Below are positions 1 through 35,263 of a DNA stretch of 35,263 nt, piece by piece. Below the pieces are notes generated by a model. It saw nothing but the letters and a program-made list of their open reading frames with translations, was not told the DNA's origin and made no database searches. How positions within the stretch are numbered: position 1 is the first letter of the stretch; the number at the start of each line of letters is the position of its first letter. The translations under genes were made by a program, and so were the position numbers. The stretch is from a virus. Location of the stretch: the IMG/VR virus record IMGVR_UViG_3300043449_000601, positions 1 to 35,263 of that record; one strand, written 5' to 3'.

Positions 1-127
1 GCTCAGAACAACACGTTTGTCGACAGCAGCACCAACAACTTCACGATCACACGCACAGGTACGCCTACGCAGGGCAGCTTCAGTCCTTATGGGGATTTGT
101 GGAGTAACAACTTCAACGGAAGCACAG
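1..127. repeat. Left copy of 127-bp terminal repeat (circular closure)
   Basis: These bases are identical to 35137-35263. The repeat lies inside one open reading frame that continues in phase across the join. It is therefore best read as the overlap left when a circular contig is opened at an arbitrary point; 127 is also a common maximum k-mer length in short-read assemblers. It is not likely to be a physical terminal repeat. The unique genome is 35136 bp. Confidence 0.93.
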
Positions 128-1896
128 ACAGGCTAGGAATTTCGCACAATACTGCGCTTGACCTTTCCACAGGTTCTTGGACGATTGAAGGGTGGATGTA
201 CGTCACAAGCGGCACATATTACCGAACAATGGTGGCAAAGCGGGTGGCTTCTGGCGCCACTTGTGAATGGGAATTCGGCGTTTCAAACTCCAATACGCTT
301 TATTTTTACAGGACAGGAACAGCCGTTAACGGTTCAACTACTGTCCCGTCAAACACTTGGGTTCATGCCGCAGTTACTTATGATGGAACAAACCTTCGTA
401 TGTTCCAAAACGGAACTGTTGTTTACACTCAATCAGGACTGACAGCAGCTAGTGGTACTAACAACGTAACTGTTGGAAACTATGGAGCAAGTGGGGATCA
501 ACCTTGGTTTGGCTCGATCAGCAACCTGCGAGTCGTCAAAGGCACAGCCCTCTACACATCCGCATTCACACCATCCACAACACCTCTAACGGCTGTCTCT
601 GGCACATCGTTGCTGACCTGCCAAAGCAATCGCTTCCGTGACAACAGCAGCAACAACTTTGCTATTACCGTGACAGGCACTCCGTCTGTGCAGCGGTTCA
701 GCCCGTTTGATCCTGCTGCCAGTTACTCTGCTGCGACTTATGGCGGGAGTGGGTATTTCAACGGTAGCACGGACTATTTAACTTCGTCTGGCAGTACCGC
801 GACCGCTGTAAGCACAGGTGATTTTTGCGTTGAGCTTTTTACTTTTTACACATCGTATCCTGCTCAATACACCACCATTTTTTCAACCAAGCCTTCAAAC
901 CTGAACACCGCAACAGGATATGGTATTGGCGTCGAAAACGTGGGTAATATTTACAACTATTCAAACGCTTACATCACCAAATCTGCCAATAGCGTGTTTC
1001 AGCTTAACGTATGGAATCACGTTGTTTTTACCCGAAGTGGTACAACTGCCCGTTTGTTTTTGAACGGCGTTTTGGTCGCAACCGGAACCAACAGCCAAGA
1101 CTTTAGCAATCAAGCATTTTCAATCGGCTCACACGGCAACGGCGTTGAGAAGATGGCTGGCTATGTGTCCAACGTCAGAATGGTCAAAGGTTCCATACCA
1201 ACTGCCTATCAGACGTCCAGCACTACGGTGGGCGCTGTTATTTTCATACCCCCCACAGCACCAGTCACAGCCATCACAGGCACATCCCTACTGCTGAACT
1301 GTACCAACGCTGGCATCTACGATGCTGCTACGTTGAATGATCTGGTGACTGTGGGTGATGCCAAAGTGTCCACTGCTCAGGCTAAGTTTGGCAGTAGCTC
1401 GATGGCGTTTGATGGGACTGGGGATTACTTGAGTACGCCAACATCGCCAAGTATGAATTTTGGTACAGGCGACTTTACTGTTGAAGCGTGGGTGTACCCA
1501 ACTGCACTATCATCTGATTGGTTCATTAGTAGTGCTTCTGGCTCTGGTGGCTTTTTCTTTGGATTTTCGTCAACTACGATTGTTGGATATGGATGGGGAC
1601 GAGCTGGTGTTGCATGGGATTATCGTGTCGCATCAACTGCTACTGCAAATACTTGGCAGCACGTTGCTGTTACCAGAAGCGGCACAAGCATGAGATTATT
1701 TGTCAATGGTGTTCAACAAGGAACAACTCAAACAATCTCCACTGCGTACAACATGGGAGCAACCAGCACAACTATTGGAAGCCAAGGTGCAAACTACTAT
1801 TTGAATGGCTATCTTGACGATCTCCGAGTCACCAAAGGCTACGCTCGTTACACTGCCAACTTCACAACACCAACAGCACCATTCCCAACGAGGTAA
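1..1896 (+). CDS. Triple-LamG tail adhesin (3' part; gene continues from 35017)
   Basis: This is the distal part of a 671-residue protein whose start is at 35017; the frame runs unbroken through the join. It holds three concanavalin A/LamG-like jelly-roll domains, at about residues 73-237, 290-470 and 475-670. Each shows the usual pattern of FNGSTDYL near its start, a W.H(V/A) strand with T.DG or TRSGT, and a closing strand ending in (V/M)(V/T)KG. Linkers repeat a D.S.NNF.IT.TGTP motif. LamG domains bind glycans or proteins, so a receptor-binding role at the tail tip is inferred. It follows the collagen-like fibre gene and precedes a tail-fibre chaperone, which supports that role. Confidence 0.88.
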   Translation, partial: AQNNTFVDSSTNNFTITRTGTPTQGSFSPYGDLWSNNFNGSTDRLGISHNTALDLSTGSWTIEGWMYVTSGTYYRTMVAKRVASGATCEWEFGVSNSNTLYFYRTGTAVNGSTTVPSNTWVHAAVTYDGTNLRMFQNGTVVYTQSGLTAASGTNNVTVGNYGASGDQPWFGSISNLRVVKGTALYTSAFTPSTTPLTAVSGTSLLTCQSNRFRDNSSNNFAITVTGTPSVQRFSPFDPAASYSAATYGGSGYFNGSTDYLTSSGSTATAVSTGDFCVELFTFYTSYPAQYTTIFSTKPSNLNTATGYGIGVENVGNIYNYSNAYITKSANSVFQLNVWNHVVFTRSGTTARLFLNGVLVATGTNSQDFSNQAFSIGSHGNGVEKMAGYVSNVRMVKGSIPTAYQTSSTTVGAVIFIPPTAPVTAITGTSLLLNCTNAGIYDAATLNDLVTVGDAKVSTAQAKFGSSSMAFDGTGDYLSTPTSPSMNFGTGDFTVEAWVYPTALSSDWFISSASGSGGFFFGFSSTTIVGYGWGRAGVAWDYRVASTATANTWQHVAVTRSGTSMRLFVNGVQQGTTQTISTAYNMGATSTTIGSQGANYYLNGYLDDLRVTKGYARYTANFTTPTAPFPTR

Positions 1897-1899
1897 CAA

Positions 1900-2391
1900 A
1901 TGCTAATTGCAAAAATTGAAAACGGCGCTGTGGTCAATGTCGCAGATCACACCGCACTGCTGCCCGACACATCATTTGGCGCTGGTGGGCCTACACTTGC
2001 GCAGATCCAGGAACTTGGATTCGCGCAGGTGACGTTGTGGAAGCCTTATTTCCACGCATTCGAAAAGCTGGTTTCTTGCTCGCCGTACATTGAAGACGGC
2101 ATGGTTTACTGCGTGACTGTTGAGCCCTTGACAGCAGAGGAAATTCAAGCGCAAGACGATGCCATTGCATCTCAGGCCAGATCCGAACGAAACCAAAAAT
2201 TGACTGAATCCGACTGGACGCAGATCATTGACGCCAATCTGGATGAATCTGCGAAAATTCAGTGGCGCGAATACCGCCAGGCGCTTAGGGATTTGACCGG
2301 CCAAGTCGGATTCCCCCATGAAATCGTTTGGCCGACTAAGCCAGGCGCATCCGATCAACTCACAGGCATGGACACAATCAATGGCATTTGA
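1900..2391 (+). CDS. Tail fibre assembly chaperone-like protein
   Basis: The 163-residue protein starts at an ATG preceded by GAGG and three bases after the adhesin stop. Its C-terminal third carries RNQKLTESDWTQ, then WREYRQALRDLTGQ and a closing WPTKPG. This is the signature of the small phage tail assembly chaperones encoded next to fibre genes (Pfam Phage_tail_APC type). Such proteins help fold or attach fibres and are not normally in the virion. The N-terminal 100 residues (MLIAKIENG and following) look like the common fibre-chaperone leader. Position directly after the adhesin supports the call; the exact client is inferred. Confidence 0.72.
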   Translation: MLIAKIENGAVVNVADHTALLPDTSFGAGGPTLAQIQELGFAQVTLWKPYFHAFEKLVSCSPYIEDGMVYCVTVEPLTAEEIQAQDDAIASQARSERNQKLTESDWTQIIDANLDESAKIQWREYRQALRDLTGQVGFPHEIVWPTKPGASDQLTGMDTINGI

Positions 2392-3670
2392 TCTTTTTAA
2401 ACGATTCCGACCAGCCCCCGCGCTGGAGTTGAAGTCCGTCAGTTTGCCAGAGTTGTTGCTCACGATGAGCCGCACCGCGCCGCAATTCCAAAAGTGGGAC
2501 ACCGAAGTCGCCATTGAGCAAGGCCTCAAGGCATCGGCCATCTTTTATGCCTGCGTCAACCGCCGCGCCCAGTCCGTTGGACAGATCCCGTGGGTCGCAA
2601 AGAAAAAGCAACGCGATGGCACGATGATCGAAGCGCCAGACTCGCCACTGCAAAAGCTGATCGACAATCCGAACCCAGACTTCGCATGGGCCGAGATGAC
2701 CGAACTGATGAGCCAGCACATTGACCTGGCCGGAAACTCTTACTGGTCGATCATCCGCGCAGGCAACGCCAACGCACCAGTGGAAGTCTGGCCAGTGCTG
2801 CCCCAAGGCGTCAAGATCCAGCCAGGCAAAACCCGCCTCGTTGAGTTGTACCGCTACCAATACGGCGGCGTGACCAAAGACATCCAAGCGCAGGACATGG
2901 TGCACGTGAAGACGGTCAACCCCAACGACTTTTTGTTTGGCCTGCCGACGATCCAAGCCGCTGGTCGCGCCGTTGACGTTGACCGCGAGGCAAGCCAATG
3001 GCAACTCAACTCAATGCACAACCGAGGGATCAGCGATTACGCCATCGTCATTGACCCGGAGACGACCGCCGAGCAAATGAGCCGTCTGCGCGAGTTGCAC
3101 AAGGAAAAGCAAGCGAGCAGCAACAACGCCCGCGCACCTTTCTTCACGACCCGCGACATTAAGACGCTGAACCAGTCCGCCGTCGAGTTGGACTTTGTGA
3201 ATAGCCGCATGAAAGTCTGGGACGAAATCTGCTCGGCCATGGGCGTGCCGCCAGTCATGGTCGGCATCATGGAAAACGCCACGCTGGCTAACATCGAGAC
3301 AGCCCGTAAGATTTTCTGGGCCGACACGATTACGCCTTTGCTGCGCATGATCCGCTCGCAGCTTAACGGCCAACTGGCCGCACAGTTTGGCCCAGAGTGG
3401 TACATCGACTACGACCTGGGCGGCGTTGAGGCCTTGCGCGAGGACTACTCCAAAAAGCTGGACGAGGCCAAAAAGCTGTTCGACATGGGCGTGCCATTCA
3501 ACGTAATTAGCGAGTTGCTGAAACTTGGCGTTGAACCCATTGAGGGTGGAGACATCGGCTATCTGCAAGGCGGACTGCTGCCCGCCGGGTTTACCGCGGC
3601 TCAAGACAATCTGCAACTGTCCGGCTTGTCGCCCGAGTTGCTGAAAGCCATGGCCTACGGCAAAGAATGA
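2381..3670 (+). CDS. Portal protein (HK97 type)
   Basis: The 429-residue protein forms the dodecameric ring at the capsid vertex through which DNA enters and to which the connector binds. It matches the HK97/Phage_portal family in length and in features such as GLKASAIFYACVNRRAQ near the N-terminus, the NP(N)PDF...LMSQHIDLAGNSYW block and the C-terminal segment around GVPPVMVGIMENATLANIETA. The ATG at 2381 is preferred over an in-frame upstream start at 2318: it gives the usual MAFDLFKRF beginning and only an 11-base overlap with the chaperone gene. It is followed by the MuF-like gene with an ATGA overlap. Unusually, TerL is not immediately upstream. Confidence 0.95.
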   Translation: MAFDLFKRFRPAPALELKSVSLPELLLTMSRTAPQFQKWDTEVAIEQGLKASAIFYACVNRRAQSVGQIPWVAKKKQRDGTMIEAPDSPLQKLIDNPNPDFAWAEMTELMSQHIDLAGNSYWSIIRAGNANAPVEVWPVLPQGVKIQPGKTRLVELYRYQYGGVTKDIQAQDMVHVKTVNPNDFLFGLPTIQAAGRAVDVDREASQWQLNSMHNRGISDYAIVIDPETTAEQMSRLRELHKEKQASSNNARAPFFTTRDIKTLNQSAVELDFVNSRMKVWDEICSAMGVPPVMVGIMENATLANIETARKIFWADTITPLLRMIRSQLNGQLAAQFGPEWYIDYDLGGVEALREDYSKKLDEAKKLFDMGVPFNVISELLKLGVEPIEGGDIGYLQGGLLPAGFTAAQDNLQLSGLSPELLKAMAYGKE

Positions 3671-4449
3671 GCGCCATCAACCCATCAAACAAGCAACGCC
3701 AGCGGGCCATGGATGACGCCATCCAGTCACGCATGAGCGCCAAGTTTGAAAACCGCCTGCGCATTGAGCTTGCCAAGACCGTGCGCCAGGTGGCCGATGC
3801 CTACGAGAAGCGCGGCGAGCTTGCCATCTCGCAAGCCATTGACGATCGAAAACTGTCCACCGCTCAGGCATTTGCGACCAATTACCGCACGGTGGCCGCA
3901 TTTTTTGGAAAGCGTTTGCTCAAAGAGGCCAAGTCACACCCAGGCGCAGAAGTGACCAAGGCTGGCATCATGGACATCTTCAACGACGCGCTGGAAATGT
4001 TCATCACCGAATGGGTGGCCCGCCGTGTCACGCAGATCGACCGCACGACAGAAAACCAGATCCGCACTGTCATCCGAAATGGCCAAGCCGAGGGTTTGAG
4101 CGTGCCTGAGATCGGCAAGAACATCCGCGACTACGCCGCGCCCATGTCGGCGACCCGCGCCAACATCATTGCCCGCACTGAGACGCACACGGCCGCGAAC
4201 TACGGCGCACAGGAAGCCGCGCAACTGACCGGCCTGAAGATGCGCAAAGAGTGGGTGTCGGCGCAAGACGAGCGCACCAGGACAAGCCCTCCCGACGAGT
4301 TCGACCATGCCGAGGCCGATGGCCAGGTGGTGGACATGAACGAGGCATTTACCGTTAGTGGCGAGCAACTGATGTTCCCAGGCGACCCGGGCGCAAGCGC
4401 AGGCAACCTCATCAACTGCCGATGCGCCGTGGTCTATTTGACCGATTAA
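3667..4449 (+). CDS. Minor head protein, Mu F / SPP1 gp7-like
   Basis: The 260-residue protein follows the portal with an ATGA overlap. The family (Phage_Mu_F) places a few copies inside or near the portal and is needed for correct head assembly or DNA ejection. The recognisable part is C-terminal: RANIIARTETHTAANYGA, then W.SAQDERTR, D(H)AEADGQVVDMNEAFTVSGE, PGDPGASAGNLINCRC. The N-terminal 120 residues are charged and helical. No toxin or other extension follows the MuF domain, so this is the short form. It ends 50 bases before the protease start, in the only gap of the head module, which carries a promoter. Confidence 0.9.
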   Translation: MSAINPSNKQRQRAMDDAIQSRMSAKFENRLRIELAKTVRQVADAYEKRGELAISQAIDDRKLSTAQAFATNYRTVAAFFGKRLLKEAKSHPGAEVTKAGIMDIFNDALEMFITEWVARRVTQIDRTTENQIRTVIRNGQAEGLSVPEIGKNIRDYAAPMSATRANIIARTETHTAANYGAQEAAQLTGLKMRKEWVSAQDERTRTSPPDEFDHAEADGQVVDMNEAFTVSGEQLMFPGDPGASAGNLINCRCAVVYLTD

Positions 4450-4451
4450 AT

Positions 4452-4479
4452 TTGACACCCCAACGCCCAATGCGATAAT
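4452..4479 (+). promoter_or_regulatory. Sigma70-like promoter before the protease and capsid genes
   Basis: TTGACA (4452-4457) is a perfect -35. GATAAT (4474-4479) lies 16 bases downstream and has TGC just before it, as in extended -10 promoters. It sits in the short gap between the MuF-like and protease genes. Together with the terminator at 6422-6453 it would give a dedicated protease-capsid transcript on top of the late operon. This is seen in sequence only. Confidence 0.72.
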
Positions 4480-4499
4480 CCGCAAAAGTGAGGACTGAT

Positions 4500-5165
4500 A
4501 TGGAATTCAAAAGCCTGAAATTTGACGAGACGCTTATCAACACGGGCGAGCGCACGTTTGAGGGCTACGCTGCGTCTTACGGCAATGTGGACAGCGATGG
4601 TGACATCATCGAGCCAGGCGCTTTCACCAAGTCCATCAATGAGGGTTTTCCTGCGAACCGCATCAAGGTTTTGTGGCAGCACGAACCCGATGAGCCGATT
4701 GGTCGCCCCATTGAGATGCGCGAGGACTCCAAAGGTCTTTACGTCAAGGCACGCCTGAGCAATGTCGAAAAGGGCATTGAAGCAATGGAACTGATGCGCG
4801 ACGGCGTGATCGACCGCATGAGCGTTGGCTTCTCAATCCCACAGGGCAAGTCGTCCTACGGCGGCGATGGCATCCGCCACATCTATGAAGGCAAACTGTT
4901 TGAGTTTTCCTTGGTCACATGGCCCGCGAACGACCAGGCCATCATTACCGGCGTGAAAACGCTCAAAGATTTGCGGCAATTCGCAGAGGCGCACGACCTC
5001 AACGCGAAGGCCAAAAAAGAATTGCTGGACGAGTTGTTCGGCATTACGGCACTGTTGAAGGGTGAGCCGCTGCAAGGCACTCATTCCAAGGGACAGCCGC
5101 CATTGTCTGTCGATCAGGTCAAAAGCCTGATTGATTCCGCACTGGGCGATCTGGCCCGAATCTAA
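4500..5165 (+). CDS. Prohead maturation protease (HK97, S78 family)
   Basis: The 221-residue serine protease should cleave the capsid N-terminal scaffolding segment and itself during head maturation. It shows the family pattern: FEGYAASYGNVDSDGDII.PGAF near the N-terminus, LWQHEPDEPIG with the catalytic histidine, RMSVGFS with the nucleophile serine, and LFEFSLVTWPAN. The ATG at 4500 is chosen because GAGG lies six bases upstream; a GTG at 4488 would add only four residues. The C-terminal 60 residues are charged and likely disordered. The capsid gene follows 14 bases later. Confidence 0.94.
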   Translation: MEFKSLKFDETLINTGERTFEGYAASYGNVDSDGDIIEPGAFTKSINEGFPANRIKVLWQHEPDEPIGRPIEMREDSKGLYVKARLSNVEKGIEAMELMRDGVIDRMSVGFSIPQGKSSYGGDGIRHIYEGKLFEFSLVTWPANDQAIITGVKTLKDLRQFAEAHDLNAKAKKELLDELFGITALLKGEPLQGTHSKGQPPLSVDQVKSLIDSALGDLARI

Positions 5166-5179
5166 ACTTGGAGAAAATC

Positions 5180-6412
5180 ATGGAAATTGCAGAATTGAAA
5201 GGTCACTTGGACACCGTTAAGTCCGACATCACCGCCGCCGTTGCCAAGCGCGACAGCGAGATCAAGCAATACGGCGAAGCCACCGAGGCCACCCGCAAGG
5301 CTTTGACCGCCGCCACCGAGCGCCTGGACACCATCAAAGGCGACATGGACCGCATCGACGCTCGTGTCATCGAGATGGAAAAAGCTGCACAACGCCAATT
5401 CGGCGGCTCTGCTGAAGCCAAATCTCTGGGCCAGCAATTCGTCGAGTCTCAGCAGTACAAGTCTGCCGGATCTCGCGGCACAGACGCCGTGCGCGTCAAT
5501 AAGGCTTTGTCCAACTTGGCCGCTTCTGCTGGTGCTTTGGTGCAACCTCAGCGCCGCGCCGACGTGGTTATGCCCGCTCAGCGTACCGCCTTCATCCGCG
5601 ACCTGCTGACCAGCATCCCAACCTCGAGCAACGCCGTTGAAGTGATGCGCGAAAACGTGTTCACAAACAACAGCGCACCCCAGCAGCCTGGTTCCGCTTC
5701 CACCGCCATCGGCGCAGGCGAATTCCAAGCCAAAGCTGAGTCCAACCTGACTTACGAACTGGTGACCGTGCCCGTTCGTACGATGGCTCACTGGATCGCC
5801 GCCAGCCGTCAAGTGCTGACCGACGCTCCAATGCTCCAGCGTCTGGTTGACACCAAGCTGATGTACGGCCTGAATCTGCTGAGCGACACCCAGTTGCTCT
5901 ACGGCGCTGGCACAAACCAAAGCCTGACCGGCCTGATGGTTGATTCCGGCGTGTCCACCGTTGGCGAAATCGCTACCGGTACGACTGCCGCCAACCTGCC
6001 TGGCGCAATGTTGAACCACGTTCGTAAGGCAATCACCAAGTGCCAGACTTACGAGTACTACAACATCAACGGCCTGGTGGTGAACCCAATCGACTGGGAA
6101 ACCCTCGAAACCGCCAAGGGCAGCGACGGTCACTACATCTGGGTTACAGTGCCCAACGGTGGTGAGCAGCGTCTGTGGCGCGTTCCTGTCATCGTGTCCA
6201 ACGCGATGGCCCAGGGCGACTTCTTGTTGGGCGACTGGACCATGGGCGCAACGATCTATGATCGCGAGCAAATGGACATCCGTGTCAGCGAGTCGCACAG
6301 CGATTACTTCGTCAAGAACGGCGTCGCCATCTTGGCTGAAGAGCGCTATGGCTTTGGCATCGAACTGCCAAAAGCCTTCACCAAAGGCTCGTTTGACGTT
6401 GCCGCCTCTTAA
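5180..6412 (+). CDS. Major capsid protein (HK97 fold)
   Basis: The 410-residue protein starts at the ATG with GGAG seven bases upstream; a TTG at 5168 is less likely. Residues 1-65 are rich in A, E, K and D with heptad spacing and form the coiled-coil scaffold (delta) domain that the neighbouring protease should remove. The mature part has typical HK97 capsid features, for example PAQRTAFIRDLLTSIPTSSN, the E-loop region with NLTYELVTVPVRTMAHWI.ASRQ.L.D, DTQLLYGAGTNQSLTGL, and a C-terminal NGVAILAEERYGFG. It is followed by an intrinsic terminator, fitting high and separately controlled expression. Confidence 0.96.
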   Translation: MEIAELKGHLDTVKSDITAAVAKRDSEIKQYGEATEATRKALTAATERLDTIKGDMDRIDARVIEMEKAAQRQFGGSAEAKSLGQQFVESQQYKSAGSRGTDAVRVNKALSNLAASAGALVQPQRRADVVMPAQRTAFIRDLLTSIPTSSNAVEVMRENVFTNNSAPQQPGSASTAIGAGEFQAKAESNLTYELVTVPVRTMAHWIAASRQVLTDAPMLQRLVDTKLMYGLNLLSDTQLLYGAGTNQSLTGLMVDSGVSTVGEIATGTTAANLPGAMLNHVRKAITKCQTYEYYNINGLVVNPIDWETLETAKGSDGHYIWVTVPNGGEQRLWRVPVIVSNAMAQGDFLLGDWTMGATIYDREQMDIRVSESHSDYFVKNGVAILAEERYGFGIELPKAFTKGSFDVAAS

Positions 6413-6421
6413 TTGAGGATC

Positions 6422-6453
6422 GGGGTGGGCCACGGTGGCTCACCCCATTTTTT
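6422..6453 (+). terminator. Rho-independent terminator after the capsid gene
   Basis: GGGGTGGGCC (6422-6431) pairs with GGCTCACCCC (6437-6446), ten pairs including one G-T, with the loop ACGGT. Six T residues (6448-6453) follow after one A. It lies ten bases beyond the capsid stop and just before the next start at 6466, so some read-through is needed for the connector genes unless they have another promoter. Confidence 0.88.
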
Positions 6454-6465
6454 GAAAGTTTACTC

Positions 6466-6762
6466 ATGGCGTCTTACACTCTTAAAATGAATTGTCACCT
6501 TGGCCGCAAGGGCACGCAGATTGAGGCTGATGACAACATGGCGCGGCAACTCGCCGTCAACGGCGTGATTGATTTTGATCGCGCCGTGACAGTTACGCGC
6601 CAAGTTTCAAGCCTGGCTGGCGATGTGCAAACCGTGACGGAAGTCATTGAGCCGAAAGTTGAAAAAGTCAATGGCCCCGAGATCACCAAGGTGACCGGCC
6701 CCGATGAAACCAAACGCCGTGGCCGACCACGCAAGACCGATGCAAGCACTACCGCAGACTGA
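6466..6762 (+). CDS. Hypothetical protein between capsid and connector, AT-hook-like tail
   Basis: This is a 98-residue protein with no function that I can name. Residues 1-45 look like a small folded unit (YTLKMNCHLGRKGTQIEAD...). Residues 50-80 repeat short valine, threonine and glutamate segments (EVIEPKVEKVNGPEITKV). The end carries RRGRPRK, an AT-hook-like DNA-binding motif. Small proteins of this position and length are common between the capsid and gp6-type connector genes of siphophages. The 3' end overlaps the next gene. A role in head completion or DNA contact is inference from position and motif. Confidence 0.75.
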   Translation: MASYTLKMNCHLGRKGTQIEADDNMARQLAVNGVIDFDRAVTVTRQVSSLAGDVQTVTEVIEPKVEKVNGPEITKVTGPDETKRRGRPRKTDASTTAD

Positions 6763-7282
6763 GACAGTATCGCCCGTCACTGCTGCCGAATTGGCGGCGT
6801 TTCTGGGCGTTGACGCAACCGACCCATTGCTGGAAGGCTTGCTTGTTTCCGCTACGGATCTGACCATCCAATACATCAACCAAGACCTGGCCCGTCGCAA
6901 GTGGGTGCTGAAGATTGGCGACAACATCGGCGCAGAGGCTCAGCTTTCCCCTGCCCGCTACGAGTCCAACATCTTTGAGTTGCCATACACAGCCCTGGTG
7001 AGCGTGCTTTCCGTATCTAGCGCCTGCGCCGCTCTGAATTGGGAAGTCGTCAGCACCGGCCGACCCGCAAAGATCCGACTGGACGGCTGGGACGGCATCA
7101 CCGAAGTGACGATCACATACAACGCAGGCATGGCGTTCATCCCGGCGGCCATCAAGACTGGCATCATGATGCTGGCGGCGTTCATGTACGAGCACCGAGG
7201 CCAATGCGACGGCCACGACGCCATCAAACGCTCTGGCGCGGCCAACTTGCTGCGCCCCTACCGTGTCGAGGTGGTGATTTGA
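6704..7282 (+). CDS. Head-tail connector protein, gp6-like
   Basis: The product is up to 192 residues. It resembles the HK97 gp6 / phage_gp6 connector family, which forms the ring under the portal: an early ...PVTAAELAAFLGVDATD..LEGLLVSATDLTIQYINQDL... helical segment, a middle beta part, and a final helix FIPAAIKTGIMMLAAFMYEHRGQ. The start is uncertain. ATG 6704 has AAGGTGA upstream but overlaps the previous gene by 59 bases. ATG 6740 would shorten the protein by 12 residues and overlap by only 23, but has no clear ribosome site. Neighbours (capsid before, head-tail adaptor after) support the role. Confidence 0.85.
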   Translation: MKPNAVADHARPMQALPQTETVSPVTAAELAAFLGVDATDPLLEGLLVSATDLTIQYINQDLARRKWVLKIGDNIGAEAQLSPARYESNIFELPYTALVSVLSVSSACAALNWEVVSTGRPAKIRLDGWDGITEVTITYNAGMAFIPAAIKTGIMMLAAFMYEHRGQCDGHDAIKRSGAANLLRPYRVEVVI

Positions 7283-7617
7283 AGTGCTGCGACCTTTCCG
7301 CTGGCGCACTGCGTGAGCCGCTGACATTCCAGCGCCGCCAGCCGCAATCTGACGGCATGGGCGGCACCGACCTTGATTGGGTTGACCTGTTTCACACCAA
7401 AGCCGATGTGCGACCCTTGAGTGGCCGAGAGGCCTTGATGGGTATGCAGCGCGAGGCCAGCGTGTCGCACCGCATCTTCATTCGTTACCGCGAAGACCTG
7501 CTGCCGTCCGACCGCATCATCATGCGCACCAAGCCAATGCAGATCATCGCCATCATCAACGTGGAGATGCGCAATCGTTGGCTGGAGTTGCAGTGCTTGG
7601 AAGGGGTTGCAACATGA
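7279..7617 (+). CDS. Head-tail adaptor (Phage_H_T_join), TTG start
   Basis: The 112-residue protein belongs to the head-tail joining family (SPP1 gp16 / HK97 gp7-like stopper). It shows the family's order of short motifs: AGALREPLTFQRR, D..G.....W, DVRPLSGREAL, HRIFIRYREDLLPSDRI and IIAIINVEMRNRWLELQC. No ATG or GTG lies near the conserved N-terminus. TTG at 7279 has GAGG (7268-7271) seven bases upstream and overlaps the preceding stop, so a TTG start coupled to the connector gene is the best choice. It acts in the neck, closing the portal channel or joining the tail. Confidence 0.87.
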   Translation: MKCCDLSAGALREPLTFQRRQPQSDGMGGTDLDWVDLFHTKADVRPLSGREALMGMQREASVSHRIFIRYREDLLPSDRIIMRTKPMQIIAIINVEMRNRWLELQCLEGVAT

Positions 7618-8054
7618 AGGCCGTGCTCACCGGCGACAAGCAACTGATCGACAACATCCGCAAGTTTGGCGCGCAAGCCGACCAGGCGCTGTCCCAAATC
7701 GTCATGGCAACCGCGCAGAACATCCGCACGCGAGCCATTCGATCCATCCAGGGCGGGCCAAAGACCGGCAAGGCTTATGAGAAATACGCGCCGCGCCGCA
7801 CGCATCGCGCATCCGCGCCAGGCCAAGCGCCAGCCACCGACACGGGGCGGCTTGCATCATCAATCATGGCCGACATCACCGGCCTGACCGCAGAAGTATC
7901 AGCCAACGTGCAATACGCCGCGCCGCTCGAGTTTGGCACCGTCAACATGGAGGCGCGTCCGTTCCTTGAGCCAGCCCTTGAAGCCGAGCGCGAGAAATTC
8001 AACGCCCGCCTTATGAATCTTGCCAACGAGGCATCGAAGGGACTTGAGCCATGA
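7614..8054 (+). CDS. Tail completion protein, HK97 gp10-like
   Basis: The 146-residue protein starts at an ATGA overlap with the adaptor stop, with AAGGGG upstream. It fits the HK97_gp10 family: LTGDKQLIDNIRKFGAQAD..LSQIVMATAQNIRT near the start, an APGQAPATDTGRL motif in the middle and AAPLEFGTVNMEARPFLEPALE near the end. These proteins sit at the head-tail joint and terminate or complete the tail. It lies between the adaptor and the DUF3168 gene, the standard order. Confidence 0.9.
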   Translation: MKAVLTGDKQLIDNIRKFGAQADQALSQIVMATAQNIRTRAIRSIQGGPKTGKAYEKYAPRRTHRASAPGQAPATDTGRLASSIMADITGLTAEVSANVQYAAPLEFGTVNMEARPFLEPALEAEREKFNARLMNLANEASKGLEP

Positions 8055-8515
8055 TGCAAGAAGAAATCCAGACGGCCATCTACGAAGCGGTCGCCGCCAT
8101 TGGCTACCCGACCTTTGACGATGTGCCACAGGTCACGGCCTACCCTTACATCGTCGTGGGTGATGATCGCAGCATCCCATTTGACACCGACGATTCTGTC
8201 GGCTCAGAGACAACTTGCACGATCCATGTTTGGTCGCAATACCGCGGTCGCAAGGAAGTCAAAGAAATCATGCGCTCGGTGTACCACACGCTGAACCGCG
8301 CAAACTTGACCATCACCGGTGGTCACTTGGTAGAATGCCACGCAGAGTTTGAGGAATCATTCCTTGACCCTGATGGGCTAACGAGGCACGGAGTGATCCG
8401 GTTTCGGTTGATCGTCGAGGAAAACGGGTATCTTGAACAGTACCTGACGACCGAGACAGGGGTTTATCTGCAATCTGAATCCGGCCACTACCTGGCCGCT
8501 GAACAAGGGGTTTAA
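8051..8515 (+). CDS. Tail terminator-like protein (DUF3168) with repeat tail
   Basis: The 154-residue protein has the DUF3168 layout: MQEEIQTAIYEAVAAI at the start, then YPYIVVGDD, a TIHVWSQYRGRKEVKEIM segment and FEESFLDPDGLTRHGVIRFRL. DUF3168 proteins include tail terminators that cap the tube and bind the neck. Residues 127-154 are an extra tail in which a (Y/H)L..E.G unit recurs about three times (YLTTETG, YLQSESG, YLAAEQG). I read this as a short internal repeat added to the family domain. It overlaps the upstream gene by ATGA. Confidence 0.85.
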   Translation: MMQEEIQTAIYEAVAAIGYPTFDDVPQVTAYPYIVVGDDRSIPFDTDDSVGSETTCTIHVWSQYRGRKEVKEIMRSVYHTLNRANLTITGGHLVECHAEFEESFLDPDGLTRHGVIRFRLIVEENGYLEQYLTTETGVYLQSESGHYLAAEQGV

Positions 8516-8517
8516 TC

Positions 8518-8907
8518 ATGGCATCATTCGTTGGACGCAAAGCACTGCTGAAAAAAGGCCTCACCACTGTGGCCGCAATCCGCACCCGCTCCATCACGCT
8601 TGGCAACGAAGTCGTTGACATCACATCCGACGACGACAGCGGCTTCCGCACAATGCTGGCCGAGCCAGGCAACAAGACTCTGGACATGACCATCGAAGGC
8701 GTGTTCAAAGACGCCACATTGCTGACCATCGCCATGAGCACCAGCGACATTTTGGAAGGCTTCACGCTGCTGTTCCCCACAATCGGCACCTTTGGCGGCG
8801 ATTTCGTCATCACCAGCTTTGAGTCTGCCGCCGCTTACAACGAAGCAGGCACTTTTAGCTGCACATTGCAATCGTCTGGCGCGTTCACCTTCACGCCTGC
8901 CGTCTGA
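8518..8907 (+). CDS. Major tail tube protein (TP901-1 type)
   Basis: The 129-residue protein resembles the TP901-1/Phage_tail_2 tail tube family, which polymerises into hexameric rings around the tape measure. Features include a start of MASFVGRKALLKKG, the TRSITLGNEVVDITSDDDSGFRTML segment, a central ...DMTIEGVFKD..L and an ending FESAAAYNEAGTFSCTLQSSG. Its position before the frameshifted chaperone pair and the tape measure is the canonical one. Its stop overlaps the next start (TGATG at 8905-8909). No Ig-like extension is present. Confidence 0.9.
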   Translation: MASFVGRKALLKKGLTTVAAIRTRSITLGNEVVDITSDDDSGFRTMLAEPGNKTLDMTIEGVFKDATLLTIAMSTSDILEGFTLLFPTIGTFGGDFVITSFESAAAYNEAGTFSCTLQSSGAFTFTPAV

Positions 8908-9236
8908 TGAGCGCAATCTTCAAAGACGTTGAGTTGGCATGGGACGGCAAGACCTATTCGGTCAAGCCGACCATGCTGATCCTCAACAAGATTGAGCAGC
9001 GCGTCAGCCTGGCCGGTCTGGTGCGCGGCCTGTCAAGCGATGCGCCACCGTTGTCGCACCTTGCCTTTGTCGTCGGCGAGTTCTTGCGTGCCGCAGGTGC
9101 GCGGGTTGAAGATGACGAGATCTACCGCGAACTGATGACGGGCGACGTGCAATCACTGCTGGCGATGCGTGACAGCATCTTGGTGGCGATTTTCCCCGAG
9201 CCCAAAAAAAAAGAAAATCAACCGGCGGTCAGCTAG
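8907..9236 (+). CDS. Tail assembly chaperone, G-like
   Basis: This is the 109-residue zero-frame product. It begins FKDVELAWDGKTYSVKPTMLILNKIEQRV and ends in a lysine-rich tail before TAG. Position, size and the slippery A run near its end identify it as the lambda G analogue. It keeps the tape measure soluble and helps build the tail tube, and it is not expected in the virion. A fraction of ribosomes should shift by -1 at 9204-9212 to make a longer G-T product. Sequence similarity to lambda G itself is not obvious by eye. Confidence 0.85.
   Translation: MSAIFKDVELAWDGKTYSVKPTMLILNKIEQRVSLAGLVRGLSSDAPPLSHLAFVVGEFLRAAGARVEDDEIYRELMTGDVQSLLAMRDSILVAIFPEPKKKENQPAVS
9204..9212 (+). promoter_or_regulatory. 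Programmed -1 frameshift slippery site
   Basis: Nine consecutive A residues (zero-frame codons AAA AAA AAA then GAA) provide the A AAA AAA heptamer. The G frame (codon starts 9201, 9204...) ends at TAG 9234-9236. The -1 frame stays open to TAA 9428-9430. TCAAC (9218-9222) and GTTGA (9236-9240) could form a weak stem five bases downstream; whether it stimulates shifting is not known. Confidence 0.88.
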
Positions 9237-9430
9237 TTGATATTGAATGGGGCGGCTTTTACGTCGCCGCTATCGGGTGGGGTCTGTCGCCATCCGAGTT
9301 TTGGCAGATGTCTCCAGCCGAATGGTGGTTGTTGTACGAGGCCAAGCGCCCAAGAGATAGGGAGCTTGACTATGCCGGTGGACTGACAGATGCCGACTGT
9401 GCCGAGCTTTATGATTTGCTGGAGAAATAA
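9212..9430 (+). CDS. T-like extension of the tail chaperone (made by -1 frameshift)
   Basis: This is the -1 reading frame after the slip. It adds about 72 residues to the first 102 codons of the G-like protein, for a fusion of about 174 residues. The extension reads ...QLVDIEWGGFYVAAIGWGLSP, SEFWQMSPAEWWLLYEA and ends AELYDLLEK. The GLSPSEFW.M(S/T)P.E motif is typical of small phage and GTA tail assembly chaperones of the Rcc01693-like type. No suitable start lies upstream of this motif in the frame, so expression by frameshifting is the natural reading. The tape measure gene starts one base after its stop. Confidence 0.84.
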   Translation, partial: RKSTGGQLVDIEWGGFYVAAIGWGLSPSEFWQMSPAEWWLLYEAKRPRDRELDYAGGLTDADCAELYDLLEK

Positions 9431-11239
9431 ATGGCAACGATAGGAAAGCTGGCGGTACAGATCACGGCCGACACAAGCGGCTTGGATTCTGGCCTCAAGT
9501 CCGCAGAGAAATCCACCGCCGATTTCAGCACACGGCTGGACTCGCTCGCATCAAACCTGAAGACAATCGCACCGCTGGCCATTGCCGCTGGCGCTGCGTT
9601 TGCTTTCAACATGGCCCGCGCATTGGCTGACAGCGCAGATCGACTTGACGAGTTGAGCCAGCGCATCGGCGTGAGCGTTGAAGATCTAACCCGCCTGCAA
9701 TGGGCGGCGCAAATGTCCGGCGCATCCGCTGAGACGTTGACGATGGCCCTGCAAAAGCTGTCGCTCAACATGGCGAACAGCAAAGATCCGGCCAACGAAT
9801 CCGCAGCTGCCTTCAAGGCCCTGGGAATCGACATTTCAGACGCCGATGGATCAATGCGCTCGCAGCTTGAGGTGATGAATGACGTTGCCGATGCGTTTGC
9901 CGGTTTCAAGGATGGGGCCAACAAGACGGCCATCGCAGTTCAGTTGTTCGGGCGCTCTGGCGCTGAATTGATCCCAATGCTGAACGGCGGAAGTCAGTCC
10001 ATCAAGGCACTGGCCGCTGAGTCCGATAAGTTGGGCAACACGCTCAGCACCAACACAGCCAAAGCCGCAGCCGAGTTCAATGACCACTTGGATCGCATGG
10101 CTGCACGCGCAAGCAGCGTTGCCAAGGCAATCGCCACGCCTTTGCTGGCAAACCTAAACGCGCTTTTTTCCGCATTGGAGCGCGGCGTTGATCGCGCAAA
10201 CCTTGGAAGCCTTGCAGGTGATGTTGTCAAACTGAGCAATGACCTGAAAGCCTTGCAGGCCAGAACGTCAAACCCGTTTGTCAACCAGGAAACGCTCGCC
10301 AAGAACATTGAAGAAACCAAGGCCAAGCTGGAGGTCGCAAAAAAGGCTTTTAAAGAAGCCGATGCCGCCTTCACGATTTCGCTAAACCCACCAGTCGAGC
10401 CGCCAAAACCAACCCGCGAAGCCCCATCGATTGCAAAACCAGCGGAGATCAAAGACCCGCTTGGCGAGTTTGCAGACAAGAAAGTCGAGGATCAAGCCCA
10501 GCGATTCGCCCGCGAAGAAAAGATGCGCGACGAGATGCTGCAACGAAACGCCGAGGCGCTCAAACTTGCATCGCTGTCCGAGCTTGACCAAGAGCAATTC
10601 AAGTACGAAGAAAAGCTAAAGCTGCTTGAGGAGTATTTGCTGCGCGAGCCTGAAATGCTTGCCGAATATCAGGGCGTTAAAGAGCAAATGGCCGCAGCGC
10701 ATGAGGCCAGAATGATTGCGATCAAAAAGAAAAGCCTTACAGACCTTGAGCGATTCAACGCAATGAGCTACAAGGATCAGGCCAAGACGGTCGCATCAGA
10801 ACTTGCAAACATCACGGGATCGCTTGCAACTGAAAACCGCAAGGCTTTTGAGATCAACAAGGCGGCATCCATCGCCAATGCCGTTATCACGACCTACGAA
10901 GCCGCAAACAATGCGATGGCAAAGTATCCTGTGCCAATCAACTTCGCAATGGCCGCTGCGACCGTGGCGACCGGCTTGGCGCGTGTCAGCGCAATCAAGA
11001 GTCAGACCTTTGGCGGAGGTGGCGGTGGCGGCGTTGGCGCGGCATACGCTCCAAGCGGCAGCACAGCGGCAACCGGCCAAACGGCCATGCAGGGCATCCA
11101 AGGTGGCGGCGGAGTGGGTCAAGTCATTACAATCCAAGGCATCGGCGCTGGCGACATGTTCACCGGCGACAGCGTGCGCGGTCTGATTGACCAACTCATC
11201 GAAGCGCAACGCAACGGATCAAAGGTGGTTTTGTCATGA
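9431..11239 (+). CDS. Tail tape measure protein
   Basis: The 602-residue protein sets tail length and helps eject DNA. The N-terminus (GKLAVQITADTSGLDSGLKSAEKSTADF) is the classical phage tape measure start. Residues 45-65 form a hydrophobic stretch. Residues 65-160 (RLDELSQRIGVSVEDLTRLQWAAQMSG, then FKALGI) match the family, followed by long helical charged segments at 290-470. A second hydrophobic helix near 480-525 is followed by a glycine-rich segment and a short end. It is short for the family; at about 1.5 angstrom per residue the tail would be near 90 nm (inference). Confidence 0.94.
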   Translation: MATIGKLAVQITADTSGLDSGLKSAEKSTADFSTRLDSLASNLKTIAPLAIAAGAAFAFNMARALADSADRLDELSQRIGVSVEDLTRLQWAAQMSGASAETLTMALQKLSLNMANSKDPANESAAAFKALGIDISDADGSMRSQLEVMNDVADAFAGFKDGANKTAIAVQLFGRSGAELIPMLNGGSQSIKALAAESDKLGNTLSTNTAKAAAEFNDHLDRMAARASSVAKAIATPLLANLNALFSALERGVDRANLGSLAGDVVKLSNDLKALQARTSNPFVNQETLAKNIEETKAKLEVAKKAFKEADAAFTISLNPPVEPPKPTREAPSIAKPAEIKDPLGEFADKKVEDQAQRFAREEKMRDEMLQRNAEALKLASLSELDQEQFKYEEKLKLLEEYLLREPEMLAEYQGVKEQMAAAHEARMIAIKKKSLTDLERFNAMSYKDQAKTVASELANITGSLATENRKAFEINKAASIANAVITTYEAANNAMAKYPVPINFAMAAATVATGLARVSAIKSQTFGGGGGGGVGAAYAPSGSTAATGQTAMQGIQGGGGVGQVITIQGIGAGDMFTGDSVRGLIDQLIEAQRNGSKVVLS

Positions 11240-12435
11240 TCTTCATTGCTGACGCAAAAACATGGACGTTTACATCAAGCGTTGAGGGGTGGTCTGTAAG
11301 CGGATCAACGGCAACAATCACTCCAAGCGCAGACGGCCTTATTGTTGAATCACTGTCCAATGATCCGGTGGTTTTGAGCCCATATCTTGGCATTTCTGGT
11401 GCTGATTGCAAATATATAAAACTCCGCATCAAACGCGTGGCTGGAAGTGTTTGGGATGGCGGTCTGTTTTATTCAACACCAGGCCACGGATTTTCTGAAT
11501 CCTACAAATTGAACATCCTTCCAATTCCTCAGGTTGGAGTCTGGACTGATTATGTTCTTGATATGCACAATCTCATGTTTGGCGGTGATGATTGGAAAAA
11601 CAGCTTCATTGAAACAATCAGATTTGATTTTGGTGGCTCAACAAGCGACATTTACATTGTTGGATTGCTGGAAATCGACTACACACCAGAAACCGACCTG
11701 TATCACAGCCGCATCGGCATCGACAACATCGTCCAAGGCAAAACACCGACCGCATCATCATCGGCCACCGGATACCCTGCGATTGCGGCAACGTACCCGA
11801 CGACTTACGAATACTGGAAGCCATCGGCATTGCCAGCTACCTGGGCGATTGACAACGGCGCTGCCGTGGCCTGCGATTATTTTGGTCTGGTCGGCGACTT
11901 CAACGGTGCAACGATCAACGTCCAAAGCAGTGTGGACAACAGCACATGGACAACGCAGGCGACAGGCGCACCGACCAGCCGCACTGCCATGTTTTTGTTC
12001 GCGCCCGTGTCGGCCCGCTATTGGCGAATCCAAGTCACAGGCGCAGTGCCAAGCATTGCCGTGGTTTACATGGGCCAGGCGCTCGCCATGCAGCGCAAGA
12101 TCTACCAAGGCCACACACCGATCACGCTGTCACGCATCACCGAGACGACTCAGAACACATCCGAGACAGGGCAATACCTGGGCCGTTCGATCATTCGCAA
12201 GGGCTTGCAAACGTCCTGCGAATACCAGCACCTGACCGCTGATTGGTATCGCGCTAACTTCGATCCGTTCGTCGATGCCGCACGCGAGTCGCCGTTCTTC
12301 TTTGCCTGGAGGCCGATCCAATACCCCAACGAATTGGGCTTTGTCTGGACTACCGGCGACATCCGGCCATCAAACACCGGCCCGCGCAACTTTATGAGCG
12401 TGACCTTCAGAGTGACGGGGATCGCCAATGAGTGA
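11236..12435 (+). CDS. Distal-tail-like protein with carbohydrate-binding-like domains
   Basis: The 399-residue protein overlaps the tape measure stop. Residues 1-155 form a beta-rich region with alternating aromatic and glycine residues (WTFTSSVEGWSVSGSTATI, VWTDYVLDM), like a carbohydrate-binding jelly roll. Residues 170-270 resemble a discoidin/F5-8C unit (SVDNSTWTTQ then RYWRIQVTGAV). Residues 290-399 (ITLSRITETTQNTSETGQYLGRSI, FFAWRP, FMSVTFRVTGI) look like the core of a tail-tip protein. Its place just after the tape measure fits a distal tail or minor tail protein decorated with binding modules. The family assignment is by pattern and position only. Confidence 0.7.
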   Translation: MIFIADAKTWTFTSSVEGWSVSGSTATITPSADGLIVESLSNDPVVLSPYLGISGADCKYIKLRIKRVAGSVWDGGLFYSTPGHGFSESYKLNILPIPQVGVWTDYVLDMHNLMFGGDDWKNSFIETIRFDFGGSTSDIYIVGLLEIDYTPETDLYHSRIGIDNIVQGKTPTASSSATGYPAIAATYPTTYEYWKPSALPATWAIDNGAAVACDYFGLVGDFNGATINVQSSVDNSTWTTQATGAPTSRTAMFLFAPVSARYWRIQVTGAVPSIAVVYMGQALAMQRKIYQGHTPITLSRITETTQNTSETGQYLGRSIIRKGLQTSCEYQHLTADWYRANFDPFVDAARESPFFFAWRPIQYPNELGFVWTTGDIRPSNTGPRNFMSVTFRVTGIANE

Positions 12436-14143
12436 TCCAATCACCATCGTTGAGATCGACCGCGACATCTGCTCGCTGACATACGGCGTTGGCCTTTGCA
12501 CAGCCACCGGCACGCCTTGCTACAACACCTGGGCAACGTGCCAGATCAGGCCCGTGTTTGCCGTCACGACTCAGGTGATGCGGTTCGTCAAACCACGCGC
12601 TGACGTTCCGATGTCGCTGGACGCTATCCCGTCCGTTCGCTCGACAACGACCAGCCCGACCGAATTGAACGTGGGCGATGTTGACGCATCCTCTGGCCCA
12701 TTGGGAAAACGCGCCCAGGCCACGGTCACGTTTGAGGATCACCCCTACTCTGACGCGCTGACAGATCCCTACGTTTCCACGCGCTCGCTTAACCCGTTCC
12801 AGAACGGCACATTTTGGACAAAGCTGAAAGCCCGCTGGCCCATTGCCAAGGGCCGCGCCTTGCGCATCCGTGACGGCTACATCGGACAAGACCCCGAGGA
12901 CATGGTAAGCCGCGAATATTTGATCGAAGCCATCGACGGGCCGAACTCCAACGGCATCGTTACGGTTCGCGCCGTTGATCCTTTGCGCCTGCTCGACGAC
13001 AAGACAAGCCAGGCGCCCAAGCAATCCACCGGCTACCTGAGCGCAGACATCACCAACAGCCAAACCACAATCACTGTGGTCGGCGCTGTCTTGGCCGACT
13101 ATCCGGCCACCGGCACGCTGCGCATTGAGGCCGAGTTGATGACCTACACTGGCCGCACGATCTCAAGCGGCACGATCACATTCACCGGCATCACCCGAGC
13201 CGCGGATGGCAGTGCGGCCAAGGAACACAAAGCCGAAAGCCGAGTCCAGACCTGCGTGCGGTACGCAAACCAAAACGCATGGGAAGTCGCCAAAAGCCTG
13301 ATTGAGATTTACGCGCCATCGGCTTATGGCTACATCGACCAAACGCAGTGGTCGGCCGAGGCTGCGCAATGGCTGGACGGATTCATTGTCTCTGGCCTCA
13401 TCAGCGAGCCTACCGGCCTCAATACCCTGCTGGCCGAGCTTTGCCGTGATGCCCAGTTCTTTATCTGGTGGGACGAGCGCCTGCAAAAGATCCTGCTGCG
13501 TGCAGTCCGGCCACCGACCGGCGTGCCCGTGCAATTCAATGAGGATGCCAACATACTGGCCGGGTCACAGTCCATCAAGACCGCTCCAAATGAGCGCGTG
13601 AGCCAGCTTTGGTATTACTACGAGCCCGCAGACCTGTCCAAGAAAGTCGATGCCGAGGACAACTACCGAAAAGTGCGCATCCGCATCGACGCAGACTCGG
13701 AAAGCGCACGCGAATACGACGAGAGCGCGGTCAAAAAGATCTATTCCCGCTGGGTGCGCACGGACGCGATTGTGATCGCCATCACGACCCGCATCTTGGC
13801 CCGCTACCGCGACGACCCGCTGTATTTGACCATCAGCGTTGACGCGAAAGACCGCAACACCTGGACGGCTGACGTGGTGGATGTTAGTTCGCGCCTTCAA
13901 ACAAACGCAGACGGTTTGCCTCTGACTCGCCGCTACCAGGTCATAAGCGCCCAAGAGGTGCAACCAGGCGCGGTCATCAAGTACGTTTTGCAAACCTACG
14001 ATTTCACGGCAAAATACGCCTACTGGATGGATGCCAGTGCGCCTATTTTCTCGCTTGCAACAGACGAAGAAAAAGCCAACGGCGCATGGTGGTCAGACGA
14101 AGACGGCCTGATTGACGGCTTTAGTGGCTACGAATGGCAATGA
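12428..14143 (+). CDS. Probable tail hub / baseplate protein
   Basis: The 571-residue protein starts eight bases inside the previous gene. It begins ITIVEIDRDICSLTYGVGLCTATGTPCYNTW, then has a beta-rich domain with a bound-ring style motif (AVDPLRLLDDKTSQAPK). A region near 200-260 carries an AELMTYTGR segment, and the C-terminal half ends YQVISAQEVQPGAVIKYVLQTYDF. The order tape measure, distal-tail-like protein, large protein suggests the central hub that closes the tail tube. I do not recognise a named family. No peptidase motif for a tail lysozyme was seen. Cysteines at about 16, 24, 30 and 38 are clustered. Confidence 0.68.
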   Translation: MSDPITIVEIDRDICSLTYGVGLCTATGTPCYNTWATCQIRPVFAVTTQVMRFVKPRADVPMSLDAIPSVRSTTTSPTELNVGDVDASSGPLGKRAQATVTFEDHPYSDALTDPYVSTRSLNPFQNGTFWTKLKARWPIAKGRALRIRDGYIGQDPEDMVSREYLIEAIDGPNSNGIVTVRAVDPLRLLDDKTSQAPKQSTGYLSADITNSQTTITVVGAVLADYPATGTLRIEAELMTYTGRTISSGTITFTGITRAADGSAAKEHKAESRVQTCVRYANQNAWEVAKSLIEIYAPSAYGYIDQTQWSAEAAQWLDGFIVSGLISEPTGLNTLLAELCRDAQFFIWWDERLQKILLRAVRPPTGVPVQFNEDANILAGSQSIKTAPNERVSQLWYYYEPADLSKKVDAEDNYRKVRIRIDADSESAREYDESAVKKIYSRWVRTDAIVIAITTRILARYRDDPLYLTISVDAKDRNTWTADVVDVSSRLQTNADGLPLTRRYQVISAQEVQPGAVIKYVLQTYDFTAKYAYWMDASAPIFSLATDEEKANGAWWSDEDGLIDGFSGYEWQ

Positions 14144-14150
14144 GGAACCA

Positions 14151-14732
14151 ATGACGACTTTCACGACAATTCCAAATTCAAGCCTTGAGCCTGGAAAGCC
14201 GATTAGATCAATCGACGGCCTTGCGCTGCGCGACAATCCGCTGGCAATTATTGAAGGCGATGCAACTGCGCCGCGCATCGTGGGCAAGGCCATTAAGCGC
14301 TTGCAAGAAATGCCAATTTTGACCGTAAGCGCGGCAGACACATACAGCACTCAAAATGGCGACGGAGCGCTTTCACTTTTAACATCAACAACCAGCACGT
14401 CATATGTGGTTGCATTCCGCTACACGATAGCGCTTTATACAGGGTCAATTCGATTGAAAGCGTCCCACGCTCACGAAGAAGGATACGGCGGGCAAAATTC
14501 ATATCTTGCTTTATACAAAAACAACGCATTGATTCAAGAATACTCCACGACATCAACTGCGTTTGTCCAAAGAACAAACGATGTTTCTTGTGCTCCAGGC
14601 GATGTTTTTGAATGGAGAACTCGATCGCAGTTTGGGGCTTTTTCGTATTTTCAAAGCAACGGAAGTACGGCATCAAACGGCTACACATTCAGGCCAGTTT
14701 ATATTTCAAATTTGGATAACCTCAACCCATGA
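14151..14732 (+). CDS. Tail tip or fibre-associated protein
   Basis: The 193-residue protein is read from ATG 14151, which has GAGGAA upstream; an in-frame start at 14112 would overlap the hub gene. The N-terminus (TTIPNSSLEPGKPIRSIDGLALRDNPLAIIEGDATAPRI) is a recurring opening of aquatic phage tail proteins and probably forms an attachment helix. Residues 50-193 are a beta-sandwich-like region rich in S, T, Y and N. Base composition becomes more A/T-rich than in the hub gene, suggesting a variable receptor-facing module. The function is inferred from place and composition. Confidence 0.6.
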   Translation: MTTFTTIPNSSLEPGKPIRSIDGLALRDNPLAIIEGDATAPRIVGKAIKRLQEMPILTVSAADTYSTQNGDGALSLLTSTTSTSYVVAFRYTIALYTGSIRLKASHAHEEGYGGQNSYLALYKNNALIQEYSTTSTAFVQRTNDVSCAPGDVFEWRTRSQFGAFSYFQSNGSTASNGYTFRPVYISNLDNLNP

Positions 14733-15049
14733 ACAACCTACGCTGGGCAAACCCCGAACACATCGGCATCTGCTACGACACCGCGCAGGCTGTCGTTTAT
14801 CTGGACGCAGGCCCAGAGTACGAAGCTGCCATCAGTGGTCAATATGGCCCCATTGCTCCATCATCCATCATCGAAGGCGGCACTCCAGTTGCATATACGC
14901 CAGATGAGGCCGCAGCTTTGCGCCAAGCCGCATATCAGGCAGAATCCGACCCGCTTTACTTCAAGTGGCAACGAGGCGAAGCGACCCAACAGGAATGGCT
15001 TGGCAAGATCGCAGAAATCAAAACACGTTATCCAATCGCAGGTGAATAA
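14729..15049 (+). CDS. Small tail-region protein, chaperone-like
   Basis: The 106-residue protein starts with an ATGA overlap. Its C-terminal half reads ALRQAAYQAESDPLYFKWQRGE, then QQEWLGKIAEIKTRYP. This segment recurs at the end of small proteins encoded after fibre genes in many phages. It may assist fibre folding, like the protein at 1900-2391, to which it is not closely similar. The N-terminal half (NLRWANPEHIGICYDT) is unassigned. Its stop overlaps the next start (TAATG). Confidence 0.6.
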   Translation: MNNLRWANPEHIGICYDTAQAVVYLDAGPEYEAAISGQYGPIAPSSIIEGGTPVAYTPDEAAALRQAAYQAESDPLYFKWQRGEATQQEWLGKIAEIKTRYPIAGE

Positions 15050-15282
15050 TGGAACCTCAGACCATCATCAATTACGTTCTCGGCATTGCATCGGCAGCGA
15101 TGGGGTGGTTTGCGCGTGAGCTTTGGACAGCCGTAAAAGAGTTGAAGGCCGATCTCGCCAAACTGCGCGAGGAACTGCCCAAGACCTACGTCACCCGCGA
15201 TGATTTCCGCGAGGATATGCGCGAGTTGAAGGATATGCTTGGCAAGATTTTCGACAAGCTGGACGGCAAGGCTGACAAATGA
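15049..15282 (+). CDS. Small membrane-anchored coiled-coil protein of the lysis cassette
   Basis: The 77-residue protein has one hydrophobic segment at about residues 6-22 (IINYVLGIASAAMGWFA). A long charged helix follows, with heptad-like leucines (LWTAVKELKADLAKLREEL, then MRELKDMLGKIFDKLDGK). That layout is seen in accessory lysis proteins such as XhlA-like partners or in holin modulators. It sits just before the holin gene with an overlapping start. No lipobox or Rz/Rz1 arrangement was found, so a spanin role is not supported. Confidence 0.65.
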   Translation: MEPQTIINYVLGIASAAMGWFARELWTAVKELKADLAKLREELPKTYVTRDDFREDMRELKDMLGKIFDKLDGKADK

Positions 15283-15689
15283 TTGGCCTTGAATCGCTGC
15301 TGACCATCGGCGGGAAGCTGATCGACAAGCTGATCCCCGATCCAGCGGCCAAGGCCCAGGCGCAGCTTGAGCTTGCAAAGATGGCCCAGGATGGTGAGTT
15401 GGCAAAGATGGCCAACGACACCAGGCTGTTTGAGGTGGAGCAAACCAACACCACCGACCGCTGGAAAGCCGACATGGGGTCTGACTCTTGGCTGTCCAAG
15501 AACATCCGGCCCATGGCCCTGATCGCCATCTTCGTGGCCTATTTCATCTTCACCGCAATGTCTGCCTTTGGCTACAACGCCCAAGAGTCCTACGTCCAGT
15601 TGCTGGGCCAATGGGGGCAGATCATTTTCTTGGCTTACTTCGGTGGCCGCACGGTTGAAAAGCTGGCCGACATGAAAGGCAAGAAATGA
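15279..15689 (+). CDS. Holin (GTA-type 3TM family)
   Basis: The 136-residue protein resembles the holins of 3TMs superfamily found in gene transfer agents and proteobacterial phages. An amphipathic start (LESLLTIGGKLIDKLIPDPAAKAQAQLELAK) is followed by a charged linker with SDSWLSKNIRPM. A clear membrane helix (LIAIFVAYFIFTAMSAFGY) and a second weaker one (QIIFLAYFGGRTVEKL) complete it. It should form the lesions that release or activate the endolysin. It normally adjoins the endolysin gene directly; here an HNH gene intervenes. Confidence 0.88.
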   Translation: MIGLESLLTIGGKLIDKLIPDPAAKAQAQLELAKMAQDGELAKMANDTRLFEVEQTNTTDRWKADMGSDSWLSKNIRPMALIAIFVAYFIFTAMSAFGYNAQESYVQLLGQWGQIIFLAYFGGRTVEKLADMKGKK

Positions 15690-16294
15690 CGCAGATAACC
15701 CCAATTGAGAGGGGAACCGTTCGCCAAGATGGAATGGTTTTTTGGGCGATGAAAAAAGGCAGAGAGTATTGGACCACGCCAGCTCAATTTGCAAAAAGTG
15801 TTGCGGCCAATAAAGAAAATCGACAAGCCAAATCGCATCTTAATGTTGAAAAAAACAGAGAAAGCTCACGTGCTTGGCGTGCAAAAAATACTCAAAAAGC
15901 CCGTGAATCAACAAAAAAGTGGCGGGCTGAAAACCCAGAAAAGATTAAAGCGCAAAAAACTGCTTGGATGAAGAAACCTGAAAATAGGGTGCGCCACATT
16001 CTTGGTCAAGCAAAGCGACGCGCGGTTGAAAAAGGTCTTGAGTTTTCCATTACGATGGATGATTTGCTACCACTACCAGTTGTGTGCCCAGTATTAGGGG
16101 TGACAATCAATTACGAGGGTAACCAAGGGAAGCGTGGTTTTGTAAATGACTCTCCGTCAATTGACAGAATTGACTCATCCATTGGGTATGTAAAAGGTAA
16201 CGTGCAATTGATTTGCTGGAGAGCCAATCGTATTAAAAGCGATGCAACCATTGATGAGTTGCAAGCACTTTTGGATTTCATGAAAGGAAAATAA
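15686..16294 (+). CDS. HNH-type homing endonuclease inserted in the lysis cassette
   Basis: The 202-residue protein starts in an ATGA overlap with the holin. Residues 40-105 are a lysine- and arginine-rich helical array with recurring W+..N.EK units, typical of the DNA-binding N-terminus of phage endonucleases. Residues 155-190 carry SPSIDRIDSSIGYVKGNVQLI, then CWRANRIKSDAT, the D-R-I-D...GY..GNV..(V/I)...AN..K pattern of HNH-related free-standing nucleases. The gene is visibly more A/T-rich than holin and endolysin, a sign of separate origin. It ends one base before the endolysin start and supplies that gene's ribosome site. Confidence 0.8.
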   Translation: MTQITPIERGTVRQDGMVFWAMKKGREYWTTPAQFAKSVAANKENRQAKSHLNVEKNRESSRAWRAKNTQKARESTKKWRAENPEKIKAQKTAWMKKPENRVRHILGQAKRRAVEKGLEFSITMDDLLPLPVVCPVLGVTINYEGNQGKRGFVNDSPSIDRIDSSIGYVKGNVQLICWRANRIKSDATIDELQALLDFMKGK

Positions 16295-16295
16295 A

Positions 16296-16730
16296 ATGCA
16301 AGTGACGCCTCATTTTTCCCTTGAAGAACTCACCGCCAGCGAGACAGCCGCACGGCATGGCTGGGATAACACCCCAGGCCCGACAGAGCTTGCAAACCTC
16401 AAACGTTTGGCCGACCTATTGGAGCAAGTCCGCGCATTGCTTGGCAAGCCAGTTCTGGTCAATTCCGCCTACCGATCCAAGCGCGTGAACGACGCCGTTG
16501 GCAGCAAAGACACCAGCCAACACCGCATCGGCTGCGCGGCTGATATTCGCGTGCCTGGCATGACGCCAGACCAGGTGGTGCGCAAAATCATTGCCAGCGG
16601 CATCAACTTCGATCAGGTGATCCGCGAGTTTGACGCATGGACGCATATCAGCGTGCCCAACACAGAATCAACGCCCGCCCGAAAGCAAGCGCTGATTATT
16701 GACCGCAATGGGGCGCGGAAATTTATTTAA
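16296..16730 (+). CDS. Endolysin, M15-type peptidase
   Basis: The 144-residue protein belongs to Peptidase_M15_3, the zinc DD- or L,D-peptidase type of endolysin that cuts peptidoglycan peptide bridges. The metal site is visible as SQHRIGCAADI (His76, Asp83) and WTHISV (His117), with Glu111 as probable catalytic base. The N-terminus (TPHFSLEELTASETAARHG) is the family's standard start. There is no signal peptide or SAR helix, so release should depend on the holin. AAGGAAAA upstream of the ATG lies within the HNH gene. Its stop overlaps by four bases with the convergent gene at 16727. Confidence 0.93.
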   Translation: MQVTPHFSLEELTASETAARHGWDNTPGPTELANLKRLADLLEQVRALLGKPVLVNSAYRSKRVNDAVGSKDTSQHRIGCAADIRVPGMTPDQVVRKIIASGINFDQVIREFDAWTHISVPNTESTPARKQALIIDRNGARKFI

Positions 16731-16741
16731 TGATTTTCCGC
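16715..16741. terminator. Possible bidirectional hairpin between convergent genes
   Basis: GCGGAAA (16715-16721) and TTTCCGC (16735-16741) form a perfect seven-pair stem around a 13-base A/T-rich loop, spanning the overlapping stops of the endolysin and the leftward gene. There is no clear T run on either side, so it is a weak terminator candidate. Confidence 0.35.
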
Positions 16742-16954
16742 ATTTGACGATTTGAAATAATCAATCGCAATCATCATCAAAAGATCGGAAATCAACTCGT
16801 CAGAAAAATCATAGAGTTTGTGTGTCAAATCAATTTCTGCGTGTGGGTCTAAATGATAATTTTCACCGTCCGTCCAAAATCCAGCTTTGGTTGCTGCATT
16901 TAAAATCAAATCGTCAATTGAATCTCTAATTTGTCGCGCAAGATCGTGTGTCAT
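16727..16954 (-). CDS. Small acidic hypothetical protein
   Basis: The 75-residue protein is read from the ATG at 16954 on the minus strand, which has AAGG upstream. An upstream in-frame start would add 29 residues without a ribosome site. It reads MTHDLARQIRDSIDDLI, then a central WTDGENYHLDPHAEIDL and a helical FSDELISDLLMMIAIDYF. It is acidic and probably helical. It is the last gene of the leftward recombination operon; I do not recognise it. Confidence 0.6.
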   Translation of the reverse strand: MTHDLARQIRDSIDDLILNAATKAGFWTDGENYHLDPHAEIDLTHKLYDFSDELISDLLMMIAIDYFKSSNAENH

Positions 16955-16976
16955 TTTTTGCCTTTTATATGTAATT

Positions 16977-17423
16977 TCAAATGAAGCCGCGCAGGTTTGG
17001 CGGTTTGTAGTCCTTGCCCTTGCCGATCTTGCCGCCTTCAAGGATCACGGCCACGCCATCCTCCAGCTTTGAATCGTTGGAATCAAGCACGGCTTGATCG
17101 GCGGCGTCCTTATCAAACCCCGCCAAGTAAGCAACCCCGTTGCCCGTGACCTCGCTATCGCAAAGCGCATCCAGGGCATCCACGCGCAAGTGGACCGGGA
17201 TGTAAACCGATTGCTCGCCGCGCTTGAGCTTCGATGCAAACCACTCCAAATCCAGGCGCGTCCGGTCAAGCAGCTTGGCGTATCCTTCGCTATCGGTGCG
17301 CAGGCAAGCCAACAGTTCGCAGAATTCCTCGATGTGCACACCAATCTGTGTCGAGACGTTTTCCGGGCTTGGCTCTTTGCCACAGGCGGCAAGCCATGCC
17401 GCCGTGCGTTGAAAGTTGGTCAT
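16977..17423 (-). CDS. PRA-PH/MazG-like nucleotide pyrophosphohydrolase
   Basis: The 148-residue protein resembles the all-alpha phosphoribosyl-ATP pyrophosphohydrolase superfamily (HisE/MazG). The metal-binding motif is visible as HIEEFCELLACL near residue 30, followed by the second helix pair with ALDALCDSEVTGNGVAYLAG and AADQAVLDSNDSK. It closes with GGKIGKGKDYKPPNL, a typical ending of phage members. Such enzymes hydrolyse (d)NTPs or alarmones to monophosphates; the substrate here is unknown. No PurZ-like gene was seen, so a Z-genome role is not suggested. It overlaps rdgC by ATGA and should be co-transcribed. Confidence 0.78.
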   Translation of the reverse strand: MTNFQRTAAWLAACGKEPSPENVSTQIGVHIEEFCELLACLRTDSEGYAKLLDRTRLDLEWFASKLKRGEQSVYIPVHLRVDALDALCDSEVTGNGVAYLAGFDKDAADQAVLDSNDSKLEDGVAVILEGGKIGKGKDYKPPNLRGFI

Positions 17424-18289
17424 GCCTCGCCCCCGAGCGCCTTGATGAGTGAATCTACCAGCGGCCCAAACGTGCCAGTGAAAATCGCCACGTCCGTGTC
17501 GAACGCATCCTCGCCGTGTTCGCCAGCGCCAGCATCCAGCAGGTTGATCTTTTTGATGCGCATGGAATCCGTCAGCATGAACTCTGCCTGACTATCCCAC
17601 TCAAGGCCCAGGGCGGTCGGCAACTTGCCTTCGCGCACGTGGTTCCGCACCTCGTCGCAATCCAGATTGTGATGCGTGAATTTGACCTTGGCGCAGTCGT
17701 CGCCGATTGATTCCAGCAAGCAATCGCGGCCAATGCTGAAGCCATACGGCACTTCGTCATGATCGCCCAACAGCCAATCCGTCATCATGCCTTGCGGGCT
17801 TGTTGGTGTCGTCACCAGGTAAAGTTGCATCGACGGAATGGCGGCAAGGATCGCGCCAACAAAGTCGTCTGCGCGGGAGTTGCTGGCCGTGTCCACCACC
17901 ATCAAGCCATCGGCCCGCAGCCAGGCCAAGACAGCGGTTTGCTTTGGGAATGCTTGGGGCAGCAGGGCAAGACGGGCATCCTCTTTGATTTCGCGGATTT
18001 CCTTTTTGCCGGGCTTGCGGCCTTGGGTCTGCTCGATCTCATAAATGCGGTTTTCCACCTCATCGCGCAGGACTTTGCCGGGCACGGACTTGGTTTCAAT
18101 CAACAGTTTGACGATGCGCTCGCCATTGACGACCTCAATCATCGGCCCGTGGTTATGGCCGCGAGGCTCAATCCAGCCGACAGACTTTTCTTGCAAATCC
18201 CCACAGGGAACAAAGGCAGGAAAGTCGCCAAAGTCTGGCGGCAAGGCTGATTCGATTTTGTAGCGGTAGATGGTGGCGTTTTTGAACAT
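17420..18289 (-). CDS. rdgC: RdgC-like recombination-associated protein
   Basis: The 289-residue protein has the RdgC layout: MFKNATIYRY at the start, FVPCG...KSVGWIEPRG, a KLLIETKSVPGKVLRDEVE segment, GRKPGKKEIREIKEDARLALLPQAF, then ADGLMVVDTASNSRADDF, MMTDWL and a C-terminal DECD-type HVREGKLPTALGLEW. RdgC forms a ring around double-stranded DNA and limits RecA-driven exchange. In a phage it may protect DNA or bias recombination towards the phage ERF/exonuclease pair (inference). GGAG precedes the ATG. It lies between the exonuclease and pyrophosphohydrolase genes. Confidence 0.88.
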   Translation of the reverse strand: MFKNATIYRYKIESALPPDFGDFPAFVPCGDLQEKSVGWIEPRGHNHGPMIEVVNGERIVKLLIETKSVPGKVLRDEVENRIYEIEQTQGRKPGKKEIREIKEDARLALLPQAFPKQTAVLAWLRADGLMVVDTASNSRADDFVGAILAAIPSMQLYLVTTPTSPQGMMTDWLLGDHDEVPYGFSIGRDCLLESIGDDCAKVKFTHHNLDCDEVRNHVREGKLPTALGLEWDSQAEFMLTDSMRIKKINLLDAGAGEHGEDAFDTDVAIFTGTFGPLVDSLIKALGGEA

Positions 18290-18301
18290 GGTTTCTCCGG
18301 T

Positions 18302-18943
18302 TTAAAAAGTGTGCTCGTTGGCGATGCGCTCAATGACCTGGCGATAGTATTCGCGGCCAGCCTCGACCTTTTCAACGATCCTGGCCTCCATCGTTTTGTC
18401 GCGCTCTTGGTGCAGCAAGGTCACGCGCAACTCGGGCGCGATGTGGTCCACGATATGCAGCTTTGGGTCTTCGTACCCGATCAACTCCTCTGGCGTGGAA
18501 ACCAGGCAGTAAGCAATGGCCGCGCTGTCCACATCCCAAAGCCACATATAGGCGGCCAACTGCCACATGTAGGTTTTGTTTTCCCCATCCTCGGCAAGCG
18601 CCGGGAACGTGGCAAGCGACCACGACGACTTGATGTCGATGATCTTCGAGCCGGTGAAGATGTCGCACTCGCCGGTGATCCATTCGTTGGTTTTGCGCTC
18701 GGTGTTCTTTGCGTGGCTGGCGAACAAAACCGAGTTCAGCAACTCAATCGACTGATCCTCGCATTGGATGCCCTTGGTCATCGGCTTGCTGGTGATGCGC
18801 TCGTCGTATCCGTACACAGCCTCTTTTGCCATCTTGGTGATGGCAGTCTTTGCCCCGACCGAGAGCTTATCACTCTTGCTTTTGGGCTCGGTCATGATGT
18901 CGTCCAGCGACGATGCGCGGAAGATCAATTTATGGTCAAGCAT
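18302..18943 (-). CDS. YqaJ-type recombination exonuclease (PD-(D/E)XK)
   Basis: The 213-residue protein matches lambda-exonuclease-like YqaJ nucleases. MTKGIQCEDQSI carries the early glutamate. ITGECDIFTGSKIIDIKSSW supplies the D...(D)IK core of the PD-(D/E)XK site, and NKTYMWQLAAYMWLW is the family's Q-containing helix. It should resect double-stranded ends to leave 3' single strands for the ERF protein encoded just upstream. Its start overlaps the ERF stop by eight bases, so the pair is translationally coupled. The C-terminal 60 residues are helical and charged. Confidence 0.86.
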   Translation of the reverse strand: MLDHKLIFRASSLDDIMTEPKSKSDKLSVGAKTAITKMAKEAVYGYDERITSKPMTKGIQCEDQSIELLNSVLFASHAKNTERKTNEWITGECDIFTGSKIIDIKSSWSLATFPALAEDGENKTYMWQLAAYMWLWDVDSAAIAYCLVSTPEELIGYEDPKLHIVDHIAPELRVTLLHQERDKTMEARIVEKVEAGREYYRQVIERIANEHTF

Positions 18944-19517
18944 TTGCGAGCGCCTCCACGAGTACGGATTCCTGTTCTTCGGTCAGCGCAAAATCATTGC
19001 GCAGCTTCTCGGTGCTGTACTGCCCCGACTTGATCGACTCGACCGCCTTGGCAAAACGGGCATTTGTCAGCGTTGGTTTTTTGGCCTCCACCTGATGCGA
19101 CTCATGATCCGGATCGCCTTCGACAGGGATGCAAAACGCTTGGATGGCTGTGTATTTGTACGCCGCGCTCATCGCCTTGTTGGTCGACTTGTCGCCGCTG
19201 TCCATGGCCTCGCCGTACATCTTGACGGTGTGCTTTGAGCCATCCTCTGCGCTCACAAAGTCGTATTCCACTTCGACCGTGGTGTAAAACAGATTGCCGC
19301 CAGACTTGGACAACCGCTCCTCGCATGACCGACTGATAACGCGCGGCAGGATGACCAACTTATGGCGAGCCAGCAAAGGCGCAAGAGCGTTTTGCACATC
19401 ATCAATTCCTCGGAAATTGAAGCCCGAGCCCTGTTGATTGCGGCGATTTTTGGCGATGCCGTGAGCGGAGATGTCGTTGGCGACCTCCGCAATGAGTTGA
19501 TAGACGTTCTTTGTCAT
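18936..19517 (-). CDS. erf: ERF family single-strand annealing protein
   Basis: The 193-residue protein starts at ATG 19517 with GTGAG upstream. It shows ERF features: NVYQLIAEVANDI, FRGIDDVQNALAPLLARHKLVILPRVI, then a strand pair ending VEVEYDFVSAEDGSKHTV, and the hallmark GEAMDSGDKSTNKAMSAAYKYTAIQAFCIP. It anneals complementary strands during recombination-dependent replication or genome circularisation. The C-terminus (after about residue 145) is a variable helical tail. It is the first gene of the leftward operon and partners the YqaJ-type exonuclease and the SSB across the control region. Confidence 0.9.
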   Translation of the reverse strand: MTKNVYQLIAEVANDISAHGIAKNRRNQQGSGFNFRGIDDVQNALAPLLARHKLVILPRVISRSCEERLSKSGGNLFYTTVEVEYDFVSAEDGSKHTVKMYGEAMDSGDKSTNKAMSAAYKYTAIQAFCIPVEGDPDHESHQVEAKKPTLTNARFAKAVESIKSGQYSTEKLRNDFALTEEQESVLVEALANA

Positions 19518-19661
19518 GGTCTCACTTTCATTGAATGGCCAGGCGGGATTGCCTGACGATTTATTATAAACTGATTTCAAGCGATTCCAGCAAAATAATT
19601 TCCACCGAAACCCAAAAAAACAGATTACAATTATCCAAATCAAGATAGCAAAGGGTAATTC
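19518..19661. promoter_or_regulatory. Divergent early control region
   Basis: This 144-base A/T-rich gap separates the leftward erf operon from the rightward regulator operon. On the minus strand, TATAAT (19563-19568 as ATTATA on plus) is a perfect -10; the best -35, TTGCTG, is 19 bases away, so activation or weak basal use is likely. An inverted repeat, CAGGC (19540-19544) with GCCTG (19551-19555), covers the expected start site and could be an operator. On the plus strand TACAAT (19626-19631) is a possible -10 with no good -35. Confidence 0.62.
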
Positions 19662-20009
19662 ATGACAGAGCAAGAGATCACAAACGAATCCGTCAAGGTG
19701 CTGCGTAAGTCGCTCGGCCTTGGGCAAGCAGAATTCTGGGGCCCGATTGGCGTCAAGCAATCCGCATCCTCGGGCTATGAAAGCAAGACGGCCATTCCAA
19801 AGCCAGTGCGCATCCTGGTGGTGGCCCGGTACATCTGCGGCATCCACATTGACGCCGACACCGACGAGGGCGTGGCAAAGACCGCCAAGCTGGGCGCGAT
19901 CCAGCAAAAGAGCATCAAGGCCAAAGCCATCGCTGGCGAGGTCAAGCAAGACCTGGCGAAAGCCGCCAAGTCAATCCAAACGGCGCACGACGCGCTGAGT
20001 TCATACTGA
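19662..20009 (+). CDS. XRE-type transcriptional regulator
   Basis: The 115-residue protein has an N-terminal helix-turn-helix of the XRE/Cro kind: ITNESVKVLRKSLGLGQAEFWGPIGVKQSASSGYE, with the recognition helix near KQSASSGYE. An alanine-, lysine-rich helical tail from residue 65 (AKLGAIQQKSIKAKAIAGEVK) may oligomerise. It is the first rightward gene beside the divergent control region, the place of a Cro-like or early switch regulator. No CI-like partner with a peptidase or dimer domain was seen. AAGGGTAA precedes the ATG. Confidence 0.75.
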   Translation: MTEQEITNESVKVLRKSLGLGQAEFWGPIGVKQSASSGYESKTAIPKPVRILVVARYICGIHIDADTDEGVAKTAKLGAIQQKSIKAKAIAGEVKQDLAKAAKSIQTAHDALSSY

Positions 20010-20019
20010 AAGGCAAAAC

Positions 20020-20442
20020 ATGGCTCAAATCACTGGTGTTTTTAGAATCGGCAAAGACGCCGAGGTGCGATTCACGCCGCGCGGCGATGCTGTCGCTCAA
20101 CTGTCGCTGGCCTACAACTACGGCAAAAAAGGCGACGACAACAAGCGGCCATCGCAATGGATCGACGCATCCATCTGGGGCAAGCGTGCCGAATCGCTCG
20201 CGCCTTACCTGCTCAAAGGCTCGCAAATTTACGCCGTCCTGAGCGACCCGCACATCCAGACCTATGAGGGCAAGAACGGTCAAGGCCACAAACTGGCCGC
20301 GACCGTGTTGGAAATCGAATTGATCGCAGGCCAACGCGACCAAGGCCAACCTGCCCAGCGCCAAGAGCGACCAGCGGCAAAGCCAGCGCCTGCGCCCGCA
20401 TCAAGCGGCTTTGATGACATGGACGACTCAATCCCATTTTGA
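20020..20442 (+). CDS. ssb: Single-stranded DNA-binding protein
   Basis: The 140-residue OB-fold protein reads GVFRIGKDAEVRFTPRGDAVAQLSLAYNYG, then QWIDASIWGKRAESLAPYLLKGS and a proline-, alanine-, glutamine-rich linker. It ends in the acidic tip DDMDDSIPF used to recruit partner proteins. It coats single-stranded DNA during phage replication and recombination with the ERF annealase. AAGG precedes the ATG at 20020. A 110-base structured gap follows before the acb2-like gene. Confidence 0.93.
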   Translation: MAQITGVFRIGKDAEVRFTPRGDAVAQLSLAYNYGKKGDDNKRPSQWIDASIWGKRAESLAPYLLKGSQIYAVLSDPHIQTYEGKNGQGHKLAATVLEIELIAGQRDQGQPAQRQERPAAKPAPAPASSGFDDMDDSIPF

Positions 20443-20449
20443 CGATTAC

Positions 20450-20536
20450 GGGCCGAAAGCGGATGCTGTGCATGGCATGTGTCCAAGCCCTCACGGCGTG
20501 AGGCACAGACGCAGCGAGTAGGCCCACCATTTTTTT
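20450..20536 (+). other. Nested inverted-repeat element before the acb2-like gene
   Basis: Within the 110-base gap 20443-20552, GGGCC (20450-20454) pairs with GGCCC (20521-20525). CTGTGC (20466-20471) pairs with GCACAG (20503-20508). CCTCAC (20489-20494) pairs with GTGAGG (20498-20503, sharing one G). The element ends GGCCCACCA followed by seven T. It is about 80 nt long with a CCA end, but lacks a T-arm consensus, so it is not a normal tRNA. It may be a leader structure, an imperfect terminator or a tRNA-like element. Confidence 0.55.
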
Positions 20537-20556
20537 AACCAAGGAGAAAAGCATGA
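20526..20556 (+). repeat. Duplicated translation leader, copy 1
   Basis: The leader ACCAT(T)n AACCAAGGAGAAAAGCATGA occurs here and at 20809-20838, identical except for one extra T in this copy. It includes the ribosome site AAGGAG and the start codon of the acb2-like gene. A third, shorter match (GGAGAAAAGCATGAGC) precedes the gene at 27989. Confidence 0.9.
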
Positions 20557-20789
20557 GCAATGAACGTGAAATGACATTTGGCGAAAAAGCAGTTGGTTTG
20601 TCTTTTAACCCGAGCGGAGACGAAGCCGTGAATGCTTGCAAGGCTGCGTTTGCCATCGTCATCAACCAAATGAACGATTTGCGCACCGCGACCGACAACA
20701 CTGAAGTCAAGCGCATGGCAAGCGTCGCCATTACTGAAGCTCAGACAGCCCAGATGTGGGCTGTCAAGGCCATCACTTGGCGAATGTAA
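20553..20789 (+). CDS. acb2: Acb2-type cyclic-nucleotide sponge (anti-CBASS)
   Basis: The 78-residue protein matches the Acb2/Tad1 hairpin-domain family: GEKAVGLSFNPSGDEAV near the start, a helical AINQMNDLR-type segment (AFAIVINQMNDLRTATDN), and a final helix ITEAQTAQMWAVKAITW. Acb2 proteins form hexamers that bind cyclic di- and trinucleotides and so block CBASS effector activation. The family call is by recognised sequence pattern; ligand range here is inference. It lies after ssb, has a strong AAGGAG site and is followed by a duplicated copy of its own leader. Confidence 0.85.
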   Translation: MSNEREMTFGEKAVGLSFNPSGDEAVNACKAAFAIVINQMNDLRTATDNTEVKRMASVAITEAQTAQMWAVKAITWRM

Positions 20790-20796
20790 TGCGTTA

Positions 20797-20820
20797 ATGG
20801 CTAAATTTACCATTTTTTAA
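20797..20820 (+). pseudogene. Vestigial start of the DUF1367 gene (eight codons)
   Basis: The codons ATG GCT AAA TTT ACC ATT TTT TAA read MAKFTIF-stop. The intact gene at 21205 begins ATG GCT AAA TTC ACC ATC (MAKFTI). The two stretches match at 16 of 18 bases, the differences being silent. The fragment runs straight into the second leader copy, marking a recombination junction where the intervening gene was inserted. Confidence 0.6.
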
Positions 20821-20838
20821 CCAAGGAGAAAAGCATGA
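20809..20838 (+). repeat. Duplicated translation leader, copy 2
   Basis: This is the second copy of the leader at 20526-20556, one T shorter. It carries AAGGAG and the start of the N4 gp49-like gene, and it overlaps the end of the vestigial MAKFTIF fragment. Confidence 0.9.
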
Positions 20839-21212
20839 ACGACCAAACCATTGAGCAAGAAATCATTGCCAAGGGAAAAACCGCACCGCGCATCACGCCC
20901 GCCGACATTGAGGCGAACATCGACAGCGAGCACTACTTTACGGCTGAAGATGGCGTGAACGGTGCAGCCGAGAATGGCGGGCAGCAAGTCATTATTCATT
21001 CGCCAGATTTCATTGACTATGACGAACATCTATCGCTGCTGACTTTTTGCGTCTTGGTGTTGCGCAACGGCTTCACCGTGATCGGAGAAAGCGCCTGCGC
21101 CAGTCCTGAAAACTTCGACGCTGAAATCGGTCGCAAGGTGGCCCGCCAGAATGCCGTCGCCAAGATCTGGCCGCTTATGGGCTACGAACTGAAAACAAAA
21201 TTGAATGGCTAA
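20835..21212 (+). CDS. N4 gp49 / Sf6 gene 66 family protein
   Basis: The 125-residue protein has the family signature HLSLLTFCVLVLRNGFTVIGESACASPENFDAE, followed by GRKVARQNAVAKIWPLMGYELK. The N-terminal part (RITPADIEANIDSEHYFTAEDG) is also typical. The family is widespread in phages and of unknown function; an early-expressed role is assumed from position. The gene seems to have been inserted, with a copy of the acb2 leader, between the acb2-like and DUF1367 genes. Its end overlaps the next start by eight bases. Confidence 0.86.
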   Translation: MNDQTIEQEIIAKGKTAPRITPADIEANIDSEHYFTAEDGVNGAAENGGQQVIIHSPDFIDYDEHLSLLTFCVLVLRNGFTVIGESACASPENFDAEIGRKVARQNAVAKIWPLMGYELKTKLNG

Positions 21213-21729
21213 ATTCACCATCCAACGCACCGGCCAGGCCATCCCCGCAGAACTGGAGGGTGCTCGCGCCCTTCTTTTCAAATGCTTTGAAGGTCGCACC
21301 GATGAAGACGCATCAGCATGGAAAAAACTGTGGGCGCGTCTCATCAAATCCGAGCCCGGCCAGATCGTCAACATGGAGGCATCGTTTCCACGAAACCTCA
21401 AATTTCACCGCAAGTTTTTTGCCCTGCTGAATCTTGGCTTTGAGGCTTGGCAACCGGCGACCAAATTCAAAGGCATGGAGATTGCCAAGGACTTTGACCA
21501 GTTTCGCAGCGATGTGACGATCCTGGCTGGTTTTTACGAGCAAACCTTCACCCTTGATGGCGCAATGTCCCTCAAGGCCAAATCCATCGCCTTTGGTAGC
21601 ATGGAAGAACCAGAGTTCGAGGCGCTTTACTCTGCCGTGGTGAACGTCCTTCTCCAGCGCGTGCTGACGACATACGAAGACCGAGCCCAGTTGGATGCTG
21701 TGGTCGATCAAATCTTGTCGATGGCATGA
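21205..21729 (+). CDS. DUF1367 family protein
   Basis: The 174-residue protein resembles the DUF1367 family from the replication/nin region of lambdoid phages. Recognisable parts are the MAKFTIQRTGQAIPAELEG start, MEASFPRNLKFHRKFFALLNLGFEAW, and VTILAGFYEQTFTLDG, followed by KSIAFGSMEEPEFEALYSAVVNVLL. No catalytic motif is evident and the function is unknown; its company (YbcO-like nuclease, RusA) suggests recombination or replication support. A remnant of its 5' end lies at 20797. Confidence 0.82.
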   Translation: MAKFTIQRTGQAIPAELEGARALLFKCFEGRTDEDASAWKKLWARLIKSEPGQIVNMEASFPRNLKFHRKFFALLNLGFEAWQPATKFKGMEIAKDFDQFRSDVTILAGFYEQTFTLDGAMSLKAKSIAFGSMEEPEFEALYSAVVNVLLQRVLTTYEDRAQLDAVVDQILSMA

Positions 21730-22049
21730 GATTCCCAAAGCACGACTACATCCGAAGCAAGACCCTGCTGCGCAACGCCCGCGAGATTCCCTGCCAGCAC
21801 TGCGGCGCTGACGACGGCACGGTCGTGGCTGCGCACACGAACCACGGCGGCGGCAAGGGCCGGTCGATCAAGGCCAGCGACAACCTAATCGCCTCACTTT
21901 GTTTTCGGTGCCATCACGCGCTTGACCAGGGCGCGGCCATGAGCAAGTCTGAGCGCCTGGAGATGTGGCAAGCCGCACACACAAAAACGGTGGGAAAACT
22001 GACAAAACTTGGATTGTGGCCTGCTGATGTTCCCATTCCAGAAAATTAG
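21726..22049 (+). CDS. YbcO-like (DUF1364) HNH nuclease
   Basis: The 107-residue protein carries a cysteine-histidine cluster: PCQHCGADDGTVVAAHTNHGGGKG, then LIASLCFRCHHALDQG. This is the zinc-bound HNH-like core of DUF1364/YbcO proteins encoded in the nin-like region of lambdoid phages, probably structure-specific or recombination nucleases. The C-terminal helix (RLEMWQAAHTKTVGKL) fits too. It overlaps the DUF1367 stop by ATGA, keeping the familiar DUF1367-DUF1364 order. Confidence 0.82.
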   Translation: MRFPKHDYIRSKTLLRNAREIPCQHCGADDGTVVAAHTNHGGGKGRSIKASDNLIASLCFRCHHALDQGAAMSKSERLEMWQAAHTKTVGKLTKLGLWPADVPIPEN

Positions 22050-22088
22050 GATACAATAAAATCTTCATCAACAAAACAACTAAACCCA

Positions 22089-22610
22089 ATGAAAGTAAGA
22101 CGAGCAGACAACGCGCCGGTGACAATGGAATTCATCCGCGCAAAAAGCCACGAAGACGGCGATTGCCTGATCTGGGATGGCGCAAAAGGTGCCAGCAAAG
22201 TCGCAGGCGTTCCATACATCAACGTCAATCGTAAATTGATCCCAGTTCGCCGCTGGATTGCGCAAAACATTTTGCAAGCAAAAATCGATGGCTTGATCGC
22301 CAGCACCAAATGCGGCAATCCTTTGTGCATTGACCCTGCGCACATTGCCATAAAGACGCGCAAGGAACTTACGACAGACGCAGCCAAGCGCACTCAGTAC
22401 CACAAGAACCCGGCCCGCAATTACAAGCTGGCGCTGGCCGCTCGCGCCCGCTCACCTCATTCGCCCGAGTTGATTGAGAAAATCCGAAACATGGAAGGCA
22501 CGCACAAAAGCATTGCCCGCGAGCTTGGCATCAACTTCACTGCGGTCAACCGTATCAAAAACGGCACTGGCTACAAGGAATACAAAAACAACCCATGGGC
22601 AGGACTATGA
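22089..22610 (+). CDS. HNH-like protein with C-terminal helix-turn-helix
   Basis: The 173-residue protein has the frame of free-standing HNH endonucleases: GDCLIWDGA, then VPYINVNRKLIPVRRWIAQ and CGNPLCIDPAHI with Cys75, Cys80 and His85. The usual histidine of the HR motif is an arginine (Arg54), so catalysis may be lost. Residues 125-160 (SPELIEKIRNMEGTHKSIARELGINFTAVNRIKNG) form a helix-turn-helix as used for targeting. It follows a 39-base A/T-rich gap without a strong ribosome site. It could be a decayed homing enzyme or a DNA-binding regulator. Confidence 0.7.
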   Translation: MKVRRADNAPVTMEFIRAKSHEDGDCLIWDGAKGASKVAGVPYINVNRKLIPVRRWIAQNILQAKIDGLIASTKCGNPLCIDPAHIAIKTRKELTTDAAKRTQYHKNPARNYKLALAARARSPHSPELIEKIRNMEGTHKSIARELGINFTAVNRIKNGTGYKEYKNNPWAGL

Positions 22611-22870
22611 GCAACCAACGATTTTTTTGCGAAGGCGTCGAGGATCACGTTATCCGCAACGAGGATCACGCAGTCGTCATTGCAGGCCAAGGCTATTCCA
22701 TCAAAGGCAAGATGCGTTGCATTTTGACCGACAGTGGCAGCGGCTTTATCGCGCATTTTCCATCGCACACATCAACGCACCAAGACAGCTATGTCTGCAT
22801 GGATTACGACCAGGCTCAGGCGCTGGTGATGGCTTTGTCTGCGTTCAAAAAAGAATTGGGGTTTGAATGA
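22607..22870 (+). CDS. Hypothetical protein, 87 residues
   Basis: It is read from ATG 22607, overlapping the HNH-like stop by ATGA, with AGGA upstream. The sequence is MSNQRFFCEGVEDHVIRN, a beta-rich middle with KGKMRCILTDSGSG, and a helical end DYDQAQALVMALSAFKKEL. No family is recognised. The mixed small fold and its place in a tightly overlapped early operon suggest a real gene. Confidence 0.6.
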   Translation: MSNQRFFCEGVEDHVIRNEDHAVVIAGQGYSIKGKMRCILTDSGSGFIAHFPSHTSTHQDSYVCMDYDQAQALVMALSAFKKELGFE

Positions 22871-23331
22871 GAAAGCGCAGCGCATACCGACCCAAGCCGA
22901 TCAGGGCCGATGCCGTGAACTACGTTTTGTCTGGCCTCAAACCCTTGACTGACAGCGGCGACGAACTGGCAACGCTCAAAATCAAAAACCACGGCGCAAT
23001 GGCCGCGACAGCACAAGGCCAGGCCACCCGCGATGACATGAATATTTTGATGTCCGCAGTCAATATTGCCGAGGCGCTGGCGCTTGGCGGCATTGGAGAG
23101 GACTATAAGACCGAGATCCGAGCAGGCCAGGACGCATTGAAAGACCTTTGCGCACGTGGCGTTGAACGTGGCGACCGCTTTGTTTTCAAGGCGCAGGAAC
23201 TGGCCGCACTGAATCTCGCCATGGACATCCACGACGCCCAACTTGAGGTTGTCACCGTGCAGCAACTTGAGCAGGCTATTGAGTACGTGAAAAAGGTCAT
23301 TCGATCAGGCAAAGCAAGGAGAATCATATGA
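22867..23331 (+). CDS. Conserved phage hypothetical protein
   Basis: The 154-residue protein starts RKRSAYRPKPIRADAVNYVLSGLKPL, followed by LKIKNHGAMAATAQGQATRDDMNILMSAVNIAEALA. It ends in a helical stretch with ALNLAMDIHDAQLEVVTVQQLEQAIEYV. This pattern recurs as a small early protein in proteobacterial phages, but I know no function. It is basic at both ends and helical, so nucleic-acid contact is possible. Overlaps on both sides (ATGA) show translational coupling. Confidence 0.72.
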   Translation: MRKRSAYRPKPIRADAVNYVLSGLKPLTDSGDELATLKIKNHGAMAATAQGQATRDDMNILMSAVNIAEALALGGIGEDYKTEIRAGQDALKDLCARGVERGDRFVFKAQELAALNLAMDIHDAQLEVVTVQQLEQAIEYVKKVIRSGKARRII

Positions 23332-23579
23332 GCGAAGCATTAACTCGGATCATTGCAGAACAGCAGGCCGAAATCGACCAATGGAAATCGCGCGACAAAT
23401 ACAACCTCGACGCCTGGATGCGCGAAAACGAAAAACGCGAGGCTTTGATCTCTGCTGTTTTTTTATACCTTAGCTACCCAGACGCAACCGGCGTGCGGCA
23501 ATCAGTCCTTGAGGCTTTGCGCGGCTACGGCTATTGCCTTGCCTGCGAGTGCAGCGATTGCGAGTGCGACGACGAATGA
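23328..23579 (+). CDS. Small coiled-coil protein with Cys-rich tail
   Basis: The 83-residue protein has a helical N-terminus (LTRIIAEQQAEIDQWKSRD) and ends in CLACECSDCECDDE, with five cysteines in 11 residues, suggesting a metal site or disulphide knot. AAGGAG lies upstream of the ATG. Function is unknown. It overlaps both neighbours by ATGA. Confidence 0.6.
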   Translation: MSEALTRIIAEQQAEIDQWKSRDKYNLDAWMRENEKREALISAVFLYLSYPDATGVRQSVLEALRGYGYCLACECSDCECDDE

Positions 23580-23779
23580 AACCCATCTGCGCACTTTGTG
23601 GCCGACCAACAAAGCCATTTGTCATGATCGGCCGCGAAGCCATCGGCCCCAAGTGCGCGGCCAAGGCTGGACTACTGCCAAAATCATGGCGCAATAGTCG
23701 GCTGAAGTTCATCAAGCCCGCAAAGCCCGAAAGCAACGGCCAAGGCGATTTGTTTGAAAACATGAAAGCTGTTTTATGA
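23576..23779 (+). CDS. Small zinc-ribbon-like protein
   Basis: The 67-residue protein starts at an ATGA overlap. MKPICALCGRPTKPFVMIGREAIGPKCAAKAGL contains a CxxC pair plus a later cysteine, as in small zinc-binding phage proteins that begin with CALCGRP. The basic middle (KSWRNSRLKFIKPAKPE) ends in GDLFENMKAVL. It sits directly before the methyltransferase gene. Function is unknown. Confidence 0.62.
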   Translation: MKPICALCGRPTKPFVMIGREAIGPKCAAKAGLLPKSWRNSRLKFIKPAKPESNGQGDLFENMKAVL

Positions 23780-25029
23780 GATTTGGATCTGTTTGTTCTG
23801 GCATTGAGGCCGCATCCGTGGCATGGCACCCATTGGGGTGGCGTGCTGCATGGTTGGCCGAAATTGAGCCATTTCCAAGCGCCGTGCTGGCGCACCATTA
23901 CCCTGATGTTCCAAACCTTGGCGACATGACCGCACTACCAGAGCGCATCCTTTCTGGCGAAATTGAAGCGCCTGACCTATTTTGCGGCGGCACGCCTTGC
24001 CAAGCGTTTTCTGTTGCTGGACTTCGTAACTCCCTTGACGATGCAAGGGGCAATCTTTCACTCACCTTTGTAGGTATCGCCAATGCAATTGACCATGTTC
24101 GATCTGTTCGACGAGATGACCCGGCAATCATCTTCTGGGAAAACGTGCCAGGAGTCCTCAGCACCAAAGACAATGCCTTCGGCCGCTTTCTTGGCGCACT
24201 TGCCGGGGAAGATGATCCGATCATCCCATCAGGGGAAAAATGGACGAACGCAGGTTGTGTGTATGGCCCCCAAAGAGCAGTCGCGTGGCGCGTCCTCGAC
24301 GCCCAATATTTCGGAGTGGCCCAACGACGCCGACGTGTGTTCGTTGTCGCAAGTGCTCGAGACGACTTCGATCCCGCAGCGGTTCTTCTTGAGTTCGACG
24401 GCATGCGCCGGGATTCTGCGCCGAGCCGACAAGCGCGGGAAGCAACTGCCAGACGCGCTGGAGCAGGCGCTGCGTTCGGCGGCATGTCGCCAGTCGCAGG
24501 AACCCTCACCGCCAACACCGGAGGAATGACGAGGCCCTCTGGCAATGCCAACGAACTTGACTTCTGTGTGCCCATCACCATGGCCCACGGCCAAGGCGGG
24601 GCTGAAATTGGCTTCGACCGTGGTCCAACGCTGAAATGCAACCATGAAGCGCCGATTGCCTTCCACCCCACGCAAGATCCGATCAGCAGCACGGACGGAA
24701 CAACGCATGGGTTGGGGTGCGGGTCATCTGGCGGGCAGGCGAGTGTGGCGGTGGTGCATTCCATGGCCGTGCGCCGCTTGACGCCTGTTGAGTGCGAACG
24801 CCTACAAGGCTTCCCAGACAACTATACCAACATCCCTTGGAAGACGGCACAAGAGGCGAAGCGTAAAAGCGTGAGCTACGAATCCCTGCTTGCAGAGCGC
24901 GGCATGACGCTGCGCGGCCCAACCATTGAGGACTGCCCAGACGGGCCTCGATACAAAGCGCTTGGCAATAGCTGGGCCGTGCCAGTGGTTCGCTGGATCG
25001 GCAAACGGATTCAAGAGGCTATCCAATGA
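23776..25029 (+). CDS. dcm: DNA cytosine-5 methyltransferase
   Basis: The 417-residue enzyme methylates cytosine at C5 using S-adenosylmethionine. Motif I is FGSVCSGIEAAS, motif IV GTPCQAFS (catalytic Cys76), motif VI ENVPG (122-126), motif VIII QRRRRVF (183-189), motif IX RLTPVECERLQGFP (334-347) and motif X GNSWAVPVV (397-405). All key residues are present, so it should be active; the target site cannot be read from sequence. It probably protects phage DNA from restriction. Residues 103-251 are encoded by DNA that also holds a second, possibly functional reading frame (24083-24529). Confidence 0.95.
   Translation: MRFGSVCSGIEAASVAWHPLGWRAAWLAEIEPFPSAVLAHHYPDVPNLGDMTALPERILSGEIEAPDLFCGGTPCQAFSVAGLRNSLDDARGNLSLTFVGIANAIDHVRSVRRDDPAIIFWENVPGVLSTKDNAFGRFLGALAGEDDPIIPSGEKWTNAGCVYGPQRAVAWRVLDAQYFGVAQRRRRVFVVASARDDFDPAAVLLEFDGMRRDSAPSRQAREATARRAGAGAAFGGMSPVAGTLTANTGGMTRPSGNANELDFCVPITMAHGQGGAEIGFDRGPTLKCNHEAPIAFHPTQDPISSTDGTTHGLGCGSSGGQASVAVVHSMAVRRLTPVECERLQGFPDNYTNIPWKTAQEAKRKSVSYESLLAERGMTLRGPTIEDCPDGPRYKALGNSWAVPVVRWIGKRIQEAIQ
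24083..24529 (+). CDS. Overprinted ORF inside the methyltransferase gene
   Basis: This 148-residue frame is +1 relative to the methyltransferase and lies wholly inside it. It begins MQLTMFDLFDEMTRQSSSGK, includes VCSLSQVLETTSIPQRF (about 85-101) and FFLSSTACAGILRRADKRGK with QLP after it (101-123). The SLS..LE...IP.R(F/Y)(F/Y)LS..AC.GILRRA.KRG..LP pattern is one I recognise from small phage proteins annotated separately and beside cytosine methyltransferases. That makes chance unlikely, although expression here is unproven. No strong ribosome site is visible before the ATG. Function is unknown. Confidence 0.55.
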   Translation: MQLTMFDLFDEMTRQSSSGKTCQESSAPKTMPSAAFLAHLPGKMIRSSHQGKNGRTQVVCMAPKEQSRGASSTPNISEWPNDADVCSLSQVLETTSIPQRFFLSSTACAGILRRADKRGKQLPDALEQALRSAACRQSQEPSPPTPEE

Positions 25030-25379
25030 TTGAACTGACCCTACCATGGCCATCGCCAGACCTAAGCCCTAACGCCCGCGGCCACTGGGCAATCAAAGCC
25101 CGCGCCGCCAAAGCCTACCGCCAGGCCTGCTACATCACCGCAAAGCAGCAAGGCTTGACCCGCATTGACGCACCGCGCCTGCACGCGACGATCATCTTCT
25201 ACCCGCCATCCAGGCGAAGGATCGACCTGGACAACTGCATCGCCAGGATCAAGCAAGCCATCGACGCCGTGGCCGAGATCAGTGGAGTGGACGACAGCAA
25301 GTGGACGATGAGCTTTTCCTTCGCTGGCGAGGTCGGCGGGATGGTGAAAATAAATCTTGAACCGATGCGAATGGTTTGA
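25026..25379 (+). CDS. rusA: RusA-like Holliday junction resolvase
   Basis: The 117-residue protein matches RusA endonucleases: TLPWPSPDLSPNARGHW at the start and the catalytic block RRRIDLDNCIARIKQAIDAV, then SGVDDSKW. Aspartates 67, 69 and 89/90 and lysine 76 correspond to the metal-binding and catalytic residues of the family. It resolves branched DNA before packaging. It overlaps the methyltransferase by ATGA. A promoter lies within its last codons (25357-25385) and a structured RNA follows. Confidence 0.92.
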   Translation: MIELTLPWPSPDLSPNARGHWAIKARAAKAYRQACYITAKQQGLTRIDAPRLHATIIFYPPSRRRIDLDNCIARIKQAIDAVAEISGVDDSKWTMSFSFAGEVGGMVKINLEPMRMV

Positions 25380-25385
25380 TAAAAT
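25357..25385 (+). promoter_or_regulatory. Promoter at the end of rusA
   Basis: TTGAAC (25357-25362) and TAAAAT (25380-25385) are separated by exactly 17 bases, a good sigma70 layout. Start would be near 25392, so the transcript begins with the structured element described next. Confidence 0.7.
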
Positions 25386-25391
25386 AACGCA

Positions 25392-25494
25392 TCCCTTGGC
25401 GGGGATTTTGTAGTAAGCCCAAGACGGGACTCTGCTGGTACTACCCAGTCCGCCAACATCCGAAAGGATGAGAGTTCCGCCTTGGGCTTTTTTA
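25392..25494 (+). ncRNA. Candidate structured RNA with intrinsic terminator
   Basis: A promoter, a compact structure and a terminator define an RNA of about 103 nt. Pairings seen: TTGGCGG (25396-25402) with CCGCCAA (25450-25456); GTAGTA (25410-25415) with TACTAC (25439-25444); CATCC and GGATG (25457-25470) closed by a GAAA tetraloop; AGCCCAAG (25416-25423) with CTTGGGCT (25481-25488), followed by six T (25488-25493). The last pairing is either the terminator stem or a pseudoknot with the loop of the second helix. CTTGG (25395-25399) can also capture CCAAG. It could be a phage small RNA or an attenuator for the downstream replication genes. Confidence 0.6.
25416..25493 (+). terminator. Terminator closing the structured RNA
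   Basis: AGCCCAAG (25416-25423) and CTTGGGCT (25481-25488) form eight pairs around an internal domain and are followed by a T run to 25493. The long enclosed segment is unusual for a plain terminator and suggests regulated termination. Confidence 0.6.
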
Positions 25495-25505
25495 TTGGAA
25501 AAAGC

Positions 25506-25625
25506 ATGGACAAGCACAAACGCTACGAAAGCGAAAAAGCAACATGGTTGCATCTGCATCCTGACGCAACGCAAGAGCAGATTGAGTCCGCTTGCAAGGC
25601 GATTGCAAAACGATTGGGGCTTTGA
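25506..25625 (+). CDS. 39-residue small phage protein
   Basis: It reads MDKHKRYESEKATWLHLHPD, then ATQEQIESACKAIAKRLGL. GGAAAAAGC precedes the ATG and its stop overlaps the next start (TGATG). Such 35-45 residue proteins with KRYE.EKA.WL..HP.AT..(Q/E)YE.A...IA..LG occur before DUF1376 genes in other phages, which supports a real gene. It is helical and charged. Function is unknown. Confidence 0.65.
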   Translation: MDKHKRYESEKATWLHLHPDATQEQIESACKAIAKRLGL

Positions 25626-26380
25626 TGCACTACTACCAATTCCACATTGGCGATTACAAAAGCCACACACACCACCTATCATTGATTGAGGATTTGGCTT
25701 ACAGGCGATTGCTTGACCATTACTACCTTCATCAAACACCGATAAAACAAAGAGACATTGCCAGGCAGATTGGGATGCGCGACCATGAGCAAGACGTTCT
25801 TACTGTGCTTGAGGAGTTTTTTGTATCTACCGATGATGGGTACATAAACCCAAGGGCAGACAAAGAAATCAAGGCATTTGTCGAACATCAAGCTACTTCA
25901 GCTTACGGCGCATTTGTCCGAACAAATCCAGAGCTAAAAAACATTGCAAGCAAACAGCTTTTCACAGAGCACTACATCTCCGGATCAATTGCAGATTATG
26001 TGAACTTCATAAGGTCATCATGTGTAGTTGATGTACCCATGATTTGCACTTCATCGGATGATGATGCAACCAATTCCCAATACCCAACTCCCAATACCCA
26101 TAAACCAATTGTTGACGCCCAGCCTGTCGGCAAGGCCAAAGGCAAGAGGCTTTCCCCTGATTGGCAACTTCCGAAGGCATGGGGAGAATGGACGCTGGAG
26201 AGCCTTGGATGGGAAGCGTCAACGGTCAGGCTTGAGGCTGAGAAGTTCCGGGACTATTGGGTTGCGACTAGCGGGCGAAATGCCACTAAGCTGGACTGGG
26301 AGGCCACCTGGCGCAATTGGTGCCGCAATGCCAAGGTGCAAGCAAACCCGCAAACATCATTGCTGGCGGGTGGAATATGA
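25625..26380 (+). CDS. DUF1376 replication-associated protein
   Basis: The 251-residue protein starts HYYQFHIGDYKSHTHHLSLIEDLAYRRLLDHYY, the hallmark of DUF1376 (winged-helix domain of phage replication initiators). Residues 80-120 continue with YINPRADKEI. After a low-complexity linker (SQYPTPNTHK) comes a second unit, SPDWQLPKAWGEWTL, and RLEAEKFRDYWVATSGRNATKLDWEATWRNWCRNA, as in DnaT- or O-like primosomal proteins. It probably binds the origin and loads the helicase encoded at 26687. ATG 25625 is set by homology and overlap with the 39-residue gene. Confidence 0.88.
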   Translation: MHYYQFHIGDYKSHTHHLSLIEDLAYRRLLDHYYLHQTPIKQRDIARQIGMRDHEQDVLTVLEEFFVSTDDGYINPRADKEIKAFVEHQATSAYGAFVRTNPELKNIASKQLFTEHYISGSIADYVNFIRSSCVVDVPMICTSSDDDATNSQYPTPNTHKPIVDAQPVGKAKGKRLSPDWQLPKAWGEWTLESLGWEASTVRLEAEKFRDYWVATSGRNATKLDWEATWRNWCRNAKVQANPQTSLLAGGI

Positions 26381-26700
26381 GAGGCCACGAAAAACTGATC
26401 GAACTTCGCAGTCGTGGACTTCGCCCCGAGGTTGTTTTTTTGAACGACTACAAAACAAAGTCCGATTTTTTTGATGGCACAAACATTGAGATCGAAGGTG
26501 AAGAAATGTCGCTCATTGACCTGCGATTTTTGGTAGGCTTAAAGGTCGCCGCATCATCATCGTGCGAAAACAGAGCGCGTCAGATTTTGGAAGCCTGCAA
26601 GCGAAGCGGCGCAAAAATGGTTGCCGTCTGTCATATCCGCGAGTCGTCAAAAGACAGAAAAACAACAGACTACATGGAGATTTGGAATGCAACTGCTTAA
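26377..26700 (+). CDS. Hypothetical protein between replication genes
   Basis: The 107-residue protein starts in an ATGA overlap. It reads GHEKLIELRSRGLRPEVVFLNDYKTK at the N-terminus, then EEMSLIDLRFLVGLKVAAS and a C-terminal AKMVAVCHIRES. Alternating strands and helices suggest a small Rossmann-like or SIR-type fold, but I recognise no family. It lies between the DUF1376 protein and the helicase and overlaps the helicase start by 14 bases, so it may be a replication accessory. Confidence 0.6.
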   Translation: MRGHEKLIELRSRGLRPEVVFLNDYKTKSDFFDGTNIEIEGEEMSLIDLRFLVGLKVAASSSCENRARQILEACKRSGAKMVAVCHIRESSKDRKTTDYMEIWNATA

Positions 26701-27661
26701 CGACGAAATCGACTTCAAGGCTTATTTGCGAGAGACGGACGCCAAGGCCAACGTCAAGAACGCCGCCGATTACACCCAGGCGCTCAAAGACCGTTTGCGC
26801 ATCAAGCAAAGCGAAAAGAAGGTCTATTTGCCATGGCCAAAGACCCGAGACAATTTTGACTTTAGGCCGGGCGAGGTCACAGTCTGGGCGGGCCAGAACG
26901 GCCATGGCAAAAGCCTTGTCACCAGCATGGTGGCGCTTTCATTGTTGGGCCAAGAGCAGAAATTGTGCATCGCCAGCTTTGAGATGAAGCCGCACATGAC
27001 AATTCAACGCATGGCGCGAATGTATGCGGGCATGAACCCGTTTTCGCCAGAGTTTCAAGGTAGAGACGGCATCCGAGCAATTGACGAGCTTTATGACGAG
27101 TTTGGCGGCTGGGTTGACAAGCGCCTTTGGATTTACGATCAGCAAGGAACGGCTGACAGGGAATTGGTCATTGGCATGGTCAGATATTGCGCGATTGAGC
27201 TTGGCCTTCAGCACGTATTCGTAGACAACTTGGCAAAGGTGGTCAGTGGCGAGGATGACTACAACGGGCAAAAAGCATTTGTCGATGAGATGACCAGCAT
27301 TGCCCGCGATCACCAGATCCACGTCCACATCGTGCACCACCTGAAAAAGCCAAGCAAAGAGACGGAACTGCCCGACAAGAACGACCTCAAGGGATCGGGT
27401 GCGATTGCCGACCAGGTGGACAACATTATTTTGGTGTTCAGAAACAAGGCCAAAGAGATCGCCATGCGCTCAGGCAAGGGCGGCGAAAAAGGGCAGGAGC
27501 CTGACCAGGTATTGTTCGTCAGAAAACAGCGCAACTACGAAGGGTCAAGTGACGGCGAGCCACAGATCAATTTGTGGTTTGACATGGACAGCCAGCAATA
27601 CCGCGAATCGAGCGACGCTTATCCGCTATTTTTCCCAAACTATCCGCACTACAAAACATGA
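26687..27661 (+). CDS. DnaB-like replicative helicase
   Basis: The 324-residue protein is a RecA-fold helicase of the DnaB/gp4D type. Walker A is GQNGHGKS (69-76), Walker B VFVDNL (177-182), followed by HVHIVHHLKKP and a late SGAIADQVDNIILVFRNK arginine-finger region. ATG 26687 with GGAG upstream is chosen; it gives MQLLNDEIDFKAYLRET. The long DnaB N-terminal domain and a primase domain are absent, as in short phage helicases. It unwinds the fork after loading by the DUF1376 protein. Confidence 0.92.
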   Translation: MQLLNDEIDFKAYLRETDAKANVKNAADYTQALKDRLRIKQSEKKVYLPWPKTRDNFDFRPGEVTVWAGQNGHGKSLVTSMVALSLLGQEQKLCIASFEMKPHMTIQRMARMYAGMNPFSPEFQGRDGIRAIDELYDEFGGWVDKRLWIYDQQGTADRELVIGMVRYCAIELGLQHVFVDNLAKVVSGEDDYNGQKAFVDEMTSIARDHQIHVHIVHHLKKPSKETELPDKNDLKGSGAIADQVDNIILVFRNKAKEIAMRSGKGGEKGQEPDQVLFVRKQRNYEGSSDGEPQINLWFDMDSQQYRESSDAYPLFFPNYPHYKT

Positions 27662-27671
27662 GGAGACATTG

Positions 27672-27992
27672 ATGACCAAAGCTGAACAACACCGAGACAC
27701 CGGCATCGCCCGCGCCGTCAATCACGCCCAGCGCATCCACGGCGACTGGTTTGACAAGGCCAGCGTGATGATGCTTTTGTTTATGAAGCAAAACCCCGGC
27801 AAAGCGTTTATGGCCGAGCAGGTCAGGGTCTGGGCCGAGCAATGCGGGATGCCAAAGCCACCAGATGGCCGCGCATGGGGTGGAGTGTTCATTGCTGCGA
27901 GCAAGGCCAAAGTGATCCGCAGCATCGGCTACAAGCGGCAGGAATCGGTGACTTGCCATTGCTCGCCAAAGAACGTATGGAGAAAAGCATGA
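27672..27992 (+). CDS. Putative winged-helix protein after the helicase
   Basis: The 106-residue protein has AGGAGA before its ATG. Its sequence ARAVNHAQRIHGDWFDKASVMMLLFMKQNPG, then FMAEQVRVWAEQ and RAWGGVFIAASKAKVIRSIGYKRQE with a closing CHCSPKNVWR, resembles small winged-helix proteins often encoded after phage helicases. The final (C/N)..SP..VWR is a recurring ending. DNA binding is inferred. The exact family is not recognised. Confidence 0.68.
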   Translation: MTKAEQHRDTGIARAVNHAQRIHGDWFDKASVMMLLFMKQNPGKAFMAEQVRVWAEQCGMPKPPDGRAWGGVFIAASKAKVIRSIGYKRQESVTCHCSPKNVWRKA

Positions 27993-28243
27993 GCGACAAA
28001 CCAGAAGCCTTGCGACTGGCCGATCAATTGGAAATTATGAGCTTGTCAACGCGATGGGACAAAGCCGCCGCCGCCGAGCTACGCCGCCTGCACGCCGCCA
28101 ACATCGACTGCGTTGACCACTTCAACGCCATAAAGGCCGAGCGCGATGAGTTGCTCAAAGCCTTGAATGACATTGCGGCCTATTACCCAAACAGTTGGGC
28201 GGCAGATACGGCCCGCGCAGCCATTGTCAAAGCGAGCGCATGA
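27989..28243 (+). CDS. Small helical protein, 84 residues
   Basis: It starts at an ATGA overlap with GGAGAAAAGC upstream, the same leader core as at 20541 and 20824. The sequence ALRLADQLEIMSLSTRWDKAAAAELRRLHAAN and AERDELLKALNDIAAYYPN is a helical hairpin seen in many phage early proteins (usually LA..L....). Function is unknown. Confidence 0.62.
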   Translation: MSDKPEALRLADQLEIMSLSTRWDKAAAAELRRLHAANIDCVDHFNAIKAERDELLKALNDIAAYYPNSWAADTARAAIVKASA

Positions 28244-28419
28244 TGGACTACGAACTAGCCTATCGCCTGCAACTGGAAAAGTTGATTCACATCGCGCAAA
28301 GCCCGGCTTGGAAGGCTTGGGCCTGGGATTATGCCAAAGAGCTTGCAGCAGACAAGTCGGGCGTGTTCAAAGGCATCGACGACGACCTAGCGAAGGCCAT
28401 GCAAGCCCTCAAAAAATAA
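28240..28419 (+). CDS. Small hypothetical protein, 59 residues
   Basis: It is read from ATG 28240 in an ATGA overlap (a second ATG follows at once). The protein is helical and aromatic-rich: YELAYRLQLEKLIHIAQSPAWKAW, then WDYAKELAADKSG. Function is unknown. It ends before an 79-base gap with a promoter. Confidence 0.55.
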   Translation: MMDYELAYRLQLEKLIHIAQSPAWKAWAWDYAKELAADKSGVFKGIDDDLAKAMQALKK

Positions 28420-28421
28420 TT

Positions 28422-28451
28422 TTGCACAGTCGCAAATTATTAAGATATAAT
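28422..28451 (+). promoter_or_regulatory. Promoter before the small-gene cluster
   Basis: TTGCAC (28422-28427) and a perfect TATAAT (28446-28451) are 18 bases apart in an A/T-rich gap (28420-28498). The leader that follows has a GGCC repeat pair. It should drive the tiny-gene array from 28499. Confidence 0.68.
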
Positions 28452-28498
28452 TTCACTCAGGCCGCAAACATCTTGAGGCCACCAACCGAAAGTAAGAC

Positions 28499-28633
28499 AT
28501 GAAACACCAATGGCACTACGAGCGCCAGGCTCGAAAAATCAACAACCGCGCAGAAGCCGCAATGGGCGTACTGCTTGCAGTGGCTATCGGCCTCGGCCTT
28601 GCCACTTTGATCTTTTTCCAACTTTCCAAGTGA
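28499..28633 (+). CDS. Small single-span membrane protein, 44 residues
   Basis: It reads MKHQWHYERQARKINNRAEA followed by a clear membrane helix (MGVLLAVAIGLGLATLIFF) and a short QLSK end. The positive N-terminus favours inside placement. It is the first gene after the promoter at 28422-28451. Function is unknown. Confidence 0.6.
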   Translation: MKHQWHYERQARKINNRAEAAMGVLLAVAIGLGLATLIFFQLSK

Positions 28634-28641
28634 GGCCAGCC

Positions 28642-28914
28642 ATGTTCACACCAGGAAAATGGACAATCGACGCATCAACCCGCGATTCAACTGGATGGAT
28701 TGCAATTCGCCAAGACGGCGGACTGACAATTGCCAGCACATATGGGCACTTTTCAGAAACCAACGAAGCCGATGCCCGCCTGATCGCCGCATCCAAAGAC
28801 CTTTATCAAGCCGTTCTGGATCTGCTGCCATTGGCCGAAAACGCCTACGGCCTCAAAGACCCCAGAGTAGCGGCCATACGCGCAATCATCGACCAGATCG
28901 GCGGTGCAAAATGA
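28642..28914 (+). CDS. Conserved small phage protein
   Basis: The 90-residue protein begins FTPGKWTIDASTRDSTGWIAI and contains ETNEADARLIAASKDLYQAVLDLLPLAE. The N(E)ADARLIAA(S/A)..L..A...LL pattern recurs in short early proteins of many phages of proteobacteria, function unknown. An early expressed role is inferred from position. The start is the ATG after GAGGCCAGCC. Confidence 0.72.
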   Translation: MFTPGKWTIDASTRDSTGWIAIRQDGGLTIASTYGHFSETNEADARLIAASKDLYQAVLDLLPLAENAYGLKDPRVAAIRAIIDQIGGAK

Positions 28915-29066
28915 ACCAACCCATCATGATTCCCATCGTGCCAAACGACAAATTTGAGCCAGAGGCGTTTGACTTCAATATCCCATGTTGCTGGTGCAAA
29001 CACCGCAATGGCAGTGACGACCAAGACCCATGCGCCGATTGCGGCCACAACGGACACAACCAATGA
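28911..29066 (+). CDS. Small zinc-binding-like protein, 51 residues
   Basis: It starts in an ATGA overlap and has two cysteine pairs (CCWCKH and CADCGHNGH) spaced as in a zinc ribbon, after an acidic, proline-containing N-terminus. Function is unknown. Confidence 0.58.
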   Translation: MNQPIMIPIVPNDKFEPEAFDFNIPCCWCKHRNGSDDQDPCADCGHNGHNQ

Positions 29067-29404
29067 CAATTATGAGCACAGCAAGCGTCAAACACATGGC
29101 CGTCTTGAACGCTTTGCACCTGAACGGCCCAATGGACTATTTGGCCTTGGAGCGCATCCTCGGCATGGCCGGACTTCACCGGCTGACCAACTATCTCCAG
29201 CAGCAAGGCCTGATCGTTGGATTGCCAAAAAAAGCCAAAGAACTGCGCCAATACAAGCTGACGCAGGAAGGCATGAAGCGCATCGGCCAGGCGACGATCA
29301 CTACTGGCCGGGTTTACGAGCCGCTGGTCTACAAGGAATTCATCCCGACCCGACCAGGCGCGATGAACGCCATGGCTATCAAGTCACGGGGCATCAGCGC
29401 ATGA
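29063..29404 (+). CDS. Winged-helix-like DNA-binding protein
   Basis: The 113-residue protein is read from ATG 29063 (ATGA overlap; an ATG nine bases on is possible). AVLNALHLNGPMDYLALERILGMAGLHRLTNYLQQQGLI forms a winged helix-turn-helix pattern. It is followed by a wing (LRQYKLTQEGMKRIGQA) and a basic C-terminal tail. It may regulate phage genes; no partner or operator is evident. Confidence 0.62.
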   Translation: MTIMSTASVKHMAVLNALHLNGPMDYLALERILGMAGLHRLTNYLQQQGLIVGLPKKAKELRQYKLTQEGMKRIGQATITTGRVYEPLVYKEFIPTRPGAMNAMAIKSRGISA

Positions 29405-29508
29405 CTTGGCCTTTTCCACCGGCCACCGGCCCAACGCCATGGACACGCAAGCAGATCAAAAAATACGAGCTTCAACAGCGCAGGCAACAACCAGACGCGC
29501 CTTTTTAA
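29401..29508 (+). CDS. 35-residue proline- and glutamine-rich peptide
   Basis: It starts in an ATGA overlap. The sequence MTWPFPPATGPTPWTRKQIK, then KYELQQRRQQPDAPF, is basic and proline-rich. A real short gene is suggested by the overlap and the absence of any gap between neighbours. Function is unknown. Confidence 0.45.
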   Translation: MTWPFPPATGPTPWTRKQIKKYELQQRRQQPDAPF

Positions 29509-29517
29509 GGGGTCATT

Positions 29518-29676
29518 ATGTGGACATTCGCGGCATTCATCATCGGTTTTTGGGCTGGCATTGCCGTGATGTGCCTTTTGCACATTGCCGCGCCAAGCCC
29601 ATGCAACCAAAACTGCAACCAGGGCCGTGACTGCGACTGCGCAGAAACGATCCGCAAATTTGAAAGTGAAACATGA
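29518..29676 (+). CDS. Small membrane protein with Cys motif, 52 residues
   Basis: It has AAGGGG before the ATG. A membrane helix (FAAFIIGFWAGIAVMCLLHI) is followed by PCNQNCNQGRDCDCAE, the CNQGR.C.C motif seen at the end of other tiny phage membrane proteins. The cysteines may bind metal. Function is unknown. Confidence 0.6.
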   Translation: MWTFAAFIIGFWAGIAVMCLLHIAAPSPCNQNCNQGRDCDCAETIRKFESET

Positions 29677-29828
29677 CACAAGCACAAAAAGTATTTGAGG
29701 CCATCATGAAGGCCAAAGGGCACACTGACTTCAGCGTGAATGTGTATGGCAAGTACATCAACCCATCTTTGCAACAGCGGTGGGCCTACTTTGCAATGGG
29801 CTGGGAGATGTGCGAGGTGACGGCATGA
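29673..29828 (+). CDS. Small hypothetical protein, 51 residues
   Basis: It starts in an ATGA overlap and reads MTQAQKVFEAIMKAKGHTDF, with a later YINPSLQQRWAYFAMGWEM. The W.YF..GWEM ending recurs in short phage proteins of unknown function. It overlaps the HNH gene by ATGA. Confidence 0.55.
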   Translation: MTQAQKVFEAIMKAKGHTDFSVNVYGKYINPSLQQRWAYFAMGWEMCEVTA

Positions 29829-30307
29829 CCAAAGACGAAGCATTGAAGTTGGCGCTGGTGCTGCGGTATGCCGCAGACACTGGTGAAATTTTCTGGACGG
29901 ATGACGCACCAAAGCTGGTTAAAGGCAAAAAAGCCGGAACCAAAAGCATGGGTTACTTTCGCATCCGCTATGAAGGTAAGTTTTACAAGTCTCATAGGGT
30001 TGCATGGCTGTTGGCGCATGGGAATTGGCCTGAAGGTGAAATCGACCACATCAATGGCGACAAACTGGATAACAGGCTTTGCAACTTACGTGATGTTTCC
30101 AAGTCTGTTAACCAGCAAAATTTGAAGCAAGCCAAGATCGACAACAAAGTTGGATTACTTGGCGTTTCCATGAAGGGCAATCGCTTCAGGGCGCAGATCA
30201 CCATTAACCAGAAAAAGAAAATGCTTGGGACGTTCGCCACAGCAACAGAAGCGCATGAGGCTTATGTCAAGGCAAAGCGTGAAATTCACATTGGGGGAAC
30301 ACTATGA
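29825..30307 (+). CDS. HNH homing endonuclease with AP2 domain
   Basis: The 160-residue protein has GYFRIRYEGKFYKSHRVAWLL with the HNH histidine (His57), then GEIDHINGDKLDNRLCNLR (His75, Asn83), the HNH_3 core. Residues 110-160 (GLLGVSMKGNRFRAQITINQKKKMLGTFATATEAHEAY) form an AP2-type DNA-binding domain. It is a free-standing mobile endonuclease that cuts alleles lacking it. It lies in the tiny-gene cluster, tightly overlapped at both ends, so its insertion has not broken translation of neighbours. Confidence 0.88.
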   Translation: MTKDEALKLALVLRYAADTGEIFWTDDAPKLVKGKKAGTKSMGYFRIRYEGKFYKSHRVAWLLAHGNWPEGEIDHINGDKLDNRLCNLRDVSKSVNQQNLKQAKIDNKVGLLGVSMKGNRFRAQITINQKKKMLGTFATATEAHEAYVKAKREIHIGGTL

Positions 30308-30543
30308 CCGACAAACAAATGCAGGAGCCGCTGACCGATAGCTTTGTTCAGCTAGTGCCGGACAAGTGTGACCGCATCGTTTGGCGAGGAAGTTACCACC
30401 ACCTTCCACCCGCAGCACAGCGGCAATGGGTTGGGCTAACGGAGGATGAACAAGACGAGCTTGTCTACAGCGTCTATGACTTGCGTACACGGATGGAACT
30501 AGCTATCGGCATCGAAGCCAAGTTAAAGGAGAAGAACACTTGA
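30304..30543 (+). CDS. Hypothetical protein, 79 residues
   Basis: It starts in an ATGA overlap after GGGGGA. It contains KCDRIVWRGSYHHLPPAAQRQW and LTEDEQDELVYSVYDLRTRMELAIGIEAKL, a helical acidic C-terminal half. The family is not recognised. It overlaps the glutaredoxin start. Confidence 0.6.
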   Translation: MTDKQMQEPLTDSFVQLVPDKCDRIVWRGSYHHLPPAAQRQWVGLTEDEQDELVYSVYDLRTRMELAIGIEAKLKEKNT

Positions 30544-30773
30544 ACATCACCATCTACACAAAAACCAACTGCCCAGGATGCGCCAGCGCAAAACAGTTGC
30601 TCAATAGCAAGAATTTGCCATTTGTCGAACTTGACGCCGAAAAGCCATATGAGTTGACCCAACTTCTCCTTCGCTTTCCAGAAGCTCGCCAGATGCCGCA
30701 GATCTTCATTGACGGCCAGCGGGTCGGTGGATTTGCAGGATTGCAAGCCGCACTGCGACAATTGGGGCTATGA
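30540..30773 (+). CDS. Glutaredoxin (TTG start)
   Basis: The 77-residue protein is a small glutaredoxin: MNITIYTKTNCPGC with the CPGC active site (Cys11, Cys14), then MPQIF with the cis-proline (Pro53) and DGQRVGGFAGLQ for glutathione binding. It may feed electrons to host ribonucleotide reductase; no phage reductase gene is present. The start is TTG at 30540 with AAGGAG upstream, overlapping the preceding stop as TTGA. Confidence 0.9.
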   Translation: MNITIYTKTNCPGCASAKQLLNSKNLPFVELDAEKPYELTQLLLRFPEARQMPQIFIDGQRVGGFAGLQAALRQLGL

Positions 30774-31018
30774 GCAAATCCAGACTGCCAGAGATCAGAG
30801 CGCTATTGCGGCGCTTTGACGACGGCATGACGGCTCGCAGCATTTCCGAATATATCGGCGCAAGCCAGGCGGTTACATACAACAGCCTGAATCTGATGCC
30901 CGACGCCTACATCGACCGTTGGACAATCAGCGAAGCAACAAAAGGCCAATATGAGGGCGTCTGGTGCGTGGTGATTCCGCCTGAAAATTGTCCACACCCA
31001 CGAGACGAAAACGAATAA
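30770..31018 (+). CDS. Helix-turn-helix-like small protein
   Basis: The 82-residue protein reads LPEIRALLRRFDDGMTARSISEYIGASQAVTYNSL, a helix-turn-helix pattern of the winged type found in small phage proteins, followed by DRWTISE and a C-terminal WCVVIPPENCPHP. It starts in an ATGA overlap. It is the last early gene before the terminase leader. A regulatory role is inferred. Confidence 0.62.
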   Translation: MSKSRLPEIRALLRRFDDGMTARSISEYIGASQAVTYNSLNLMPDAYIDRWTISEATKGQYEGVWCVVIPPENCPHPRDENE

Positions 31019-31199
31019 AATGGAGTCTTGATTGGCGGGGCTTTCCAATACTTTCAGACGGGAGCGCTCACCTGTCAAAAAGCCCAAATGCCAGACCAGC
31101 GCCACCCGCATGAGAACTCATGGCGCTGAGAGGTCAAGCACCGGAAGGCCGTAAGTTGTAAGGTGCAAATTTGGGAACGAGCAATACAAAGGGAAAACC
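31019..31199 (+). other. Structured non-coding region before the terminase genes
   Basis: This 181-base gap has no gene. Pairings seen: ATTGG (31031-31035) with CCAAT (31045-31049), whose loop GGGCTTT (31038-31044) can pair with AAAGCCC (31079-31085) as a pseudoknot; GACGGG (31057-31062) with CCTGTC (31071-31076); CCCAAAT (31083-31089) with ATTTGGG (31169-31175); GACC plus AGCGCCA (31094-31104) with TGGCGCT and GGTC (31121-31135); GCACC (31138-31142) with GGTGC (31162-31166). TAAAAT (31016-31021) may be a -10. It could be the terS leader RNA, the packaging (cos/pac) site, or both. Confidence 0.6.
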
Positions 31200-31613
31200 A
31201 TGGCACTGACACCAAAGCAGGAAAAGTTTGCGCAATGCGTGGCCGATGGCATGACGCAGGCGGACGCATACCGGGCGGCGTTCAATGTCAGCCCGGACAG
31301 CAAGATCCAAACCGCCATCAAACGAGCGAGCGAGCTTATGCTTGACGGGGACATCTCGGGTAGAGTTGCCGAATTGAGGGAGAAGCTGACGCAAAAGGCC
31401 CTTTGGACGCGAGAAATGAGCGTTCAGGCGCTCTTAACTGCATACCAAGAGGGCAATGCCTCGGTGAAGGTTTCGGCCGTCAAAGAGCTTAATGCGATGC
31501 ATGGATTCAATGCGCCAAAAAAGGTGGATGTCACAAATAGCGATGGGTCAATGTCGGGGGCAATTCTTGGTGATGCCGTGCTGGCCGCGCTGTCACGCAA
31601 ACACTCAGAATGA
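31200..31613 (+). CDS. terS: Terminase small subunit
   Basis: The 137-residue protein reads LTPKQEKFAQCVADGMTQADAYRAAFNV near its start, the helix-turn-helix DNA-recognition unit of Terminase_2-type small subunits, then a coiled segment (VAELREKLTQKALWTREMSV) and a C-terminal part with VKELNAMHGFNAPKK. It recognises the packaging site and stimulates TerL. AAGGGA precedes the ATG. It overlaps terL by ATGA and follows the structured region that may hold its binding site. Confidence 0.9.
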   Translation: MALTPKQEKFAQCVADGMTQADAYRAAFNVSPDSKIQTAIKRASELMLDGDISGRVAELREKLTQKALWTREMSVQALLTAYQEGNASVKVSAVKELNAMHGFNAPKKVDVTNSDGSMSGAILGDAVLAALSRKHSE

Positions 31614-32992
31614 CGCCCGATCAGATTGCGGATTGCAGGAGTGACCTGCTGACATTCACAAAAGCCATGTTCAAGGCCAGAAAAGGCATGGCACTTAAAG
31701 AGAACTGGCACCAGGCCGCAATCTGCGACGCCCTCGAGCGCGTGGTCTTGGGCAAATCCAAGCGCCTCATCATCAACGTGCCGCCTCGATCCGGCAAAAC
31801 CGAGTTGGCAGTCATCAACTTTATCGCTTGGTGCATGGGAAACTGGCCGGATTCCGAATTCATCCACGCCAGCTACTCCAAGCGCCTAGCGACGAACAAC
31901 ACCTTCAACGCCCGGGCGGTGATGCAGCACGAGGTGTTTGCCGAGATTTTTGGCCCGCCTCAGATGCGCGGCGACTCCAACGCCAAGGACGAGTTCAGGA
32001 CAGAGCAAGGCGGCGTGGTGTACGCCACCGGCAACGACGGCACGATCACCGGCTACGGCGCAGGCAAGATGCGCGACAGCTTTGGCGGCGCCATCCTGAT
32101 CGACGATCCGCACAAGGCAGGCGAGGCCAACAGCCCGATCATGCGGCAAAACGTTATCGACTGGTTTTCCACCACCATGGAAAGCCGGAAGAACAGCCCT
32201 GAGACGCCGATCATCATCATCATGCAGCGCCTGCACGAGAAAGACCTTAGTGGCTTTTTGCTTGGCGGCGGCAACGGCGAGGCATGGGATCACGTTAACA
32301 TTCCGGCCATCGAGGACGATCGCTCATTTTGGCCCGAGCAATTCCCCCTGGACGACCTGCGCCGCATGGAAAGCACGGACGCTTACCGATTCGCGGGCCA
32401 ATATATGCAGAACCCGGCCCCCATCGGCGGCGGCATCTTCAAAGACGAGTGGTGGCGTTATTACCAGGTCGCCCCCGCGCTGGAATACCGCACCATTTAC
32501 GCCGACACGGCCATGAAGACCAAAGAACAGAACGACTATTCGGTCTTTGAGTGCTGGGGCAAGACCAAAGAAGGCAAGGCGGTGATTTTGGACATGGTTC
32601 GCGGCAAGTGGGAAGCGCCCGAGCTTTTGATTCAGGCCCGTGCCTTTTGGGCAAAGCACCGCGCCACGGAAAACGGCACTCTGCGAGCGATGAAGGTTGA
32701 GGACAAGGCATCCGGCACAGGGTTGATCCAGACCCTCAAGCGCGAGGGTGTGCCCGTTATCCCAATCCAGCGCAACACCGACAAAGTGACCCGCGCCATG
32801 GACGTCGCCCCGCAGATCCAGGCCGGAAACGTGCTTTTGCCGCAGTCCGCGCCTTGGCTGTCCGACCTGCTGGCCGAGGCGAGCGTATTCCCGAATGGCG
32901 CTCACGACGACCAGCTTGACCCTCTTATGGACGCCATCTCGGATATGCTCAACCCACAGGCCAAGCGCGACATCGTTATGGAATTTTTGTAA
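31610..32992 (+). CDS. terL: Terminase large subunit
   Basis: The 460-residue motor packages DNA into proheads. The ATPase part shows Walker A PPRSGKTE (58-65), Walker B ILIDDP (162-167) and the coupling segment IIIIMQRLHEKDLSG. The nuclease part shows YADTAM (298-302) and HDDQLDPLMDA near the end, supplying acidic metal-binding residues. Length and order match Terminase_6/phage terminase families. The portal gene does not follow; about 4.6 kb of adhesion genes intervene on the circular map. Confidence 0.96.
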   Translation: MTPDQIADCRSDLLTFTKAMFKARKGMALKENWHQAAICDALERVVLGKSKRLIINVPPRSGKTELAVINFIAWCMGNWPDSEFIHASYSKRLATNNTFNARAVMQHEVFAEIFGPPQMRGDSNAKDEFRTEQGGVVYATGNDGTITGYGAGKMRDSFGGAILIDDPHKAGEANSPIMRQNVIDWFSTTMESRKNSPETPIIIIMQRLHEKDLSGFLLGGGNGEAWDHVNIPAIEDDRSFWPEQFPLDDLRRMESTDAYRFAGQYMQNPAPIGGGIFKDEWWRYYQVAPALEYRTIYADTAMKTKEQNDYSVFECWGKTKEGKAVILDMVRGKWEAPELLIQARAFWAKHRATENGTLRAMKVEDKASGTGLIQTLKREGVPVIPIQRNTDKVTRAMDVAPQIQAGNVLLPQSAPWLSDLLAEASVFPNGAHDDQLDPLMDAISDMLNPQAKRDIVMEFL

Positions 32993-33029
32993 TCCGTCCT
33001 AAAATGCCGCAAAACCCGAGGATTGCCCA

Positions 33030-33755
33030 ATGACAGCACCAACGCTCAAAGTCAGCGAATTGAACAACGCAGCCGAGTTGACCGGCAATGAACTTGTCAT
33101 GGTTGTGCAGGGTGGCGTGTCTGTCAAAGTCGCCGCCAGCAAATTTATGCCGCTGACCACCGTCGTCAATCTGACCGGCTCGCAGATCAACAAAGGGCAG
33201 GTCGTTTACGTCACCGGCTCGCAAGGCACGCGCATGACCGTGGCGCTGGCGCTGGGCAACGCCGATTCAACATCGGCAACCATCCTTGGCGTGGCGCTAA
33301 CCAACATCGCAAACAACGCTGAGGGCTTCATCGCCACCAGCGGCCTGGAAGTGACCGGAATCAGCACAGCGGGCTACCTGGACGGCGACGTGCTTTGGCT
33401 TTCCCCAACGGTGGCTGGTGGCATCACCAAGGTCAAACCTGTCGCGCCTCAGCATTTGGTCATGATTGGCTACGTCGTCAAAGGTGGGTCTGCTGGTGGC
33501 GGCATCATCCACATTCACACCCAAAACGGCTACGAACTGGACGAGTTGCATGATGTCAAAATCACATCGGTGGCCGCAAAGCAGATCCTGACGCGCAGCT
33601 CAGACAACACAGTCTGGGAAAACTCCAGCGTCTTGCCATTGCCCAACACGACCGCACCGGCCACGCCTACCGGCGGCGGCGTCTTGTACGTCGAGGGCGG
33701 CGCACTCAAATTTAAAGGCTCAAGCGGCACGGTCACTGTCGTCGCTCCAGCATAA
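33030..33755 (+). CDS. Fibre- or spike-like virion protein
   Basis: The 241-residue protein begins APTLKVSELNNAAELTGNELVMVVQGGVSVKVAASKF, a start common in phage fibre and spike proteins. It continues with beta-rich repeats (INKGQVVYVTGSQGTRMTVALA). Residues 175-240 contain NGYELDELHDVKITSVAAKQILTRSSDNTVWEN, a motif typical of tail fibre C-terminal regions. It lies 37 bases after terL with GAGGA upstream. A structural, receptor-facing or trimerising role is inferred from motif and neighbours. Confidence 0.68.
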   Translation: MTAPTLKVSELNNAAELTGNELVMVVQGGVSVKVAASKFMPLTTVVNLTGSQINKGQVVYVTGSQGTRMTVALALGNADSTSATILGVALTNIANNAEGFIATSGLEVTGISTAGYLDGDVLWLSPTVAGGITKVKPVAPQHLVMIGYVVKGGSAGGGIIHIHTQNGYELDELHDVKITSVAAKQILTRSSDNTVWENSSVLPLPNTTAPATPTGGGVLYVEGGALKFKGSSGTVTVVAPA

Positions 33756-33764
33756 GGGGAAAGC

Positions 33765-34112
33765 ATGACAGCAGAATACGACATCACCATTCGCCAGGGC
33801 TCGACCTTCCTGCAAAGCCTAATTTGGAAGGACTCGTCAGGCGTGCCGGTCAACCTCACCGGCTACGTGGCCAGGATGCAAGTCCGCCCAGGCGTTTGCA
33901 GCCCAGATGTCATTGTGGAGCTGACCACCGCCAATGGCCGTATCACGCTTGGCGGCTTGGCTGGAACAATCACCCTTGAGATCCCGGCCACCGTTACAGC
34001 CGCCATCACCGACGGATGTGGCGTTTACGACTTGGAGCTTGAAGCCTCAGACGGCACCGTGACCGCGATCTTGGCTGGCGCTGTCACATTTGAGCGCGAG
34101 GTCACTCGATGA
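33765..34112 (+). CDS. BppU-like small structural protein
   Basis: The 115-residue protein reads [36 protein letters not shown], then [23 protein letters not shown]. This is the beta-sandwich pattern of small proteins at the base of phage fibres (BppU N-terminal-like). It probably docks the collagen-like fibre to the tail. GGGGAAAGC precedes the ATG, and its stop overlaps the fibre gene start by ATGA. Confidence 0.7.
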
Positions 34113-35020
34113 CCGATCAAGTCGTTATCACCGAAGACGGCACGGTCATCATTACCGAGCAGCAGACGCAGATCATTGAGGTGGTCAGCGCTGGGCCGCA
34201 AGGGCCGGAAGGCCAGAGCATCACCAGCGTGGTGGACAACGGCGACGGCACGCTGACTGTTTACTATGGCGATGGGCAATCAGTCATCACCAGCGACCTG
34301 ACCGGCCCCACTGGCCCGCAAGGCGCGACCGGCCCGCAGGGAATCCAAGGGCCGCAAGGCATCCAGGGCGCGACAGGGCCAAAGGGCGACACGGGCGACA
34401 CCGGCCCGCAGGGTTTGACTGGCCCACAAGGGCCGCAAGGGCCGCAAGGCATTCAGGGTTTAACCGGCGCAACTGGCCCACAGGGCCCGCAGGGCATCCA
34501 AGGCGAAACTGGCCCAACCGGCCCACAAGGCCCTCAGGGAATACAAGGCCCGACCGGCGCAACTGGAGCGACGGGGGCAACAGGCCCAGGCGTTGCAATT
34601 GGTGGATCAACCGGCCAAGCATTGGTCAAAGCCAGCGGCACAGATTACGACACCACATGGGCGACCGTCACAACGCCGACCAACGCGCAGACGCTGACCA
34701 ATAAAACGATCACTGACATCGTTTATGCGATCACCGATGGCGCAAGCGTTGACATCAACCCAGCCAACGGTCTGGTGCAAACGTGGACGCTTGGCGCATC
34801 GCGCACGCCAGCAACGCCAACGGCATTTGCAACAGGTCAGGCAGTGATCTTGGTCATCACCGCTGGCGCATACACCATCACATGGACAAACCTTGCCGTC
34901 TCATGGACAAAGCAGGGCGGCGGCGGTACAGCCCCAACACTCAGCACGACCGGAAAGACGACCATCATCTTGTGGAAGGTCGGCACGACTATGTTTGGCT
35001 CTCACCTGGGTGACGCATGA
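34109..35020 (+). CDS. Collagen-like tail fibre protein
   Basis: The 303-residue protein has an N-terminal beta part (residues 1-60, [20 protein letters not shown]), then about 32 collagen Gly-X-Y triplets at residues 66-161 rich in GPQ, GIQ and GAT. A C-terminal domain (180-303) includes [17 protein letters not shown] and [17 protein letters not shown], typical of trimeric fibre heads. It should form a triple-helical stalk holding the LamG adhesin encoded next. Repeat DNA here can recombine and change fibre length. The stop overlaps the adhesin start (ATGA at 35017). Confidence 0.88.
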
Positions 35021-35263
35021 CGCTCAAATCAGCCCTGCTTGCAGCTTGTGGCGTGTCTGCTGGCGCACCTCCGGCCGCAACCGACCCGTATTTCCGCAAC
35101 GTTTCACTGCTCCTGAACGACACAGGAACCAACGGTGCTCAGAACAACACGTTTGTCGACAGCAGCACCAACAACTTCACGATCACACGCACAGGTACGC
35201 CTACGCAGGGCAGCTTCAGTCCTTATGGGGATTTGTGGAGTAACAACTTCAACGGAAGCACAG
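35017..35263 (+). CDS. Triple-LamG tail adhesin (5' part; continues at 1-1896)
   Basis: The start at ATG 35017 overlaps the collagen-like gene stop. The first 40 residues ([20 protein letters not shown] and [13 protein letters not shown]) lie before the repeated terminal segment. From 35137 the sequence repeats positions 1-127, and codon phase is conserved, so the gene is 35017-35136 plus 1-1896 on the circle, 671 residues. The N-terminus is a short anchor, not a signal peptide of a secreted protein. The rest of the protein is described at 1-1896. Confidence 0.9.
35137..35263. repeat. Right copy of 127-bp terminal repeat
   Basis: Identical to 1-127; it shows the contig closes into a circle within the LamG adhesin gene. 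Confidence 0.93.

Follow-up and report, generated by a model that had tools for sequence, protein, structure and literature searches.

The window, by which we mean the whole 35263-nt stretch of virus DNA analysed here (IMG/VR record IMGVR_UViG_3300043449_000601), carries on its + strand, at positions 31034 to 31179, a core of about 146 nt that is almost certainly a real structured RNA. Comparative analysis of its copies shows a pseudoknotted element belonging to a previously unlisted RNA family, of which the copies found in a group of podoviruses are also members. In the window group the element marks the point where the early module gives way to a late module that can be exchanged. We read it as a late-operon leader RNA that would act in cis on transcription, in the manner of the put and EAR (eps-associated) RNAs, and we give this reading as a whole a probability of roughly 0.4.

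The assembly of the window is circularly closed, because its first 127 nt recur at its end; among the closed contigs, the one carrying L010 (G002) has an exact terminal redundancy of 852 nt, compared with overlaps of 121 or 127 nt in the others. The late genes run from terS (31200..31613, +; phrog_51/1595) and terL (31610..32992, +; phrog_38) across the join to the portal, the major head protein, the tail genes and the holin, and the early half encodes an exonuclease, a methyltransferase, replication proteins and a helicase. Between the two, 181 nt (31019-31199) separate terS, the first gene 3' of the element in this phage, from an 82-aa HTH-like ORF (30770..31018, +), which lies directly 5' of the element and always precedes it in the close group. 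The HTH protein, with the pattern MPDAYIDRW...VWCVxxPPxNCP, belongs to a large phage family, for which IMG/VR contains at least 591 relatives. Of ten family members, five showed a match to PF06530 (Phage_antitermQ), which at E 0.09 was too weak for us to treat the ORF as a Q antiterminator. Two further genes may be mentioned: in the border region, an HNH endonuclease with an AP2-like domain (29780-30307; 41% shared with G013), which looks like a free-standing homing endonuclease, and, near the head of the late operon, a tail fibre protein with collagen-like repeats (34109-35020).

Taken by itself, the sequence of the element is unremarkable. Its single-sequence fold was no better than those of shuffles (gap, z -0.53; core, z -0.70), and the folds of L310 and L351, two of the podovirus copies described below, were no better than that of the window; with z values of only about -0.5 to -0.7, single-sequence folding was set aside as evidence for structure. 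Rfam 15 gave no match at the gathering threshold in the window and none up to E 10 for positions 30950-31250, and the L351 copy matched only isrK, at 12.4 bits against a cut-off of 50. The test therefore had to be comparative.

Close copies were collected by TerS, TerL and two DNA-pattern scans of IMG/VR, which located the element in 13 further contigs (L002-L012, L164 and L165), some of them fetched more than once, with one copy in each genome searched. The alignment of the 14 close copies shows fully conserved blocks between covarying stems. Under the structure given below, 98.5% of the cells pair and 7 pairs are changed on both sides, compared with 2.9 in shuffles (0/500), and pairing falls to 29-50% when one strand is slid by 1-3 columns.

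The conserved fold shown by these alignments consists of a 5' strand of helix c, hairpin H1, helix b closing around the stems Pd and Pe, a Pe loop paired back to the 5' strand of helix c, and a final GGGAACG, so that the strand order is c, H1, b, Pd, Pe, c', Pe', b'. All of its parts lie on the + strand. In the pseudoknot helix c, GGCTTTCC, or GGCTTTC(C), at 31039-31046 (family core 31039-31045) pairs with GGAAGGCC, or (G)GAAGGCC, at 31143-31150 (family core 31144-31150). Hairpin H1 (31051-31082) is formed by GACGGG at 31057-31062 and CCTGTC at 31071-31076, and is extended by CTTT at 31051-31054 with AAAG at 31079-31082. Helix b joins CCCAAAT (31083-31089), invariant in the close group, to ATTTGGG (31169-31175), the latter overlapping the conserved GGGAACG at 31173-31179. 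Stem Pd (31094-31135) comprises 8 bp (31097-31104/31121-31128) and a basal part (31094-31096/31133-31135), and stem Pe (31139-31165), with CACC at 31139-31142 facing GGTG at 31162-31165, bears the 3' strand of the pseudoknot in its loop. The 16-nt loop of Pd, CCCGCATGAGAACTCA (31105-31120), is almost invariant in the close group, beyond the needs of pairing, hinting at a contact site; in the podovirus copies it is shorter and altered except for CCCG. A short ORF within the element (ATGCCAGACCAG..., 13 codons) was discarded as a candidate, its length and stops varying among the close copies and the frame not being kept in the distant group. The earlier note had described, from the window alone, a 181-base gap before terS, a CCCAAAT/ATTTGGG closing helix, an interrupted 11-pair helix (here Pd) and a pseudoknot, and each of these is borne out, the pseudoknot in the form of the long-range, covarying helix c. 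The evidence then at hand was insufficient on its own, because the single-sequence fold does not rise above chance.

A covariance model of the close copies matched, in 965 kb of helicase-bearing contigs, a distant copy at L310 16607-16764 (E 3.5e-8), in a phage with a T7/epsilon15-like portal. All 5 viral contigs with a related portal (82-100%) carry the element, at E-values of 6e-9 to 4e-24 that are rough, given the short calibration, and that come from a model in which L310, itself one of the 5, was included. These BPP-1-like podoviruses form a distant group of much lower identity, which has related early genes in common with the window group (about 60% for the exonuclease, about 58% for the helicase) and shares no notable structural gene with it. 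In their copies every helix is kept with different bases. Helix c, which reads GGCUUUC/GAARGCC in the window group, becomes GGCGCUC/GAGCGCC, GGCAUCC/GGGUGCC, GACGCCC/GGGCGUC or GGUGUCC/GGGCACC, and helix b is replaced compensatorily by CCTG.TCT/AGACGGG.

Over 17 copies, paired cells numbered 119/119 for c, 119/119 for b, 101/102 for H1, 68/68 for Pe and 130/136 for Pd, and each helix exceeded its own strand shuffles (0 of 2000 to 5000). In a test that involved no manual choice of strands, the 7 nt that follow the 5' strand of Pe could pair 7/7 with a segment near the 5' end in each of the five podovirus copies, and elsewhere in the element they reached at most 5-6 pairs; the distant helices were partly delimited by hand, a bias that the shuffles and this test remove only in part. 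Every helix thus covaries once the distant group is added, which is the outcome of the covariation analysis that the earlier note had named as a check, and the events are modest in number as independent ones, since only two clades with related early genes are compared. The significant covariance-model matches and the covariation of all helices in the same strand order are what place the podovirus copies in the same RNA family. Across all helices, G-U cells (43 at 13 positions) outnumber C-A cells (7 at 4 positions), counts that are not of independent events. The functional molecule is accordingly the + strand RNA, in the sense of the late genes, because a G-U pair here would be C-A on the other strand.

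Searches beyond these two groups returned no convincing copy. A script combining the helix skeleton with GGGAACG recovered the known copies and a handful of chance matches among 354 loci, and a pattern scan with ACCCC...GGGGNNANNNGGGAACGG gave 11 further loci, none of which was scored convincingly by the model and all of which were read as chance, as was the first scan match, L162, which lies inside a coding frame. Annotated phages and plasmids gave short chance matches only by blastn, and the element was absent next to distant relatives of the upstream HTH ORF (44-58% identity). It was equally absent from BPP-1, DC33 and epsilon15, as well as from two bacterial genomes whose portals are 44-45% related; at the corresponding site BPP-1 has a gap of only about 43 nt. 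None was found in 399 Burkholderiales genomes (model R2) or in 36 genomes of the class (model R3), samples too loose to be informative.

The pseudoknot, the nearly invariant loops and a size within the range of known ribozymes would suit a new class of self-cleaving ribozyme or of RNA-processing element, and phages do carry ribozymes. We regard this as very unlikely, given that no Rfam ribozyme matched even at E 10, the isrK hit of L351 being weak, and that the strand order of the element is unlike the HDV-type order.

In the window group only, the 5' strand of helix c can also enter an alternative helix a (31038..31085, +), in which GGGCTTT (31038-31044) pairs with AAAGCCC (31079-31085) and which is extendable to TGGCG/TGCCA. 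Helices a and b share CCC 31083-31085, and helices a and c share GGCTTT. The competition that the earlier note proposed for this CCC, which can pair with GGG at 31038-31040 or at 31173-31175, exists in the window and its close relatives and is absent from the podovirus group, where helix a cannot form and b and c are kept. Helix a is thereby ruled out as a family-wide switch, and the fold conserved throughout the family is that of b and c. In nested folding of the window, a and b are near-equal (-47.4 vs -46.9 kcal/mol), b with the c duplex added comes out at a similar energy if no pseudoknot penalty is applied, and helix a forms in most of the folded prefixes, before the 3' strands exist; an exchange of a for b and c may be possible, but only within the window group.

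Such an exchange would be the switch, in the close group, if the element were a cis leader governing how the first late gene or genes are translated, stabilised or processed, or a sensor of a ligand or protein, without antitermination. The compact, highly conserved pseudoknotted fold, of aptamer-like complexity, is in keeping with this explanation, as are the isoenergetic a and b, the earlier formation of a in the prefixes and the distance of about 20-28 nt from the element to the start codon in the window group. We nevertheless consider it rather unlikely, for the first gene 3' differs (terS or a ParB-like gene), the ribosome-binding site lies outside the conserved fold, about 50 nt intervene before the start codon of the bbp19-like gene in the podoviruses, the leader has no intrinsic terminator, and helix a is not kept in the distant group.

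The genes behind the element are exchanged from phage to phage. In the window, L004 and L006 it is followed by terS of phrog_51/1595 and terL of phrog_38; in L008, which was tested, a similar terS is followed by an unrelated terL (phrog_2/3717), and the same arrangement was judged from reading frames in L007 and L010-L012. In L164 the element precedes ParB-like genes and a terS of phrog_309. In G005 it is followed by genes resembling ParB and a glucosyltransferase and by a head module of the P22 type. G005 shares with the window the early half and the element (97% identity), and the similarity stops at 31202, right behind the element. Overall, the element is about 97% identical where the presumed DNA-binding part of terS or the whole late module is replaced, and 81-90% identical where only terL is of another type. 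In the podoviruses it does not open the late operon; there it directly follows a bbp20-like gene (in L351, the portal gene) and precedes a bbp19-like gene, 3-5 kb from the terminase. The comparison shows its conservation to be independent of terminase, portal and capsid type, and to extend over two unrelated gene contexts.

As to the exchanged genes themselves, the region between element and terminase in G005 (L183 2254-5639) holds a ParB-like gene and a match to phrog_842 (beta-glucosyl-HMC-alpha-glucosyltransferase), suggesting that DNA modification genes have been inserted at the start of a P22-like late operon. The TerS of the window aligns with that of L164 over the last 31 residues only, and not at all with that of G005. 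In L164 (2921-3370, -) the N-terminal part of TerS is unrelated (phrog_309 vs phrog_51/1595) and the last 31 residues are 61% identical to those of the window, and both proteins precede closely related TerL; the presumed DNA-binding part seems to have been swapped and the tail adjoining TerL kept.

These arrangements bear directly on the two roles put forward in the earlier note, a leader RNA for the late genes and a cos or pac packaging site, the latter recognised by TerS either alone or in overlap with the leader. Cos sites often lie near terS, and in the window the element stands directly before terS and contains inverted repeats. Even so, a packaging site is scarcely credible. The element remains about 97% identical where the N-terminal, presumably DNA-binding, part of TerS changes from phrog_51/1595 to phrog_309, it is kept with the other terL type, the ends of virus contigs do not cluster at it, and a G-U-rich covariation of the sense strand is meaningless for duplex DNA. 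Element and terminase small subunit are not inherited together, and we reject cos/pac as the main role because the element is unchanged when TerS differs and is far from the terminase in the podoviruses. The phi29 pRNA is likewise a phage-encoded structured RNA of similar size in a packaging context, but a motor RNA could hardly persist, as the element does, alongside unrelated terminases and portals, and the element has no Rfam match. The leader role is the better supported half of that proposal, resting on the RNA-like pairing of the sense strand, the invariant ATAAAAT and the position at the module border.

The element is very probably part of the late transcript, and it probably acts in cis on late-gene expression; as judged from its neighbourhoods, it behaves like a component of that transcript that can function whichever late genes follow. 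Transcription would begin near 31028, from a late promoter with the ATAAAAT box, a -10-like motif at 31015..31021 (+) that is invariant in the alignment of all close copies, even in those whose upstream ORF does not include it; no -35 was found with it, and a promoter scan gave no consensus sigma-70 promoter. The nascent RNA would then fold and engage the elongating host RNA polymerase, which could pass the pauses and terminators of the long late operon. One such site is a strong intrinsic terminator at 6422..6446 (+; GGGGTGGGCCA-CGG-TGGCTCACCCC-ATTTTTT), which immediately follows the gene for the major head protein, within the series of late genes, and lies about 10.6 kb 3' of the element on the circular genome. 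It is present in two of four near-complete close relatives with the same late module, sequence-identical in G001 and nearly so in G004, and none of this kind was found at that place in G002 or G003, nor in the podovirus structural genes. Its conservation suggests that the late operon needs read-through. A put- or EAR-like action fits an element that follows the regulatory module, does not depend on which late gene comes next and can also be located within a structural operon.

The independence from neighbouring genes and the two different sites in the late region would also agree with a trans-acting phage ncRNA, processed from the late transcript and directed, for example, at host RNA polymerase, ribosomes or RNA-binding proteins. 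This is quite improbable, as no terminator or separate promoter pair bounds a short transcript at the element, and its orientation is always that of the late genes.

Processive antitermination specifically is a tentative proposal, by analogy with known systems. Lambdoid late leaders (pR'-tR'), where the Q protein and a DNA site act and the leader ends in an intrinsic terminator, occupy, like the element, the stretch that separates the late operon from the last early gene; here, in contrast, the leader has no intrinsic attenuator (terminator hairpin and U-run before the first late gene) and no convincing Q homologue was found (PF06530, E 0.09), and a covarying RNA is present. EAR, the antitermination element of exopolysaccharide operons in Bacillus and other Bacillales, is about as large as the element, has several helices with a pseudoknot and can sit inside an operon; the element differs in matching no Rfam family. 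For put, we know of no pseudoknotted five-helix fold of this kind. The put RNA of the lambdoid phage HK022 by itself suppresses pausing and termination by contacting RNA polymerase, and needs no dedicated protein (PMC9378689); like the element it is a short structured phage leader RNA, but it serves early genes (PMC9378689). We recognised no sequence similarity between the two, and visual inspection of the element revealed neither a boxA nor a put-like sequence. More doubtful still is the full form of the antitermination proposal, a protein-independent RNA antiterminator for late genes, with a fold unrelated to those of put and EAR, that stays with the early module, as an interchangeable part of mosaic phages, while whole late modules with unrelated terminases and virion types are swapped.

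To our knowledge, few structured RNAs with solid covariation have been described in the late regions of double-stranded DNA phages. The present case indicates that a position in front of the terminase does not by itself make an element a cos site. The RNA described here probably serves to turn on the late genes, as a switch or as a helper, and not to package DNA. The clear pseudoknotted fold, the defined module border and the two genomic settings make its role directly testable with reporter fusions. As a natural RNA part it is new and may have bacterial RNA polymerase as its target, and it could explain how mosaic phages exchange entire late modules and yet keep control of them.
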